From Asticcacaulis sp. SL142 (GTDB lineage: Bacteria; Pseudomonadota; Alphaproteobacteria; Caulobacterales; Caulobacteraceae): DNA of 64,000 bases. This document shows positions 1 through 64,000 of the stretch, one piece after another. The number at the start of each line of letters is the position of its first letter. Within the stretch, counting starts at the first letter, position 1. Position numbers and translations under genes: made by a program. The notes under the pieces were generated by a model. That model was not told the DNA's origin. It did no database searches and worked only from the letters and a program-made list of their open reading frames with translations. The stretch is from NCBI RefSeq assembly GCF_026625745.1, contig NZ_CP113061.1, forward strand, positions 2,815,501 through 2,879,500. The letters run 5' to 3'.

Positions 1-5
1 CAGAA

Positions 6-263
6 CTAATAATACTGTGCCACCAATCGCAGCCCAGACCATAGGGCGTTATAGATTTCTTCCTGAAGACACTCTGGAACATTCACCACTACACACATCC
101 TGTCTATGAAAGGAGTAGGGTAAGTTATCTGGCTATCTTTGGCGGGAGTTTCGGCCTTGTTAGAGGGGGTGGCATCTGGAGGCGTGAAATCGGACTCATT
201 TGCGAGCTTGGTGTCAACCTTGGCCGGTTTTACCGCTGTATCGAAATTGAACTTGACGGGCAC
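6..263 (-). CDS. Hypothetical protein, 85 aa
   Basis: Not recognised. The frame opens with GTG at 263 after an AGGGGG stretch that could serve as ribosome binding site, and closes with TAG. The first half is hydrophilic and rich in Lys, Pro, Thr and Asp with no predicted fold. The second half (about residues 52-85) is more ordered, with a CVVVNVPECLQEEIY segment and two cysteines. It has no signal peptide or membrane segment. Its codon use is visibly more AT-rich than the genes after position 1000, and it lies just downstream of an integrase fragment next to a tRNA, so it may be cargo of an integrated element or part of a decayed gene. Confidence 0.4.
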   Translation of the reverse strand: MPVKFNFDTAVKPAKVDTKLANESDFTPPDATPSNKAETPAKDSQITYPTPFIDRMCVVVNVPECLQEEIYNALWSGLRLVAQYY

Positions 264-283
264 CTTAGTTGCCCCCTTTCAGG

Positions 284-451
284 CTATCGATACCTTAGTG
301 CGAGGGGCCTAGCTGTTTTAAGTGTGAACGATCCTAGTGATCGCCTCACTTCTGACAAGCCAAGCCGCTCACGAAGAGAATTAGGAACGCGGACGCGGAT
401 GTAGTACATACCGTTTCGTCTTGATAGGTGGGAAGAATTGCTACCGGTCAT
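284..451 (-). pseudogene. Truncated tyrosine-recombinase-type integrase, N-terminal fragment
   Basis: Reading the minus strand from ATG at 451 gives 55 residues and then a TAG stop. The segments SRRNGMYYIRVRVPN, LRERLG, EVRRSLG and LKTARPLALRYR match the N-terminal arm/DUF6538-like region that begins many phage and island integrases (NGxYYxRxRVPxxLR followed by RRSLGTxxxxxAR). Complete enzymes of this family are about 300-450 aa, so only the first part is present; I see no catalytic R-H-R-Y domain downstream. It lies about 170 bp from the 3' end of the tRNA-Ser gene, the usual place for such an integrase. An independent short protein is possible but less likely. Confidence 0.5.
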
Positions 452-574
452 CCGGCCAAACCCGACTCAGGCGTTGAAAACGCCGACCTGATATTCCGAC
501 TTGCTCCGAGGTGTGGAGCAGCGTTGTGGAGCACCATTGTGGACCAGTAGCGCTTTGAGCCGGTTCCACATGGC

Positions 575-596
575 TTAAGGTCTTGTAAGACCTTAA
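575..596. repeat. Perfect 10-bp inverted repeat next to tRNA-Ser
   Basis: TTAAGGTCTT, a 2-nt GT spacer and AAGACCTTAA form a perfect 10-bp stem. It lies 26 bp beyond the 3' end of the tRNA-Ser gene, between the tRNA and the integrase fragment. No T-run follows on the minus strand, so it is a poor intrinsic terminator; it could be an RNA processing hairpin or a recombination-related palindrome. The rest of 452-621 shows no gene. Confidence 0.45.
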
Positions 597-621
597 TGAT
601 ATCAGGGGGTGATAAAGGGAG

Positions 622-711
<90 letters not shown>

Positions 712-1063
712 GCAGAGGTCTGAGTAGGGGCTGTAAAGCCTGTGGTCGTCAGAGCGCGTGTCTCTAATGGCTCAGGAAAATTTGTGCAAGCTTTTTTGTG
801 CGGTATTTTTAGCTATTAACGCAATTGTATGCGCATCCATCACGAATTGAAATTTTACATACTCTGGATATATTGGAATAAGCGTGTCTTTAAGGTGTCA
901 GGTTCGCCTAATCGCACCTGAAACGGCTGAATGTGGGGCTAAATTCAATTTGACGGCTAGTCAAACTCCCCCCGTGAAGTTATTAAATGCGCTTGTAATG
1001 ATTAAAGCTTTCAGCCGAATGCGTCGGCTGTTTGTTGGAAAAAGCCAAGAGAGGGCTCTAATT
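712..1063. other. Gene-free stretch upstream of ompA
   Basis: 352 bp between the tRNA-Ser 5' end and the ompA start, with an AT-rich part at about 780-880. I see no convincing gene. A 6-bp hairpin (AGCCGA at 1013-1018 with TCGGCT at 1024-1029) sits about 35 bp before the ompA start and is probably in its 5' untranslated region. On the minus strand, TTGCAC and TAGAGA about 17 bp apart upstream of the tRNA are a possible but weak tRNA promoter. Confidence 0.4.
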
Positions 1064-2245
1064 ATGAAGTTAAAACTGCTGGCGAGTGCTGCACTCGCCT
1101 CTTTAGCGTTGGCGTCTGGCGCCGTCGCTGAAGAAATCAAGGGATGGTACGGCGCAGTCGACCTCGGCTACAACTGGAAAGACGAGTGGGGTGCACGTTC
1201 GCAAGGTGCTGCCCCTGACGGCGGTCCCTACATCTTCGACGTTGCAACGGATGACGACTGGGCGGGTTTTGCCCGTCTCGGTTACCGTTACAGCCCGAAC
1301 TGGCGTGTTGAACTCGAAGGTGGCTACCGTCCTGGTGACGTAACCGCGGCTCGTGGTTTCCCGCGCACACTTACGGCTCAATCGCTTTGCGCATCGACGC
1401 AAACCGCAACTACCTGCGGTTCGCCGAATGGCTCGATCGATCAAACGTCGGTCATGGCCAACCTGATCTATGACTTCCTGCCGGAATCCAGCTTCCACCC
1501 GTTCGTGGGTATCGGTGCGGGTCTGACCAAGGTTGACGTTGACATTCAAGGCAAGTTCTCGAATGCCAGCCAAACCCTGTCTATCTCTGGCGATGACACC
1601 GTTGCATCTTACCAGTTCCTGACCGGTTTCGTCTGGGCTCTGTCCGAAAAGCTGGACCTGGACCTTACCTACCGTTACCACAAGCTGGATAAGGTCAGCA
1701 TCGCTTCGACTTCGACGTCGCCGCTGGCTACCTATCAGCCTGGTGACTTCTCGGGTCGTTTCGACAACCAAACGGTTTCGGTTGGTCTGCGTTGGGCCTT
1801 CGGTTCGCCGACCCCACCACCCCCACCGCCTCCTCCTCCTCCGCCCCCACCGCCTCCTCCGCCTCCTCCGGCGATGGTTGAACCAGTTGCACCACCAGCC
1901 CCGGTTTATGAAGCCCGCGAATTCATCGTGTACTTTGAATTCGACCAATCGGCTCTGACGGCAGACGCTCAGGCTGTGGTTCAGGCTGCGGCTGATTACG
2001 CTAAGGCTGGTAACGCGACCCGTATCGTGGTTGTTGGTCACGCCGACACCTCCGGTTCGGCCGCTTACAACATCCGCCTGTCGGAACGCCGCGCCAAGAC
2101 CGTTGCTGATGCCCTTGCTGGCCTCGGCGTTGACGGTTCCAAGCTGGCTGTTGACTGGAAGGGTGAATCGGCCCCGGCAGTCGCCACCGGCGACGGCGTG
2201 AAAGAGCCTCTGAACCGTCGTTCGACCATCGACATCGCGTTCTAA
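1064..2245 (+). CDS. OmpA-family outer membrane protein with polyproline linker
   Basis: An outer-membrane beta-barrel anchored to peptidoglycan. A signal peptide of about 22 residues ends AVA and is followed by EEIKGWYGAVDLGYN, the start of an OmpA-like barrel (to about residue 245). Then come 19 consecutive prolines (about 250-269) and a C-terminal OmpA/MotB domain (about 282-393) with FEFDQSAL and NIRLSERRAKTV, the diaminopimelate-binding signature. I chose the ATG at 1064 because a GAGAGG-like site precedes it and it begins exactly at the signal peptide. The frame stays open upstream to 884, but that extension is not signal-like. The gene stands alone, with its own terminator. 393 aa, normal for the family. 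Confidence 0.93.
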   Translation: MKLKLLASAALASLALASGAVAEEIKGWYGAVDLGYNWKDEWGARSQGAAPDGGPYIFDVATDDDWAGFARLGYRYSPNWRVELEGGYRPGDVTAARGFPRTLTAQSLCASTQTATTCGSPNGSIDQTSVMANLIYDFLPESSFHPFVGIGAGLTKVDVDIQGKFSNASQTLSISGDDTVASYQFLTGFVWALSEKLDLDLTYRYHKLDKVSIASTSTSPLATYQPGDFSGRFDNQTVSVGLRWAFGSPTPPPPPPPPPPPPPPPPPPPAMVEPVAPPAPVYEAREFIVYFEFDQSALTADAQAVVQAAADYAKAGNATRIVVVGHADTSGSAAYNIRLSERRAKTVADALAGLGVDGSKLAVDWKGESAPAVATGDGVKEPLNRRSTIDIAF

Positions 2246-2281
2246 TTTAAGAACACGATCTCTAAGGTCTTAAGACAAAAG

Positions 2282-2312
2282 AACCCGGCCTGAGTAATCA
2301 GGTCGGGTTTTT
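2282..2312 (+). terminator. Rho-independent terminator of ompA
   Basis: A GC-rich stem beginning AACCCGG and ending CGGGTT, with CCTGA/TCAGG pairing around a GTAA loop, is followed by five Ts. It starts 37 bp after the ompA stop. Confidence 0.9.
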
Positions 2313-2375
2313 CTATGCCGGGGTTGATTGATGCGCTGAAGCCGGAGCCTGACGTGCGTCTTGCGACGCCCGAAG

Positions 2376-3479
2376 TTATTCCGCCGGGACGCGGACCTTG
2401 AGGCTCAGGGGCTTAAGCTTTTGGCTCAGGAAGCGCCGCACAGGCAGGTCATAGAACCTGAGCAGGAAGTAAGCGACCAATACGCATCCCGGCAATATAA
2501 CGACACCCAGCCAAATGATGGGCAGTCCTGGGAATAGTGTGTGCAAAACCGCGCGCATAGCCCACATGACCGGCAAGTGGGTGACATACAAAGGGTATGA
2601 TATGTCGCCTAGGAATTTGGAAACGGCGCCGTAGTGGCCACCGATATTTTCGCGTACAGCGGACAATAAAATAGACGGAAAAACGATCAGTATGACGAAC
2701 AGGCATGTCCACCAGTTGAAGGCGCCTGCCGGCTGAACAAATATCAGCAGACATATCAGGGGCAAAAAAACGACGGGTATAGACGGAAAGCTGTTTAACC
2801 TGGGGAGCTCACGACAGATCAACACGCCCAAAAAGAATGACAGGCTAATCCGCGAAAGATCGGCGAGAAAGCCTTGCTTTAAAAAGCTTAAGTCCGCAGG
2901 TGCCGTCGGCGAATGTCCAAAATTGAAGACCAGCCATCCGGTCACACCTGCGGCGCCTGCGATAATGACCGGAAAAAGCCAGCGGGTCTTGGCTTTAGCG
3001 AACAGCAAACCATAGACAGCGTAGGCTAAAAGCTCAAAAAACAGCGACCACAGCACCAGGTTAAGCGGAAACATCGCAATGTCCTGATCCCAGGTCACAA
3101 TAGGGATCATAAACAGGTTCATAACCAGATACATGACGAACTGGGGCGCCGTGAAGGTTTTTTCCCCCGTAATCAGCCAGTCGAGTGTAAACCAAGCGGC
3201 GCCAAATCCGATCCCGATCAAGATCATAGGGTAAAGCCGGATCAGGCGGGGAACGAAAAAAGCCCAGAACGGCAGACCGGCCTTCAGGCGATCATCATAG
3301 GCATAGGCCAGCACAAAACCGCTCATTAAAAAGAACAGATCGACCGCCAGACGGCTATGCTGAAACCACGTCGATCCAGCTTCGATGTTCCAGTGAAAAG
3401 CCATGACCGAAACCGCGGCAATGCCGCGCAAACCATCAAGCGTGTTAAGATGAGCCGGTTTCGGTGCCGCCGATGTCAT
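2376..3479 (-). CDS. Acyltransferase family 3 membrane protein (OafA/YrhL type)
   Basis: A polytopic membrane O-acyltransferase that probably modifies a surface or periplasmic glycan; the substrate cannot be told from sequence. The N-terminus has the family signature LDGLRGIAAVSVMAFHW with the conserved His at about residue 29, then RLAVDLFFLMSGFVLAY, and about ten hydrophobic segments follow to the end. 367 aa is typical for the membrane module alone, with no SGNH domain fused. The ATG at 3479 has a GGGGGA site eight bases upstream; an upstream start at 3533 has no such support. It is monocistronic, between the ompA terminator and tRNA-Ala. Confidence 0.88.
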   Translation of the reverse strand: MTSAAPKPAHLNTLDGLRGIAAVSVMAFHWNIEAGSTWFQHSRLAVDLFFLMSGFVLAYAYDDRLKAGLPFWAFFVPRLIRLYPMILIGIGFGAAWFTLDWLITGEKTFTAPQFVMYLVMNLFMIPIVTWDQDIAMFPLNLVLWSLFFELLAYAVYGLLFAKAKTRWLFPVIIAGAAGVTGWLVFNFGHSPTAPADLSFLKQGFLADLSRISLSFFLGVLICRELPRLNSFPSIPVVFLPLICLLIFVQPAGAFNWWTCLFVILIVFPSILLSAVRENIGGHYGAVSKFLGDISYPLYVTHLPVMWAMRAVLHTLFPGLPIIWLGVVILPGCVLVAYFLLRFYDLPVRRFLSQKLKPLSLKVRVPAE

Positions 3480-3613
3480 GTCAAATCCCCCACGCCCACA
3501 ATCTATAACGGCGATATGTGAACGTACAGGCAAATCACCTGAAGGTTGTGTGCGGTGCAGCGCACACCGGCGGCGTGTGAATAGGGCTTATTTATAAAAG
3601 GAGCGTCGGGCAA

Positions 3614-3632
3614 ACCAACCGCAAGGGTTGGT
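3614..3632 (-). terminator. Hairpin after tRNA-Ala, possible terminator
   Basis: ACCAACC and GGTTGGT form a 7-bp stem with a 5-nt loop, eight bp beyond the tRNA 3' end. On the minus strand only TTT follows, while the plus strand has a T5 run, so termination of the tRNA transcript here is plausible but not certain. Confidence 0.45.
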
Positions 3633-3639
3633 GTTTTTA

Positions 3640-3715
<76 letters not shown>

Positions 3716-3740
3716 TTTGTCCATGACAAAGTGTGCCGTT

Positions 3741-3768
3741 TTAATAAACCAGGATATGAGCCTGTCAA
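3741..3768 (-). promoter_or_regulatory. Sigma-70-type promoter of tRNA-Ala
   Basis: On the minus strand a consensus TTGACA (3763-3768) is followed after 16 bp by TATTAA (3741-3746). The tRNA 5' end lies about 26 bp further downstream. Position and match fit a strong stable-RNA promoter; it has no other obvious target. Confidence 0.65.
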
Positions 3769-3875
3769 GCGCTCCTTAACCTGTCACGCTTACTTGTTTG
3801 ACACAGCCAAATCATTATATGGATGTAATTGCGCGCGCTTAAAGCCGCGCCGCCCGATCCCAGTTAAGGACACGC

Positions 3876-4181
3876 ATGACCGGTTTTGTTATTTTTATTC
3901 TCGACGGCATTTTGGGCATCGCCTATTGGGCCATTATCATCAGCGCTATCATGAGCTGGCTGATCGCCTTTAATGTCATCAATACCCACAACCGGGTCGT
4001 CTATAATATCCATTATACGCTGGACCGTATCACTGGCCCGATCCTTGAACCGTTCCGCCGTTTAATCCCGACGCTAGGGGGCATTGACATCAGCCCGATC
4101 TTTGCGCTGCTGATCATTTCGGGGATGCGCCGATTCCTGATCCCGATGGCTCAAAGCGGCCTTTATCCCATTCTTGGCTAA
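3876..4181 (+). CDS. YggT family membrane protein
   Basis: A small inner-membrane protein of the YggT/YlmG family, implicated in other bacteria in envelope or division-related functions but not biochemically defined. At 101 aa it holds one YggT unit: a hydrophobic N-terminal segment (about 4-30, [20 protein letters not shown]), the conserved loop [23 protein letters not shown], and a second hydrophobic segment. Its stop codon overlaps the TTG start of the DUF167 gene. The yggT-DUF167 pairing is common in proteobacteria and supports both calls. Confidence 0.9.
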
Positions 4182-4464
4182 GCTGGTCATCCGCCTGACG
4201 CCCAAGGCCGCCCATGACCGGATCGACGGTTGGGATGTGGATGAGTTTGGGCGGAAAATTCTGAAAGTGCGGGTCAGAGCCGCACCAATTGAGGGCCGCG
4301 CCAATGCGGCCCTTCTGGCGTTTCTGGCCAAAGAACTGAACCTGCCCAAATCGCGGCTGACCCTACTGTCCGGTGATACGTCACGCTATAAGCAGATTGA
4401 GGTCGAAGGTCTGAGCGATAATGACCTTATGGCCCAAATAAAAACCCCTCAGGCCGAAACCTGA
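4174..4464 (+). CDS. DUF167 family protein (YggU-like)
   Basis: A small conserved cytoplasmic protein of unknown function, 96 aa. The start is a TTG at 4174 that overlaps the end of yggT by eight bases, implying translational coupling. The family signatures VRLTPKA-like RLTPKAAHDRI, KVRVRAAPIEGRANAALL and KSRLTLLSGDTSRYKQIEV are all present. The last codons lie inside the stem of the downstream terminator. Confidence 0.88.
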   Translation: MAKLVIRLTPKAAHDRIDGWDVDEFGRKILKVRVRAAPIEGRANAALLAFLAKELNLPKSRLTLLSGDTSRYKQIEVEGLSDNDLMAQIKTPQAET

Positions 4465-4473
4465 GGGGTTTTT
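4443..4473. terminator. Bidirectional terminator between DUF167 gene and leuB
   Basis: AACCCCTCAGG and CCTGAGGGGTT form a perfect 11-bp stem around a 6-nt loop, with T runs on both strands. It serves the DUF167 gene on the plus strand and probably the ilv-leu operon on the minus strand. Confidence 0.92.
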
Positions 4474-4500
4474 ATCCGCATAGTTTAAACGGACAGCGCC

Positions 4501-5568
4501 CTAAACGGCGACTTTAGCCTGAACGCGGATCTGGTCGGCAACGGCCTTGGCAACCTGAGAGCCCGACGCGGTGCCGCCGAGGTCTTTGGTTAAGGTGCCG
4601 GCCTTGATGACCGCCTCAATGGCCGCATCCAGCGTATCGGCTTCACGGCTAAGGTTCAGGCTGTGGCGCAGCATCATGCTGACGGATTTGAGCGTACCCA
4701 TCGGGTTGGCCAGATCCTTACCGGCAATGTCCGGCGCGGAACCGTGGATCGGCTCATAAAGCCCTTTGCCGGTCGAACCTAATGACGCTGAACCCAACAA
4801 TCCGATCGAGCCCGGCAGAACCGAGGCCAGATCGGACAGGATATCGCCGAACATATTCTCGGTCAGGATGACATCGAAATCCTTGGGGCGGGTCACCAGG
4901 TGCATGGCCATGGAATCGACCAGGGCGTGCTCCAGCTCGACATCCGCATATTCGGCCGCGTGCAGCTTATTGACCGTCTCCCGCCACAGACGCGAGGTTT
5001 CAATGACATTGGCCTTATCGACTGAGGTGACCTTATTGCGGCGCTTACGGGCAGCCTGAAAAGCAACATGAGCGACGCGCTCGACCTCGGCCACGGTATA
5101 AAGGCATTCGTCGGTCGCGGTCGTTTCCGTGCGGGTGCGCTTACCGAAATAAAGCCCGCCGGTCAGCTCACGCACGATCAGCATGTCGGCGCCGGACACG
5201 ATTTCTTCTTTCAGCGGCGAGCGGAAAGCCTGAGAGGGGGCCACATCCATTGGACGCAAATTGGCGAACAGGCCCATGGATTTACGCACGGCAAGGAGTC
5301 CCTGCTCAGGGCGCTTGGGCTTTAAGTCCCACTTTGGCCCGCCGACCGCGCCGAGCAGCACCGCATCGGCGGCCAGACAAGCCGCGTCTGTATCAGCCGG
5401 ATAGGGATCGTCAACGGTGTCGATGGCAATGCCGCCGATCAGCTTTTCTTCAAACGCGAACTCATGGCCGAAGACGTCGCCAATGGTTTCCAGCGCCAGA
5501 CGCCCGGCGGCGGCGACTTCGGGGCCGATGCCATCACCGGGGAGGATGACTATATTAAAGGTGCTCAT
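4501..5568 (-). CDS. leuB: 3-isopropylmalate dehydrogenase
   Basis: Catalyses the NAD-dependent oxidative decarboxylation of 3-isopropylmalate in leucine synthesis (cytosolic). 355 aa, normal length. Visible family signatures are LPGDGIGPEV at the N-terminus, the substrate-binding RELTGGLYFGKR, the metal-binding NMFGDILSDLASVLPGSIGLLGSASLG region, and the NAD-binding EPIHGSAPDIAGKDLANP. It is the last gene of the minus-strand ilv-leu series; its start overlaps the leuD stop by four bases, so the two are translationally coupled. Confidence 0.97.
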   Translation of the reverse strand: MSTFNIVILPGDGIGPEVAAAGRLALETIGDVFGHEFAFEEKLIGGIAIDTVDDPYPADTDAACLAADAVLLGAVGGPKWDLKPKRPEQGLLAVRKSMGLFANLRPMDVAPSQAFRSPLKEEIVSGADMLIVRELTGGLYFGKRTRTETTATDECLYTVAEVERVAHVAFQAARKRRNKVTSVDKANVIETSRLWRETVNKLHAAEYADVELEHALVDSMAMHLVTRPKDFDVILTENMFGDILSDLASVLPGSIGLLGSASLGSTGKGLYEPIHGSAPDIAGKDLANPMGTLKSVSMMLRHSLNLSREADTLDAAIEAVIKAGTLTKDLGGTASGSQVAKAVADQIRVQAKVAV

Positions 5569-6170
5569 GCCGCCCCCCTTTTCTGTGAAATGTCTTTTTC
5601 ATAGGTTTCAATGGCGGGCAGGCGGTTGATCAGCCAGCCCATAGCGTCCACGCCTTCCAGCAGACACTGGCGCGCAAACGCTTCGATTTTGAAGATAAAG
5701 ACCGTGCCGTCTTCGAGGCGCAGTTCGTTGGTCTCTAAGTCAATCGTCACGCGCTGCTGCGGGCTGGCCAGAAGTTTGGCGTGAATTTCGGGCGTCACCA
5801 CAATCGGTAACAGGCCATTTTTCAGGCTGTTCGACGTAAAAATGTCGGCAATTTCGGTCGAAATCACAGCCTTGAAACCGTAATCCGTCAAGGCCCAGGG
5901 CGCGTGTTCCCGCGATGAGCCGCAGCCGAAATTATTGCCAGCCACCAGCACACGATGTTCTTCCGGGTCGATGGTGTTGAGGATGAAATCAGGCTTGGGC
6001 GTGCCGTCTTTTTCGTAGCGCCAGTCGTTAAACGCGGCCACTCCAAGCCCTTTGCGCGACGTGGTCGTCAGAAAGCGCGCCGGTATGATCTGATCGGTGT
6101 CGATATTGGCTTCGGGCAACACGGCGATGCGTGAGGAGAAGGTATTGATCGGTTCTTGGTTACTGGCCAT
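5565..6170 (-). CDS. leuD: 3-isopropylmalate dehydratase small subunit
   Basis: The swivel-domain subunit that works with LeuC to isomerise 2-isopropylmalate to 3-isopropylmalate. 201 aa, normal length. It has the signatures IDTDQIIPARFL near the N-terminus, the active-site loop AGNNFGCGSSREHAPWAL, and the C-terminal RQCLLEGVDAMGWLI. It lies between leuC (46 bp gap with a small hairpin) and leuB (4-bp overlap), in the usual leuCDB order. Confidence 0.97.
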   Translation of the reverse strand: MASNQEPINTFSSRIAVLPEANIDTDQIIPARFLTTTSRKGLGVAAFNDWRYEKDGTPKPDFILNTIDPEEHRVLVAGNNFGCGSSREHAPWALTDYGFKAVISTEIADIFTSNSLKNGLLPIVVTPEIHAKLLASPQQRVTIDLETNELRLEDGTVFIFKIEAFARQCLLEGVDAMGWLINRLPAIETYEKDISQKRGAA

Positions 6171-6187
6171 TTTGGTTCCTTAATCTC

Positions 6188-6206
6188 CTCCCCTGTTACG
6201 GGGGAG
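6188..6206. repeat. Small hairpin between leuC and leuD
   Basis: CTCCCC and GGGGAG form a 6-bp stem with a 7-nt loop inside the 46-bp leuC-leuD gap, just upstream of the leuD start. No T-run follows, so it is more likely an RNA stability or processing element than a terminator. Confidence 0.4.
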
Positions 6207-6216
6207 AAGAAGAAAG

Positions 6217-7623
6217 TTAAGCACTTTGCAAATAGTTGCGCGGGTCGGTGATATGACCGGCGATAGCGGACGCCGCAGCCGTAGCCGGAGAGGCCAGAAC
6301 CGTGCGTGCCCCCGGCCCCTGACGACCCTCGAAATTGCGGTTGGAAGTCGATACCGCCAACTGACCCGGTTGAACGAAATCGCCGTTCATGGCGATGCAC
6401 ATCGAACAGCCCGGCAAACGCCATTCAGCACCGGCCTCGATGAAGATTTTATCCAGCCCTTCGGCGACCGCTTCGGCGCGCACCTGCTCAGAGCCCGGCA
6501 CGACCAGCATACGCACGCCGTCAGCGATATGGCGGCCCTTCATGATCTCAGCCGCCGCCCGCAAATCGGACATACGGCCATTGGTGCAGGAGCCGATAAA
6601 GACCACATCGACCTTGGCCAGATCGCGGGCTTCGCCGCCCTCAAAGTGCATATATTTCAGGGCCTTGGCTTCGTTCTCATTGGAGGCCACGGGCACGGCC
6701 TTGGAAACCGCCGCGCCCTGATCCGGGGTGGTGCCCCAGGTCGCCATCGGCTCAATAATCGAGCCATCAATGGTGATCTCGTCGTCAAAGACCGCCCCGT
6801 CGTCAGATTTCAGCTTCAGCCATTCAGCGGCGGCAGCTTCGTAATCGGTCGGCACATAGGCACGCCCGCGCAGCCACTCAATCGTCTTTTGATCGGGCGC
6901 TATCATGCCGCAACGTGCACCAGCCTCGATCGACAGGTTGCAGACGGTCATGCGCCCTTCCATGTCAAGCGCCTCGATCACCGGCCCGCAATATTCCAGC
7001 GCATAGCCGGTGCCGCCCCCAAAGCCTAAGCGATTGATGATGGTAAGCGCCACGTCCTTACCCGACACGCCCGGTTGCAGTTCGCCCGTGACGGTGATGC
7101 GCATGGTCTTGGGTTTGCGTTGCGCCAGACACTGGGTCGCCAGCACATGGCCGACTTCGGAGGTGCCGATACCGAACGCGATGCAGCCGAACGCGCCGTG
7201 GGTTGAGGTATGGGAATCACCACACACAACTGTTATGCCGGGCTGGGTCAGGCCCATTTCCGGCCCCATGACATGCACGACGCCGCGGTTTTCCGAGCCC
7301 CAACCAAACAGCTTGACGCCGTGGTTTTGGGTGTTGCGCTCTAAGGTTTCGACCTGATTTTTGGCGTCCGCCGTAAAATAGGGGCGCTCACCCTTCTCAT
7401 TGGGGGGCAAGGTCGGGGTCGAGTGGTCGAGTGTGGCAAAGGTGCGATCGGGACGGCGGACTTTTAAGCCGCGTTCTTCGATAGCCGAAAACGCCTGCGG
7501 CGAGGTGACTTCGTGGACCAGATGCAGGTCGATATAAAGCACGGCCGGACGGTCATGGCTTTCGTCTTCGACTATGTGTTTTTCCCATACCTTGTCGAAC
7601 AAGGATTTTGGTTGGTCTGACAT
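6217..7623 (-). CDS. leuC: 3-isopropylmalate dehydratase large subunit
   Basis: The [4Fe-4S] catalytic subunit of isopropylmalate isomerase, an aconitase-family enzyme. 468 aa from the ATG at 7623, which has an AGGACG site upstream; the frame is open ten codons further without support. Signatures are [48 protein letters not shown] with the first cluster cysteine, and [12 protein letters not shown] with the other two. It follows ilvE on the same strand across a 69-bp gap that holds a strong hairpin. Confidence 0.97.
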
Positions 7624-7649
7624 CTTGGATCGTCCTGATAATAAAAGGT

Positions 7650-7670
7650 GCAAGGGGCAATGCCCCTTGC
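7650..7670. repeat. Perfect 9-bp hairpin between ilvE and leuC
   Basis: GCAAGGGGC, AAT and GCCCCTTGC make a 9-bp perfect stem with a 3-nt loop, 22 bp after the ilvE stop and just before the leuC ribosome binding site on the minus strand. No U-tract follows, so the transcript probably reads through it. Confidence 0.55.
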
Positions 7671-7692
7671 ATCCCGTAACATTTAGGCGTGG

Positions 7693-8622
7693 TTAGTTGA
7701 CCGGCGCTAACCAGTTCCAGCGATCTTCCGTCTCACCGGTGAACAGGCCGTGGAAGCGCTTCTGGATCAGCTTAGTCACATCACCGGGGCCGCCAACGCG
7801 GGTCGGTATGCCGTCAACCGAACGGATCGGGGTGACTTCGGCAGCGGTACCGGTCATGAACACTTCGTCGGCCAGATAAAGCATCTCACGCGGCAGAACC
7901 TGCTCGATGACTTCGATGCCTTCGGCGCGGGCCAGTTGGATCACGGTGTCGCGGGTGATGCCGCCTAAGATCGACGCGGCCAGAGGCGGCGTAAAGATCT
8001 TGCCCTTCTGGATCAGGAACAGGTTCTCACCCGCCCCTTCGGACAGCAGGCCGTCGCGGCCGAGACCCAGCCCTTCGGCAAAGCCACGCTCACGCGCTTC
8101 ATAGCCGATCAGGTAGGACGACAGATAGTTGCCGCCGGCCTTGGCGCCAGTCGGGATCGTGTTCGGGGCGGCGCGGTTCCACGATGAGACGCAGACATCA
8201 ACGCCCTTAAGCAGCCCCTCTTCGCCCAGATAAGCGCCCCACGGAAAGGCGGCGATGGCGACATCGACCGAAACATTTTCCTTCTTGGGCGTGACCCCCA
8301 TGCCGCATTCACCCAGAAAGGCGATTGGGCGCAGATAGGCGCTTTTGAGGTTATTGGCGCGGACGATCTCGCGGCAGGCATCGTTGATCTGATCAACCGT
8401 ATAGGGCAGTTGGATATGATAAATCCGAGCCGAGTCAATCAGACGCTGCGAGTGTTCATGCAGGCGGAAAATGACCGGGCCATTGGGCGTGTCATAGGCG
8501 CGCACACCTTCGAAAACCGAGGTGCCGTAATGCAGGGCATGGGTCATGACGTGGATGGTGGCATCTTCCCACGGGATCAGCTTGCCGTTGAACCAGATCG
8601 TATCAGCGAGTTTCTTATTCAT
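7693..8622 (-). CDS. ilvE: Branched-chain amino acid aminotransferase
   Basis: The PLP enzyme that performs the last transamination to Val, Ile and Leu. 309 aa, fold-type IV. Visible are EGVRAYDTPNGPVIFRLHEH near the N-terminus, the Schiff-base lysine in PTGAKAGGNYLSSYL, LSEGAGENLFLI, and MTGTAAEVTPIRSVDG at the cofactor phosphate site. It lies between the acetolactate synthase genes and leuC on the same strand, matching its shared role in all three pathways. Confidence 0.96.
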   Translation of the reverse strand: MNKKLADTIWFNGKLIPWEDATIHVMTHALHYGTSVFEGVRAYDTPNGPVIFRLHEHSQRLIDSARIYHIQLPYTVDQINDACREIVRANNLKSAYLRPIAFLGECGMGVTPKKENVSVDVAIAAFPWGAYLGEEGLLKGVDVCVSSWNRAAPNTIPTGAKAGGNYLSSYLIGYEARERGFAEGLGLGRDGLLSEGAGENLFLIQKGKIFTPPLAASILGGITRDTVIQLARAEGIEVIEQVLPREMLYLADEVFMTGTAAEVTPIRSVDGIPTRVGGPGDVTKLIQKRFHGLFTGETEDRWNWLAPVN

Positions 8623-8655
8623 TTGGAATATTCCGTATTCGGAGAATTAACTTAA

Positions 8656-8716
8656 AGGCAGTGTGAAAGGCTTAAAATCCACTGCCTACGGAACCGGGGT
8701 CGCGACGACGACCCCG
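8656..8716. repeat. Two adjacent hairpins between the acetolactate synthase small subunit gene and ilvE
   Basis: The 189-bp gap (8623-8811) holds AGGCAGTG...CACTGCCT (8656-8687, 8-bp stem) and CGGGGTCG...CGACCCCG (8695-8716, 8-bp stem, 6-nt loop). Neither has a T-run. They resemble the other intra-operon hairpins of this block; no gene is seen in the gap. Confidence 0.5.
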
Positions 8717-8811
8717 TATACCTGTTCCCCGATAAGATGGCGCGATTTCAAAGCCGGTTGCTATGGCAACGTCTTTAATCCCGCTTTCGATAGGTTTCAA
8801 GTCGCGCATAA

Positions 8812-9078
8812 TCAGGCCGACAGTTTCTGAGCGGCGGCGGCCTTGCGCGCTTCTGCCACGCGCTTCAGACCATACAAACGGTCGATCTGCGCGAGCAGGG
8901 TTTCAATGCGGCGATGGGATTCCTTGGCGCGGGCGGTAACGCTTAAGCCACGGGTCTTTTCATCGATCTGATACATTTCAATCGCATCGATGAAAAAGCC
9001 GCGCCGCTCAATCAGGCCCAACACCCGCAGGAGCGTGCCGTCGAGATCGTCAATCTCAATATGAATCAAGTGGCTCAT
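8812..9078 (-). CDS. Acetolactate synthase small (regulatory) subunit, short form
   Basis: A single ACT-domain regulatory subunit expected to bind the catalytic subunit encoded just upstream. At 88 aa it is about the size of E. coli IlvM rather than the 160-180 aa IlvN with two domains. The ACT features HIEIDDLDGTLLRVLGLIERRGFFIDAI and GLSVTARAKESHRRIETLLAQIDRLYGL cover most of the protein. It starts 23 bases inside the 3' end of ilvB, indicating translational coupling. Whether it confers feedback inhibition cannot be read from the sequence. Confidence 0.85.
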   Translation of the reverse strand: MSHLIHIEIDDLDGTLLRVLGLIERRGFFIDAIEMYQIDEKTRGLSVTARAKESHRRIETLLAQIDRLYGLKRVAEARKAAAAQKLSA

Positions 9079-10744
9079 CCCAACGCTCCTCCATCATTTC
9101 CGCATTCGACGCGCCCGGCGGCACCAGCGGCCAGACGTTTTCGCGCGGATCAATCAAAATATGCAACAAGGTCGGCTTATCCGCCGCCAGCAGGCGATCC
9201 AGCGCACCATCGACCTCATCGCGGCTGGTGATACGGAAGGCATCAAGACCAAACGCCTGCGCCACCACCACAAAGTCAGGGTTATCGCTGAGGTCGATTT
9301 CCGAATAGTTTTCCTCATAAAACAGGCGTTGCCACTGACGCACCAGCCCCAGCGACGAGTTATCGAGCAGGACGATCTTCAGCGGAATACCGTAACGGCG
9401 CAAGGTCGCCATTTCCTGAATGTTCATCATGAACGAGCCGTCGCCGGACACCGTGACCACATGGTGATCCGGCAGGGCCAGCTTGGCGCCCAGACCGGCG
9501 GGTAGGCCGTAGCCCATAGCGCCGGAGCCGCCCGATGTCAGATGGGCGCGGTTTTGCAAAAATTGACAATGTTGCGCGACCCACATCTGATGCTGACCCA
9601 CGTCACAGGCGGCGACGAACTTATCACCGGCCTTTTCCGACAGCAGTTTCAGAAGGGCCGGCGCATAGATGCCGGTGCCCGGCGCGTCATAGCGGAAGGC
9701 GTGTTTCTTTTTGTCGGACTTGCACTTGGCGACCCACAGGGAGATGTCCTGCATCTTAGGCTTAAGGCCATCCAGAACGATTTTCAGGTCGCCCAGAATA
9801 CCGACCTGGGCCGCTCTCAGTTTGTTGATTTCGGCGGCGTCGATATCGACGTGAATAACCTTGGCATGGGGCGCAAAGGCCGACAGCTTGCCGGTGGCAC
9901 GGTCATCAAAGCGCGCACCCAGAACGATCAGCAGATCGGCGTCCTGAACGGCAATATTGGCCGCGCGCGTACCGTGCATCCCCAGCATACCGAGAAACAG
10001 GTCATCATTGGTTGGGATCGCGCCAAGGCCTTTGAGGGTTGAGACAACCGGAATACCGGTGCGGTCCATCAGGGCGCGCAGTTGCGGCACGGCAAAGGCC
10101 ATTTCGACCCCGCCGCCGATATAGAACAGCGGCTTATGCGATTGCTCAATCAGCTTTTCAGCCGCCTTGATATCGGCGTCATTGGGCTGCGGCGGCTGCC
10201 AGGACGGGAACGCACCCGTCGTCGGGACATCCTTGACGAAGCTTGCTGCGACATCCTTGGGGATATCGACCAGAACAGGGCCGGGACGGCCTTCCTGAGC
10301 AATTTGAAAGGCGCGCGACAGAATGGCGGGGATTTCCGCCGGATCGCGCACCAGCCATGAGTGTTTCACGATCGGCAAGGTCAGGCCCAGAATATCGACT
10401 TCCTGAAAGCCATCGGTGCCCAGCAAATGCGTGCCGACCTGCCCGGTGATGCAGACCATCGGCACCGAGTCCATATAGGCATTGGCGATGCCGGTGATGA
10501 GGTTGGTGGCACCGGGGCCGGAGGTGGCCATACAGACGCCGACCTTACCCGTCGCGCGGGCATAGGCATCGGCGGCAAAGGCAGCGCCCTGCTCATGGCG
10601 CACCAGAATATGGGTGAGGCCGGAACCTGCGAGCGCATCATAGATCGGCATGATGGCCCCGCCCGGATAGCCGAACAGGATATCCACGCCTAGAGCCCTC
10701 AGCGTCGAAATTACCAATTGTGCTCCGGTCGGTTGGTTTATCAT
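9056..10744 (-). CDS. ilvB: Acetolactate synthase large subunit
   Basis: The ThDP/FAD-dependent enzyme that makes acetolactate or acetohydroxybutyrate, the first common step to Val/Leu and Ile. 562 aa, full length. Signatures are LFGYPGGAIMPIYDAL, the catalytic Glu in RHEQGAAFAADAYARATG, the FAD-binding central domain, and the ThDP/Mg motif VSGDGSFMMNIQEMATL...NNSSLG. The paired subunit is of the short IlvM type, so the enzyme could equally be called IlvG. The start is separated from ilvC by a 202-bp gap full of hairpins. Confidence 0.95.
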   Translation of the reverse strand: MINQPTGAQLVISTLRALGVDILFGYPGGAIMPIYDALAGSGLTHILVRHEQGAAFAADAYARATGKVGVCMATSGPGATNLITGIANAYMDSVPMVCITGQVGTHLLGTDGFQEVDILGLTLPIVKHSWLVRDPAEIPAILSRAFQIAQEGRPGPVLVDIPKDVAASFVKDVPTTGAFPSWQPPQPNDADIKAAEKLIEQSHKPLFYIGGGVEMAFAVPQLRALMDRTGIPVVSTLKGLGAIPTNDDLFLGMLGMHGTRAANIAVQDADLLIVLGARFDDRATGKLSAFAPHAKVIHVDIDAAEINKLRAAQVGILGDLKIVLDGLKPKMQDISLWVAKCKSDKKKHAFRYDAPGTGIYAPALLKLLSEKAGDKFVAACDVGQHQMWVAQHCQFLQNRAHLTSGGSGAMGYGLPAGLGAKLALPDHHVVTVSGDGSFMMNIQEMATLRRYGIPLKIVLLDNSSLGLVRQWQRLFYEENYSEIDLSDNPDFVVVAQAFGLDAFRITSRDEVDGALDRLLAADKPTLLHILIDPRENVWPLVPPGASNAEMMEERWDEPLDSY

Positions 10745-10765
10745 GATGATCCCTCGTAAAAAAGT

Positions 10766-10939
10766 TTGGCGGGCAAGCCGCCAATACGTTTTTCACGTAA
10801 ACAATACGGAGAAAATTTCCTTGGGACGGCCCTTCAGAAATTTTCATTTTTTGTGTATCCGACCTCGCCAAGGCGAAGCCGGATCAGAGGATATGGCCCA
10901 CGGAAAATGTATTGAGGCAAAGCCTCAAACTTTTCCGTG
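10766..10939. repeat. Composite hairpin element between ilvC and ilvB
   Basis: Most of the 202-bp ilvC-ilvB gap is inverted repeats. Reading along the minus strand: a nested hairpin 7 bp after the ilvC stop (10899-10939; outer CACGGAAAA/TTTTCCGTG, inner TTGAGGC/GCCTCAA); a second hairpin (10857-10884; ATCCG/CGGAT with CGCC/GGCG); the dispersed repeat A (listed separately); and TTGGCGG/CCGCCAA (10766-10784) just before ilvB. None ends in a clean T-run. The layout matches that of the ahpC-ahpF gap. Confidence 0.65.
10804..10846. repeat. Dispersed palindromic repeat A, copy 1
   Basis: About 43 bp, beginning CGGAGAAAATTTCCTTGGG and ending CAGAAATTTTCA. It is an imperfect inverted repeat (GAAAATTTCC with GAAATTTTC arms) around a CGGCCC core. 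A second copy at 56624-56668 in the ahpC-ahpF gap matches over nearly the whole length, with one inserted A and a few substitutions. Confidence 0.75.
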
Positions 10940-10946
10940 AGTTTTA

Positions 10947-11948
10947 TTAGCCGTTATTCTTTTCCTGCAACCAAGACATACGCGAACGCAGGTCACGGCC
11001 AGTATGCTCGATCGGGTGATCCAGATCCTGACGCATCAGGGCGTTGTAGCGCGGACGGCCAGCCATGTTCTCAAGGATCCAGTCGCGGGCAAAGTCGCCG
11101 GACTGAATGTCGTTGAGGACTTCCTGCATACGCTCACGGGTTTCTTCGTTGATGATGCGCGGGCCGGAAACCAGATCGCCGTACTTGCAGGTCTCGGACA
11201 CGAACGAGTGCATCTTGGCAAAGCCGCCTTCGTACAGCAGATCCACGATCAGCTTCAGTTCGTGCAGAACTTCGAAATAGGCGATTTCCGGACGGTAACC
11301 TGCGTCAACCAGGGTTTCAAAGCCCATCATGACCAGCTCGGTCGTGCCGCCGCACAGAACGGCCTGCTCACCAAACAGATCGGTTTCGGTTTCTTCCTTG
11401 AAGGTCGTCTCGATGACGCCGCCAACGGTACCGCCGATGCCACGGGCATAGCCCAGGGCGCGCTGAGCGGCCTTACCGGTTACATCACGGTCAACGGCAA
11501 ACAGCGACGGCACGCCGCGTCCACGTTGATATTCGCGGCGCACGAGGTCGCCTGGACCCTTCGGGGCTACCAGAATGACGTCGAGGTCGGCACGGGCATC
11601 GACGCGGCCATACAGGACCGAGAAGCCGTGGGCAAACAGGATCGACGCGCCCTTAGCGGCGTAAGGGGCGATGTCGTTGGTGTAGATTTCGGCATGGCTC
11701 ATGTCCGGCGTCAGGATGGCGATGATGGTCGCGTCCTTAACGGCGTCCTTGATTTCTGCGGTCGGCAGACCGTCGTGCTTGGCCTTTTCATAGCCAGCGC
11801 CGCCGGTGCGCACGCCGACGATCACGTCAACGCCGGAATCGCGCAGGTTCTGGGCGTGGGCGCGGCCCTGTGAGCCATAACCGACGATGGCGACGCGCTC
11901 GCCTTTCAAGCTGTCGGCGGAAACGTCGTCATTAGTATAGATTTTCAC
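10947..11948 (-). CDS. ilvC: Ketol-acid reductoisomerase (class I)
   Basis: Converts acetolactate or acetohydroxybutyrate to the dihydroxy acids with NADPH and Mg2+. 333 aa, the short class I form. The nucleotide-binding motif is [17 protein letters not shown] (about 24-40); metal and substrate residues sit in [12 protein letters not shown] and in the C-terminal knotted domain ending [14 protein letters not shown]. It is the second structural gene of the operon, after the orphan IlvD-like domain gene (113-bp gap). Confidence 0.97.
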
Positions 11949-12061
11949 GAAGGTACTCCTGAAAGTTCGTGTAGCGTGGGTAAGTGGTGAAGGGGTTTAC
12001 GGCAAAGCCATAAATACGAAAAGCCAAAAAGAAATGCCCGAAACGAAAAAGACCGCGCCTG

Positions 12062-12643
12062 TTAAGAGGCTGCGGTCATAACGCGTGCATATTTTTCAAG
12101 CGCCGGATGGCCCTGATAGCCGCGGGCCGGTGCTGTGAAGCTGGATTTACGGCCGGACAAGTCCGCCGTGGTGTCGATGCGGCGCGAAGTCGCATCGATG
12201 GTGATCATGTCACCATCGCGCAAACGACCGATATTGCCACCGGCCTGCGCTGCAGGGGCGCAGCTGCCAACGATCATGGCCTGGGCGGTGGAGCCTGCGA
12301 TATGGCCGTCACTGATCAGGGCGATGCCGGTGATGCCGGCGTGCTCAATGGCGTCCACGATATCGCGCAGATCGGTTTTGTGGCGAATGATGATGGCAGT
12401 GCCGGAGGCGATCTCACCGGCGCGGATGGCGGCAATGGCCGTCATTTCGTCCTCGAAAACACGCGCCTGACCTTCGAAGCGCTCACCGAAGCCTGACAGT
12501 TTTAAAATGCCGCCAACCGGCGCAATTGATCCATGAAGAATGGCGAAACCCGACGATACTACAGGTGACACGGCCTCAAGCGGCGCGGCCATAAAGGCTG
12601 GCGCTTCAGTGGCGGTTGGGGTCATCTTGATTTGCGCGTTCAT
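12062..12643 (-). CDS. Stand-alone IlvD/Edd C-terminal (swivel) domain-like protein
   Basis: 193 aa that align only with the C-terminal third of dihydroxy-acid dehydratase. FAILHGSIAPVGGILKLSG corresponds to [17 protein letters not shown] of the true IlvD at 13278. Next come GQARVFEDEMTAIAAIRAGEI, IALISDGHIAGSTAQAMIVG and DGDMITIDATSRRID. The Fe-S N-terminal domain is absent. The [11 protein letters not shown] loop is replaced by RHKTDLRDI, and the DGRFSG serine, thought to be the catalytic base, is Ala116 in DGHIAG, so it is very probably not a dehydratase. The start at 12643 has a GAAGAG site; 12658 (TTG) is the alternative. It is the first structural gene after the attenuator. A regulatory or scaffold role is inference only. 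Confidence 0.75.
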   Translation of the reverse strand: MNAQIKMTPTATEAPAFMAAPLEAVSPVVSSGFAILHGSIAPVGGILKLSGFGERFEGQARVFEDEMTAIAAIRAGEIASGTAIIIRHKTDLRDIVDAIEHAGITGIALISDGHIAGSTAQAMIVGSCAPAAQAGGNIGRLRDGDMITIDATSRRIDTTADLSGRKSSFTAPARGYQGHPALEKYARVMTAAS

Positions 12644-12681
12644 GGTGCAGCTCTTCAAAGGTTTCGAGGGTGATTAGATAC

Positions 12682-12711
12682 AAAAATCCCCGCTTCCGGG
12701 GGCGGAGCGGG
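12682..12711 (-). terminator. Attenuator (intrinsic terminator) of the ilv operon
   Basis: On the minus strand CCCGCT pairs with AGCGGG and CC with GG (one bulged A) around a C-rich loop, followed by five Ts. It lies 41 bases after the leader peptide stop and 39 bases before the first structural gene, so transcripts ending here would never reach the operon. Confidence 0.82.
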
Positions 12712-12763
12712 AGACTGATTTAGGCCATTAATTTGGTCTGAAACCGTTTGGTCACCACTCCGC
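12702..12763 (-). promoter_or_regulatory. Antiterminator pairing of the ilv leader
   Basis: GCGGAGTGG (12755-12763, the last three sense codons of the leader peptide) can pair over nine positions, with one G-U, with CCGCTCCGC (12702-12710), the 5' arm of the attenuator. A ribosome stalled at the Leu/Ile/Val codons would leave the first arm free and block the terminator; one that reaches the stop codon would cover it and let the terminator form. The pairings are seen in the sequence; the mechanism follows classical ilv attenuation. Confidence 0.75.
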
Positions 12764-12829
12764 GATCATGGGGCGTACGACGCCCACGATTAGTAGCGAT
12801 ACAATGGACACCATGCTGACAAACGACAT
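12752..12829 (-). CDS. ilv operon leader peptide, 25 aa
   Basis: A short frame from ATG at 12829 to TGA at 12752-12754. Eleven of its 25 residues are Val, Ile or Leu, with the run SLLIVGVV at residues 11-18 and two consecutive CTA leucine codons plus two GTA valine codons, rare choices in this GC-rich DNA. An AAGG lies about ten bases upstream. The position in front of an intrinsic terminator and the matching antiterminator arm in its last codons identify it as a regulatory leader peptide rather than a functional protein. The plus-strand frame over the same bases (12768-12959) is taken as spurious. Confidence 0.85.
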   Translation of the reverse strand: MSFVSMVSIVSLLIVGVVRPMIAEW

Positions 12830-12959
12830 CGCGAGCGCCTTACGGCTCTCGGTTTTGTCTATCGCTATGGCTATAGCTTTCGTCACAACAGGTAAACTCC
12901 ATCTGGCCTCAGCATTCATAGCTTTGGCTTGGGATGACTATATGCCTGATCGATTTTAA

Positions 12960-13277
12960 AAAAGCAAAGGAAAAAGTGGAAAATTTTTTCCTGAAAATTG
13001 GCAATCAAGCGACGATTTGGAATTAATTTTCTAAATATTAGCCATTTGTGAAAAATATTTTCCAAATGCCCCGGTTTTGATATCAAAACTTGCACGAGAG
13101 GCGGGGTTTGTGAAAGGCTTTTCCGCGCTGCAAAAGGGCCAATACCCCGCGTCTTGCCGTCATATCATATATCAGTCTTGCCAACTTGGCCATTAGGCTT
13201 ATATGCCAGCCTGAAAAGGCTTATAATGCTTTAAGTTTTTGTGAACCGTTCTCAACTTTCCGGATAAGGATGAGATA
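12960..13277. other. AT-rich divergent control region between the ilv operon and ilvD
   Basis: 318 bp with no gene between the attenuated ilv operon and the oppositely directed ilvD. The section 12960-13090 is strikingly AT-rich for this genome. It holds GGAAAATTTTTTCC (12978-12991) and the palindrome listed at 13041-13070. A TATAAT at about 13223 could be the -10 of ilvD, but no good -35 is seen at the right distance. Confidence 0.5.
13041..13070. promoter_or_regulatory. Candidate operator: 26-bp imperfect palindrome
   Basis: CATTTG (13043-13048) and CAAATG (13063-13068) flank an AT-rich, largely self-complementary centre (AAAAATATTTT); about ten of thirteen half-site positions pair. It lies within the shared ilv/ilvD control region, so it may bind a regulator of both units. 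The regulator is not identifiable from this window. Confidence 0.4.
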
Positions 13278-15143
13278 ATGCCTGCCTATCGTTCCCGCAC
13301 TACCACCTTTGGCCGCAACATGGCAGGCGCACGCGCCCTATGGCGGGCGACCGGCATGACCGATTCCGATTTCACCAAGCCGATTATCGCGGTCGTCAAT
13401 TCCTTCACCCAGTTCGTGCCGGGCCATGTCCACCTGAAAGACTTAGGCCAGATGGTGGCGCGTGAGATCGAAAAAGCCGGCGGTGTCGCTAAGGAATTTA
13501 ATACCATCGCGGTTGATGACGGCATCGCCATGGGCCACGGCGGGATGCTCTATTCTTTACCCTCACGCGATCTGATCGCCGATAGTGTTGAGTATATGGT
13601 CAATGCCCACTGCGCCGATGCGATGGTCTGCATCTCCAACTGCGATAAGATCACACCGGGCATGCTGATGGCCGCCATGCGTCTCAATATTCCGGCGGTG
13701 TTCGTCTCCGGCGGGCCGATGGAGGCCGGTAAGGTCGTGTGGCCCGATAAGGACGGGGTGGCCAAGACCCATGCGCTCGATTTGGTTGATGCCATGGTTC
13801 AGGCTGCTGATGACAATATTTCCGACGCGCAGGTTAAGGCCGTCGAAGAAGCCGCCTGTCCAACCTGCGGGTCGTGTTCGGGCATGTTTACCGCCAATTC
13901 GATGAACTGCCTGACCGAAGCGCTGGGGCTGTCTTTGCCCGGGAACGGTACGGTTCTGGCCACCCATTCGGACCGCGAGCGCCTGTTTAAAAATGTCGGT
14001 CAGATGATCGTAGATATCACCAAGCGCTATTATGAGGGTAATGACGAGACTGTGTTGCCGCGCTCAATCGCCTCCTATGCCGCGTTTGAAAACGCTATGC
14101 GCCTTGATGTGGCTATGGGTGGCTCAACCAATACGGTTCTGCACCTTTTGGCCGCGGCGTCTGAGGCCGGTGTCAATTTCAAGATGGCCGATATCGACCG
14201 GATTTCGCGTTCTACCCCGTGCCTGTGTAAGGTGGCCCCCGCTACGTCGGATGTGCATATCGAAGATGTCCATCGTGCCGGCGGCATCATGTCAATCCTG
14301 GGCGAGCTGGCCCGCGGCGGGTTGCTGAACACGGAATTGCCGACCGTCCATTCGCCGACGCTCGGCCATGCGCTGGCCTATTGGGATATCCGCGTCACCA
14401 ACGACGAAGAGGTGTCAGAGTTCTTCAAGGCCGCCCCCGGCGGGGTGCGCACCACGCAGGCCTTTTCGCAGTCAAAACGCTGGCCCGAACTGGACAAAGA
14501 CCGTGAAAGCGGCGTCATCCGCTCGGTCGAGCATGCCTTCACCAAGGACGGCGGCTTGGCGGTGCTGTACGGCAATATCGCTGAAAAAGGCTGCATCGTG
14601 AAAACGGCGGGTGTCGACGAGTCCATCTGGAAATTCTCCGGTCGGGCGCGCGTGTTTGAATCTCAGGAAGACTCGGTTGACGCCATCCTGAAGAACCAGA
14701 TCAAGGAAGGCGACGTCGTTGTCATCCGTTACGAAGGCCCCAAGGGCGGGCCGGGTATGCAGGAAATGCTGTACCCGACCTCGTACCTCAAATCCAAGGG
14801 CATGGGTAAGGTGTGTGCGCTTTTGACCGACGGACGGTTTTCGGGCGGCACGTCGGGGCTGAGCATCGGCCACGTCAGCCCGGAAGCGGGCGAAGGCGGG
14901 GCGATTGCTCTGGTCGAAGAGGGGGATATCATCGACATCGATATCCCCAACCGCACCATTGAATTGCGCGTCACGATGGAAGAGCTGGCCCACCGCCGTG
15001 CCAAAGAAGAAGCCCGCGGCAAGGACGCCTTTACGCCCAAGAACCGTGAGCGTTATGTTTCAGCCGCCCTGCAAGCCTACGCGGCGCTGACCACCTCCGC
15101 CGATACCGGCGCCGTGCGTGATCTCAATCAGCTCAAGCGTTGA
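13278..15143 (+). CDS. ilvD: Dihydroxy-acid dehydratase
   Basis: The Fe-S dehydratase that forms the 2-keto acids of Val and Ile/Leu synthesis. 621 aa, full length. Cluster cysteines lie in [12 protein letters not shown] and [17 protein letters not shown]. The C-terminal swivel domain has [14 protein letters not shown] and [23 protein letters not shown], both lacking in the orphan domain at 12062. The ATG at 13278 is preceded by GGATAAGGATGAG. It is transcribed away from the ilv operon; its 3' end directly abuts the convergent CBS gene with no spacer. Confidence 0.97.
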
Positions 15144-15602
15144 TCAGCGGATAAAGCTTAGGGACGGATCCCAGGCGCGGCTGTGTCCGCCGGGTTGGGC
15201 AACGGCGGTTTCGATATCGCCGGTCAGGTGTCGGTCGTGATGCTCACGAGCAATGTCGCCCAGGCTGATGATGCCACAGACGCGCTTATGCTCATTGAGG
15301 ACGACCAGTCGGCGAATCTGCTCGGCCTTCATGACTTCGGCAGCTTCGCGGATGGTGTCGTCCTCAAAACAGTAGGTGATGTGGTCGGTCATGACGCGCA
15401 TGACGCTTTCGTCGCAACTCATGCCGGTGGCGATACCGCGCACGACGATATCGCGATCGGTCACCGCACCTTTCAGCCGGTCGTTTTCTCCGATCGGCAG
15501 ATAGCCCAGATCATGGTCACGCATGATCTCAGCCGCCTGACGCAGGGTCGTGTCGGGAGCGATGATTTTGAAGCTGGTGCTCATAAGGTCTCTAACGCGC
15601 AT
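15144..15602 (-). CDS. CBS-domain-pair protein
   Basis: 152 aa consisting of two CBS motifs (about 8-60 and 72-128): VRDLMSTSFKIIAPDTTLRQAAEIMRDHDLGYLPI, then TDRDIVVRGIATG, then VMTDHITYCFEDDTIREAAEVMKAEQIRRLVVLN. Such stand-alone pairs usually bind adenine nucleotides and act as energy sensors; the target here is unknown. The ATG at 15602 has a perfect GGAGG five bases upstream, better than the ATG at 15614. No membrane segment or fused domain. Confidence 0.88.
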   Translation of the reverse strand: MRVRDLMSTSFKIIAPDTTLRQAAEIMRDHDLGYLPIGENDRLKGAVTDRDIVVRGIATGMSCDESVMRVMTDHITYCFEDDTIREAAEVMKAEQIRRLVVLNEHKRVCGIISLGDIAREHHDRHLTGDIETAVAQPGGHSRAWDPSLSFIR

Positions 15603-15626
15603 AATAACCTCCATAGGATATGGGTT

Positions 15627-15857
15627 TCAGATAAACGGGGTCGGGTCATGCGGAGCATCGAGCGCCCCGCGTTTCAGGCGCTGACCCAAGGCAATGGCGG
15701 CAAGCGCCATGCCCGCGCCAATAAGGCCGCCCAGCGCCACCCTTTGCATAACCGGACGGCGCGCCAGCGGCCCCTGAGTTAAGGGGCGGGCCAGAGCCTG
15801 CGCCATGGTCATATAGGGCAGGGCGGTAGCCTGAAGTGTCAGCAGACGTTTAAGCAT
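15627..15857 (-). CDS. Small hypothetical protein with one membrane segment
   Basis: 76 aa from the ATG at 15857, which follows GAGGAA at good spacing; a longer frame to 15917 has no ribosome binding site. The protein is basic with a hydrophobic stretch (about residues 40-57, VALGGLIGAGMALAAIAL) that could span the membrane. The family is not recognised. It lies 24 bp upstream of the CBS gene on the same strand, so the two may be co-transcribed. Confidence 0.5.
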   Translation of the reverse strand: MLKRLLTLQATALPYMTMAQALARPLTQGPLARRPVMQRVALGGLIGAGMALAAIALGQRLKRGALDAPHDPTPFI

Positions 15858-16164
15858 GGCGCGTTTCCTCAACACGAAATTAAACAGGTTCGCGACGAAT
15901 ACTAAGATCGTGCGCATAAAAATGCAGGATTTGAGAGATCATTTTAAATTAAAAAGCACGGTCTTTAAATCGTTGGGTTTGTAAATGACGACAATTTGAT
16001 TTTCTGAATATGAAATCGTTGCTGTTTCGGCTGCGTGCTGTTTATTTTCGGTGAAATGGATGGCGTTATTTGCTATATTTTTACTTAAGCTCATATGTGC
16101 GCCATAATAATCTTATGGCGTATGCATTAGGCTTTAAGATTGGAATTTCAACGGAGACGTTCAA
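15858..16164. other. AT-rich gene-free stretch
   Basis: 307 bp between divergent small genes, clearly AT-rich at 15930-16090. Probably promoter DNA for both directions. I see no RNA gene or strong motif. Confidence 0.4.
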
Positions 16165-16353
16165 ATGCCGCACCCTTCGTTCCCTCGCCATTCGGCCAAA
16201 AATGCGCGCCCTGCCTCAAACCGCAGGGCCTATGATGACCGCGATAATGACTACGTCCTGTCCTATGATCCGCGCAGCAATGCCCGTCATCAGCGCAGTG
16301 AAGACGAAGACTATGCCAATACGCTCGATCAGGATCGACGAAGTCATAAATAA
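16165..16353 (+). CDS. Small hydrophilic hypothetical protein, 62 aa
   Basis: The ATG at 16165 is preceded by ACGGAGA at suitable spacing. The product is highly polar and rich in Asp, Arg, Ser and Asn (AYDDRDNDYVLSYDPRSNARHQ), with no hydrophobic core, suggesting a disordered protein. Another frame through the same DNA (16070-16381) is less gene-like. It lies 32 bp ahead of the gene at 16386 and may form an operon with it. Function unknown. Confidence 0.45.
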   Translation: MPHPSFPRHSAKNARPASNRRAYDDRDNDYVLSYDPRSNARHQRSEDEDYANTLDQDRRSHK

Positions 16354-16385
16354 CCCCCCGATTACCCGATTGGAGACCTAAAAAG

Positions 16386-16631
16386 ATGACACAGGTAGCT
16401 CACGCTCGCCCCGTTTCAGGCCCGATGTTCAGCCTGCCGGTGCTTATTTTTTCAACGGCGGTTTTGGGGCCGGTTCTTAAATCGTTTTACGACGGCTTTT
16501 TCCACGGGCCTTATCAATATAGGCGCTGCCTGAAGGGTGATAAGAAACTGCGTGATGACCTGAGTGAAGATCAGGTGGATCACATGGTCGAAGACAGTTT
16601 TCCGGCCAGCGACCCGCCCAGCAGCTATTAA
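16386..16631 (+). CDS. Small conserved protein with DSFPASDPPS tail
   Basis: 81 aa. A hydrophobic segment (about residues 13-32, GPMFSLPVLIFSTAVLGPVL) could be a membrane anchor. It is followed by a polar region ending in LSEDQVDHMVEDSFPASDPPSSY. The DSFPASDPPS ending recurs in small alphaproteobacterial proteins of unknown function. The ATG has TTGGAGA upstream. A strong terminator follows at once. Confidence 0.65.
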   Translation: MTQVAHARPVSGPMFSLPVLIFSTAVLGPVLKSFYDGFFHGPYQYRRCLKGDKKLRDDLSEDQVDHMVEDSFPASDPPSSY

Positions 16632-16665
16632 AAAAACCGGCGGAGAGATTCCGCCGGTTTTTTTT
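16630..16665. terminator. Bidirectional terminator
   Basis: AACCGGCGGA pairs with TCCGCCGGTT over ten bases around a GAGAT loop, with T/A runs on both sides. It serves the convergent small genes at 16386 and 16864. Confidence 0.93.
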
Positions 16666-16864
16666 AGTATTTGTGCACGTCTGAGGGTTTACGCTCATCA
16701 AATCCGGAAACCTCATCTCCAGACTTGTGGTCAAGATCGTCCGGGATGATCTGGTCGGCGGCATTATCTGGGTAGTCAGGCTCATTGAATCCCGATGGAT
16801 CACGATGATCGCGCTGTGTTTTAGGGGTTATCACCGGTTCAGCGGGTTTGGGATTGTCGGGCAT
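16664..16864 (-). CDS. Small hydrophilic hypothetical protein, 66 aa
   Basis: From the ATG at 16864 (a GTG three codons earlier is the alternative) the product is extremely polar, rich in Asp, Pro and Lys (FNEPDYPDNAADQIIPDDLDHK), with no predicted fold, signal or membrane segment. It shares the low-complexity, acidic character of the protein at 16165. It ends within the T-run of the shared terminator. Function unknown. Confidence 0.45.
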   Translation of the reverse strand: MPDNPKPAEPVITPKTQRDHRDPSGFNEPDYPDNAADQIIPDDLDHKSGDEVSGFDERKPSDVHKY

Positions 16865-17052
16865 GGCGCGCACCTGAAAAAAGGTTAGGGTTGCCTCACC
16901 ATGCGCCGTCGCCGATAAGGTTGATATGTAAGGTCATGAATTTGTGCGCAAAAAAGAGGTAAGTGCATGGGTGCGCGCGCTTAGCCTTGACATTGTGGCT
17001 TAAGGATTTAGCGTCAACTGAAACCAGTTGTCATTGTCCCGGAACCTTTGCC

Positions 17053-18693
17053 ATGCGCACTCAAATCCTTACCCTGTCTGTTAGCCTGATGGCGCTGGCC
17101 GCGGCCGCCGGGGCTGAGCCGGTCATTAGCGGTGCGCGCATTTCTGAGGACGTAAAGGTGCTGTCATCTGACGCATTTGCCGGTCGCGGTGTGGCCACCC
17201 CTGCCGAAGACAAGGTCGTCGCGTTTGTGTCGAAGGCCTATAAGGACGCAGGCCTTGCGCCGGGCGGTGAAAATGGCGGCTGGACGCAGACCGTAAAATT
17301 GCGCAAGTTTCAGGTCAGTGATCCGACTTTGAGCCTTAACCTCAAGGGGCAGCCTATGCCGCTGGTGCAGGGCGAAGACATTACGGCCTCGACACGCGGC
17401 GCTCTGGGGGCGGTGAGTTTTAAGGACACGCCGCTGGTGTTTGCCGGTTATGGCGTGACGGCCCCAGAGCGCGGTTGGGATGATTTCAAAGACGTTGATA
17501 TCAAGGGCAAGATCATTGTGGTTCTGATCAATGACCCCGATTTTTATCAACCAGACGCTCAGACCTTTAACGGCAAAGCCATGACCTATTACGGCCGCTG
17601 GACCTATAAGTTCGAGGAAGCCGCCCGCAAAGGGGCCGCCGGGGTCATGATCATCCACGACAGTGCCGCCGCCTCTTACGGCTGGAATACCGTCAAAAAC
17701 TCCTGGTCGGTGGCGCAGTTCGATATTGTCCGCCCCGACCCTTCGGCCACTAGCCCCAAGCTGGAAGCGTGGATTAGCGCCGACGCGGCCACTAAGATAT
17801 TTGCGGCGGCGGGGCTTGATCTCAATGCGCTCAAAATCGCGGCCCGGTCCAAGGATTTCAAGCCCGTGCCGCTGGACGGAATTACCCTGTCCGGCGGCTA
17901 TAAGGTCGCAGCCGAAGAGGTGGTCAGCCGCAATATCATCGGCCAGCTCAAAGGCGCCAAGCGCCCCGATGAGACCGTCTTTTACATGGCGCATTGGGAT
18001 CATATCGGGATTGGTGCGCCGGACGCTGAGGGCGATGCCATCTTTAACGGCGCGGTTGATAATGCCACGGGTGTGGCGGCCCTGATCGAACTGGCGCGCG
18101 CCTTTAAGGCGTCGGGTAAAACCCCTGACCGTACGGTCGCCTTCATTGCGGTCACCGCCGAAGAAAGCGGTTTACTGGGCTCGGAATATTACGCTTCTAA
18201 CCCGATCTATCCACTGGCGAAGACCGTGGGTGGCATCAATATGGATGCGCTCAATGTCTCAGGCCGCACACGCAATGTCGAAGTGGTCGGTTCCGGCCAG
18301 TCGTCGCTGGAGGACGATCTGAAAACCCTGGCGGGGGGGCAGAATCGCGTGCTGACGCCTGATGAAACGCCCGAAGCCGGCTACTTCTTCCGCTCGGATC
18401 ACTTCCCGCTGGCCAAGCGCGGTGTGCCGGTGCTTTATGCTGCCTCTGGTCTGGATATGGTCGAGGGTGGCGTGATCGCCGGTCGCGCCTTTGATGAGGA
18501 TTACCGCAAAAACCGCTACCATCAGGCCAATGACGAATGGTCGGCGGATTGGGATCTGTCGGGTCTGGCGGAAGATGTGGCGCTCTATTATCAGTTAGGG
18601 GCTAAGCTGGCCAACTCGACTGTCTGGCCGCAATGGCGCGAAACCTCGGAGTTCAAAGCCGCCCGCGACAAAACGGCGGCGGCGCGCCCATAG
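17053..18693 (+). CDS. M28-family zinc aminopeptidase, exported
   Basis: A periplasmic or secreted metallopeptidase, 546 aa. The signal peptide is MRTQILTLSVSLMALAAAAGA. A PA-like insert (about residues 110-220) precedes the peptidase domain. Likely zinc ligands are visible in MAHWDHIG, NGAVDNATGVAALIELA, AVTAEESGLLGSEYYA, INMDALN and RSDHFPLAKRGVPVLY, the complete M28 set. The frame is open to 16963, but the ATG at 17053 starts exactly at the signal peptide. It appears monocistronic. Confidence 0.92.
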   Translation: MRTQILTLSVSLMALAAAAGAEPVISGARISEDVKVLSSDAFAGRGVATPAEDKVVAFVSKAYKDAGLAPGGENGGWTQTVKLRKFQVSDPTLSLNLKGQPMPLVQGEDITASTRGALGAVSFKDTPLVFAGYGVTAPERGWDDFKDVDIKGKIIVVLINDPDFYQPDAQTFNGKAMTYYGRWTYKFEEAARKGAAGVMIIHDSAAASYGWNTVKNSWSVAQFDIVRPDPSATSPKLEAWISADAATKIFAAAGLDLNALKIAARSKDFKPVPLDGITLSGGYKVAAEEVVSRNIIGQLKGAKRPDETVFYMAHWDHIGIGAPDAEGDAIFNGAVDNATGVAALIELARAFKASGKTPDRTVAFIAVTAEESGLLGSEYYASNPIYPLAKTVGGINMDALNVSGRTRNVEVVGSGQSSLEDDLKTLAGGQNRVLTPDETPEAGYFFRSDHFPLAKRGVPVLYAASGLDMVEGGVIAGRAFDEDYRKNRYHQANDEWSADWDLSGLAEDVALYYQLGAKLANSTVWPQWRETSEFKAARDKTAAARP

Positions 18694-18794
18694 ATTAATC
18701 GTAGTTAACCTGTGGTTCAGTATAGGTTTTAGGTCGCGATTCAGGTTTCCACCGTAATTTCATACACCAACCCCTATGTCAGGTGAGTGTGCGT

Positions 18795-19568
18795 ATGATG
18801 TTAACCTCCTTGTTTTCGACCCGCGAACAGGTTCTGGGCCAGGCGCTCTACGATGCCATCCCTATGATGGAATTTGACATCAAGGGCACGATCGTATCGG
18901 CTAATACCGACTTTCTCACTCTATTGGGTCATCGCCTCAATGAACTGAGCGGCAAGCCCTATACGGTCATTTGCGATCTGGCGACCGTTGCTGATGGCCG
19001 CGCCGAAGATATCTGGCGCCGGGTGTCGGGAGGTGAAACCCTTCAGGAAACGCTGAAACTGCAAGCCAGAGACGGCAGCGCCCGCTGGATGCAGGCCTGC
19101 CTGCTGCCGGTCAGGGCCTCAATGGGCAAGATGGAGCGCGTCATTCTGGCCGGGTGCGATATTACGGCCATCAAGCAAAAGGAACTGGCCAGCCGTAACC
19201 TGCTGAAAGCCCTGTCGGATACCCATGCCGTGGTCGAATTTTGCGCGCGCGGACAAATCCTCTATGCTAATGACAGCTTTCTCAAACTTACCGGCTACAG
19301 CCTGAATGAGTTGCTGGGCCGCCCCCATCGCAAGCTGTGCGAATATGACCGGGGCTTAAGCAGCGAATATTCGGACTTTTGGGACGGACTGGCCAAAGGG
19401 CAGGCTCGCCACGGTGAATGTGTCCGGTACGGTAAGGATGGCCGTCACATCGCGCTTTCTGCGAGTTATAATCCGGTGCTGGATGATGCGGGTGGGGTGG
19501 CTAAGGTTGTGCTTTATGCCACCCCGATCGCGCGCAGCGATATGGACAGCCTCAGGGACGCCGCCTAA
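18795..19568 (+). CDS. Double PAS-domain protein without output domain
   Basis: 257 aa made of two PAS/PAC units and nothing else. PAS1 runs from about residue 14 to 125 (FDIKGTIVSANTDFLTLLGH...GCDITAIKQKE), PAS2 from about 130 to 245 (ARGQILYANDSFLKLTGYSLNELLG...YNPVLDDAGGVAKVV). No kinase, GGDEF, methyl-accepting or transmembrane region is present. The two units parallel the sensor half of the chemoreceptor 135 bp downstream. The ATG at 18795 has AGGTGAG seven bases upstream; the GTG at 18783 is an alternative. Ligand and partner unknown. Confidence 0.82.
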   Translation: MMLTSLFSTREQVLGQALYDAIPMMEFDIKGTIVSANTDFLTLLGHRLNELSGKPYTVICDLATVADGRAEDIWRRVSGGETLQETLKLQARDGSARWMQACLLPVRASMGKMERVILAGCDITAIKQKELASRNLLKALSDTHAVVEFCARGQILYANDSFLKLTGYSLNELLGRPHRKLCEYDRGLSSEYSDFWDGLAKGQARHGECVRYGKDGRHIALSASYNPVLDDAGGVAKVVLYATPIARSDMDSLRDAA

Positions 19569-19702
19569 TCAGATGCGAATTAGTCGAAAAACATAATAAA
19601 AATTACTGGAGGGGCCAAGTTTAATGGCTGATTAAGTTCACTTTGATATCTTGGTTTCATAAGTTGCTTAAAGCAACGGTCGTATTATACCAGGGAAGCA
19701 AT

Positions 19703-21187
19703 ATGTTTTTTTCCGCCCAGTCTGCCGATTATCGCTCCATTATGGATGCCCTTAGCCTGTCGCAGGCGGTCATTGAGTTTACCCCGGCAGGTCATGTTCT
19801 GACCGCCAATGCCAATTTCTGTGACCTGTTGGGTTACAATCTGAAGGAAATTGAAGGCAAGCACCACAGCCTGTTTTGTGCCCCCGATTACATCAACAGT
19901 CCGGACTATGCGCAATTTTGGCGCGATCTGGCGTCGGGGCAATTCAAAAGCGATGAATTCAAACGTATCGGCAAGGGCGGCAAGGCCGTCTGGATACAGG
20001 CGACCTATAATCCGATCCGTGACAAGTCCGGACGCGTCACCAAGGTCATTAAATTCGCCACCGACCTCACCGCGATTAAATCCCGCAATGATGATTTTCA
20101 GGGCAAGATCAAGGCCATTGACCGAGCGCAGGCGGTCATTGAGTTTACCCCGACGGGCGACATCCTGACGGCCAATGAGAATTTTTTGACAGTCATGGGT
20201 TATGATTTGAGCGAAATTCAGGGCCGTCATCACCATATGTTCTGCGATCCTGCCTATATAGCGACCGAAGACTATAAGGCTTTCTGGCGTGATCTGGCGT
20301 CGGGTCAGTTTCAGGCGGCGGAATATAAGCGTCTGGGTAAGGGCGGGCGCGAAGTCTATATTCAGGCCTCCTATAACCCCATTTTCGATGACACCGGCGC
20401 GGTCGTAAAGGTCGTTAAATTCGCGACTGACCTCACCCCGGTCGTGTTGCGTCGCCTGCGTAATGATGCCTTGAGCCGTGATATCAATGACGATCTGGGC
20501 GGGGTGATTGGCGAAATCACCGAGGCCGCCGGTATGGCGTCCAATGTCGCCGAGGCATCGTCTGACACCAGCGGCATCATCAATTCGGTAGCGGCCGCGA
20601 CCGAAGAACTGAGCCAGAGCGTGCGTGAGATTTCCGTCAGCATGGTTGTTACCCGCGACAATGTCGAAGGTATCTTCAAGCATGCCGAAAGCGCCAGTGC
20701 CTTTGCGCTAAATCTTGATCAATCGGCCTCGGCCATGACCGGCATTGTCACCCTCATTCAGGATATAGCCGGTCAGATTAATCTGCTGGCGCTCAATGCC
20801 ACCATTGAGTCCGCCCGCGCCGGGGAGGCCGGTCGTGGCTTTGCGGTGGTGGCGTCCGAGGTCAAGTCGCTGGCCAATCAGGCGGCGCGCTCGACCCAGA
20901 CCATTTCCGAAGAAATTACCCGCATGCAGACGGTCACAGCCGATGTGGTCAACGCGCTGGGTGAAATCTCAGGCGCCATGACGATTGTGATGGAAAGTGT
21001 CACCAGCGTCGCCGGGGCGATTGAGCAACAAAATGCCGCCACCGGCGAAATCTCCGGCAATATGCAGTCGGCGGTCGATGCCATTCACCGTATCGAAGAG
21101 AGCTTGGTGCGCATCGACCACAGCTTCCGTCAGGTCACTCTGGCGTCAGAGCAGGTGAAAAAGAACGTCGAGGTTCTGGCGGCTTAA
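19703..21187 (+). CDS. Cytoplasmic PAS-PAS methyl-accepting chemotaxis protein
   Basis: A soluble chemoreceptor of 494 aa. Two PAS domains (about residues 8-120 and 130-245) have almost identical starts ([18 protein letters not shown] and [18 protein letters not shown]), then a methyl-accepting signalling domain (about 270-494) has the hairpin tip [32 protein letters not shown]. No transmembrane segment, as in BdlA/Aer2-like receptors, so it probably senses a redox or cytoplasmic signal. The ATG at 19703 follows GGGAAG. No other chemotaxis gene is nearby. Confidence 0.93.
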
Positions 21188-21198
21188 ACACACCACAC

Positions 21199-21960
21199 TT
21201 AGCCAAACACCGCTTTCAGCAGATCCGTCGTGCGGCTGGCCGGATTGGTGCGGATGGCGCGTTCTTCGGTACCGACATAGTGGAACAGCCCGTCCAGCGC
21301 CTTACCCACGGCATATTCACTCAGGTAAGTCTTGGGGTCTTTCTTGATGTAGGCCCCAAGGCCGTTGCGCTCGATGGCATGGTCTAATGACTGCACAGCC
21401 CCGGTCGATTGCAGGGCCTCGCCCATCGGCGGCGTGAACAAGGTAATCAGGCGGGGCGTCGTCGATTTCTGCAAATATTGCGTGCCGGAGGTCGGCCCGC
21501 CTCTGACAATGCCAACCACATCGGTCAGGGTGATCGATTTAATCGCATCCAAAAACAGATCCTTGGCGACAGGTGCGGCGACTTCGGCGGCGTGATTGAC
21601 CTTTTCATGCACTTCATCGAGCGCGCCGGACATGCCAAGCGGTTTTAAGGTCTTCTGAACCTTGGCAATGGTTTTGGGCAGGGGAATGCGGATCAGGTCA
21701 TCGCCCCAGTAACCATCATCGCGGCCGACTCGGGTGACGGCGGCGACCGCCCCAAGGGATAGGGCCTCACGGATGCCTTTGTCGGCGGTGGCTTTGGTGA
21801 CGCCTACAGGCAGGCCCGTCGATGAGGTTTTTTTGGAGGTCTTGCCGATGGCGGCTTTAAGCGCGTTTTCCAGTTCATCCTGAGTTTGCGCTATAGCACT
21901 TCCCGCCGTCAGGCCCATCGCCATAAGACCCAAAAGCAGTTCGCGTCTGTAATTATCCAT
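21199..21960 (-). CDS. DUF4197 family exported protein
   Basis: 253 aa. The N-terminus MDNYRRELLLGLMAMGLTAGSAIAQTQ is a signal peptide, with an RR pair that might suggest Tat export but without the full motif. The remainder matches the DUF4197 family, seen in VTKATADKGIREALSLGAVAAVTRVGRDDGYWGDDLIRIPLPKT-type segments and the C-terminal ALDGLFHYVGTEERAIRTNP. Function unknown. It is convergent with the chemoreceptor gene and divergent from cysQ. Confidence 0.8.
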   Translation of the reverse strand: MDNYRRELLLGLMAMGLTAGSAIAQTQDELENALKAAIGKTSKKTSSTGLPVGVTKATADKGIREALSLGAVAAVTRVGRDDGYWGDDLIRIPLPKTIAKVQKTLKPLGMSGALDEVHEKVNHAAEVAAPVAKDLFLDAIKSITLTDVVGIVRGGPTSGTQYLQKSTTPRLITLFTPPMGEALQSTGAVQSLDHAIERNGLGAYIKKDPKTYLSEYAVGKALDGLFHYVGTEERAIRTNPASRTTDLLKAVFG

Positions 21961-22114
21961 GATCCGCCCTTAGCCTTTTGTTCATTGCCTGATTAGCAAA
22001 GCTTAGCTGTCAGATAATGATATATCGCTTTTTTGACGCAGCCAGAAATGCTTTTTACGCGACACCTGATCGGGCGCGCGGTACAGGTGCGCCTTGTAAA
22101 AACGAGACCGGATT

Positions 22115-22942
22115 GTGACGACTGAACTTGCGACCACGATTTTAAGTGAGACTGACCTGCTCAGGCTTGGCCAACTGGCCATCGACGCCGGGGCCGAGAT
22201 CATGCGCATCTATGAGGGCGAGTTCGATGTCCAGATCAAGGGCGACCAAAGCCCGCTGACCCAGGCCGATCTGGCCTCCCATGCCGTGATTGCTGAGGGG
22301 CTGGCCCAAGATTTTGGCCATATTCCGGTGGTGTCCGAAGAGGACACCGACAGCCATAATGCTCCCGAAGGCGAGACGGGGTCGTTCTTTTTGGTCGATC
22401 CGCTCGATGGCACCAAGGAATTCATCAATCGCCGTCCGGATTTCACTGTCAATATCGCCCTGATCCAAAACCAGCGCCCAAAATACGGCATCATCTATGC
22501 GCCTGTGCGCAAAGCCCTCTATATCGGTGATGTGGTGTCGGGTCTGGCCTACCGGATCGAAGCTGAGCGCCTTGACGGGCTGACGCTGGCTGATTTCGCG
22601 CCGCTTAAGGTTCGGGCCGCACCACAATCTTTGGCTGCAGTCTGTTCCCTGTCGCACAATTCGCCGGAAACCGAAGCCTATCTTGATCTTTACGGTGTCT
22701 CGGAACGGGTCGCCATCGGGTCATCGCTGAAGTTCTGTCTGGTGGCCGAAGGGCAGGCTGATCTTTATCCGCGCCTTGGGCCGACGATGGAATGGGACAC
22801 GGCGGCCGGTGATGCCATTCTGACGGCCGCGGGTGGTAAGGTTTTATCGCGTGACGGTGCGCCGCTCATCTATGCCAAGCCCCGCTTTTTTAACCCTGAA
22901 TTTTTCGCGCAAGGCGACGTCGCCTTCAAAGTGCCGAACTGA
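22115..22942 (+). CDS. cysQ: 3'(2'),5'-bisphosphate nucleotidase
   Basis: Hydrolyses 3'-phosphoadenosine 5'-phosphate, the by-product of sulfate assimilation, to AMP; an inositol-monophosphatase-fold enzyme. 275 aa. Metal-binding motifs are EEDTD (about residue 74), DPLDGTKEFINR (about 95) and the C-terminal WDTAAGDAIL. The start is GTG at 22115. It lies three bases upstream of cysD, so it heads the sulfate-activation operon, matching its role in removing PAP from that pathway. Confidence 0.93.
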   Translation: MTTELATTILSETDLLRLGQLAIDAGAEIMRIYEGEFDVQIKGDQSPLTQADLASHAVIAEGLAQDFGHIPVVSEEDTDSHNAPEGETGSFFLVDPLDGTKEFINRRPDFTVNIALIQNQRPKYGIIYAPVRKALYIGDVVSGLAYRIEAERLDGLTLADFAPLKVRAAPQSLAAVCSLSHNSPETEAYLDLYGVSERVAIGSSLKFCLVAEGQADLYPRLGPTMEWDTAAGDAILTAAGGKVLSRDGAPLIYAKPRFFNPEFFAQGDVAFKVPN

Positions 22943-22945
22943 ATC

Positions 22946-23866
22946 ATGAGCAATATTATTACCTACCCCCTGTCGGACCACTTAAAGCGGTTAGAGGCCG
23001 AGTCGATTGAGATCATGCGCGAAGTCGCCGCCTCGTTTGAGAACCCGGTCATGCTCTATTCGATCGGTAAAGATTCCGGCGTCATGCTGCACCTGGCGAT
23101 GAAGGCGTTTTATCCGTCCAAGCTGCCTTTCCCGCTGCTGCATGTCGATACGCGCTGGAAATTCGCTGACATGATCCGCCACCGCGACATGATCGCGGAT
23201 AAGTACGGCGTGAAACTTCTGGTCTACACCAACCCGGAAGGCGTGGAACGCAACATCAACCCGATCGATTCCGGTTCCTCCCTGCACACCCAGATCATGA
23301 AGACCGAAGCGCTTAAAAAAGCGCTCGATCTTTACGGCTTCGATGCCGCCTTTGGGGGGGCCCGCCGTGACGAAGAAAAATCGCGCGCCAAGGAACGGAT
23401 TTTCTCCTTCCGCTCCGCCGGCCACGTCTGGGACCCGCGCAACCAACGGCCGGAACTGTGGAACCACTATAATACCCGCATCAATAAGGGTGAGACCATC
23501 CGCGTCTTCCCGCTCTCCAACTGGACCGAGCTTGATATCTGGGAATATACCCGCGCCGAGAACATCCCGATTGTGCCTCTGTACCTGTCGGCGCCGCGTC
23601 CGGTGGTCAAGCGCAGCGGTATGCTGATCATGCGTGACGATGAGCGCATGCCGCTTAATCCCGGCGAAGATGTCGAAATCCGTAATATCCGCTTCCGCTC
23701 GCTGGGCTGCTATCCGCTCAGTGCGGCTGTGGAGTCCGAGGCCGATACGCTGGATGACATCATAGCTGAAATGCGCTCAAGCCGCTCGTCCGAGCGTCAG
23801 GGGCGTCTGATTGACTCCGACGAGTCCGCCTCGATGGAAAAGAAGAAAAAAGAAGGGTATTTTTAG
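22946..23866 (+). CDS. cysD: Sulfate adenylyltransferase subunit 2
   Basis: The ATP-PP-loop subunit of ATP sulfurylase, making APS from ATP and sulfate together with CysN. 306 aa, normal length. The PP-loop [13 protein letters not shown] is at about residue 40, followed by [26 protein letters not shown] and the conserved C-terminus [19 protein letters not shown]. It lies between cysQ and cysNC; the 74-bp gap before cysNC contains a strong hairpin. Confidence 0.97.
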
Positions 23867-23871
23867 GGCCT

Positions 23872-23905
23872 CAGACAAAAGTTGCCCTGCGGGTACTTTT
23901 GTCTG
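23872..23905. repeat. 11-bp hairpin between cysD and cysNC
   Basis: CAGACAAAAGT and ACTTTTGTCTG form a perfect 11-bp stem, with an inner CCC/GGG pairing around TGC. It begins five bases after the cysD stop. No T-run follows on the plus strand, so it probably modulates mRNA stability or the cysD:cysNC ratio rather than ending transcription. Confidence 0.6.
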
Positions 23906-23940
23906 GCTCGATACCTTTAGCTGAATGTATGGAATTTTAG

Positions 23941-25863
23941 ATGTCGCTTGAGACCGCTACCCTGACCGCCGATGCCGCACCTAAGACGGCCACGCTTGAG
24001 AAAAGCCTGCTGCGCTTTTTGACCTGCGGTTCCGTCGATGACGGCAAATCTACCCTGATCGGGCGGTTGCTGTACGACACCAAGCTGATCTTTGACGACC
24101 AGCTTCAGTCGCTGGAGCGCGATTCCAAAAAACACGGCACGACCGGCGAAGATATCGACTTCGCGCTGCTGGTCGATGGCCTTGAGGCCGAGCGTCAGCA
24201 GGGCATCACCATCGATGTCGCCTACCGTTTTTTCAGCACGCCTAAACGCTCGTTCATCGTGGCCGATACGCCGGGCCATGAACAATATACCCGCAATATG
24301 GCCACCGGCGCGTCCAATGCGGATCTGGCCATTATCCTGATCGACGCCCGCAAAGGCGTGCTGCCGCAGACCCGCCGCCATTCGTTTATCGCCTCTCTGC
24401 TGGGCATCAAGCATGTGGTCGTGGCGGTCAATAAGATCGATCTGGTTGACTATGATCAGGCGCGGTTTGAGGAAATCCTGACGGCTTACCGCGAATTTGC
24501 CGACCAACTTGGCTTTACCTCCATTCAGGCCATTCCGCTGTCGGCGCGCTTTGGTGAGAACATGATCACCCGCTCAGGCCTCATGCCCTGGTATGACGGG
24601 CCATGCCTGTTGGAGCATCTCGAAGCCGTTGATGTCGAAAGCGTTGACGCCCAGAAACCCTTCCGCATGGGCGTGCAGTGGGTCAATCGCCCGAACCTCG
24701 ATTTCCGCGGCTTTTCCGGCACTATCCATTCGGGCGTGATCAAGCCCGGTGATGAATTGGTGGTCGCCGGTTCAGGTAAATCCTCGGTGCTGAAACGCAT
24801 CGTCACCGCCGATGGTGACCTGAGCGAGGCCCGCGCCGGTGCGGCGGTGACGCTGGTGCTCAATGACGAAATCGATGTGGCGCGCGGCGACACCTTTGCC
24901 CACCCGCAAAGCCGCCCCGAAGTCTCCGACAGCTTTGCCGCCCATATCCTGTGGATGACCGACGAAGCCTTGCAGGTTGACCGGCCCTATCTGATCAAGC
25001 TCGGCCATAACTATATTCCGGCGCGTGTCACCCGTATCGAGCATAAGATCAATATCAACACCCTGGAACACGAAGGTGCGCATAAGCTTGATCTCAATGA
25101 GATTGGCCTGTGCCATGTGCGCCTGTCGTCGCAGACGGCTTTCGATGCCTATGACCTGAACCGCCATAACGGCTCATTCATCCTGATCGACCGCTTCACC
25201 AATGCGACGGCGGGTGCGGGCATGATCACTCAGGGGCTTAACCGCGCCACCCACGTCCACCGTCAGGATCTTACGGTCGGTAAGCAGGCGCGTCAGGAAC
25301 TGAACGGTCATAAATCGGCGGCCCTGTGGCTGACCGGTCTGTCCGGGTCGGGCAAATCGACCATCGCCAATCTGGTGGTGTCGGAACTGCACGCCCGCGG
25401 CATTCGCACCATGATGCTGGACGGCGACAATATCCGTCACGGCCTCAATAAAGACCTCGGCTTTACCGATGCTGACCGGGTGGAAAATATCCGTCGCGTC
25501 GGTGAGGTGGCCAAGCTGTTTGTCGATGCGGGCACGGTCGTGTTGTGTTCATTCATTTCGCCGTTTGCGTCTGACCGGCAAATGGTGCGCGACCTGTTTG
25601 AGGACGGTGAGTTCTTTGAGGTGTTCATCGACACCCCCATTGAGGACTGCATCAACCGCGACCCCAAGGGCCTCTATGCCAAGGCGCTTAAAGGCGAGAT
25701 CAAGAACTTCACCGGCCTTGACAGCCCCTATGAAGCGCCTGAAAATGCTGAGATTGTCGTCAAGACCGAGCGCATGACCGCCGCCGAAGCCGCAGGCCAG
25801 ATCATCGAGCGCCTGCGCGTGTCGGACCTGTTAAGCATGTATGATGGCGACTGGAGCATATAG
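23941..25863 (+). CDS. cysNC: Bifunctional sulfate adenylyltransferase subunit 1 / APS kinase
   Basis: A fusion of the GTPase subunit of ATP sulfurylase with APS kinase, so it couples APS synthesis to PAPS formation. 640 aa. The CysN part (about 20-440) has the GTPase P-loop GSVDDGKSTLIGRLLYD, DTPGHEQYTRNM and NKID. The CysC part (about 455-640) has the P-loop GLSGSGKSTIAN and FISPFASDRQMVR. The fusion is common in alphaproteobacteria. Last gene of the cysQ-cysD-cysNC unit. Confidence 0.96.
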   Translation: MSLETATLTADAAPKTATLEKSLLRFLTCGSVDDGKSTLIGRLLYDTKLIFDDQLQSLERDSKKHGTTGEDIDFALLVDGLEAERQQGITIDVAYRFFSTPKRSFIVADTPGHEQYTRNMATGASNADLAIILIDARKGVLPQTRRHSFIASLLGIKHVVVAVNKIDLVDYDQARFEEILTAYREFADQLGFTSIQAIPLSARFGENMITRSGLMPWYDGPCLLEHLEAVDVESVDAQKPFRMGVQWVNRPNLDFRGFSGTIHSGVIKPGDELVVAGSGKSSVLKRIVTADGDLSEARAGAAVTLVLNDEIDVARGDTFAHPQSRPEVSDSFAAHILWMTDEALQVDRPYLIKLGHNYIPARVTRIEHKININTLEHEGAHKLDLNEIGLCHVRLSSQTAFDAYDLNRHNGSFILIDRFTNATAGAGMITQGLNRATHVHRQDLTVGKQARQELNGHKSAALWLTGLSGSGKSTIANLVVSELHARGIRTMMLDGDNIRHGLNKDLGFTDADRVENIRRVGEVAKLFVDAGTVVLCSFISPFASDRQMVRDLFEDGEFFEVFIDTPIEDCINRDPKGLYAKALKGEIKNFTGLDSPYEAPENAEIVVKTERMTAAEAAGQIIERLRVSDLLSMYDGDWSI

Positions 25864-25924
25864 CCTGTGTAGGCCTTATGGTCTACCGGCCAGCCTCCCT
25901 ATGTGCGGTTTATATAGATCAGCC

Positions 25925-26233
25925 TTACCCCTGTTTATATAGCTGGCACAAGGTGTCGATCATCTGCTTCGCCGCGGGGTCGCTGATGGAATAGTAGATG
26001 GTTTGGCCGTCCCGGCGGGTATCGACCAGTGCTTCGGCACGCATCTTGGCCAGGTGCTGCGAGGTGGAGGACACGGTCTGTCCCAGGGTATCGGCCAGGT
26101 CTGTGACGCTGGCCTCGCCCTCGAACAGTCGGCACAGGATCATCAGCCGATGTTCGCTGGCGAGGAGTTTAAGCATACGCGTCGCCCGCCGCACATTTGG
26201 TTTCAGGGTTTCAATGTCTTGAGCGCTTACCAT
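25925..26233 (-). CDS. ArsR-family repressor with two cysteines (BigR/SqrR-like)
   Basis: A 102-aa winged-helix regulator: LKLLASEHRLMILCRLFEGEASVTDLADTLGQTVSSTSQHLAKMRAEALVDTRRDGQTIYYSI covers the DNA-binding fold. It has exactly two cysteines, Cys34 in MILCRL and Cys96 in DTLCQL. These match in place and spacing the pair that forms a sulfur-bridged sensor in BigR/SqrR persulfide repressors; no metal-binding His/Cys cluster is seen. It is the last gene of the rhodanese-MFP-RND operon, two bases after the RND gene. Assignment to persulfide sensing is inference from cysteines and context. Confidence 0.8.
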   Translation of the reverse strand: MVSAQDIETLKPNVRRATRMLKLLASEHRLMILCRLFEGEASVTDLADTLGQTVSSTSQHLAKMRAEALVDTRRDGQTIYYSISDPAAKQMIDTLCQLYKQG

Positions 26234-26235
26234 AC

Positions 26236-29200
26236 TTACTGAACTCGCTTTACGGTGTCGTCTTTAAAAACAACATATATGGCTGGGATAACCAGCACAG
26301 TCAAAAGGGTAGAGGATAGCAGGCCAAACAGTAAGGCGATCGCCAGCCCCTGAAAGATCGGATCGAACAGGATGACACTGGCACCGATTATGGCCGCAAG
26401 CGCGGTCAGCAGGATCGGTTTGAAGCGGGTTGCCCCGGCTTCGAGCAGCACCTCACGCAACGGTCGCTTGCTGCCATTGGCATCGAATTCGGCATGACGG
26501 ATGAAATCGACCAGCAGGATCGAGTTGCGCACGATGATACCGGCCAGGGCTATGAAACCGATCATCGAGGTGGCTGAGAATGGTGCGCCAAACAAGATGT
26601 GCCCAATAACAATCCCGATCAGCGTCAGAGGCACCGGCGTCAGAATGACCAGCGGCAGGCGAAAGTTTTTGAACTGCGCCACCACAAGGATGTAAATGCC
26701 CAGCAGGGCCACACCAAACGCTGCCCCCATGTCGCGGAACGTCACCCAGGTGATTTCCCATTCACCGTCCCATAGTATGGTCGGAACGGTTTCATCCTCG
26801 GGCTGACCGTTCAGGCGAACGACCGGCTTGGGCAGGCGGCCCCAGTCTGCGGCGTCAATGGCGTCATTGACTGCACCCAGACCGTAAATCGGGGCCTCGT
26901 AGCGCCCGGCCAGTTCAGCCATGATCATGTCGGCATCGCGGCCATCGCGGCGGTAATAGGCGGTTGAGCCTTGGGTCGTTTCAAAGCTTGCCACCTCATT
27001 CAGGGCCACCAGTCGTCCGCCCGACGTAGCCACCGGCATGGCTTTCAGGGTTTCGTTCAAATAACGGGCATTTTGTGGCAGGCGCAGTGCGATATCCAGC
27101 GGTTCGCGACCTTCGCCGGAACGGCTGGCCTGATGGGCATAGCCCAGCACCTGACCATTCATCAACGTGTTTACCGAGGCGTAGAGTTCAGCTTCCGATA
27201 TTTTCAGGCTTTCCAGTCGCGTGCGATCCGGCACCAGACTAAGACCGGGGCGCGGCAGGCCGTAGCTGTCATCAACATCGACGATGAAATCGATGCTATG
27301 GAAAATACCTTTCAGCTTCTCGGCGACGGCGCGACGGGTGACCGCGTCAGGGCCGTAAACCTCGGCCAGCAGGGTCGCCATGACCGGCGGGCCGGGTGGG
27401 GCTTCGACCACCTTGAGGACTCCGCCCGCCGGGAGTTTAAGGGCTTTCAGCCGTTCGCGCAGGTCGAGGGCAATGGCATGGCTGGCGCGTGAACGCTCGT
27501 GTTTGGGGGCCAGCAGGACGTTCAAATCCCCCTGTTCAGGTCGCGCACGCAGATAATAGTGACGCACTAGACCGTTGAAGTTGAACGGCGTGGCCGTGCC
27601 GGCATAGGCATCAATCGCTTCAACCTCTTTCAGGCCCGATGTAATACGCGCCGCTTCGGCCAGAACGCGCTCGGTCATTTCAAGTGACGTGCCTTCGGGC
27701 AGGTCGGCGATAACCTGAAGTTCGGATTTATTGTCAAAGGGCAGCAGTTTGACGGTGACGACCTTAAAGCCGAACAGGCTCATGGACACGAGGGTGGCGA
27801 TGCCGACGGCGATCAGGAAGGTCCAGGCGCTTTTGCGGGTCGCGATAACCTTTGACGCGACCCGGCGATACACGGCGCCGATAAAGCCCTCATGGTCGTG
27901 ATGCTCCTGTGCGTGGGTTTTACGGGCAAAGCGGATCATCAGCCACGGGGCCAAAATAACCGCGACAAAGAAGGAAAATACCATGGCGGCTGAGGCATTG
28001 ACCGGAATCGGCGCCATATAGGGGCCCATCATGCCAGAGACAAACAGCATCGGCAGAAGGGCTGCCACGACGGTTAGGGTCGCGACGATGGTTGGATTGC
28101 CGACCTCTGCCACGGCTTCGATCGTCGCCTGTACGCGGGTACGACCGTCCCCCATACCCCAATGCCGCGCTATATTTTCGATCATGACAATGGCATCATC
28201 GACCAGAATGCCGATGGAAAAGATCAGGGCAAACAGGCTGACACGGTTGATGGTGAAGCCCATCAGGTTTGAGGCGAACATCGTCAACAGAATGGTGGTC
28301 GGAATGACGACCGCTGTCACCCCGGCCTCGCGCCAGCCGATGGTAAAGCCGATCAGAATGACGATCGATACGGTCGCGAGGCCCAAGTGAAACAGCAGTT
28401 CATTGGCTTTTTCGTTGGCGGTTTCACCGTAGTCGCGGGTGATCGACACCTGAACGCTGTCGGGTATCAGCGTCCCCTGAAGGGCGTCGAGGCGCGCATG
28501 TATGGCGTGCGACACCTCCACGGCGTTGGCCCCCTGACGCTTGGCCACGGCCAGAGACACAGCGGGCGCTGCGCTCAGGCCATCCTTTGTCATCTGATAG
28601 CGCATGACGCGGGCCTGAGTTTCGCGCGGGGCCTGAAGCACCGTGGCCACATCGCGCACGAAGACCGTCTGACCTGTGACCGAGGTGACGCTGATCTGAC
28701 CTATTTCAGTTGTGGAATTCAAAGACCTGCCGGCGTGGACGTCGAGTGACTGCCCACCGTCGCGCACGGAGCCTGCGGGCAGGGTTTGGTTAGCCGACTG
28801 TATGGCCGCAGACAAAGCCTGAAGGCTGACCCCGTGCAGGCTCATGCGCGAAGGGTCGGGCTCGATACGGATTTCGTCCGGTCGGCCACCCGTGATGAAG
28901 GTCAGACCGACATTGTCGACCTTGGCCACCTCGCTCTTCAGCTTGAGTGCCAGGTTATAGAGGGCCACATCGTCGATGCGTGTCCCCAGTGAGGGTTTGG
29001 GCGAGAGCGTGATCACCATGCCCGGCACATCGTTGATGCCGCGTGTTGAAATCAGGGGTTCGGGTATGCCCTTGGGCAGGCGATCGTAGTTGGCGCGCAC
29101 CTTTTCGTGAATTCTGACCGCGGCTGTATCGGGATCGGTGCCGACCTTGAACCGGGCGGTCACCATGATGCTATCGTCTTCGATGAAGCTGTAGACGTGA

Positions 29201-29469
29201 TCGACGTCATTGACGCTTTTGACGATGGTTTCGAGCGGCTTGGCAATCAGTTCCTTGGCGTCATTGGCTTTCAAACCTGCCGCCTGAACGATGATATCGA
29301 CCATGGGTACGGATATCTGCGGTTCTTCTTCGCGCGGGATGGACATGACCGCCATCACGCCCACGAAAATCGCCACCAGCAGCGCCAGAGGGGTAAGGGG
29401 AGAATGCAGCGCAGCTTTTGTCAGCCGTCCGGACAGGCCCAGATTAACCTCGGGTTTTACGTCGTTCAT
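26236..29469 (-). CDS. RND efflux transporter, inner-membrane permease
   Basis: A proton-driven efflux pump subunit of 1077 aa with the duplicated RND architecture: a membrane segment at about residues 25-45, two large periplasmic loops, and two blocks of membrane helices. The conserved helix-4 acidic pair is in GILVDDAIVMIENIARHW, and the C-terminal repeat signature is GIIVRNSILLVDFIRHA. It overlaps the adaptor gene by four bases. Substrate cannot be read from sequence; the operon with rhodanese and a two-cysteine ArsR suggests sulfur-related or electrophile stress. No outer-membrane channel gene is nearby. Confidence 0.93.
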   Translation of the reverse strand: MNDVKPEVNLGLSGRLTKAALHSPLTPLALLVAIFVGVMAVMSIPREEEPQISVPMVDIIVQAAGLKANDAKELIAKPLETIVKSVNDVDHVYSFIEDDSIMVTARFKVGTDPDTAAVRIHEKVRANYDRLPKGIPEPLISTRGINDVPGMVITLSPKPSLGTRIDDVALYNLALKLKSEVAKVDNVGLTFITGGRPDEIRIEPDPSRMSLHGVSLQALSAAIQSANQTLPAGSVRDGGQSLDVHAGRSLNSTTEIGQISVTSVTGQTVFVRDVATVLQAPRETQARVMRYQMTKDGLSAAPAVSLAVAKRQGANAVEVSHAIHARLDALQGTLIPDSVQVSITRDYGETANEKANELLFHLGLATVSIVILIGFTIGWREAGVTAVVIPTTILLTMFASNLMGFTINRVSLFALIFSIGILVDDAIVMIENIARHWGMGDGRTRVQATIEAVAEVGNPTIVATLTVVAALLPMLFVSGMMGPYMAPIPVNASAAMVFSFFVAVILAPWLMIRFARKTHAQEHHDHEGFIGAVYRRVASKVIATRKSAWTFLIAVGIATLVSMSLFGFKVVTVKLLPFDNKSELQVIADLPEGTSLEMTERVLAEAARITSGLKEVEAIDAYAGTATPFNFNGLVRHYYLRARPEQGDLNVLLAPKHERSRASHAIALDLRERLKALKLPAGGVLKVVEAPPGPPVMATLLAEVYGPDAVTRRAVAEKLKGIFHSIDFIVDVDDSYGLPRPGLSLVPDRTRLESLKISEAELYASVNTLMNGQVLGYAHQASRSGEGREPLDIALRLPQNARYLNETLKAMPVATSGGRLVALNEVASFETTQGSTAYYRRDGRDADMIMAELAGRYEAPIYGLGAVNDAIDAADWGRLPKPVVRLNGQPEDETVPTILWDGEWEITWVTFRDMGAAFGVALLGIYILVVAQFKNFRLPLVILTPVPLTLIGIVIGHILFGAPFSATSMIGFIALAGIIVRNSILLVDFIRHAEFDANGSKRPLREVLLEAGATRFKPILLTALAAIIGASVILFDPIFQGLAIALLFGLLSSTLLTVLVIPAIYVVFKDDTVKRVQ

Positions 29470-30452
29470 TTTGAAACTCCGTAAGGGGCCAGGGTGTCGC
29501 CGTCTCTGAGGCCGCTCAGGATTTCCACGCTTTGGCCATCAAGGGGGGCGGTCTGGACGGGTATATCGCTAACGCTTTTGTTGGCGGCCACCAGACGCAC
29601 ATAATCAAGGCCATAACGCGTGGTGACATAGCTTAGGGGCACCTTGATGCCTGTGCGCTGGCCGAGGCTTATCGCCGTCACCACGCGCTCACCCAAAAGC
29701 ACGCTGTCCAGCCCTTGAGGGGTGATATCGGCGATGACCTGACCATTATCGATGGCGGGATAGATCTGGCTGACTGTACCGTTGGCGTTAAGGCCGTTGG
29801 CCTCAAGCCGAACGCTTTGGCCAAGCACCAGACTGCGGGCCTGTTGCTCAGGTAGTTGCAACCTGACCACGCGAGGACCGGCGGTGATGGTGGCAATTGA
29901 GGTGCCCGCCATGACGGCGGCCCCGGCCGGTACATCGGCGCGAATGACCTTACCGGAAGTCGGGGCGCGAATAAGGCCTTGAGAGGCAAGGTCTCCGGCC
30001 GCGGCCCGTTGGGCGCGCGCTGACCGTAAGGCCGTTTCGGCCTGTTCCATCCGCGCCTTGGCGTAAATGCCTTTTTCATACAGCGTCTTTACGCGATTGT
30101 AGTCGGCTTCGGCTTGCGCCGCGGTGGCTGCATAGGCGCTGGCTTCAAAGTTCAGGCGTTGATCCTGAATGGTGCCAATGACCTGACCCTTGCTAACGGT
30201 ATCGCCTTCGCGCACGTTCAGGGTGACGAGGACGCCTGAGATGCGCGCCACCGCCTCGCCCATGTCCCGTGTCGTCAGGGTGGCACCTACGCGTTTGATG
30301 TCGTCGATCGGTGCGGTGCGGACGGTCAGGGTTTCACCAGAAACGGTCTGCGGGGCCGCTTTGGGTTGATCCTCGTGCCCGCCTGAGCAGGCTGACAAGA
30401 CCGTAAGTGATGCAAGCGACACAGCGAAAACAAAGGCGCGGGCGCGGGACAT
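29466..30452 (-). CDS. RND efflux periplasmic adaptor (membrane fusion lipoprotein)
   Basis: 328 aa. The lipoprotein signal ends in the lipobox LSAC (Cys22). Then follow a barrel-sandwich/lipoyl half (VLVTLNVREGDTVSKGQVIGTI), a short coiled-coil hairpin (about 95-140), the second lipoyl half (RAPTSGKVIRADVPAGAAVMAG) and beta-barrel and membrane-proximal domains. It joins the RND permease to an outer-membrane channel. It lies 20 bp after rhodanese and overlaps the permease gene. Confidence 0.93.
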   Translation of the reverse strand: MSRARAFVFAVSLASLTVLSACSGGHEDQPKAAPQTVSGETLTVRTAPIDDIKRVGATLTTRDMGEAVARISGVLVTLNVREGDTVSKGQVIGTIQDQRLNFEASAYAATAAQAEADYNRVKTLYEKGIYAKARMEQAETALRSARAQRAAAGDLASQGLIRAPTSGKVIRADVPAGAAVMAGTSIATITAGPRVVRLQLPEQQARSLVLGQSVRLEANGLNANGTVSQIYPAIDNGQVIADITPQGLDSVLLGERVVTAISLGQRTGIKVPLSYVTTRYGLDYVRLVAANKSVSDIPVQTAPLDGQSVEILSGLRDGDTLAPYGVSK

Positions 30453-30472
30453 GGCAGTTTCCTTTATGTGTC

Positions 30473-30811
30473 TCAGCGGGTCGTCGGCAGGCCGGCGGCC
30501 TTCCAGTCATTTAGGCCGCCCTGCATGTGATGGTCGACCCCAAGGCCAAGGTCGCGGCAGGAAATGACCCCCTGAGCGGAGCGGCCACCGGCCAGACATT
30601 GCATAACAAGGGTGCGGCCTTTCGCCTCGGGCAGGGTTTCGGTCTTAAGGCGGGACAGGGGGATGTTGATCGCGCCTTTGATGTGTTCGGCTGCAAATTC
30701 TGAAGGCTCGCGCACATCTATCAGGGTTATTTCGCCCTTTTTCAGGCCCTCCGACACGTCAAGGGGTGTCAGATTAACAATCGGGTTTTGAGATTTGAAC
30801 AGTCCGAACAT
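30473..30811 (-). CDS. Single-domain rhodanese
   Basis: A 112-aa sulfurtransferase with the active-site loop QCLAGGRS and catalytic Cys72, preceded by LIDVREPSEFAAEHIKGAINIPL. It probably carries a persulfide from thiosulfate, glutathione persulfide or a similar donor. The ATG at 30811 follows TTTGGAG; a TTG four codons earlier is less likely. It is first gene of the minus-strand operon with the RND pump and the ArsR repressor, divergent from the SQR-like gene. Confidence 0.92.
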   Translation of the reverse strand: MFGLFKSQNPIVNLTPLDVSEGLKKGEITLIDVREPSEFAAEHIKGAINIPLSRLKTETLPEAKGRTLVMQCLAGGRSAQGVISCRDLGLGVDHHMQGGLNDWKAAGLPTTR

Positions 30812-30833
30812 GACGGTCTCCAAATGAGGGGTT

Positions 30834-30849
30834 GAAATTATATAATTTC
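30834..30849. promoter_or_regulatory. Perfect 16-bp palindrome, candidate ArsR operator
   Basis: GAAATTATATAATTTC is self-complementary over all 16 bases. It lies in the AT-rich 135-bp gap between the rhodanese and the SQR-like genes, where a repressor could control both directions. ArsR proteins typically bind such AT-rich inverted repeats, and the operon encodes one. The site is seen; the pairing of site and regulator is inference. Confidence 0.6.
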
Positions 30850-30946
30850 GTATTTAAGATAATATGCAATTAAAGGCAAGCCCGCCGCACTATTTAAAAT
30901 GAATACCTCACAGGGAGGGGTGGTGCCGGGGTCAGGAGAAACTGCG

Positions 30947-32221
30947 ATGTCGAAGCCGCATATTGTGATTTTGGGTGCAGGATTAGGCGGAACTATTGCC
31001 GCCTTCGAAATTAAGGCGGCTGTCGGCGACAAAGCCGATGTCAGCGTCGTCAATAAGGGCGACACCTTCCACTTTGTACCGTCGAACCCGTGGGTGGCGG
31101 TGAAGTGGCGCACCCGCGAGGCCATCGAGGTCGATTTGAAGCCGGTGTTTAAACGCAAGGGCGTCGCCTTCTATCCGATGGGCGCCAAATCGATAGCGCC
31201 AAAGGACAACAAAATCACCCTGAACAGCGACTTTGATCTATCGTACGACTATCTGGTCATCGCGACCGGGCCGGAACTGGCGTTTGATGAAATCGAGGGG
31301 TTTGGCCCGCAACACTATACCCAGTCAGTCTGTCACGTCGATCATGCCCTTGGGGCTTCCGACGCCTTTGAAGCGTTTGTTCGCGACCCCAAACCTATCG
31401 TGGTCGGCGCCGTGCAGGGGGCATCATGCTTTGGTCCGGCCTATGAATTCGCCTTGATACTCGATACCGAACTGCGGCGACGTAAGGTGCGTGACCGCGT
31501 GCCGATGACCTTTGTGACGCCGGAGCCCTATGTCGGGCATCTGGGGCTTGATGGTGTCGGCGATACCAAGGGGTTGCTGGAGAGCGAAATGCGTCAGCGC
31601 CATATCAAATGGATCACCAATGCCAAGGTCGAAAAGGTCACCGCGGGCCTGATGCACATTGAGGAAGTCAATGACGACGGCTCGACCAAGGCGCGCCATG
31701 AATTACCGTTTGGTTATTCTATGCTGCTGCCGGCGTTCCGGGGCGTCGAAGCGGTCAGGGGTCATGAAGGCCTGACCAATCCGCGTGGCTTTATCCTGAT
31801 CGATAAGCACCAGCGCAACCCGGCCTATCCCAATATTTTTGCGCTTGGGGTCTGTGTGGCGATTGCGCCGACAGGCAAAACGCCCGTGCCCGTTGGTGTG
31901 CCTAAGACCGGCTTTATGATTGAGTCGATGGTCACGGCCATTGCGCGTAATTTTAAAGAGATTCTGGCGGGTAAAGCCCCAACCCATGAAGCGACCTGGA
32001 ACGCTATCTGTCTGGCCGACTTTGGTGATGGCGGCGTGGCCTTCTTTGCCCAGCCGCAGATTCCACCGCGCAACATCAACTGGTCGGCCTCGGGCAAGTG
32101 GGTACATCTCGCCAAGGTGGGCTTTGAAAAATACTTCATCGGCAAGGTTAAGTCCGGAAAGTCCGAACCGTTCTACGAAAAACTCGCGCTCGATCTGATC
32201 GGCGCGCACAAAATCAAGTAA
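30947..32221 (+). CDS. Sulfide:quinone oxidoreductase-like flavoprotein
   Basis: 424 aa with the FAD-binding GxGxxG at VILGAGLGGTIAAFE and the second nucleotide motif YDYLVIATGPE. Three cysteines lie where SQR enzymes hold their redox-active thiols: Cys129 (QSVCHVDH), Cys161 (QGASCFGPAYEF) and Cys303 (LGVCVAIAP). The segment TGKTPVPVGVPKTGFMIESM resembles the quinone-side region. It would oxidise sulfide to a persulfide for the neighbouring rhodanese. The ATG at 30947 follows AGGAG. It heads a plus-strand operon with DUF2892 and AhpD-like genes. Confidence 0.85.
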   Translation: MSKPHIVILGAGLGGTIAAFEIKAAVGDKADVSVVNKGDTFHFVPSNPWVAVKWRTREAIEVDLKPVFKRKGVAFYPMGAKSIAPKDNKITLNSDFDLSYDYLVIATGPELAFDEIEGFGPQHYTQSVCHVDHALGASDAFEAFVRDPKPIVVGAVQGASCFGPAYEFALILDTELRRRKVRDRVPMTFVTPEPYVGHLGLDGVGDTKGLLESEMRQRHIKWITNAKVEKVTAGLMHIEEVNDDGSTKARHELPFGYSMLLPAFRGVEAVRGHEGLTNPRGFILIDKHQRNPAYPNIFALGVCVAIAPTGKTPVPVGVPKTGFMIESMVTAIARNFKEILAGKAPTHEATWNAICLADFGDGGVAFFAQPQIPPRNINWSASGKWVHLAKVGFEKYFIGKVKSGKSEPFYEKLALDLIGAHKIK

Positions 32222-32233
32222 TGGAGATAGAAA

Positions 32234-32437
32234 ATGACGATTGATCGTATGGTTATGGCCTTCGCCGGCCTTGTTGTGCTCATCAGTGTGGCCTTAAGTC
32301 ACTATGTAAACCCGGCCTGGATGTGGCTGACCGTTTTTGTGGGGGCTAACCTCATCCAGGCCAGTTTCACCCGGTTTTGCCCTGCGGCGATGATATTCAA
32401 GGCCCTGGGTGCCAAGTCAGGGGCGGCTTTCAAATGA
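32234..32437 (+). CDS. DUF2892 (YgaP-tail-like) membrane protein
   Basis: 67 aa with two hydrophobic segments (about 5-22 and 26-44) and the motif NLIQASFTRFCPAAMIFKALG, typical of the DUF2892 family that is fused to rhodanese in YgaP and often accompanies sulfide-response genes. It lies 12 bp after the SQR-like gene and shares ATGA with the next gene, so it is part of that operon. Function is not established. Confidence 0.85.
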   Translation: MTIDRMVMAFAGLVVLISVALSHYVNPAWMWLTVFVGANLIQASFTRFCPAAMIFKALGAKSGAAFK

Positions 32438-32781
32438 GCAAATCCTACCCAGACATTACCGCGCGTCTCTCGGCTAACCTGAAGACGCTGCGTAAGGATA
32501 TCCCTGAGACTATGGCGGGCTTTTCGGCCCTGGCCAAGGCGGCCACGGCCGATGGCGCTCTGGACAAAAAGACCAAGGAACTGATTGCCCTGGCGATTGG
32601 CGTTGCCACCCGTTGCGACGGCTGCATCGGGTTTCATACCGAAGCGCTCGTGCGTCTGGGGGCTACCAAGGCTGAGATCGAAGAGACCCTGGGTATGGCC
32701 ATCTATATGGGCGGCGGCCCGTCGCTCATGTACGCCGCCGACGCCGTTCTGGCGTTCGAGCAGTTTTCAGACTCGCAATAA
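32434..32781 (+). CDS. Carboxymuconolactone decarboxylase/AhpD-like protein
   Basis: 115 aa of the AhpD-like fold. The redox motif is Cys61-x-x-Cys64 with His68 (ATRCDGCIGFHTEALVRLG), as in AhpD thiol-disulfide relay proteins. The ATG at 32434 overlaps the DUF2892 stop (ATGA); the frame is open earlier but without support. Its place in the sulfide-type operon suggests a thiol reductant role there. It is distinct from the longer AhpD encoded at 57472. Confidence 0.88.
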   Translation: MSKSYPDITARLSANLKTLRKDIPETMAGFSALAKAATADGALDKKTKELIALAIGVATRCDGCIGFHTEALVRLGATKAEIEETLGMAIYMGGGPSLMYAADAVLAFEQFSDSQ

Positions 32782-32911
32782 TGACCGCCCCCGCTCAAAA
32801 TTGCCGGAATCGTTAGATTTCATTATTTGGGGCTACAGTAGTTGACTGCAATGAAGGGGGATTGTTTTAGATCGTTGTATCTTAATGGAAAATCTTCAAC
32901 ATTAAGCTGAT

Positions 32912-32998
<87 letters not shown>

Positions 32999-33047
32999 AC
33001 TTTATCATTAGGTGCGGCCTCAGGCCTTATCGGCTGAGGAGGCGGAC

Positions 33048-33075
33048 GTTTAACGACAAACTTTTGTGGCGTCAA
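33048..33075 (-). promoter_or_regulatory. Candidate promoter of tRNA-Leu
   Basis: TTGACG (33070-33075) and TTAAAC (33048-33053) are 16 bp apart on the minus strand, 50 bp before the tRNA 5' end. The -10 is only a moderate match. Confidence 0.4.
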
Positions 33076-33199
33076 TGGCTTATGTGACGAATATCCAAAA
33101 CAATTTGTGCATGTTTTGACGGGGGGCTTTCATCAGGCGTTGCGTAAGCGAAAACCTTACGCTAATTGGGGGAGTGTAGCGATTATCCAGGGGTTTCCT

Positions 33200-34156
33200 A
33201 TGGCGGAATTGGTCACGATCTTCGGTGGTTCGGGCTTTGTGGGCAAGCAGGTGGTGCGGGCTCTGGCCAAGCAGGGCTGGCGCATCCGTGTGGCGGTGCG
33301 TAAACCGACCGTGGCCTATGACCTTAAGCCGGCCGGTGACGTGGGCCAGATTCAGGTTGTGCGCTGCGATGTGCGCAAAGAGGCCGATATAGATCGGGCG
33401 CTGGAGGGGGCTACGGCCGTAATCAATCTGGTCGGTATTCTTTATCAGACCGGCGCGCAGACGTTTGATGCTCTGCATCGTCAAGCTTCAGCGACGATTG
33501 CCGAAAAGGCCGCTCATCTGGGTATCAAGCGCTTTGTGCAAATGTCGGCGATTGGTGCCGATGCAAAGTCTTCGTCGAAATATGCCGCCTCAAAAGGGCA
33601 GGCCGAGGCGGCCGTGCTTAAGGCCATTCCGACGGCTACCATCGTGCGGCCCAGCGTGATCTTCGGCCCGCAAGACGGCTTTTTCACCTCGCTGGCCAAT
33701 CAGACCAAGATGTTCCCGTTCATGCCGTCAATCGGTGGCGGCAAGACGAAGTTCCAGCCGGTCTACATCGGTGATGTGGCCCAGGCCTTTGCGACGATCA
33801 TGTCGTCCGATGCGCATTTTGGCAAAACCTATGAACTGGGTGGCCCCAAGGTCTACAGCTTCAATGACGTCGTTAAATATGTCGGTCAGGAAGTTATGGC
33901 GCCCAAGCCGCTGATTTACATGCCGTTCTTTGTGGCCAGTGCCATCGGGATCGGTGGCGATCTGATGGCGGCCTTTGGTCTGCCGCCGCTGGTGACGACC
34001 GATCAGGTGCTGTTGCTGCAAAAGGATAATGTTGTGGGCGCGCAGGCGGCAGGTCTTAAGGCTCTGGGCATAGCGCCGACCGCCGTGGAATCGGTGGTGC
34101 CGGGCTATCTGTGGCGCTTCCGCAAGAACGGCCAGTTTGCCGTAGCCGTCAGCTAA
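33200..34156 (+). CDS. NAD(P)H-binding protein, complex I NDUFA9-like SDR
   Basis: A 318-aa atypical short-chain dehydrogenase: LVTIFGGSGFVGKQVVRALAKQGWRIRVAVRKP forms the Rossmann start, with CDVRKEADIDRALEGATAVINLVGILYQ and the RPSVIFGPQDGFF segment following. Proteins of this family are related to the NDUFA9 accessory subunit of complex I; the bacterial role is not settled. The ATG at 33200 has AGGGG upstream; the longer frame from 33107 is not convincing. A strong terminator follows, shared with convergent uppP. Confidence 0.87.
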   Translation: MAELVTIFGGSGFVGKQVVRALAKQGWRIRVAVRKPTVAYDLKPAGDVGQIQVVRCDVRKEADIDRALEGATAVINLVGILYQTGAQTFDALHRQASATIAEKAAHLGIKRFVQMSAIGADAKSSSKYAASKGQAEAAVLKAIPTATIVRPSVIFGPQDGFFTSLANQTKMFPFMPSIGGGKTKFQPVYIGDVAQAFATIMSSDAHFGKTYELGGPKVYSFNDVVKYVGQEVMAPKPLIYMPFFVASAIGIGGDLMAAFGLPPLVTTDQVLLLQKDNVVGAQAAGLKALGIAPTAVESVVPGYLWRFRKNGQFAVAVS

Positions 34157-34175
34157 GATTGCTGAAGCCTGATTT

Positions 34176-34209
34176 AAAAAGCCCGCTGAGACATCAGCGG
34201 GCTTTTTTA
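34176..34209. terminator. Bidirectional terminator between the NDUFA9-like gene and uppP
   Basis: AAAAGCCCGCTGA and TCAGCGGGCTTTT form a 13-bp stem with a GACA loop and T runs both ways. It ends exactly at the uppP stop codon. Confidence 0.94.
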
Positions 34210-35016
34210 TTATCTGAACACCACGCCGTAGTGCAGCAGGATCAGTCCGGTGATGCCGACCGCCAGCCGCCACAGGGCGAAGACACCGTAGCCATGCTTG
34301 CTAACGAAATCGAGCACCGCGCGCACCACAAACAGGGCCGTTACAAAGGCGGCAATAAAGCCGGTGGCGATCAGCCCTACATCGCTGAAATCCATCTGAT
34401 CATAGGTTTTATAGATGTCGTAGGCAAAAGCACCGGCCATAGTCGGCATGGCCAGAAAGAACGAAAATTCGGCGGCGGCCTTCTTCTCGACCTTCATCAG
34501 CATGGCCCCGATCAGGGTCGAGCCTGAGCGCGACATGCCGGGGATCATGGCCAGGCACTGAAACAGACCAATGGCCAGCGCGGTTTTAACATCCAACCGC
34601 ATGGCGTCGCTATGGGTCGGTGTGGGTGCGAACCGGTCAACCAGCCATAATAATATGCCGCCGATTATCAGGGCGTAGCAAATGGTCTGCGGCGATTCAA
34701 ACAGCACGCCCTTAATAAAGTCATGCAGTAGGACCCCCAGCACCAGCGCCGGCAGAAAGGCGACCAGTATGCTGATGACAAAGCCGCGTGACTGCGGGTT
34801 GGAGGGCAGGGTGGTGACGACGTTCCACAGTCGGTTGAAATAGAGGCTGAGCAAGGCCAGTACGGCCCCCAACTGGATCAGCACTTCAAACGTCTTACCC
34901 GTCGTGCTGAAATTCAGGAAATGGCTGAGCAGCAGTAGGTGGCCTGTAGAGGACACAGGGATATATTCTGTCAGGCCTTCGACAAAGCCCAGCAGCAACG
35001 CGATCAGATAATCCAT
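34210..35016 (-). CDS. uppP: Undecaprenyl-diphosphatase
   Basis: An integral membrane phosphatase recycling undecaprenyl pyrophosphate for peptidoglycan and surface glycan synthesis (BacA/UppP family). 268 aa. Signatures are LLGFVEGLTEYIPVSSTGHLLL at the N-terminus and IPGMSRSGSTLIGAMLM at about 160, with about eight membrane helices. It is convergent with the NDUFA9-like gene and apparently monocistronic. Confidence 0.96.
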   Translation of the reverse strand: MDYLIALLLGFVEGLTEYIPVSSTGHLLLLSHFLNFSTTGKTFEVLIQLGAVLALLSLYFNRLWNVVTTLPSNPQSRGFVISILVAFLPALVLGVLLHDFIKGVLFESPQTICYALIIGGILLWLVDRFAPTPTHSDAMRLDVKTALAIGLFQCLAMIPGMSRSGSTLIGAMLMKVEKKAAAEFSFFLAMPTMAGAFAYDIYKTYDQMDFSDVGLIATGFIAAFVTALFVVRAVLDFVSKHGYGVFALWRLAVGITGLILLHYGVVFR

Positions 35017-35136
35017 AAAACCCTCTTGGAACGCAGCCTAGTGGCTCACAAACACATACGTCTGAACGACCCTAATCTACTGTGCGGGTATGACAAGAGG
35101 GTTAAGCCGCGCGCTGAAATGTTTATATTACGTTTT

Positions 35137-36327
35137 TCAGGGGTTTAAGGGGTGTTTGCCGATATAACGCAGACGGGCCTTGGGGGCGGATTTTGAAGCG
35201 ATCTGCTCTATGGCGTGCGCCAGCCAGCCCGCACTGCGACCTAAGCCGTAAAGGGTGAACGGCGCTTCCTTGGGCAGATCGAGATGGCGACCCAGCAAGG
35301 CAACCGCCAGCGAGAACCCGGCCGGGCGTCCGGTCAGGTCTTCGCCGACCTGAAGGATGGTCTTGAGGTCATTACCCATGTGGGGGGCGGCAGCCATCAG
35401 GCTTTCGGCGCGCTGCTTTTCGGATGATGCTGTGCCAGCCTCAAAGCCGGGGAGCTCCAGACCCTGATTAAGGTAGGTCTTGGCGACCAGTTCCGGATTG
35501 CCGTGGCGGCGCACCTGAGTGACATAGGCTTCGGCGCGGGAAATGCGACCGCCGAGCTTTGGTCCCATCAGGGTGGCGAAACCGGCCATGATCGAATTGG
35601 CCAGCGGGCCTTGGGTGGCGGCACTGACGCGCACGGCCAGGGTTGCCTCGTCCAGTTCGGTGTCAGCCGACAGAATCAGAATGCGCCGGATCAGGTCGAT
35701 ATCGCGCGGGTCATTGACCTTCCAGCCGCGCGCAAGGCGTTGATGGAAAAACAGACGCGGACCACCGTTGGTCACCGAATCGATCAGTTCGTTGAGCAGG
35801 CCTGCCGCCTCTAACTCAAGGTCGCGCTCCGGCAAAATTTCCTGCATCGCCTCTTCTTCGAGGCGGCGGCTGAGCATGGCCATGACCCGTGCGCGCGGGC
35901 CGCCGGGGAAGTTGACATCGGGGCGTGGTTTCAAGGGGCCGAACAGGTTGGAATTATCGCTCTGCCACAGCAGCGTCGCTACGGGCTCGAAGTTTTCAGT
36001 CTCAGCGAGGACAAGGCTGTCCTGGCCGCGATAATAGTGGCGGCCCTGAAAGGTAATCGAAATCTCGGAATCGATGGAGGCTTCGCCCCGCGCCGGATTG
36101 CCTGAACTTATGATATTGGGGGCGGGACGGGACGCAGGCGTTGCATGGGTGTGGTCGCTGCGGCCGGACAGGCGCTCAACATCGTCGAGGGAATAGAGGC
36201 TTTTGCGCGGGTGATCAGGGTCACTTTTGGCCGCGATCCGCTGACGGCTGACGTAGGCGTAGAGGGTTTGGGGCTTAACATCCAGACGCTCCAGCGCCTC
36301 GGCGCGGCTAATCCATTGACGTGTCAT
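35137..36327 (-). CDS. HTH-domain citrate-synthase-like protein, probably catalytically inactive
   Basis: 396 aa. An N-terminal MerR/excisionase-type helix-turn-helix (about 1-55: WISRAEALERLDVKPQTLYAYVSRQRI) is joined by a linker to a citrate synthase fold. The C-terminal part is clear (FTLYGLGRSAGWLAHAIEQ, 357-375), but the family's catalytic positions are altered. DHELN reads DTELD with Thr223, the HGG of the second motif reads LGG with Leu258, and PGFGHPLY reads PGFEAGTA (about 293-300). So it probably does not make citrate. It may be a DNA-binding regulator that senses a ligand through the dead enzyme fold; that is inference. Monocistronic. Confidence 0.8.
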   Translation of the reverse strand: MTRQWISRAEALERLDVKPQTLYAYVSRQRIAAKSDPDHPRKSLYSLDDVERLSGRSDHTHATPASRPAPNIISSGNPARGEASIDSEISITFQGRHYYRGQDSLVLAETENFEPVATLLWQSDNSNLFGPLKPRPDVNFPGGPRARVMAMLSRRLEEEAMQEILPERDLELEAAGLLNELIDSVTNGGPRLFFHQRLARGWKVNDPRDIDLIRRILILSADTELDEATLAVRVSAATQGPLANSIMAGFATLMGPKLGGRISRAEAYVTQVRRHGNPELVAKTYLNQGLELPGFEAGTASSEKQRAESLMAAAPHMGNDLKTILQVGEDLTGRPAGFSLAVALLGRHLDLPKEAPFTLYGLGRSAGWLAHAIEQIASKSAPKARLRYIGKHPLNP

Positions 36328-36799
36328 ATGTTTTCCCTGTGTATGCGAACGCGAACTGACAATGCGATAATCAAGATTGACGACTTGCGGTAATTAGACA
36401 CATTTCATATAAAAAATCCATTATTGATTCGGGTGTGAGTCAAGATGGATTTCGATAAAGATGTGCGTAAATCGCTTTAGCCGTAGCTTAAGCTTAAAAA
36501 CCGTCCATCCCTTGTCCCGCTTAAGTTTTTAGCCGGGCGTGAGCGTGAGACGCATACTATCTGCTTAGGGAATAAGACGATAATGTGGCGGTTGTCTGCG
36601 CGGGCGATCACAGTGTTTTGAAACTAATAAATGTAAGAAAATCATAAGCATGGTGGGTGTTGGAATGATTTCAAAGCTTTTCACGCCTAATTTGCGCATC
36701 CTGCGGTAAAAGGCTTGCCGTGACCGTGCGCAATATGGTTTTACTCGTCCTCTTGGCTTGCGTCGCCGCGCGCGCGGCTTTTCAATCACGGTTAAGTTT
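36328..36799. other. Gene-free divergent intergenic region
   Basis: 472 bp between the HTH/citrate-synthase-like gene and the GST-like gene, with AT-rich stretches at about 36380-36430 and 36610-36660. A minus-strand frame (36565-36810) is basic and repetitive, overlaps the start of the next gene and is judged spurious. Likely promoter DNA in both directions; no RNA gene is recognised. Confidence 0.4.
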
Positions 36800-37492
36800 A
36801 TGAGTGCCATTGAACGGCAGTTTTATCATTTTGCCTTTGACCCGGCTTCGCGCGTGGTGCGCATGGCGCTGGGCGAGAAGAAACTTGATGTCACTGAAAT
36901 CGCCGTCAAATACTGGTCGCCAACCGATGAGTTGTTAAAGCTCAATCCGTCAGGGCTTTTGCCGGTACTGGTTGAGAATTACGAAGACGGCCAAACCGTG
37001 GTAGTGTGTGAGAACCGCGCCATCTTAGAGCACCTCGAAGAACTGCCGCTGTCGCCGCGCTTGTGGCCGGTGCCGATGCAGGAGCGAGCCGAGGCACGCC
37101 GTCTGGTCGGCTGGTTTGAGCGCAAGTTCGACTATGAGGTCAATGCCCTGCTGCTCTATGAAAAAATGGAAAAGCGGTTGATGGGGCATGGTGCGCCGGA
37201 CATTAACAATCTGCGCGCCGGGCGTGAATCTCTGCGCGATCACTTAAGCTATTTTGAGAGCTTGCTGGAGACGCGTAACTGGCTGGCCGGACGGTCGATG
37301 TCCTATGCCGATTTTGTCTGCGCCGCGCATCTGAGTGTAATTGATTATTTCGATGAGATGAACTGGCAGAAATACCCGCACCTTAAGACCTGGTACATGG
37401 TTATCAAATCGCGCCCCTGTTTCCGGCCTTTGCTGAATGATATCCTGCCGGGGGTGACAGCGGCCGCCCATTATAAAGAACTTGATTTTTAG
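36800..37492 (+). CDS. fzlA: Glutathione S-transferase-fold protein, FzlA-like
   Basis: 230 aa with a thioredoxin-like N-terminal half (FAFDPASRVVRMALGEKKLDVTEI, then NPSGLLPVLVENYEDGQTVVVCENRAILEHLEE) and an all-helical C-terminal half (RSMSYADFVCAAHLSVIDYFDEMNWQKYPHLKTWY). In Caulobacter, FzlA is a GST-fold protein that binds FtsZ and acts in cell division. The assignment rests on my recollection of its place next to queG in alphaproteobacteria and on overall similarity, not on a search; a plain GST is the alternative. The start at 36800 is preferred over 36758 because the fold begins there. Confidence 0.65.
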   Translation: MSAIERQFYHFAFDPASRVVRMALGEKKLDVTEIAVKYWSPTDELLKLNPSGLLPVLVENYEDGQTVVVCENRAILEHLEELPLSPRLWPVPMQERAEARRLVGWFERKFDYEVNALLLYEKMEKRLMGHGAPDINNLRAGRESLRDHLSYFESLLETRNWLAGRSMSYADFVCAAHLSVIDYFDEMNWQKYPHLKTWYMVIKSRPCFRPLLNDILPGVTAAAHYKELDF

Positions 37493-37515
37493 GCCGGCGT
37501 GCGCCCAATGATCCC

Positions 37516-38679
37516 ATGAAGGCGAAACCCAAAAAGCTGCCACCAGAAGCGTTTAAGGCTGCGGTCAGGGCAGAGGCTCTGGCGCTTGGGTTTGCTGATC
37601 TCAGGTTCCTAGATATTCCATCGTCATGGTCGGCATCTGAGCGATTGAAGGCCTTTGTTGAAGCGGGTCTGCACGGCCAGATGCAGTGGATGGAAGACAC
37701 ACTTGATCGCCGCGCCCACCCCACGGCCATGTGGCCGGAGGCTAAAAGCGCGATTGTGCTGGGGTTTAACTATGGTCCCGACACCGACCCTTTGGAACAA
37801 CTGCGACATCCACATACTGCCAATATCAGCGTCTATGCCCGCGGCGATGACTATCACGACCTGATCAAAAAGAAACTTAAAGCGCTGGGGGGCTTTATTG
37901 CGCAGAATTTTGACTGCCAGCTTAAGGTATTTGTCGATACGGCGCCGTTGATGGAAAAACCGCTGGCCCATCTGTCGGGCTTGGGCTGGCAGGGCAAGCA
38001 CACCAATCTGGTGTCGCGCCAGTTTGGGTCATGGCTGTTTTTAGGGGTGATCCTGACCGACCATGTGCTGGACAGTGACGCCTATGAGCCGGATCATTGC
38101 GGGTCGTGTCAGGCCTGTCTTGAGGCCTGCCCGACCGAGGCTTTTATCGGGCCGTACCAACTGGATGCCCGCAAATGTCTGTCCTATCTTACTATCGAAT
38201 ATAAGGGCGCGTGGCCGGAGGTTTTCCGCCACCAGATGGGCAACCGCATCTATGGCTGCGATGACTGTCTGGCGGCCTGCCCGTGGAATAAGTTTGCGCA
38301 AACAACGCAGGAAATAAAGCTCGCCCAGCGTGACGGGTTTGATCAATTACGCCTGACCGATCTGGCGCGACTGGATGACGTAGCCTTTCGGGCTCTGTTT
38401 GCCAAATCACCGATCAAGCGCATTGGACTGGCGTCTTTCTTAAGGAATGTCCACTACGCCATAGGAAACGCATTCGGGGGAAATGCGTTGGCGGAAACTG
38501 AAAACGACGAGATGATCTTGGTGCTGAAAGATAATCTGAAGCGCGATCAGGCTGTGGTGCGGGCCTCTGCGGTGTGGGCGCTTAAGCAGGTCATGGCGAA
38601 GGATGCGTTCTCAGCTCTGCGGGCGCAGCATATGTTCGAGGCCGATCCCGATGTGCGGGCGGAATGGGACGGCCTATGA
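37516..38679 (+). CDS. queG: Epoxyqueuosine reductase
   Basis: Performs the final step of queuosine synthesis in tRNA, reducing epoxyqueuosine with a cobalamin cofactor and two [4Fe-4S] clusters. 387 aa, normal length. The ferredoxin-like cluster motifs are CGSCQACLEACPTEAF and CDDCLAACPWNKFA (about residues 195-260). A HEAT-like C-terminal region (VVRASAVWALKQV) follows. The stop overlaps the next gene's ATG (ATGA). Confidence 0.96.
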   Translation: MKAKPKKLPPEAFKAAVRAEALALGFADLRFLDIPSSWSASERLKAFVEAGLHGQMQWMEDTLDRRAHPTAMWPEAKSAIVLGFNYGPDTDPLEQLRHPHTANISVYARGDDYHDLIKKKLKALGGFIAQNFDCQLKVFVDTAPLMEKPLAHLSGLGWQGKHTNLVSRQFGSWLFLGVILTDHVLDSDAYEPDHCGSCQACLEACPTEAFIGPYQLDARKCLSYLTIEYKGAWPEVFRHQMGNRIYGCDDCLAACPWNKFAQTTQEIKLAQRDGFDQLRLTDLARLDDVAFRALFAKSPIKRIGLASFLRNVHYAIGNAFGGNALAETENDEMILVLKDNLKRDQAVVRASAVWALKQVMAKDAFSALRAQHMFEADPDVRAEWDGL

Positions 38680-39692
38680 CGGACGGTCTCAAATTTTCCC
38701 TCATAGCTGTCAGTTATAACAGCTCGGCCTACTTACCCCGTTGCCTTGAGGCGTTGCAGGCTCAGACCCTGCCGCGTGATGCTTTTGAGATCATCGTGGC
38801 TGATAATGCCTCGGCCGATTTTGAACTGGACGCGTGGCGGGACCGCTATCCCACTATCCGGTTTGAACAGTTTGAGGATAATCTGGGCTTTGCCGTTGCC
38901 AATAACCGCGCAGCCAAAATGGCCCATGCGCCGTGGTTGGTGCTGATCAATCCGGATGCCTTTGCTCATGACGACCTGTTGCAGACCTTGCAGAGGGCGG
39001 CCAGCGATCACCCTGATGTCGCCATGTTCAGCGCCCTGCAACTGAGCGCCAATCATGCCGGTAAGCTGGATGGTGCGGGCGATGGCATGATGGCGTTTGG
39101 ATTTAATTACCGCATGGGCTACGGCCACGATATGCCGCAGTCTTTACCGGTCGGTGAAGTCTTTTCGGCGTGCGGAGCCGCGATGATGATCCGGCGCGAT
39201 CTGTTTGAACGACTTAAGGGCTTTGATGAGGATTTTTACATCTATTGCGAAGATGCCGATCTGGGCTACCGCGCGCGTCTGCTGGGCGAAAGATGCCTGC
39301 TGATCCCGCAGGCCAGGGTCGATCATATCGGCTCAGCCACTCTGGGGGCGCGCTCCGATTTCGCGCTGCGCTATGGCTATCGCAACCGGCTATGGATGTA
39401 TCTGAAAAATACGCCGTGGCCGGTGATGATTCTGACCCTGATTCCGCATGTGCTGATGACTATCGCAGTGATGATCAAGGATGCGCTGTCGGGCAAAGGT
39501 GTGATTGCTGTGCGCGCGGTCTGGGAAGCTATGACCAACCTCGGTCATATCCGGCGCAAACGTCGTGAGATTCAGCGGGCGCGGCGCTTAAAGTCTTTAC
39601 GCCTGCTAAAACTTTTGACATGGAACCCCCGTAAGATTACCCGACGTGGTGTAGATATTCGCGGTATTGATGTGAAGGAGATGAGACAATGA
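38676..39692 (+). CDS. Glycosyltransferase family 2
   Basis: 338 aa. The GT-A start SLIAVSYNSSAYLPRCLEALQAQTLP, acceptor region DNASADFELDAW and sugar-nucleotide site WLVLINPDAFAHDDLL indicate a GT2 enzyme close to rhamnosyltransferases. FDEDFYIYCEDADLGYRARLLG carries the likely catalytic Asp. A hydrophobic stretch near 245-270 suggests membrane association. It probably adds a sugar to a surface polysaccharide; the substrate is unknown. Overlaps queG and pgi by four bases each, so it is translationally coupled to both. Confidence 0.87.
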   Translation: MTDGLKFSLIAVSYNSSAYLPRCLEALQAQTLPRDAFEIIVADNASADFELDAWRDRYPTIRFEQFEDNLGFAVANNRAAKMAHAPWLVLINPDAFAHDDLLQTLQRAASDHPDVAMFSALQLSANHAGKLDGAGDGMMAFGFNYRMGYGHDMPQSLPVGEVFSACGAAMMIRRDLFERLKGFDEDFYIYCEDADLGYRARLLGERCLLIPQARVDHIGSATLGARSDFALRYGYRNRLWMYLKNTPWPVMILTLIPHVLMTIAVMIKDALSGKGVIAVRAVWEAMTNLGHIRRKRREIQRARRLKSLRLLKLLTWNPRKITRRGVDIRGIDVKEMRQ

Positions 39693-41296
39693 ATGCGTTT
39701 GATGCGTTGAAGTCCCAGGCCAAGGCGGATGCCAAGGTTGCGATTGTCGATCATTTTGCGGCTGATCCGGCCCGCCTTGGCACCATGAGTCTTGAGGTCG
39801 CGGGGCTTTATGTCGATGTCTCCAAACAAAGCTGGTCCGATGCCGGGTTTAAGTCGGCGCTGAAACTGTTTGAAACCGCCAACCTCAAGGGCGCGCAGGA
39901 GCGCATGTGGTCGGGGCAGGCCATCAACGTATCCGAAAACCGTGCTGTTTTGCATGTGGCTCTGCGCGATTCCGACGCCAACAATCTGGGCCTGCGTGGC
40001 CCTGAGATCACCGAAGATGTCGCGTCTGCCCGCAAGGCGATGCAGGCCTATGCCGGGGCGATCCGTTCCGGTACGATCACCGGTGCGACCGGCACAAAAT
40101 TCAAAACCATCGTCCATATCGGGATTGGCGGGTCGGATCTGGGGCCGCGTCTGCTTTACCAAGGTTTGGCGGCTCTCAACCCGCAGATCGATATCCGCTT
40201 TGTCGCCAATGTCGATGGCTCAGAACTGGCTCTGGCGCTGGCCGGATTAAATGCGGAAGAGACGCTGGTTATCGCCGTGTCCAAGACCTTCACGACGCAG
40301 GAAACTCTGGCCAATTTTCTGGCGGCCCGTGACTGGCTGATCAAACATCTGGGTGAGGATAAGGCCAAGGCCCACATGGCCGCTGTATCGGCCGCGCCCG
40401 ATAAGACCGGCGCTTTTGGCATTGCGCCTGATCGCGTGTTTGGCTTCAAGGACTGGGTCGGCGGGCGCTATTCGCTGTGGTCGGCGGTCTCCTTAAGCGT
40501 TATCATCGCGCTCGGCTTTGATGTCTATGAGCGTCTGCTTAAGGGCGCCTATGAGATGGATCAGCATTTTTATCACGCCCCGATGAATAAGAACGCGCCG
40601 GTATTGCTGGCAGCCGCGCAAATCTTCAACCGCATCGGTCTGGATCGTCCGGCGCGCGCCGTGATCCCTTATGTCCATCGTCTGCGCCGTCTGGCGGCAT
40701 TCCTGCAACAGCTTGAAATGGAATCAAACGGCAAGCGCACCTCGCCGACCGGTGAGACCTTAAGTTCGGCCACCTGTCCGGTGGTGTTTGGCGATGAAGG
40801 CACCAATGCCCAGCACGCCTTCTTCCAGATGCTGCACCAGTCGGAAGACGTCGTGCCGCTGGAACTGATTGCGGTTCAGCATAATTCTGAGGCGTCGGTG
40901 GATATGCAGCAAAAACTGCTGTCGAACGTCATCGCGCAGGGTGAAGCCTTTATGGTCGGTAAGTCCTACGCCACCGCCGAGGCTGAGTGCAAGGCGATGG
41001 GCCTTGATGAAGCGCAGACCAAGATCATCGCCCCGCAAAAGGTCTGCCCCGGCAATAAGCCGTCAACGACGGTGTTGCTGAATGAACTGACCCCCGAAAC
41101 CCTTGGGGCGCTATTAGCGCTTTATGAACATAAGACATTTGCCGAAGGGATTGTCATGGGGCTGAACAGCTTTGATCAATGGGGCGTTGAACTGGGTAAG
41201 ACGCTGGCGACTTCGGTGTTGAAAGACATCACCGGTGATGCCATCGCCGCCCACGATGCTTCGACGACCGCGTTGATCAAGCGCGTTAAGGGCTGA
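39689..41296 (+). CDS. pgi: Glucose-6-phosphate isomerase
   Basis: Interconverts glucose 6-phosphate and fructose 6-phosphate. 535 aa, full length. Family signatures are VHIGIGGSDLGPRLLYQGL, the phosphate loop VSKTFTTQETLANF, GGRYSLWSAVSLSVIIALG, and QQLEMESNGKRTSPTGE, ending in FDQWGVELGKTLA. The start overlaps the glycosyltransferase stop (ATGA). Last gene of the fzlA-queG-GT2-pgi series. Confidence 0.97.
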   Translation: MNAFDALKSQAKADAKVAIVDHFAADPARLGTMSLEVAGLYVDVSKQSWSDAGFKSALKLFETANLKGAQERMWSGQAINVSENRAVLHVALRDSDANNLGLRGPEITEDVASARKAMQAYAGAIRSGTITGATGTKFKTIVHIGIGGSDLGPRLLYQGLAALNPQIDIRFVANVDGSELALALAGLNAEETLVIAVSKTFTTQETLANFLAARDWLIKHLGEDKAKAHMAAVSAAPDKTGAFGIAPDRVFGFKDWVGGRYSLWSAVSLSVIIALGFDVYERLLKGAYEMDQHFYHAPMNKNAPVLLAAAQIFNRIGLDRPARAVIPYVHRLRRLAAFLQQLEMESNGKRTSPTGETLSSATCPVVFGDEGTNAQHAFFQMLHQSEDVVPLELIAVQHNSEASVDMQQKLLSNVIAQGEAFMVGKSYATAEAECKAMGLDEAQTKIIAPQKVCPGNKPSTTVLLNELTPETLGALLALYEHKTFAEGIVMGLNSFDQWGVELGKTLATSVLKDITGDAIAAHDASTTALIKRVKG

Positions 41297-41379
41297 TACG
41301 GTTACGGACATGACATGAAATTCACTTGATTGTGGTGGTGGGTTGCCCGATCCTTCTGGTCACATATCAGGGGGCTTTC

Positions 41380-42801
41380 ATGTCAATATCGCGCCGTTTA
41401 CACCTTAAGTCACTGCTGGCCTCTGCGGGCTTGATTGGATGCTCCAGCGGGTCCAAGGCGGCAGACTCCGACCTGATCGGCACATGGTCGGGGCCGCTGA
41501 ATATTGGGGCCACGTCGCTGCGGCTGAGGTTTGTCATAACTGATGCCAGGACGGCGAAAGTCGTAAGCCTTGATCAGGGCAATGCCGAAATCCCGGCCAG
41601 TTCGGTGCACCTTGACGGCAAAAAGGCCGATCTGGGTTTTAAGTCGATCAATGCCCGCTTTGAGGGCGAACTGACCGATAAGGACACCCTGACCGGCACG
41701 TTTACGCAAGGGGCGCCCATTCCGCTGATCCTCAAACGCGGTGAGGCCTTTGCCGAGACCGCGCCGGTTATTGTGGAGCCGCTGACCTTAACCTTGCTGC
41801 AAACCCTGCGCGCTGAGGCGGGTTCGCCAGCCTTGGGGGCGGCGGCGCAAATCAAAGGTAAAACCCCGCTCATCATCGTCAATGGCGCGCGCTCGGCGGA
41901 AGATGAAATCGCGGTTCAGCCGACGGATCAGTGGCATTGGGGCTCGATCACCAAATCGATGACCGCAACCCTTGTGGCGCGTCTGGTTGAAGCCGGAAAG
42001 GTGACTTGGGATACCCGCGTCGCATCAGTTTTCCCAAAAGACATTGACCCCGCCTATGCCGATGCCACGTTCCGCCACCTGCTCAGCCACCGGGCGGGAT
42101 TGCAACCCAATATCGATATGTTCCATCTGCTGGGCTATTCGCGTGACCCCCTGCCGGACGCGCGTGAGGAACGCCAGCGCTATGCCCTAACGGCGCTGAA
42201 ACAGAAACCGGCGGGCGCTCTGGCTGAGAAAATGGTTTATTCTAATAACGGCTATATCGTCGCGGGCGCTATGCTCGAAAACATAACCGGCCAGTCGTGG
42301 GAAACTCTGATCAAGGCCCATGTTTTTGATCCGCTGGGCCTGTCATCCGCCGGTTTTGGGGCGCCGGGACGGGCCGGTATGATCGATCAACCGCTCGGCC
42401 ATGCGGTCTCTGGCAAAGCGCGCAAACCAGCACAGGTCGGGCCAAAGATTGCCAATGACAATCCGGTGGCGTTGGGGCCTGCCGGTCGGGTGCATATGTC
42501 GCTGGCGGATATGCTCACCTATTTGTCCGCCCACCGCGACCAGCCGGAAGCGTTCCTAAAAGCCGCATCCTGGCAAACCCTGCATACGCCGCCGTTCGGT
42601 CGTGACTACGCTATGGGTTGGGTGGTGCGCAAAGACGGTAGCCTGTGGCACAATGGTTCCAACACCGTCTGGTACGGCGAAGTGATGGTTGATCCGAAAG
42701 CCGGTGTGGTCTGCGCCAGCGCGGGCAATGATGCCGACCCCGAAACTCAGAAAGCTGTCGCGACCGCCCTTATGGGTGCGCGCGCCGCTGTCTTACCCTA
42801 A
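41380..42801 (+). CDS. Serine hydrolase of the beta-lactamase (class C/esterase) family, lipoprotein
   Basis: 473 aa. A lipoprotein signal with LIGC (Cys21) is followed by a small N-terminal beta domain (about 35-130) and the serine hydrolase domain (about 145-470). The three active-site motifs are SITK (about 189-192), YSN (about 286) and HNGS (about 423). It could be an esterase, D-aminopeptidase or penicillin-binding type enzyme. A true cephalosporinase is unlikely because of the extra domain and lipobox, but sequence alone does not decide. The ATG at 41380 is chosen because it starts at the signal peptide. Confidence 0.87.
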   Translation: MSISRRLHLKSLLASAGLIGCSSGSKAADSDLIGTWSGPLNIGATSLRLRFVITDARTAKVVSLDQGNAEIPASSVHLDGKKADLGFKSINARFEGELTDKDTLTGTFTQGAPIPLILKRGEAFAETAPVIVEPLTLTLLQTLRAEAGSPALGAAAQIKGKTPLIIVNGARSAEDEIAVQPTDQWHWGSITKSMTATLVARLVEAGKVTWDTRVASVFPKDIDPAYADATFRHLLSHRAGLQPNIDMFHLLGYSRDPLPDAREERQRYALTALKQKPAGALAEKMVYSNNGYIVAGAMLENITGQSWETLIKAHVFDPLGLSSAGFGAPGRAGMIDQPLGHAVSGKARKPAQVGPKIANDNPVALGPAGRVHMSLADMLTYLSAHRDQPEAFLKAASWQTLHTPPFGRDYAMGWVVRKDGSLWHNGSNTVWYGEVMVDPKAGVVCASAGNDADPETQKAVATALMGARAAVLP

Positions 42802-42882
42802 TCAGGCTTATCCACCACTTGATCCCCGCTTCATAAGGGCCGTTTAGCCTCAAGGCTTGTTTTCCCAGCAGAGGCTTAATTC

Positions 42883-43188
42883 ATGCCCTATTCCCGCGAT
42901 CGCGATCAGTTCCCATCCTCCATGCCGACGCCGCAAAGTCAGGCGCGGCGCAAACACCCGATTACACCAAGCGCTTCGGACCTTGATCCTTATGCCAAGG
43001 CCATCGTCATCCATGTGACCGGCGGCGGCCGTGCCAGCCTGACCTATATCCCAACTGATAACGACGATGCTCAGACCGTGACGGTCGAAGTGGCTGATGG
43101 CTGGGTCTCGGATACCTCCGTGCGTCGCGTATCCGCACTGTCGGTGGTGGGAGCCGGTACGGCAACGGTCTGGGGCCTATATAACTGA
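42883..43188 (+). CDS. Phage-like spike base protein (tentative)
   Basis: 101 aa. After a polar N-terminus come PITPSASDLDPYAKAIVIHVTGG, YIPTDNDDAQTVTVEVADGW and RVSALSVVGAGTATVWGLYN. The pattern of a start PSDxxDLxxYAKAI, a beta-rich middle and an AxVVGAGTATVxGLY end resembles the small spike base proteins found next to receptor-binding proteins in gene-transfer agents and phages. It overlaps the SGNH gene by one base (TGATG), so they are made together. I am not certain of the family. Confidence 0.45.
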   Translation: MPYSRDRDQFPSSMPTPQSQARRKHPITPSASDLDPYAKAIVIHVTGGGRASLTYIPTDNDDAQTVTVEVADGWVSDTSVRRVSALSVVGAGTATVWGLYN

Positions 43189-44354
43189 TGCCGCCCCTCG
43201 GTTTGAAACTGCCGCAGGTGGCTGCTTACCGCCGCCGGCGGGGCGTGAGCGGGCCGTTCGTGCCTGACCTGCCTATCTGGCGCGCCGCCCGCGCCGCGGT
43301 GGCGGCGGGTGAGCGCAATGCCCGCATTTTGTGCATCGGCGATTCCACGACGGCGGGACACGGGGCCTATGCCGCCGGAATGGGCGATAACAATAAGGCC
43401 GGTGCCTGGCCCACCCAATTAGCGCAGATCATCAATACCCGCGGCGGTGTGGCGTCATGGTCTTCGATCACAGGCAATAATAACGCCGCCGACAGCCGCC
43501 TTTACGACAGCCGGGTGACCTTTCCGGCCTTGCAGGGCTGGGCGTTTTCCACGACAAGCGGGGTCAATGGCTCGACCCTCGGCGGCTATCACACGATGGC
43601 GTCGGGATATAATCCGCCGTCTAAGTATAACTTCGCGCCGCTCAATGCCTGCGATACATTTGAGGTCTATAACCCGAAGGCGGGCGGCAATGCGCGGGGG
43701 TGGATTTTGAGCGTCAATGACGGCGCTGATCTGGCGACGGTCTCGAATATGCGGACGCCATCGCCGCCGGGTGAGTTTGAAAAATATACCCTGACCACAG
43801 CCCCGGGTGCGAACGTACTCAATATTCGCGCACAAAATACCGAGGCCACCTATCTGGCCGGGATCATCGCCTATAATTCGGCGATCAAGGAAATATCGGT
43901 TCTGAATGCGGGCTGGTCAGGTGCCAAGGCCTCCGATCTCAACAATGGCTCCACCTATGCCTATGGCCCGGTCAATGCCATTAGCATCTATGACCCGGAT
44001 CTGGTGATTATCAATATCGGGATCAATGACGCTAATCAGGCGTCACCCACCGCCACGGCCACTTTTTCCAGCCATGTTCAGGCGGTGATTACAGCGGCCC
44101 AAGCGACCGGTGCGGATGTGGTTCTGATGGCCCCGACCCCCATCGGCAGCAGCTATGCCGCCAATCTCGATACGCTGTCGGTGGCGGTTTTAGCGCTTGG
44201 GGTCACGAACGAGGTGCCGGTCATTGACCTGCGCACACGGTTTGTCGACTACGTCATCGCCAATGGGGCCGGCTGGATGCGCGATACCTTGCACCCCAAT
44301 GTCAGCGGTTATGCCCAGATCGCGACCGCTGTGGCTGATCTTATTTATAGCTGA
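43188..44354 (+). CDS. SGNH/GDSL-family hydrolase
   Basis: 388 aa. Block I is CIGDSTTAGHGAYA with the nucleophile Ser53, block III NIGINDANQ, and block V RDTLHPNVSGYAQIA with Asp366 and His369, giving a complete triad. An approximately 170-residue insert between block I and block III is beta-rich, as in carbohydrate esterases. There is no signal peptide. Together with the gene before it, it looks like a tail-spike esterase module that removes acyl groups from a surface glycan, without other phage genes around. Its 3' end overlaps convergent nadE by ten bases. Confidence 0.85.
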   Translation: MPPLGLKLPQVAAYRRRRGVSGPFVPDLPIWRAARAAVAAGERNARILCIGDSTTAGHGAYAAGMGDNNKAGAWPTQLAQIINTRGGVASWSSITGNNNAADSRLYDSRVTFPALQGWAFSTTSGVNGSTLGGYHTMASGYNPPSKYNFAPLNACDTFEVYNPKAGGNARGWILSVNDGADLATVSNMRTPSPPGEFEKYTLTTAPGANVLNIRAQNTEATYLAGIIAYNSAIKEISVLNAGWSGAKASDLNNGSTYAYGPVNAISIYDPDLVIINIGINDANQASPTATATFSSHVQAVITAAQATGADVVLMAPTPIGSSYAANLDTLSVAVLALGVTNEVPVIDLRTRFVDYVIANGAGWMRDTLHPNVSGYAQIATAVADLIYS

Positions 44355-46378
44355 TCGGGCACATTGGCGCGCAGTTCATCCAGCCAGATTTTGGCGTTGG
44401 CATCGGATGGCGCGCGCCAGTCTCCGCGCGGGCTAAGCGCCCCACCGGAGATCAGCTTTGGCCCATTGGGCACGGCCGAGCGCTTGAACTGCGAGGTGGT
44501 GAAAAACCGCCACAGAAACACCTCCATCCATTTTTTAATTTCGGCAAGCGAATAGCTGCGCTTTTTGTGATCGGGATAGTCCTGCGGCCATTCACCGGCG
44601 TCTTTGTCTTTCCACGCCTGCCAGGCCAGATAAGCGACCTTTGACGGTTTCAGGCCATAGCGGGTGATGTAGTATAGAGTAAAGTCCTGAAGCTCATAGG
44701 GGCCGACCTTATCTTCGGTCTTTTGCAAGGCGCCATCGGCTCCGACCGGCACCAGTTCGGGGGAAATCTCGCGCTCCAGCACCGACTTCAAAATCCGGCC
44801 GGTGCGCGCATCAAATTCCTTAGTGGCCGCCCACCGGATCAGGTGCTGGATCAGGGTCTTGGGCGCACCGCAATTGACATTGTAATGGCTCATGTGATCA
44901 CCGACACCGTAAGTCGACCAGCCGAGCGCCAGTTCTGACAGATCACCGGTGCCGACCACAAAGCCCTTTTTCTCACCGGCCAGACGGAACAGAAAATCGG
45001 TGCGCAAGCCCGCCTGCACATTCTCGAAATTGATATCATAGACCGGCTTGCCCTCACCGTAAGGGTGGCCGATATCCATCAGCATCCGTTTGGCGGCGGG
45101 CCGGATATCAAGCACTTCGCCGCTAATCCCCAAAGCCCGCATCAGCTTCAAGGCATCAGTCTTGGAGCCGAGTGTCGTGCCAAATCCGGGCATGGTATAG
45201 CCGTTGATGTTTTCGCGCGGGATACCTAAGCGATCAAACGCCTTACACGCCACGATCAGGGCATGGGTGGAATCAAGCCCGCCAGAGATACCGATGACGA
45301 CATGTTTGGTGCCGGTCGATTCCAGCCGCTGCATCAGACCGTGAACCTGAATGTTGAAGGCCTCATAGCAGTCTTCATCAAGACGATGTTTATCGGCGGG
45401 CACATAGGGAAAACGCGGCACATGACGATGAAAATCGCTTAAGGTATGGGGGCGGTAATCGAAACTTATCCGGGTCATGTCCGCCCCACCGCGAAACCGG
45501 CGGGCGTCGGCAAAGGTGCCGTTGCGCATCCGATCCTGCACGATGCGGTCGGCATCAACATCAGCCAGGGTCAGGGTATCAGAGGTAAAGCGCTCGCTCT
45601 CGGCTAATAATCCCCCCAGTTCATAGATCAGCGATTGCCCGTCCCAGGCCAGATCAGTGGTCGATTCACCGGGACCTGCGGCACTATAGGCATAGGCGCA
45701 CATCAGGCGCTCAGAGGCAGCGGCACAAAGGGCCTTGCGGGCGCGCGACTTGCCGACCACGACGGGCGAGGCCGACAGGTTGACGATCAGGGTGGCCCCG
45801 CTCAAGGCCAGCTTTGTCGACGGCGTATCCGGCGACCACACATCCTCACAGATTTCAACGCCAAAGGTAAAGGCCTCAAAGCCATCCCCGGCAAAGATCA
45901 GGTCAGGTGAAACGACCACATCGTCACCACCGAGTTTGATGGTGGCGGACAGGCCGTAGCCGGAAGCGAAATAGCGCTTTTCATAATATTCACGGTAATT
46001 GGGCAGGAAGATTTTGGGCACCAGCCCCAGACAACGCCCGCCCTGCACGACGGCGGCGGTATTATAAACCGCACCGCCTACTGTCAGCGGCAGTCCGGCC
46101 ACAATAACGCAGCGCAAATTCGCGGTCTGGGTCATAAGGTCAATCAGCGCCTGACGGGCAGCGTCCAGCACGGTCGCTTGGGTCAGCAGATCATCCAGCG
46201 AATAGCCGGTCAGGCTGAGTTCCGGAAAGACCACCAGATCGGCCCCAGCTTCGTCGGCGCGCGTGGCCAGTTGCACATGCTCAGCCAGATTGGCGGGCGG
46301 ATTGGCCAGATGCACTTTCGGCGTCACGCAGGCAATGCGCACAAAGCCATGAGACGAAGATATGTCGAATTTGGGCAT
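44345..46378 (-). CDS. nadE: Glutamine-dependent NAD+ synthetase
   Basis: Amidates nicotinate adenine dinucleotide to NAD+, with ammonia from glutamine. 677 aa with two domains: a nitrilase-type glutaminase (about 1-290) with its Glu in FPELSLTGY, Lys in LVPKIFLPNY and Cys in VEICEDVW; and the synthetase (about 340-677) with the PP-loop IGISGGLDSTHAL. Length and layout match the actinobacterial/alphaproteobacterial large form. The 3' end overlaps the SGNH gene by ten bases on the other strand. Confidence 0.96.
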   Translation of the reverse strand: MPKFDISSSHGFVRIACVTPKVHLANPPANLAEHVQLATRADEAGADLVVFPELSLTGYSLDDLLTQATVLDAARQALIDLMTQTANLRCVIVAGLPLTVGGAVYNTAAVVQGGRCLGLVPKIFLPNYREYYEKRYFASGYGLSATIKLGGDDVVVSPDLIFAGDGFEAFTFGVEICEDVWSPDTPSTKLALSGATLIVNLSASPVVVGKSRARKALCAAASERLMCAYAYSAAGPGESTTDLAWDGQSLIYELGGLLAESERFTSDTLTLADVDADRIVQDRMRNGTFADARRFRGGADMTRISFDYRPHTLSDFHRHVPRFPYVPADKHRLDEDCYEAFNIQVHGLMQRLESTGTKHVVIGISGGLDSTHALIVACKAFDRLGIPRENINGYTMPGFGTTLGSKTDALKLMRALGISGEVLDIRPAAKRMLMDIGHPYGEGKPVYDINFENVQAGLRTDFLFRLAGEKKGFVVGTGDLSELALGWSTYGVGDHMSHYNVNCGAPKTLIQHLIRWAATKEFDARTGRILKSVLEREISPELVPVGADGALQKTEDKVGPYELQDFTLYYITRYGLKPSKVAYLAWQAWKDKDAGEWPQDYPDHKKRSYSLAEIKKWMEVFLWRFFTTSQFKRSAVPNGPKLISGGALSPRGDWRAPSDANAKIWLDELRANVPDQL

Positions 46379-46659
46379 TTTTAGGCTTTCTACATAATTG
46401 GCGAGCCGAATTTGTCTAATTATAGGCCATTATGGATAAAATCATACTCCATAAGTCTCAATAAATACGCTAAATGGTCTGAAAATGCTGTGTAATAAAT
46501 GATGTTGGCAATATTGGTATCAATTGAAATAATATCATTTCCTGTATTCAATCTATAAAACTGCCCCCAGTGACTACCGATGCCGCATTTTTTGTAGATG
46601 CCGTGCAAAGTCCGGTGCTAAGGGAGGGCCTCATTTGCCCAACCGTAATCGGAATACCC
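46379..46659. other. AT-rich intergenic region before ilvA
   Basis: 281 bp between divergent nadE and ilvA, AT-rich from about 46395 to 46560. It is expected to hold promoters for both. A 62-codon minus-strand frame here (46420-46608) is judged spurious. The ilvA frame is open upstream to 46570, but the added residues are not family-like. Confidence 0.4.
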
Positions 46660-47862
46660 ATGAGTTTGACGTTTGACGATGTAAAGGCCGCCGCCCAGCG
46701 CATCGAAGGCCATGTGCTAAAGACGCCGTTTGCCTATTCCCAGCGCCTGAGTGCGGTCACCAAGGTCAGCCTGTGGGTCAAGTACGAAAACCAGCAGATG
46801 ACCTCGGCTTTTAAGGAACGCGGCGCGCTTAATAAGCTGGCGCAGTTGACCGAGTCCGAGCGCGCGCGCGGCGTCTATGCGGCCTCGGCGGGCAATCATG
46901 CCCAGGGGCTGGCCTATCACGCGACGCGCTTAGGCATTCCGGCGACCATCGTCATGCCGCAGGGCACGCCGTTCGTGAAAATCCAAAAGACCCAAAGCTT
47001 TGGTGCCAAGGTGGTGATCGCCGGTGCCAGCTATGATGAATCGTCGGCCCATGCGCAGGATCTGTGTCGCGAAGCCGGGGCCGTTTATGTGCATCCGTTT
47101 GATGATTATGATGTTATGGCGGGCCAAGGGACCTTGGCGATTGAGATGCTGGAGGCTGTGCCGGATCTGGATGTGCTGCTGGTGCCGGTCGGTGGCGGCG
47201 GGCTGATCGCCGGCATGGCGGTCGCGGCCAAGGCGATCAACCCTAAGATCAAGGTCATCGGTGTCGAGGCGGCCATGTATCCGTCCTTTGCGGCCAAACG
47301 TAACCGTCAGAATGTCGTCTCAGGCGGCGCGACGATCGCGGAAGGCATCGCGGTCAAGGAAGTCGGCGAACTGACCTTTGAGGTCGCCAATCCCTTGGTG
47401 GACGATGTCATCGTGATTGACGAATCCGATATCGAGCGCGGCATCGCCATGTTCGTCAATGTCGAGAAGACCGTCTCCGAAGGGGCTGGGGCCACGGGCC
47501 TTGCGGCGGTTCTGCGCCATGCCGAACGCTTTGCAGGTTTGAAAGTGGGTCTGGTTCTGTGCGGCGGCAATATCGATCTGCGGCTGCTGGCATCTGTGCT
47601 TCAGCGTGAACTGGTGCGTGAAAAGCGCCTCGTGACCTACCGCATTTTGGGCGATGACCGTCCGGGCATGTTGTCGCGCATGGCCGATGTGATTTCGGAT
47701 AAGGGCGGCAATATTGTTGATGTGGCGCACAATCGTCTGGTGCTGGATGTTCCGGCCAAGGGTGCCGAGTTCGACATCATGGTCGAGACCCAGGATGCCC
47801 GCCATGCCTATGAAATTGAAGAAGCTTTGCGGAGAACGGGCTATGCGCTGCGTATGGATTAA
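46660..47862 (+). CDS. ilvA: Threonine ammonia-lyase (threonine dehydratase)
   Basis: PLP enzyme that deaminates threonine to 2-oxobutyrate, the entry to isoleucine. 400 aa: the fold-type II catalytic domain (about 1-320) with the Schiff-base Lys52 in TSAFKERGA and the glycine-rich PVGGGGLIAGMA, and one ACT-like domain (about 325-400) in ILGDDRPGMLSRMADVISDKGGNIVDV. The single ACT domain is shorter than the two-domain E. coli IlvA, so regulation may differ. It lies 31 kb from the ilv operon, with its own terminator. Confidence 0.94.
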   Translation: MSLTFDDVKAAAQRIEGHVLKTPFAYSQRLSAVTKVSLWVKYENQQMTSAFKERGALNKLAQLTESERARGVYAASAGNHAQGLAYHATRLGIPATIVMPQGTPFVKIQKTQSFGAKVVIAGASYDESSAHAQDLCREAGAVYVHPFDDYDVMAGQGTLAIEMLEAVPDLDVLLVPVGGGGLIAGMAVAAKAINPKIKVIGVEAAMYPSFAAKRNRQNVVSGGATIAEGIAVKEVGELTFEVANPLVDDVIVIDESDIERGIAMFVNVEKTVSEGAGATGLAAVLRHAERFAGLKVGLVLCGGNIDLRLLASVLQRELVREKRLVTYRILGDDRPGMLSRMADVISDKGGNIVDVAHNRLVLDVPAKGAEFDIMVETQDARHAYEIEEALRRTGYALRMD

Positions 47863-47928
47863 GCCTGTTTCGTGAGAAAGTTTTTTGCTGGCGCAAAAAT
47901 ACATTTCTCCCGTATATCAATATCGAAA

Positions 47929-47962
47929 AAAATGCCTTTGAAGCGGTTCTTCAGGCATTTTT
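47929..47962 (+). terminator. Rho-independent terminator of ilvA
   Basis: AAAATGCCT pairs with AGGCATTTT and GAAG with CTTC around a CGGTT loop, with two unpaired Ts, followed by a T run. It starts 67 bp after the ilvA stop. Confidence 0.82.
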
Positions 47963-47989
47963 CGCATTTTAATCTAAAGGGTCAAGGTT

Positions 47990-48475
47990 ATGAACTGGGC
48001 GGGTAAAGTGTTGATGGCGGTTTTGTCGATGGCCGGTTTGTCGGCCTGCAACAAAGGCCCTGATCCGGTCGCGGTGGCTGCCAATGCCGAGGCCGGTAAA
48101 GCCTTCCTTGAGAAAACCGCTAAGGAAGAGGGCGTCCTGCCGCTGGAAGGCGGGATGTACTATAAGGTGGTGTCGTCGCCGGCCCCTACCGCCCCGCAAC
48201 CGGCGGTGACCGATACGGTCAAGGTGCACTATGAAGGCACGCTGATCGACGGCACCAAGTTCGATTCGTCCTATGATCGCGGTGTGCCTGCCGCATTTCC
48301 GCTCAAAGGGCTGGTCAAGGCCTGGCAGATCGCCATCCCGAAGATGCATAAGGGCGATACCTGGATGCTCTATGTCCCGGCCGAAATGGGCTACGGCGAT
48401 CAGGCCATGGGCCCCATTCCGGCGGGCAGCGTTCTGGTCTTCAAGATTGAGCTGATCGATATTCAGCCTAAGTAG
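47990..48475 (+). CDS. FKBP-type peptidyl-prolyl isomerase, lipoprotein
   Basis: 161 aa. The lipoprotein signal MNWAGKVLMAVLSMAGLSAC (Cys20) is followed by a short spacer and one FKBP domain (about 55-160) with VKVHYEGTLIDGTKFDSSYDRG, LVKAWQIAIPKM, GDTWMLYVPAEMGYGDQAMGPIPAGSVLVFKIELI. It would assist folding of envelope proteins in the periplasm. The last base directly abuts the convergent molybdoenzyme gene. Confidence 0.93.
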   Translation: MNWAGKVLMAVLSMAGLSACNKGPDPVAVAANAEAGKAFLEKTAKEEGVLPLEGGMYYKVVSSPAPTAPQPAVTDTVKVHYEGTLIDGTKFDSSYDRGVPAAFPLKGLVKAWQIAIPKMHKGDTWMLYVPAEMGYGDQAMGPIPAGSVLVFKIELIDIQPK

Positions 48476-50644
48476 TCAGGCCGCCTGAATGCGCACTGGC
48501 GTGGATTTAAACGCCGGTGTCTTACTGCGTGGATCGACCGCCGTGCCGGTCAGGATATTGGCTTCGGGGTAATAGGCCATGACCGAGCCGCGCGCGATAT
48601 CAAAGGCGCGCACAGTGACGTTTTCCATGATCCCATGATCGGAGGTCAGGGTCGCCTTATCGCCGTCGCTTAAGCCATGTTGCGCCAGATCGTCGGTGTT
48701 CATCATCACGCTCCAGCGGTCGTCCATGCCACGGTAGCTGTCTTTGTACTCATAGACGATGGTATTGAACTGGCCCTCTGAGCGTACGGTGGTCAGCAGC
48801 AAAGTGTCACCTCGTACCGGCGGCAGAGGCCGGGTTATAAAGCGGGCCTTGCCATCAGGGGTATGAAATTCTGGCGTGTGCATCAGCCGCCCGCGCACAT
48901 GAAATTCACGTTTGGCGACGTCGATATCAGCCAGATCCTCAAGGCCGGGGACGATGCCTGCAATGGCCTCGCGAATGGTTTTGTGGGCTTTAAAGGCCTG
49001 AAAATCGACGGGTGTCACCGGCATCAACCGCGTGGCCAGATCGCACAATATATCGCTTTCGGGCCGCACGGTTTTCAGGCGCGTGATGCCGCCATCGGAC
49101 AGGCGCACATAGTTGAACATCGATTCCTGCGTGGTCGGTTGCCATTCTTCGTCGCGGGCGGTGACCGGCAGGATCAGGGCTTCGGAATTGTCGATGCCGT
49201 GGATATGGCCCTTATTCAGCGTGGGCGTTAGATACATTTTAAAGCCGATTTGACCGAGCGCTTTCGCGGCCCATGAACTGTCGGGATTGGCTTCATAGAG
49301 GTTGCCGCCCATAAGAAGCGCCGCATCCATCTTACCGTCTGCGGCGGCCTTCATGCAGGCCATAGTGTCAAGGCCGGTCTCTTTCGGCAGGGGCAGACCA
49401 AAGGCCGCCTCCATCTTCGCCATGACCTCTTTGGCCAGCACCGGCTTAACGCCGATCGTGCCGATACCCTGCACATTGGAATGGCCGCGCAGTGGCAGAA
49501 GGCCCGCACCCACACGTCCGATCTGGCCGCGCAGCAGGGCGAGGTTAGCGATATATTCAACATTATCGACGCCGTTCAGGTGGTGGGTAATGCCCATGCC
49601 CCAGGCAAACACGGCCGATTTAGCCTTGGCATAGAGGGTCGCAACCCGCTCGATATCGGCGCGCGTCAACCCTGTCGCGGTCTCGATACCTGTCCAATCG
49701 GTCGCCTCAATGTCGGCGCGGAAGGCTGCGAAATCATGACTATGCTGCGCAATAAAGTCAGTGTCTTCAGCCCCTGCCGCCAGCACCGCCTTGGCCAGCC
49801 CTTTGAGGACGGCCATGTCCGAGCCGATGCGTGGTTGCAGATAATCCGAGGCGATAAAATCCCCGCCCTTGAGCATGGATTTCGGGCTTTTGGGGATGGC
49901 GAATTTGACCAGGCCGGCTTCTTTGGCAGGATTAATAATCACCACTTCGCCGCCACGTTCCCGGCATTTTTTTAGCTGATGTATAAAGCGCGGATGGTTC
50001 GATGACGGATTGGCACCGATCACCAGAATGAAATCGCACAGGCTTAAGTCTTCTAACTCAACCGTCGACGTGCCGGTGCCGATGGTGGTGCCAAGCCCTA
50101 CACCCGTCGCCTGATGGCAATAATATGAGCAGTTGTTGACATTGTTGGTGCCAAAAGCCCGCGCCAGCAGTTGCAGCACAAACCCGGCCTCATTAGACGA
50201 GCGGCCTGACGAATAAAAAAACGTCCGTTCCGGCGTGGTCGCTAAAAACCGGCGCGCGGCCAGATCCAGCGCGTCATCCCACGATATCGGCTCGAAACGG
50301 TCGGCATGACGGGATTTGTAAATGGGTGTGGATAGCCGCCCCAGATGCTCCAGTTCGTGACCATCCAGTTCGCGCAGATCGCTCAATGCATGGGTTAAGA
50401 CTTCAACCGGAATGCCCGGTTGGATGTCGGTCGACTGGGCCTGAATTGATTTGTTGCAGACGGACGGGAACTCATCCAGTTCATTGGTCATGCCGCCTCT
50501 CTGGCCGCCCATGCCCAGCCCGCAGGCCTTGCAGGTATTGTGCGCGGTCAGGGCCTTGGCGGTATTTTCCAAGCCGATACGGCGGGCCGTTTTCAGCGCA
50601 TAGAGCACTTTTTTGGGGCCGCCGCCGACGATGGCTTTGCTCAT
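48476..50644 (-). CDS. FdhF/YdeP-family molybdopterin oxidoreductase
   Basis: 722 aa, a cytoplasmic bis-MGD enzyme related to formate dehydrogenase alpha. An N-terminal Fe-S region has CKACGLGMGGQRGGMTNE and SVCNKS. The molybdopterin domain contains FYSSGRSSNEAGFVLQLLARAFGTNNVNNCSYYCHQATGVGL, and a C-terminal dinucleotide-binding domain holds DRWSVMMNTDDLAQHGL. The ATG at 50644 has a perfect GGAGG five bases upstream; the frame to 50734 is open but unsupported. In E. coli YdeP has been tied to acid resistance; the substrate is unknown. No electron-transfer partner is adjacent. Confidence 0.9.
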   Translation of the reverse strand: MSKAIVGGGPKKVLYALKTARRIGLENTAKALTAHNTCKACGLGMGGQRGGMTNELDEFPSVCNKSIQAQSTDIQPGIPVEVLTHALSDLRELDGHELEHLGRLSTPIYKSRHADRFEPISWDDALDLAARRFLATTPERTFFYSSGRSSNEAGFVLQLLARAFGTNNVNNCSYYCHQATGVGLGTTIGTGTSTVELEDLSLCDFILVIGANPSSNHPRFIHQLKKCRERGGEVVIINPAKEAGLVKFAIPKSPKSMLKGGDFIASDYLQPRIGSDMAVLKGLAKAVLAAGAEDTDFIAQHSHDFAAFRADIEATDWTGIETATGLTRADIERVATLYAKAKSAVFAWGMGITHHLNGVDNVEYIANLALLRGQIGRVGAGLLPLRGHSNVQGIGTIGVKPVLAKEVMAKMEAAFGLPLPKETGLDTMACMKAAADGKMDAALLMGGNLYEANPDSSWAAKALGQIGFKMYLTPTLNKGHIHGIDNSEALILPVTARDEEWQPTTQESMFNYVRLSDGGITRLKTVRPESDILCDLATRLMPVTPVDFQAFKAHKTIREAIAGIVPGLEDLADIDVAKREFHVRGRLMHTPEFHTPDGKARFITRPLPPVRGDTLLLTTVRSEGQFNTIVYEYKDSYRGMDDRWSVMMNTDDLAQHGLSDGDKATLTSDHGIMENVTVRAFDIARGSVMAYYPEANILTGTAVDPRSKTPAFKSTPVRIQAA

Positions 50645-50681
50645 CTTATCCTCCGCCACGCAACGGATGGTGTACGCAAAA

Positions 50682-50807
50682 TTACTTGGTGGCCCTGTCC
50701 ATCGCGTCACCAACCGATTCGATGTCGCGGCCAACGCCTTTGACGGTGTTGCAGGCCGACAGAACCGGCAGGGTGGCGATGAGGGCGATGATCAGCAGAC
50801 GTTTCAT
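50682..50807 (-). CDS. Entericidin A/B-family small lipoprotein
   Basis: 41 aa. The signal MKRLLIIALIATLPVLSAC gives a lipobox with Cys19. The rest (NTVKGVGRDIESVGDAMDRA) matches the amphipathic NTxxGxGxDIxxxGxxI pattern of entericidins, small cell-envelope lipoproteins linked to stress and programmed lysis. GAGG lies eight bases before the ATG. It lies 37 bp upstream of the YdeP-type gene on the same strand and 16 bp after the dcp terminator, so it may be the first gene of a two-gene unit. Confidence 0.9.
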   Translation of the reverse strand: MKRLLIIALIATLPVLSACNTVKGVGRDIESVGDAMDRATK

Positions 50808-50823
50808 GGGGCAACCTCTGAAT

Positions 50824-50857
50824 AAAAAAAGGGACTCCATTGGTAAGACGGAGCCCC
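50824..50857 (-). terminator. Rho-independent terminator of dcp
   Basis: On the minus strand GGGGCTCC pairs with GGAGTCCC (one G-U) around an 11-nt loop, followed by seven Ts. It starts 26 bp after the dcp stop. Confidence 0.88.
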
Positions 50858-50882
50858 TGAATTAGCAATATATTTTGGTGGC

Positions 50883-53000
50883 TTACGTGACCGGGAAGCC
50901 GCGTTTACGCATCAGGGGCGCAATGCCCGCATCGCGACCCCGGAAGTTGCGATAGGCCTCAGCCGGATCGACCGTATTGCCGCGGCTTAAGACCTCCTTG
51001 ACCAGCTTATCGGCCACGGTCTTGTCGTAGAACCCGCCCTTTTCGGTAAAGGCTTCGGCACAGTCGGCGGTTAAGGTGTCCGACCACAGGTAGGAGTAAT
51101 AGCCCGCCGAATAGCCATCGCCGGAGAAGACATGGCCGAACTGCGGCGTGCGATGGCGCATGACGATCTCAGAGGGCATACCCAGCTTGGTCAATTCTTC
51201 GCGCTCGAACGCATCGGCATCGATATCCGCGCCACCGGCCAGATGCAGCTTCATGTCGATCAGGGCCGAGGCCAGATATTCGACCGTGCCGAAGCCCTGA
51301 TTAAACGTGTCAGCCTTTTCGATCTTGGCGACCAGATCTGCCGGGATCGGCTTGCCGGTTTCATAGTGCAGGGCGAATTTGTTGAGCACTTCCGGCGTGC
51401 CCAGCCAGTCTTCGTTAAGCTGCGATGGGAACTCGACATAGTCGCGTGCCACCGACGTGCCGGCCAGCGACGGATAGGTGACGTTGGACAACAGGCCGTG
51501 GATAGCATGTCCAAACTCGTGGAACAGGGTCGAGGCGTCATCCCAGGAAATCAGCACGGGTGAGCCATCGGCCGTTTTGATGAAGTTCGAGTTGTTGGAG
51601 ACTATGGTCAGGATGTCCCTACCATCCATGCGCGACTGCGAGCGGTAGGCGTTCATCCACGCGCCGGAGCGCTTACCCTGACGGGCATAAGGATCGAAGT
51701 AGAACAGGCCGATCATCTTACCGGCACGGTTGACTTTCCAGACGCGGACATCTTCGTGATAGACCGGCACATCGGTCACCGGTTCAAAACTAAAGCCGTA
51801 AATCTGACCCGACGCCCAGAACATACCCTCAACCAGTTTATCAAGCTGCATATAGGGCTTGATGGCGTTTTCATCGAGGTCGTAGCGGGCCTTGCGCACC
51901 TTTTCGGCATAGAAGCGGTAATCCCACGGCGCAATCCTTATTTTGGCGCCTTCTGAATCCGCGATCTTTTGCATGTCGGCCACTTCTTCTTTGACGCGGG
52001 CGACGGCGGCAGGCCAGACGGCCTCCATTAGCTTGGTGGCATTGTCCGGCGTCTTGGCCATGGCGTTTTCCAGCCGCCAGTGGGCGTGGGTGGCATAGCC
52101 CAGCAACTGGGCGCGCTCAAACCGCAGCTTCAGGATCTTGGAAATCAGGGCGTTATTGTCGTGCGCCCCGCCATTATCGCCACGATTGACGAAGGCCTTC
52201 CAGATGATTTCGCGCGCACTACGATCGGTAGCAAAGGTCAGAAACGGATCGGCGGCGGAGCGGGTATTGACGATGCCATACTGGCCGTCCTTGCCGTTTT
52301 TCTTGGCGGTGGCGGCAGCGCTGTCGATATAGGCCTGCGGCATACCGTTCAACTGCGCCTTGGTCAGGTAGGTGACCTGTTCTTCGTCGTGCAGCAGGTT
52401 GTCGCTGAACTGAGTAAACAGTCCGGCCAGTTCTTTATTGATCTCAGCGATACGGGTCTTGGACGCGGCCGACAGCTTGGCCCCTGAGCGCACAAAGCCG
52501 ATATAGGTCACCCACAACAGGCGCTTTTGCTCCGGCGTCAGGTTCATTTTGTCCTGATTTTGATAGACGCTCTCGACCCGCTGAAACAGGGCTTCGTTCT
52601 GGCTGATCTCGTCGCTGAAGGCCGCCAGCTTAGGGCTGATGACCTTGGACGCCGCTTGCACTTCGGGGGAGGACAGATTGCCGCTCCAGATACCGTAATA
52701 AGTGTAGACGCGCTCAACCGCCTGCCCCGATTTTTCGAGGGCGACGATGGTGTTATCGAACGTCGGCATGGATTTAACGCGGGTGATGGCGTCAATTTCC
52801 TTGCGCTGCATCGTCATGGCATCGTCAAAGGCCGGTTCGAAATCCGAGACCTTGACCTTATCAAACGCCGGGACGCCACCGTAGGGGCCGGTCCATACCG
52901 CCGTCAGGGGATTAGGGGCGGCGCCTTGCGCAAAGCCAACAGTCGGTGCTGCGGCAGCGGCGGCCATGAGGCCCAAAGTCGTGCGGCGGTCGATGGTCAT
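50883..53000 (-). CDS. dcp: Peptidyl-dipeptidase Dcp-type M3 metallopeptidase, exported
   Basis: 705 aa. The N-terminus MTIDRRTTLGLMAAAAAAP has a twin-arginine (RR) pattern and an Ala-rich hydrophobic core ending near GFAQ, so Tat export is likely. The M3 catalytic domain has HEFGH at about 494-498 (LFHEFGHAIHGLL), followed by SQLNEDWL with the third zinc ligand region. It removes C-terminal dipeptides from oligopeptides in the periplasm. Length and layout fit Dcp rather than oligopeptidase A. Monocistronic. Confidence 0.93.
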   Translation of the reverse strand: MTIDRRTTLGLMAAAAAAPTVGFAQGAAPNPLTAVWTGPYGGVPAFDKVKVSDFEPAFDDAMTMQRKEIDAITRVKSMPTFDNTIVALEKSGQAVERVYTYYGIWSGNLSSPEVQAASKVISPKLAAFSDEISQNEALFQRVESVYQNQDKMNLTPEQKRLLWVTYIGFVRSGAKLSAASKTRIAEINKELAGLFTQFSDNLLHDEEQVTYLTKAQLNGMPQAYIDSAAATAKKNGKDGQYGIVNTRSAADPFLTFATDRSAREIIWKAFVNRGDNGGAHDNNALISKILKLRFERAQLLGYATHAHWRLENAMAKTPDNATKLMEAVWPAAVARVKEEVADMQKIADSEGAKIRIAPWDYRFYAEKVRKARYDLDENAIKPYMQLDKLVEGMFWASGQIYGFSFEPVTDVPVYHEDVRVWKVNRAGKMIGLFYFDPYARQGKRSGAWMNAYRSQSRMDGRDILTIVSNNSNFIKTADGSPVLISWDDASTLFHEFGHAIHGLLSNVTYPSLAGTSVARDYVEFPSQLNEDWLGTPEVLNKFALHYETGKPIPADLVAKIEKADTFNQGFGTVEYLASALIDMKLHLAGGADIDADAFEREELTKLGMPSEIVMRHRTPQFGHVFSGDGYSAGYYSYLWSDTLTADCAEAFTEKGGFYDKTVADKLVKEVLSRGNTVDPAEAYRNFRGRDAGIAPLMRKRGFPVT

Positions 53001-53144
53001 GAATAATCCTCGTTATTTGTCACAATCGTCACAATAGAAATCATATGGGCGCCGTACTGGCAAGTCACAAGACATATGGACGCGAACCGGGGCTTAGCTT
53101 AAGCATGGCCCAATAGGTTTGGCGAATTACGGATAGTTCAGATT

Positions 53145-54011
53145 ATGGCGATTGGCGTTTTTGATTCCGGTGTTGGGGGGCTTACCATCCATCGGGCCCT
53201 GGTTGAGCGTTTGCCGTCCGCTGACTTTGTCTATCTGGCCGATCAGAAACACGCCCCATACGGTGAACGGACGGGCGAAGATATCGTCAATCTGACGCGC
53301 CAGGGCTGCGAGACCCTGTTCGATCAGGGGGCGTCTCTGGTTATATTGGCGTGCAATACGGCGTCGGCTGTGGCGCTGCGGAGGCTGCAATCAACCTGGC
53401 TTTCTGACTATCGCAAAACCGCTGGACGGCCGGTTAATGTGCTGGGCATTATCGTGCCGACCATTGAAGCCGCGACCGGACTACCGTGGGAGCATGAGGC
53501 CGAGCGGCGCGGGCCGAAAATCGAAAATCTCGATATCCTTGGCCTGTTCTGCACCCGTGCGACGGCCCATTCACGCGTCTATGAGATCGAAATTGATAAG
53601 CGCCGTCAGGATCTGGCGGTGTTTGCTGAACCTTGCCCCGGCCTTGCTGATATGATCGAGCAGGGGGCGGATCATGACGCCCTGAAGGCCAAGATTGACG
53701 GCCATGTGGGCGCGCTTAAGGCCCGGATCGGGCGCTTCCCGGATCGGGCTATTCTGGGCTGCACCCACTATGAGATTGTGGCTGACCTGTTCAAGGCGGC
53801 CTTGCCTGCCGGGACACCCCTTATCCATCAGCCATCGTCGGTGGCGGCGGCGATGGGCCGCTATGTTGAGCGTCACACCGAGTACGATGTCGGATCTTCG
53901 GGCAAGCGGGTGTTTCTGACGACGGGTGAGCCGAAAACCCAGTCGGCCCTGATTGAAACCTTTTGGGGCGCACCTCTGAACTTTGCGGCGTCTCAGGTCG
54001 CGGCTGCATAA
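53145..54011 (+). CDS. murI: Glutamate racemase
   Basis: Makes D-glutamate for peptidoglycan. 288 aa. The two catalytic cysteine loops are LACNTASAVAL and ILGCTHYEIV, and the N-terminal signature is IGVFDSGVGGLTIHRAL. A divergent promoter region of about 140 bp separates it from dcp. Only 32 bp separate its stop from the TraB/GumN gene, so the two may be co-transcribed. Confidence 0.96.
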   Translation: MAIGVFDSGVGGLTIHRALVERLPSADFVYLADQKHAPYGERTGEDIVNLTRQGCETLFDQGASLVILACNTASAVALRRLQSTWLSDYRKTAGRPVNVLGIIVPTIEAATGLPWEHEAERRGPKIENLDILGLFCTRATAHSRVYEIEIDKRRQDLAVFAEPCPGLADMIEQGADHDALKAKIDGHVGALKARIGRFPDRAILGCTHYEIVADLFKAALPAGTPLIHQPSSVAAAMGRYVERHTEYDVGSSGKRVFLTTGEPKTQSALIETFWGAPLNFAASQVAAA

Positions 54012-54043
54012 AAACGGTCACATATGGGCTTTATGAGGGGATT

Positions 54044-54970
54044 ATGCTCCGTATTGCGCTCATTTTCGTCCTGATGGTCTTTGTAACCCAGCCGGTTCAG
54101 GCGGCGGTTGAGGACTGGAATCACACTGAGGTCGTAGTGGCGGCTAAGCGTCCGCCGGGCCCGGCCCTGTGGCGCGTCAAAAAGGGCGAGGCCGAGGTGG
54201 TGATCGTCGGCGTCTTGCCAGTATTTCCGAAATCCCAGAGCTGGAGCCAGAAGCGGCTTGAGAATGCGCTGCGCGGGGCCAAGGTGCTGATTACCCCGCC
54301 CGATGCCAAGACTAGTGCGGGCGATGCGGTGAGGGTTTTACGCACTAAGGGGTTGCCCGGCAAACAGACCCTGAAAGATGTTTTGCCGCCTGACCTCAAT
54401 GCCCGTTTTGAAGCGACGGCCAAACGGGCCGGGGTTTCGGCCAAATCGTTTGCACGCGATAAGCCTGTCTGGGCGGGGGCGCGACTGCGGCGTGAGGTGC
54501 TGGAAAAGCGCCGCCTGAGCGCCGATGAGCCGACCGATATGATTGTACGCATCGCCCGCAAACAGGGCGTGCCGGTCAGACCTGCGGGCAAGTACAAAAC
54601 CGGGCCGGTGCTGAAAGACCTGAACCGCCTGAGCGATCAGGATAGCGAGGATTGCCTGCGTTATACGCTGGGCGATATCGACTTCAACATGGATCGCGCC
54701 CCCAAAGCCGCCGCCGCCTGGGCAGTCGGTGATATCCGTAACGTGCGTGCCAATTATCAGGGCGGGGCGATGGCCGCCTGCCTGGAAGGCTCCGACGTCG
54801 GGACGGCCATGCTGGAGCGCAGCGTCGATGATATAGTGGGCGCCATCAACAGCGGTCTGCAAACGCCGGGCAAAACCGTGGTGATTGTGCCGCTGTCGCC
54901 GCTGCTGCGCCAAGGCGGCGCGCTGGATCAATTGCAGGCGCGCGGACTGAAAATCAGCGCGCCTGAATAG
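54044..54970 (+). CDS. TraB/GumN family protein, exported
   Basis: 308 aa. A signal peptide MLRIALIFVLMVFVTQPVQA precedes LWRVKKGEAEVVIVGVLPVFPKSQSW and ALRGAKVLITPPDAK, a pattern seen at the start of TraB/GumN-type proteins. The usual GxxH motif of this family is here VGVLPVFP, without the His, so catalytic function is doubtful. The ATG at 54044 has GAGGGG just upstream. Function unknown. Confidence 0.7.
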   Translation: MLRIALIFVLMVFVTQPVQAAVEDWNHTEVVVAAKRPPGPALWRVKKGEAEVVIVGVLPVFPKSQSWSQKRLENALRGAKVLITPPDAKTSAGDAVRVLRTKGLPGKQTLKDVLPPDLNARFEATAKRAGVSAKSFARDKPVWAGARLRREVLEKRRLSADEPTDMIVRIARKQGVPVRPAGKYKTGPVLKDLNRLSDQDSEDCLRYTLGDIDFNMDRAPKAAAAWAVGDIRNVRANYQGGAMAACLEGSDVGTAMLERSVDDIVGAINSGLQTPGKTVVIVPLSPLLRQGGALDQLQARGLKISAPE

Positions 54971-54973
54971 ATA

Positions 54974-56572
54974 TTACTGAGCTGCCATCGTATCGGCCGG
55001 AGCCGAGGTCCGGATCAGGTGATCAAAGGCCGACAGTCCGGCCTTGGAGCCTTCACCCATCGCGATGATGATCTGCTTATAGGGTACGGTCGTGGCATCG
55101 CCCGCGGCAAACACGCCTGACACAGACGTTTCCGCCCGGTCATTGATTTCAATCTCACCACGCGGCGACAGGGCAACCGTGCCTTTCAGCCATTCGGTAT
55201 TGGGCAACAGGCCGATCTGGACGAAAATGCCCTCAAGTTCAATCGTATGGGCCGTGTCATGGATGCGGTCTTTGTAGGACAGCGCATTGACCTTGGCGCC
55301 ATCGCCATGAACTTCGGTCGTCTGGGCGTTGGTGATGACGGCGACGTTCGGCAAGCTGTAAAGCTTGCGTTGCAGCACCGCGTCCGCGCGCAGTTCAGGC
55401 GCGAACTCCAGCAGGGTGACGTGGGCGACGATACCGGCCAGATCAATCGCCGCTTCTACGCCGGAATTGCCACCGCCGATGACCGCCGTACGCTTACCCT
55501 TAAACAGCGGGCCGTCGCAGTGCGGGCAATAGGCCACGCCCTTGTTGCGGTATTGATCTTCGCCGGGCACACCCATCTGACGCCAGCGGGCGCCGGTGGA
55601 AATGATGACCGTGCGTGATTTGACCGAGGCGCCATTTTCGAGTTTGACCTCGATCAGGCCGCCGGGGACGCTGGCGGGCACTAGGCCGACGGCGCGTTGC
55701 AGGTTCATGATATCGACGTCATATTCCTTGACGTGCTGCTCCAACGCGCTTGCCAGCTTTGGGCCCTCGGTGTGGGAGACCGAGATGAAGTTTTCAATCG
55801 CCATGGTATCGAGCACCTGACCGCCGAAGCGTTCCGCGACCACACCGGTGCGGATGCCTTTGCGGGCCGCATAGATGGCCGAGGCTGCACCGGCCGGGCC
55901 GCCGCCGACGATCAGCACGTCAAATTCCGACTTGGCATTGATCTTTTCGGCTTCGCGGGCATGAGCGCCGGTGTCGATCTTGGCGAGAATTTCTTCGAGG
56001 CCCATACGGCCCTGACCGAAGACTTCGCCGTTGAGGTAGATGCTCGGCACGGCCATGACCTGACGGGCTTCAACTTCGGCCTGAAACAGCGCGCCGTCAA
56101 TGGCGACGTGCTTGATTTTGGGGTTTAAGACGCTCATCAGATTAAGCGCCTGCACCACGTCCGGGCAGTTCTGGCACGACAGGGAGAAATAGGTTTCAAA
56201 GCGCAGTTCGCCGTCGATATCGAGCGCCTTGACCTGCTCGATCACATCGGCCTCGACCTTGGGCGGATGTCCACCAACCCACAACAGGGCCAGCACCAGC
56301 GAGGTGAACTCATGGCCCATCGGCAGGCCCGCAAAGGTGGCGGCTACATCCGGCGATCCAGCGCGCACGATATCAAATGACGGAACGCGCTCACCACCTG
56401 ATGATACCTTAAGCGTCACCTTATCCGAGGCGGCGACGATATCTTCGAGCAGGTCAACCAGTTCGCGCGATTTTGAGCTGTCATCGACATGCGCCACCAG
56501 TTCGATCGGCGTGCGCAGATTTACCAGATAGGCTTTTAGTTGCGTTTTCGCTGCGTCATCAAGCATGGTCAC
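54974..56572 (-). CDS. ahpF: Alkyl hydroperoxide reductase subunit F
   Basis: NADH-dependent flavoprotein that reduces AhpC. 532 aa, full length. The N-terminal thioredoxin-like pair has the redox motif [12 protein letters not shown] (about 136-147). The thioredoxin-reductase part has an FAD motif [17 protein letters not shown], the catalytic CPHCDGP, and the NAD-binding [16 protein letters not shown]. It follows ahpC on the same strand across a 238-bp gap with a composite hairpin element. Confidence 0.96.
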
Positions 56573-56583
56573 GTCCTTAATCT

Positions 56584-56804
56584 CATGGGGGAAAACAGCT
56601 TTTCCCCCATGTGCCCCCTGCCTATTCGGAGAAAAATTTCCTTGGGGCGGCCCTACGGAAATTTTTCACATATTGTCTTGTTTAAGACGGGTTCTAGGCG
56701 GAGGCGGGGTTGATTTTCATTGTCTATATTCAGGCTCCGCAAAGCCTGGGTATGGAAAATGAATAGGTGGGGGGGACATGGGGGGAGATCCGTCTCCCCC
56801 CATG
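56584..56804. repeat. Composite hairpin element between ahpC and ahpF
   Basis: Nearly all of the 238-bp gap is inverted repeats. Along the minus strand: CATGGGGGGAGA/TCTCCCCCCATG (56777-56804, perfect 12-bp stem, 4-nt loop) six bases after the ahpC stop; a nested hairpin (56713-56760; inner CAGGCT/AGCCTG, outer ATTTTCAT/ATGGAAAAT); repeat A (listed separately); and CATGGGGGAAAA/TTTTCCCCCATG (56584-56611, perfect 12-bp stem, 4-nt loop) just before the ahpF ribosome binding site. No stem ends in a clean T-run. Same order as in the ilvC-ilvB gap. Confidence 0.7.
56624..56668. repeat. Dispersed palindromic repeat A, copy 2
   Basis: Starts TATTCGGAGAAAAATTTCC and ends ACGGAAATTTTTCA with a TTGGGGCGGCCCT core. 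Nearly identical to 10804-10846; the arms GAAAAATTTCC and GGAAATTTTTC form a long stem. Confidence 0.75.
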
Positions 56805-56810
56805 AGTGGG

Positions 56811-57374
56811 CTAGATCTTGCCAACAAGGTCGAAAGACGGCGCGAGAGTCTTTTCGCCTTCTTCCCACTTGGCCGGGCACACTTCACCGGGGTGAGACGC
56901 GACGTATTGCGCGGCCTTAACCTTACGCAGCAGTTCGGAGGCGTTGCGGCCAACACCTTCGGAGGTGATTTCCATGAACTGAATGATGCCTTCAGGGTCA
57001 ACCAGGAAGGTGGCGCGGTCAGCCAAGCCAACGCCCGGACGCATCACATCAAAGTTGTTGGTGATGGTGCCCGATTGGTCACCGACCATGAAATAGTTGA
57101 TTTTGCCAATGGCAGGCGACGTGTCGTGCCAGGCCTTATGGCTGAAGTGCGTGTCGGTCGAGACCGAAAAGACTTCGACATTGATGTCTTTCAGGGTCGG
57201 GTAGATGCCGGCCAGATCTTCGAGTTCAGTCGGGCAAACAAAGGTAAAGTCAGCCGGATAGAAGAAGAAGATCGACCACTTGCCTTTGGTGTCGGCGTCG
57301 GAGATGTCGACGAACTTGCCTTCTTTATAGGCGGTGGCTTTGAACGGCTTGATGGGGGTGTTGATAAGGGCCAT
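56811..57374 (-). CDS. ahpC: Alkyl hydroperoxide reductase subunit C (2-Cys peroxiredoxin)
   Basis: Reduces peroxides with a peroxidatic Cys47 in [10 protein letters not shown] and a resolving Cys in GEVCPAKW near the C-terminus. 187 aa, as in E. coli AhpC. Other signatures are YPADFTF and [14 protein letters not shown]. It has its own upstream region with an inverted repeat typical of a LysR-type site, is followed by ahpF, and is preceded by ahpD. Confidence 0.97.
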
Positions 57375-57436
57375 TGGTCTTCCTCGTGATTGTGCAGTGC
57401 AGAGCCACGGTTATTCCCAATCGCGTCACAAAAATC

Positions 57437-57468
57437 AAATCTATTTTATTTTAAATTATTATAGATTT
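57437..57468. promoter_or_regulatory. Candidate OxyR operator upstream of ahpC
   Basis: AAATCTAT (57437-57444) and ATAGATTT (57461-57468) form a perfect 8-bp inverted repeat with a 16-bp AT-only spacer, about 63-95 bases upstream of the ahpC start. CTAT/ATAG half-sites are the core of OxyR recognition, and oxyR lies 0.8 kb away. The spacing differs from the E. coli consensus, so this is a candidate only. Confidence 0.45.
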
Positions 57469-57471
57469 TAC

Positions 57472-58041
57472 TTATTGAGCCGCATGCGGAACATTTACCA
57501 GAGACAAGGGGGCTGTGCGTGCGCTTTCGGCGCGGATGACCGACGAGACCGCATTGACCACAGCCGCGATTTTCAAAGCTGCCTGAACCTGCAGATTGGT
57601 CATGCCATGGCCGCGCAGGACTTTTTCGTGGGAATCCAGGCATAGCCCGCAACCATTTATGGCTGATACTGCCAGCGACCATAGCTCATAATCCAGCTTA
57701 GGCACACCCGGATTGGCCAGCACGTTCATACGCAAACTGGCGCGCAAGGATGCATATTCCTGATTGTGCATAAGGTGCAGCGACCGGTAATAGACATTGT
57801 TCATGGCCATTATCGCCGCGACGGAGCGGGCCGCATCGGCGGCTTCGTCCGATAAGGTTGCCGCACTTGCCGCCTCAATGTGCTGGATCACCTCGGCGAC
57901 CCCTATCGCGTGGGCGCAAGATAGAAACGTGCCCCACTTTTGCTGTTCGGTAAGCAAGGTCTCTTCGGCCAGATTGGTGAGGTTGATGGCAATGTCACCG
58001 GCATAGGCGGGCATAAGCTGGGTTAGCGACTGAACGGACAT
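57472..58041 (-). CDS. ahpD: AhpD-family alkylhydroperoxidase/thiol reductant
   Basis: 189 aa. The CxxC pair is Cys131-Cys134 with His138 in NGCGLCLDSHEKVLRGHG, nearly the same positions as in Mycobacterium AhpD (130, 133, 137). There it links AhpC to lipoamide as electron donor. Here ahpF is also present, so AhpC may have two reductants. The ATG at 58041 has GAGGAA upstream; an extension to 58122 is open but unsupported. Divergent from oxyR. Confidence 0.93.
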   Translation of the reverse strand: MSVQSLTQLMPAYAGDIAINLTNLAEETLLTEQQKWGTFLSCAHAIGVAEVIQHIEAASAATLSDEAADAARSVAAIMAMNNVYYRSLHLMHNQEYASLRASLRMNVLANPGVPKLDYELWSLAVSAINGCGLCLDSHEKVLRGHGMTNLQVQAALKIAAVVNAVSSVIRAESARTAPLSLVNVPHAAQ

Positions 58042-58192
58042 AGCCTGTGTTCCTCTGCTGTCTTTGTTGCGGGTAATATAGGCCTTTTTGTGCGCTTTGT
58101 GCAGGGCTTGACGATGCGGCATAAAGGATCGACCGGTAAAAATTAATTGATTGATTTTGCATCTGCGATAAATCCGCCTTATATGGATAATT

Positions 58193-59104
58193 ATGTTACC
58201 GACCCTTAGACAACTTCAGTACCTCAAGCTTCTGGCCCATCACCAAAGCTTCATGGCGGCTTCCGAAGCCGCCCATGTCTCGCAGCCTGCTTTGTCGTCA
58301 GGCATAGCTGAGCTTGAAAAAATTCTGGGCGCGCGGCTGGTGGACCGGGCGCGCGGAAAGGTCATCCTGACCAAGGTCGGCGAAGAGACCCTTAAACGCG
58401 CCGAGGATATTCTGGCGCGAGCCGAAGATTTGGTCGAGGCAGCCCAGGCGGCCAATCACCCACTGTCGGGCCGGTTCCGATTGGGGGTGATACCCACGGT
58501 AGCGCCCTATCTGCTGCCCAAGGCACTGGTGTCTTTGCGCAAAGAATTTCCGCAGTTGAAGCTGTTCCTGCGCGAAGACCAGACGGCTCGGCTTATTACG
58601 GCCCTCAAAAGCGGTTCGCTCGATGCAGCCATTATCGCCTTGCCCTACGATTTGGGCGGGCTTGATCATGCGTTTATTTGCAGGGACGCCATTTTGGCGG
58701 CCATGCCGAGCGATCACCCCTTGGCGCGTGGTGCCAGCATTTCACCGGATGATCTTAAAAGCGAGGAGTTGATCCTGCTGGAGGATGGTCACTGCCTGCG
58801 CGATCATGCTTTGGGTGCCTGTCAGTGGAGCGGCGGCAGTAATGTCGATATGACCGGCCCGCAGACCCTGGCCGGGGGTTTTGCCGCGACATCCCTCAAT
58901 ACGCTGGTGCAGATGGTGGGCTCCGGTCTTGGCGTGTCGCTCCTGCCGGCCATGGCGGTTGAGGCCGGCCTTGCCGGTGGCAGCGAAGTCTCGATCCGGC
59001 CCTTGTCATCCGATAAGGCGTTCCGCGATATCGTCGTCATCTGGCGCGCCGGGTCATCGCGCGCCGCCGAAGCGCGGTTGCTGGCCAAGACCTTGCAAGC
59101 GTGA
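58193..59104 (+). CDS. oxyR: LysR-family peroxide sensor OxyR
   Basis: 303 aa. An N-terminal LysR helix-turn-helix (FMAASEAAHVSQPALSSGIAELEKILG, about 18-45) is followed by the sensor domain. The redox cysteines are Cys201 and Cys210 in GHCLRDHALGAC, nine residues apart as in E. coli OxyR (199 and 208). It is divergent from ahpD-ahpC-ahpF, the expected targets. The 151-bp gap before it is AT-rich near 58140-58190. Confidence 0.95.
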   Translation: MLPTLRQLQYLKLLAHHQSFMAASEAAHVSQPALSSGIAELEKILGARLVDRARGKVILTKVGEETLKRAEDILARAEDLVEAAQAANHPLSGRFRLGVIPTVAPYLLPKALVSLRKEFPQLKLFLREDQTARLITALKSGSLDAAIIALPYDLGGLDHAFICRDAILAAMPSDHPLARGASISPDDLKSEELILLEDGHCLRDHALGACQWSGGSNVDMTGPQTLAGGFAATSLNTLVQMVGSGLGVSLLPAMAVEAGLAGGSEVSIRPLSSDKAFRDIVVIWRAGSSRAAEARLLAKTLQA

Positions 59105-59113
59105 TGAAATTTT

Positions 59114-59133
59114 GTTATAACTTTTGTTATAAC
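59114..59133. promoter_or_regulatory. Tandem GTTATAAC palindromes, candidate toxin-antitoxin operator
   Basis: GTTATAAC occurs at 59114-59121 and 59126-59133, 12 bp apart, each preceded by TTT. Each copy is a perfect 8-bp palindrome containing a TATAAC -10-like hexamer, and the pair lies 11 bp before the antitoxin ATG. This fits autorepression by the antitoxin over its own promoter. Only nine bp separate it from the oxyR stop. Confidence 0.6.
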
Positions 59134-59143
59134 GAGGTGTGTC

Positions 59144-59365
59144 ATGGAACTCAAAATTACGAAAATTGGAAACTCTCTGGGGGTTATTCTGCCCAAAGAA
59201 GTCGCTGGGCACCTTAAGGTCGATAAGGGCGACAGCCTGTGGTTAAATGAATCTCCGGCAGGTTATACCTTAACGCCTTACGATCCCGAATTTAGCGTCC
59301 AAATGGATGCCGCCCGCGCTATTATGAAAAAGCGCCGTAATGTGCTGCGGGAACTGGCTAAGTGA
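59144..59365 (+). CDS. AbrB/MazE-type antitoxin
   Basis: A 73-aa antitoxin. The N-terminal swapped-hairpin DNA-binding motif is MELKITKIGNSLGVILPKEV with VDKGDSLWL, and the C-terminal tail (about 45-73) is the expected toxin-binding part. GAGG precedes the ATG. Its stop overlaps the GTG start of doc by four bases (GTGA). The AbrB-Doc pairing is a variant of the more familiar Phd-Doc arrangement. Confidence 0.88.
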   Translation: MELKITKIGNSLGVILPKEVAGHLKVDKGDSLWLNESPAGYTLTPYDPEFSVQMDAARAIMKKRRNVLRELAK

Positions 59366-59748
59366 GCGAATATCGCTGGCTCAGGGAAGATACGCTCTTA
59401 GCCATTCATGACGAACAACTTGCCGAACATGGCGGGCTGTCAGGGATTCGTGATCTGAAGCTTTTGCAGTCGGCAGTGGCGCGTCCGCAGCAGATCATGC
59501 ATTATGGGCAGCCCGATATTGCCGAATTGGCAGCGGCCTATGGTTATGGCATATCGCGCAATCATCCCTTTCTGGATGGTAATAAGCGCACAGCTTTCGT
59601 GTCGGTCGAACTCTTTCTGCTTTTAAATGGTTTTGAGCTAACGGCAGATGATGCTGTCTGTGTGCTGACTATGCTGAATGTTGCGAGCGGTGATATTACC
59701 GAGGCTGATTTTGCAGACTGGATCAGGGTGCATCTCAGGCAAGCTTAG
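59362..59748 (+). CDS. doc: Death-on-curing (Doc) family toxin
   Basis: 128 aa, Fic fold. The catalytic motif is HPFLDGNKR (68-76), which fits the HxFx(D/N)xNKR Doc signature with His68. P1 Doc phosphorylates elongation factor Tu and blocks translation. Other family segments are HGGLSGIRDLKLLQSAVARP and ELAAAYGYGI. The start is GTG at 59362 inside the antitoxin stop, so translation is coupled. Confidence 0.92.
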   Translation: MSEYRWLREDTLLAIHDEQLAEHGGLSGIRDLKLLQSAVARPQQIMHYGQPDIAELAAAYGYGISRNHPFLDGNKRTAFVSVELFLLLNGFELTADDAVCVLTMLNVASGDITEADFADWIRVHLRQA

Positions 59749-59801
59749 CTTTTTAAACAAACCCCTACATTTTTCCATCATTTGCGACTATATAGCCGCC
59801 T

Positions 59802-60644
59802 ATGACGCGCCCGTTTCTAAAGATGAATGGCCTTGGCAATGATTTCGTTGTCATTGATGCCCGCGACGCTGGCTTTGCACCGCGCACGGAAGATATCCGC
59901 GCGTGGGGTGACCGTGCGTCCGGCATTGGCTTTGACCAGTTGATCGCCATCGAAGGGTCTGAGACCGGCGATGCCTTCATGCGGGTGTGGAATTCCGATG
60001 GCGGTACGGTCGAGACCTGCGGCAATGCTCTGCGCTGTGTTGGCTGGGTGCTGGATAAGGCGAGCGATAGCGGCGAACTGACCATCGATACTCTGGGCGG
60101 ACCAACGACGGCCAAGGTGCTGGAGGCGGATGCCCGCACCGGCATGGTCAGCGTCGATATGGGTAAGCCGCGGCTGGACTGGGCTCAAATCCCCTTAGGC
60201 GAAGAGATGGATACGCTTAGGTTGGAATTACAAATCGGGCCGATCGACGCACCGCTCTATCACACGCCGGTCGCAGTCAGCATGGGCAATCCGCATGTGG
60301 TATTTTTTGTCGATGATGTCATGGCGGTTGATGTTGAACGCTCGGGCAGCCTGATCGAGCATCACCCGCTGTTCCCCGAAGGCGTCAATGTCGAATTCGC
60401 GCAGGTGATAGATCGCAATACCATCCGTATGCGGGTGTGGGAACGTGGAGCCGGCATCACTAAGGCCTGTGGCACTGGTGCCTGTGCGACTTTGGTGGCG
60501 GCGGCGCGCCGTGGCCTGACAGAGCGGCACGGCAATGTCATCATGGACGGCGGGCCGCTGCATATCCTGTGGCGCGCATCGGATGATCATGTCATCATGA
60601 CCGGCCCGGTTGAGGTTGAATTTGAGGGCCAGCTTGATGGCTGA
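59802..60644 (+). CDS. dapF: Diaminopimelate epimerase
   Basis: Converts LL- to meso-diaminopimelate for lysine and peptidoglycan. 280 aa. The two catalytic cysteines are Cys73 in ETCGNALRC and about Cys222 in KACGTGACA. The N-terminal FLKMNGLGNDFVVIDAR is typical. The mtaB start lies inside its 3' end by eight bases. Confidence 0.97.
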   Translation: MTRPFLKMNGLGNDFVVIDARDAGFAPRTEDIRAWGDRASGIGFDQLIAIEGSETGDAFMRVWNSDGGTVETCGNALRCVGWVLDKASDSGELTIDTLGGPTTAKVLEADARTGMVSVDMGKPRLDWAQIPLGEEMDTLRLELQIGPIDAPLYHTPVAVSMGNPHVVFFVDDVMAVDVERSGSLIEHHPLFPEGVNVEFAQVIDRNTIRMRVWERGAGITKACGTGACATLVAAARRGLTERHGNVIMDGGPLHILWRASDDHVIMTGPVEVEFEGQLDG

Positions 60645-61974
60645 CACCCTGCATCCGCATCACCACGAACATGAGGCGCTGAATGAGACGCCCGACACGC
60701 CGGTAAATGTCGCGACCGGCGTAGAAGTCGTGACGTTCGGGTGTCGGCTTAATTCCTATGAATCCGAAGTGATCCGCAAAACCGCTGCAAGTGACGGTTT
60801 GGACGGCGCGATCATTTTTAACACCTGCGCCGTCACCAACGAAGCAGTCCGTCAGGCGCGTCAGGCTATTCGCCGCGCCCGTAAGGAAAACCCGGACGCC
60901 AAGTTGATTGTCACCGGCTGCGCGGCCCAGACCGATCCGGACACGTTCGCCAACATGCCGGAAGTCGATTACCTGATCGGCAATGGCGATAAGGCCAAAT
61001 CGGGGTCTTACACCCTGACGCCCGACAGCGCGCGCATCGTCGTCAATGACATCTTTTCAGTAAAGGAAACGGCGGGGCATCTGATTGATGGCCTGAAAGA
61101 TCGTGCCCGCGCCTATGTCGAGGTACAAAACGGCTGCGATCACCGCTGCACCTTCTGCATCATCCCCTATGGGCGTGGTAATTCACGATCAGCCGCCGCC
61201 GGCGATGTCGTCGGCCAAATTCAGCGACTGGTGGGGGAGGGTTATAACGAAGTCGTCCTCACCGGTGTCGACATGACTTCTTGGGGCGCGGATTTGCCCG
61301 GTACGCCGCAACTGGGCCATCTGGTGGCGCGTATCCTAAAGCATGTTCCGGAGCTTAAGCGGCTTCGCCTGTCGTCGATCGATGCCGCGGAAATTGACGA
61401 TACCTTGCTTAAGGCCTTTGCTGAAGAGGAACGTCTGGCGCCCTATCTGCACCTTTCGTTGCAGCATGGTGACGACATGATCCTTAAGCGCATGAAGCGT
61501 CGTCATAGTCGTGCAGATAGTATTGCCTTGGTCGAAAAAATCCGGTTGGTGCGGCCCGACATTGCCTTCGGGGCCGATATGATCGCGGGCTTCCCGACCG
61601 AGACCGAAGAGCATTTTGCAGGTGCCCTGTCACTGGTTGACGCCTGTGACCTGAGTTTCCTGCACGTCTTTCCGTTCAGCCCGCGTCCGCAAACGCCCGC
61701 CGCCAAGATGCCCCAGCATCCGCGCCCGCTGATCAAGGCCCGCGCCGAACAACTCCGGGCCAAGGGGGCGCAAGCCCTGATCCGTCACCTTGATCGGCAA
61801 ACAGATCGCGATGTCATAGCGGTGGTCGAAAAGCCCGGTTTTGCGCGCGCGCCTGATTTTACCGAAGTGACCTTTACGGGTGAGGCGACCGTCGGCGGGC
61901 TTGCACGATTGCGCATAACCGGCCATGACGGTAAACGCGCCCATGCTAAGCTTATTGGCGCTGAGCTTATTTAA
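60637..61974 (+). CDS. mtaB: tRNA t6A37 methylthiotransferase MtaB
   Basis: A radical SAM enzyme that adds a methylthio group to t6A at position 37 of ANN-decoding tRNAs. 445 aa. The N-terminal cluster cysteines are in TFGCRLNSYES, FNTCAVTNEA and VTGCAAQ. The radical SAM motif is CDHRCTFC (Cys167, 171, 174). A TRAM-like C-terminal part follows. A His-rich N-terminal stretch (LHPHHHEHE) is unusual. The ATG at 60637 follows GAGGGC and overlaps dapF. Confidence 0.94.
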   Translation: MADTLHPHHHEHEALNETPDTPVNVATGVEVVTFGCRLNSYESEVIRKTAASDGLDGAIIFNTCAVTNEAVRQARQAIRRARKENPDAKLIVTGCAAQTDPDTFANMPEVDYLIGNGDKAKSGSYTLTPDSARIVVNDIFSVKETAGHLIDGLKDRARAYVEVQNGCDHRCTFCIIPYGRGNSRSAAAGDVVGQIQRLVGEGYNEVVLTGVDMTSWGADLPGTPQLGHLVARILKHVPELKRLRLSSIDAAEIDDTLLKAFAEEERLAPYLHLSLQHGDDMILKRMKRRHSRADSIALVEKIRLVRPDIAFGADMIAGFPTETEEHFAGALSLVDACDLSFLHVFPFSPRPQTPAAKMPQHPRPLIKARAEQLRAKGAQALIRHLDRQTDRDVIAVVEKPGFARAPDFTEVTFTGEATVGGLARLRITGHDGKRAHAKLIGAELI

Positions 61975-61986
61975 GTCTGGATATTT

Positions 61987-62934
61987 ATGAGCGACGATAA
62001 AAGCAAAAAAGGCGGCTGGCTGTCGCGGTTGACGCAAGGGCTGACCAAGACTTCGACTGAGATCAGCCAGCAAATCACGTCTGTTTTCACGCAAAAGCCG
62101 CTGGACGAAAAAGCGCTTGAAGACCTCGAAGATCTGCTGATCGAAAGCGATTTCGGCCCGCAGATCGCCGCCGATATTGCGCAAAAACTGTCGCAGCAAA
62201 AATTCAATGATCCCAAGGACACCGACGCCATCAAGGCGGCTTTGGCCGACGCCATTGCCGATGAGCTGAAAGGGCGTGAGGACACCTTTGATGCCCTGTC
62301 CGGCCCTAAGCCCTACATTGTCCTGTTTGTCGGGGTGAACGGTTCGGGCAAGACAACCACGCTCGGCAAAATTGCCGCAGACCTGACCTCCAAAGGGGCG
62401 CGGGTTCTGATCGTGGCGGGCGATACCTTCCGGGCAGCCGCGGTTGAGCAGCTTAAGGTCTGGGCTCAGCGGGCCGGTGCCGATTTCATGGGCCGTAAAA
62501 CAGGTGCCGATGCGGCAGGGCTGGCCTATGACGCCTGCGTGCGGGCTAAGGATGAAGGCTATGATGTTGTCCTGATCGATACGGCGGGACGTCTGCAAAA
62601 CAAGCAGCAGCTTATGGATGAACTGCTCAAAATCGTGCGGGTGATCAAGAAGGTCATCGACGGCGCGCCCCATGAGACGCTGCTGGTGCTGGACGCCACC
62701 GTCGGGCGCAATGCCCTGGCGCAGGAGCAGATTTTCGGCCGTCAGGCCTTTGTATCGGGCCTTGTGATGACCAAGCTTGACGGCACGGCGCGCGGTGGCA
62801 TTCTGGTGCCGATCGCCAAGGCGTCGGATGCGCCCATCAAGCTGATTGGGGTGGGCGAAGATATTGATGATTTGCAGCCGTTCAAGGCGCGGGAGTTTGC
62901 CCGCTCCATGGTCGGCCTTGAGCCCTTGGGATAA
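61987..62934 (+). CDS. ftsY: Signal recognition particle receptor FtsY
   Basis: The SRP receptor GTPase at the inner membrane. 315 aa, a short form without the long acidic A-domain of E. coli FtsY. After a Lys/Gly-rich start (KKGGWLSRLTQGLTKTS) comes the N-domain, then the G-domain with GVNGSGKTTTLGKIA, DTFRAAAVEQLK, DTAGRLQNKQQLMDEL and TKLDGTARGG. It lies 12 bp after mtaB and 4 bp before yciB. Confidence 0.97.
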   Translation: MSDDKSKKGGWLSRLTQGLTKTSTEISQQITSVFTQKPLDEKALEDLEDLLIESDFGPQIAADIAQKLSQQKFNDPKDTDAIKAALADAIADELKGREDTFDALSGPKPYIVLFVGVNGSGKTTTLGKIAADLTSKGARVLIVAGDTFRAAAVEQLKVWAQRAGADFMGRKTGADAAGLAYDACVRAKDEGYDVVLIDTAGRLQNKQQLMDELLKIVRVIKKVIDGAPHETLLVLDATVGRNALAQEQIFGRQAFVSGLVMTKLDGTARGGILVPIAKASDAPIKLIGVGEDIDDLQPFKAREFARSMVGLEPLG

Positions 62935-62938
62935 GCCT

Positions 62939-63571
62939 ATGTCTGAACCGCTGAAGCATAACGAAACGACGGAAATCGAACCCGTTATCACGCCGGTCGA
63001 TGCGGACGCACCGGCACCTGTGGCGACCAACTGGGTCAAGATGGCAATCGATTTCGGGGCGCCCCTGATTTTCGCCGCCGTGTTTTTCACCACCAAGAAT
63101 TTCATCTGGGCGACCGCCGTACTGGTCGCTGGATCGGCGATTGCGCTGATAGCCGGGTTTGTGCTGGAAAAACGGCTGGCGATCATGCCGCTGATTGCCG
63201 GTGTGGCGGCCATTATCTTCGGTGGGCTGACGATCTATCTTAAGGATGAGAGTTTTATCAAGATCAAGCTGACCATTCTCAATGCGTTGTTTGGCGCGGT
63301 GCTGATCGGCGGACTGGTGATGAAAAAGCAGCCGCTTAAAGCCTTACTGGGTGAGACGCTGAAACTGAAAGAAGCCGCATGGGGTAAGCTTACGCTCTAT
63401 TACGCCCTGTTCTTTTTTGTGGTCGCCATCGCCAATGAGATCATCTGGCGCACTCAATCCAATGATTTCTGGGTGGTGTGGAAAGCCTCGCTGTTTTTTG
63501 TCACCATCGGCTTTTCACTGGCGCTAACGCCGTTCCTGATGAAAAATATGGTCGGAATAGATAAGGAATAG
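62939..63571 (+). CDS. yciB: Inner-membrane septation protein YciB/IspZ
   Basis: 210 aa. After a polar N-terminal extension of about 35 residues come five or six hydrophobic helices with FGAPLIFAAVFFTTKNFIWAT, LNALFGAVLIGGL, and the conserved C-terminal YYALFFFVVAIANEIIWR and NDFWVVWKA. The family is involved in cell envelope maintenance and septation. The ATG at 62939 is two codons after the ftsY stop; the longer frame from 62846 lies inside ftsY and is not used. Confidence 0.9.
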   Translation: MSEPLKHNETTEIEPVITPVDADAPAPVATNWVKMAIDFGAPLIFAAVFFTTKNFIWATAVLVAGSAIALIAGFVLEKRLAIMPLIAGVAAIIFGGLTIYLKDESFIKIKLTILNALFGAVLIGGLVMKKQPLKALLGETLKLKEAAWGKLTLYYALFFFVVAIANEIIWRTQSNDFWVVWKASLFFVTIGFSLALTPFLMKNMVGIDKE

Positions 63572-63663
63572 GGCCGGTTGTCCGTGTGCGGATGGTAATG
63601 TCGTAATTTTGATATATAATGCTGCTTAGATACCTCCATGATTGGTTTCGTGGTGGGGAATCT

Positions 63664-64000
63664 ATGAAAAAGCATAAGGTTAAGCGCGTAATGTCCGCGA
63701 AAAGCGTTCTCGAAGATTCGCCGTCCCATCTCCTGCACCGGGTTTTGCAGATTGCCCTAGATATCTATGGTTCGGAAACCGGCGGCAGCGCTCTGACCCA
63801 GCGTCAATATGCTCTGCTAAAGGCTTTGGACGGTTCTGACGGGTTGACGCAGACCGATCTGGTGAGGGCCACCGGCATTGACCGCTCGACACTGGCCGAT
63901 ATGGTGGCGCGGATGATTACCAAGGGACTGCTGGCGCGTGAAAAGTCCGCCCTTGATGCCCGTGCCAATCTGGTGCGGCTGGCTGATGACGGGGTGGCCG
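63664..64000 (+). CDS. MarR-family transcriptional regulator, 3' end outside the window
   Basis: At least 112 codons, open to the end of the window. The winged-helix part is visible: LTQRQYALLKALDGSDGLTQTDLVRATGIDRSTLADMVARMITKGLLAREKSALDARANLVRLADDG matches the MarR recognition helix and wing. The ATG at 63664 has GGGGAAT upstream. A basic stretch precedes the fold (MKKHKVKRVM). Target genes are not visible. Confidence 0.88.
   Translation, partial: MKKHKVKRVMSAKSVLEDSPSHLLHRVLQIALDIYGSETGGSALTQRQYALLKALDGSDGLTQTDLVRATGIDRSTLADMVARMITKGLLAREKSALDARANLVRLADDGVA

Follow-up and report, generated by a model that had tools for sequence, protein, structure and literature searches.

A truncated descendant of operonic ilvD heads the branched-chain amino acid operon of Asticcacaulis

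Introduction

Aconitase-type enzymes such as LeuC/LeuD consist of separate large and small subunits, and in LeuD and the small subunit of AcnX type II a swivel-type domain is a separate protein located beside pathway genes. A different arrangement is seen in trypanosomes, in which the AdoMetDC prozyme is a pseudoenzyme paralogue that regulates the active enzyme (PMC5201418). In the literature that we searched, we found no description of a lone C-terminal domain of IlvD, and the initial annotation of the locus described here likewise knew of no function for such a domain.

Here, we describe a protein that consists of this domain (referred to as the orphan) and is encoded in a 64,000-nucleotide stretch of the Asticcacaulis sp. 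SL142 genome (NZ_CP113061.1, positions 2,815,501 to 2,879,500; referred to as the window). With the short type of IlvD (EC 4.2.1.9; PRK00911/TIGR00110), the orphan shares the sequence of the C-terminal domain, the fold (Z 22), and the place before ilvC. In contrast to that enzyme, it lacks the N-terminal domain, the Fe-S cluster, the Mg site, the active-site loop, and the base Ser, and has the new invariant residues F33, H37, F52, and R155. Its likeness to the LeuD and AcnX type II small subunits is one of general description rather than of alignment. Together with a large subunit, these proteins make up a complete active site, whereas the orphan has no large-subunit gene and its catalytic residues are gone. 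Like the AdoMetDC prozyme, the orphan is a dead relative that coexists with an active enzyme for the same reaction. However, the prozyme is a full-length dead copy with a regulatory role, whereas the orphan is a single domain for which regulation is only putative. The RraA proteins, which are regulators of RNase E, share the swivel fold with the orphan (Z ~9), but no sequence relation was detected and there is no common gene context.

The orphan corresponds to the C-terminal domain of IlvD

The orphan has a disordered tail (residues ~1-27) followed by a folded domain (~30-193). Residues 30-192 match PF24877 (ILV_EDD_C) in Pfam (E = 1.3e-28, 100 bits, cut-off 27.7), the C-terminal beta-barrel ("swivel") domain of IlvD/EDD dehydratases. 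No match to PF00920, the N-terminal domain that holds the Fe-S/Mg site and the cluster cysteines, was found in the orphan using Pfam and NCBIfam, and the protein starts at the C-terminal domain. The best NCBIfam matches start near position 376 in a dehydratase model of 559 positions, placing the orphan in its last third. Similarly, BLASTP aligned the orphan with only the C-terminal third of the adjacent full ilvD, at 31% identity. The initial annotation had described a protein that aligns with this third of IlvD alone and lacks the Fe-S domain, and the domain searches agree with that description. Sequence identity to operonic and other short IlvDs is about 38-42%. Genes of this kind are readily labelled ilvD, which calls for caution in annotation.

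Structure prediction of the orphan alone, a check proposed in the initial annotation, gave an AlphaFold2 model with a mean pLDDT of 80, in which residues 1-27 are disordered and the core reaches ~90. This model matches the C-terminal domain of solved dehydratases with a Z score of 22, indicating a confident IlvD C-terminal domain fold. The next-nearest fold after the dehydratases is that of the RraA proteins (Z ~9 over 109 residues; Foldseek, VIA-align), which would fit a role outside the pathway, for example one in RNA metabolism like that of RraA. We consider such a role very improbable. What is shared with RraA is the common swivel fold alone, sequence identity is ~12%, and neither Pfam nor NCBIfam yielded an RraA match at E values up to 1. 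In addition, the orphan is never found outside the ilv operon in the 25 Asticcacaulis genomes searched.

The orphan is the first gene of a presumably attenuated operon

In order of transcription, the operon comprises an I/L/V-rich leader, a terminator hairpin with a T run, the orphan, ilvC, ilvB, a small ACT subunit, and ilvE (Table 1). This gene order agrees with the initial annotation, which placed the orphan first after an attenuator and ahead of ilvC and ilvB; the complete ilvD that it reported next door on the opposite strand is also present, with its motifs intact. The start of the leader was inferred from relatives, and a shorter alternative beginning with the ATG at 12814 is not conserved. 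The 88-aa subunit was assigned to the ACT domain by its sequence and gene place rather than by a family search.

Table 1. Features of the ilv locus, with coordinates given as positions in the window
Feature	Coordinates	Strand	Remarks
Leader peptide, MSFVSMVSIVSLLIVGVVRPMIAEW	12752..12829	-	25 aa, 44% I/L/V; presumed control peptide of the attenuator
Intrinsic terminator of the presumed attenuator (CTCCCGCTCCGCCCCCGGAAGCGGGGATTTTT)	12682..12713	-	GC hairpin and T run
Orphan IlvD C-terminal (swivel, PF24877) domain protein	12062..12643	-	193 aa; ATG at 12643, stop at 12062; conserved in 25/25 genus genomes
ilvC, ketol-acid reductoisomerase	10947..11948	-	Gene after the orphan in the operon
ilvB/ilvG-type acetolactate synthase large subunit	9056..10744	-	
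Small ACT-domain (ilvM-like) subunit, MSHLIHIEIDDLDGTLLRVLGLIERRG...	8812..9078	-	88 aa
ilvE, branched-chain aminotransferase	7693..8622	-	
Complete long-type (PRK12448) ilvD	13278..15143	+	621 aa; divergent; cluster and active-site motifs intact, including TDGRFSGG

All 25 Asticcacaulis genomes searched share this layout of the operon. Using our cut-offs, we detected a leader in 22 of the 25 genus genomes, ending in RPMxxEW or a similar sequence. An equivalent hairpin with a T run precedes the orphan in all 25. A search of Rfam gave no match for the leader region (12682-12829). The anatomy of the leader and terminator suggests that they attenuate transcription in response to branched-chain amino acids. 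Downstream, ilvE is ~1.5 kb away from the ACT gene in loci L122, L123, L131-L136, and L139, with room for another gene.

The orphan is retained throughout the sampled genus

The initial annotation had proposed a profile search for stand-alone copies of the domain and their neighbors. In 25 of 25 Asticcacaulis genomes searched, the orphan is found immediately before ilvC, always as a single domain and with a divergent full ilvD nearby. Outside the genus, no lone PF24877 domain was present among the matches listed for 22 genera of the family. In samples from the order, class, and phylum, there were no clear lone copies among the matches listed, in which full enzymes ranked first. The short frames seen outside the genus appear either to lie at contig ends, as judged by coordinates alone, or to be broken genes (G208). 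A search of plasmids returned matches that were all below 60% identity, some of them under an annotated ilvD and some at no annotated feature. It is possible that independent or diverged lone copies exist elsewhere.

The G208 gene is an operonic ilvD (L164, 6529-8220) in which codon 239 is an in-frame TAG and the frame is otherwise intact. This TAG is either a nonsense mutation or an assembly error, and the gene is the only match listed for this draft genome.

The orphan protein is under purifying selection

Conservation of the ORF across all 25 genus genomes places it far beyond what would be expected by chance. The orphan evolves much faster than its operon neighbors: identity among orphans drops to 33-48% between subclades, compared with ~83-90% for ilvC and 83% for ilvD. 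In pairwise comparisons covering the whole gene, dN/dS spans about 0.04-0.17 among the closest five genomes and 0.07-0.13 in other subclades, with most pairs at about 0.09-0.17. The values for the pathway enzymes are mostly 0.01-0.06, and those of the orphan are mostly several-fold higher. In the closest five genomes, dN/dS is 0.078 over the folded domain versus 0.39 over the tail. All indels are in frame, and no stop or frameshift is present. Sixteen residues are invariant across the orphans, which, at 33-48% identity, is not merely a consequence of recent descent.

The dS of the orphan is near that of ilvD and is not reduced; therefore, the constraint acts on the protein and not on RNA. An RNA element inside the gene is ruled out for the same reason.

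These data bear on two alternative explanations. A decaying ilvD pseudogene would also be truncated, lack catalytic residues, and evolve faster than its neighbors. However, its retention in 25 of 25 genomes, the absence of stops and frameshifts, and a dN/dS of ~0.1 refute this explanation, to which we assign next to no probability. Homologs restricted to close strains and a dN/dS near 1, which the initial annotation had named as the marks of decay, were not observed; homologs are instead genus-wide. Alternatively, translation alone might matter, with the ORF carrying ribosomes or coupling translation and the protein itself having no role. In every genome, the orphan does come immediately after the terminator and before ilvC. 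Nevertheless, the dN/dS of 0.08 over the folded domain, the invariant residues, and the in-frame indels make this explanation very improbable. Moreover, the gap between the orphan and ilvC varies, from 113 nt in the window to ~40 nt in L116, and is thus ill-suited to coupling.

The orphan descends from the ilvD of its own operon

Outside Asticcacaulis, the same operon begins with a full short-type ilvD, followed by ilvC, ilvB, and the ACT subunit, in genus g3 of this family and in further families of the order. An operon headed in this way by a full ilvD also occurs in a family farther away within the phylum. The ilvC and ilvB of g3 share ~64-70% identity with their window counterparts, compared with 47-52% for g20, which has a different, ilvB-ilvH-ilvC set. 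A similar terminator is located ahead of the full operonic ilvD at most other loci checked, and an I/L/V-rich leader is present at some.

In trees of the C-terminal domain, the 15 sampled orphans form one clade (100/98). This clade is nested among the operonic ilvDs (100/96 and 99/99 in two trees) and is far from the adjacent long ilvD. The orphan branches are long, and no sister group is resolved inside the operonic-ilvD clade. Because of these trees and the matching operon place elsewhere, we conclude that the orphan arose in place from the ilvD of this operon: its ancestor was the first gene of an attenuated ilvD-ilvC-ilvB-ilvM operon and was truncated from the N-terminal side. A duplicate of the neighboring long ilvD is ruled out by the tree and the 31% identity.

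This origin changes how the position of the gene should be read. The initial annotation had taken the place of the orphan to suggest a retained role tied to the pathway. The orphan is indeed kept under selection in a pathway operon, but the place itself is inherited and therefore says little alone about function. For the same reason, its location behind the attenuator supports a link to attenuation less strongly than had been assumed.

Catalytic residues are lost and new residues are gained

We compared the 25 orphans with 36 short full-length relatives. In the window orphan, the (Y)EGPKGGPGM segment is deleted and DGRFSG has become DGHIAG, with Ser replaced by Ala, both of which had been reported in the initial annotation. 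The loss of the loop holds across the genus, as GPKGGPGM is absent in all 25 orphans. The change to Ala, however, is not genus-wide, and the base Ser of DGRxSG is kept in 2 of 25. Glu occupies the Mg-ligand position in two orphans, and no orphan has both this Glu and the Ser. The orphans have also lost the E-M-L after EGPxGGPGM, the Glu of PEA, and the His of GH, among others. In published dehydratase structures, the Mg ligands include the Glu of the lost loop (PMC5770437, PMC11316719), and in D-xylonate dehydratase the role of base has been proposed for Ser490 (PMC5770437). The orphan thus shows the pattern of a pseudoenzyme derivative, having lost catalytic residues and kept purifying selection.

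Conversely, F33, H37, and F52 are present in 25 of 25 orphans and R155 in 24 of 25, and all four are minority states in full enzymes. The loss of the catalytic face together with these new near-invariant residues speaks for a new binding function and not for lingering catalysis.

A split dehydratase, in which the orphan would join a separately encoded N-terminal domain, or the one in the full IlvD, to form an active enzyme, has a parallel in the split of the related aconitase-type enzymes (LeuC/LeuD). The initial annotation had noted that finding such an Fe-S N-terminal domain would overturn its interpretation. In the 25 genus genomes, a PF00920 search revealed no lone Fe-S N-terminal domain gene; every match was a full dehydratase or a frameshifted full gene, the latter being the edd of the window genome and the ilvD of G109. 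The Mg-ligand loop is lost in 25 of 25 orphans and the base Ser in 23 of 25. We therefore regard a split enzyme as highly improbable.

Proposed function of the orphan

Judging from these sequence comparisons, the single-domain orphan probably has a new, non-catalytic role in the branched-chain pathway or close to it. We tentatively favor a model in which this truncated operonic ilvD is non-catalytic, co-expressed with the pathway, and acts by binding a likely pathway protein. In this model, the intact long-type ilvD next door would supply the dehydratase activity. The operonic copy has lost its Fe-S domain, loop, and catalytic residues but has kept the swivel barrel and gained genus-specific invariants. 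Translation of the leader would control expression of the orphan together with the pathway: when branched-chain amino acids are short, attenuation would be relieved and the orphan made with IlvC, IlvB, IlvM, and IlvE. The orphan would then work by binding, most likely to a candidate pathway protein. Within the same pathway, the likeliest target would be the IlvD dimer, which is the ancestral partner fold, followed by IlvC or IlvB/M. Binding may adjust the activity, stability, or assembly of the target. Remodelling of the surface that once faced the active site makes IlvD a less convincing partner.

A second possibility, which we hold with less confidence, is that the swivel domain is a dedicated regulator or sensor of the pathway. 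As the attenuated first gene, it would bind a pathway enzyme or metabolite via a new site (F33, H37, F52, and R155) and add a post-translational layer on top of transcriptional control. A small-molecule sensor in the narrower sense, in which the barrel with these four residues binds a branched-chain amino, keto, or dihydroxy acid and signals to an enzyme or regulator, seems unlikely. The orphan-specific invariants, including a His and an Arg, suggest a new site, and expression of the operon already appears tied to branched-chain amino acids. However, the lone domain contains no known ligand site, and in this family the substrate sits between the two domains (PMC5770437).

Whether it binds a protein, as we favor, or a metabolite, the orphan is a clear-cut instance in which a catalytic gene has shrunk in place to one apparently non-catalytic domain and has been retained by every sampled member of the genus. 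It offers a testable example of pathway enzymes turning into regulators. If the orphan controls the pathway, this would be branched-chain control of a kind not described in the literature searched.

Other gene breaks and rearrangements

In G068 (L168), the segment equivalent to window positions 15144-25870 is inverted. Its flanks carry the 3' end of the real ilvD and a further copy of this end, which is inverted and spans 262 bp (87-89% identity). The window genome has no such ilvD 3' fragment, and one is also found in G060 and G149. In G109 (L119), ilvD and ilvB are each in two frames, suggesting sequencing errors and not real breaks. The edd gene of the window genome, encoding 6-phosphogluconate dehydratase, consists of two overlapping frames of 459 and 240 aa (L003, G000:C1:3216283-3219666, about 180-1998). 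In the other genus genomes edd is in one frame, and the break in the window genome is either a frameshift or a sequencing error.
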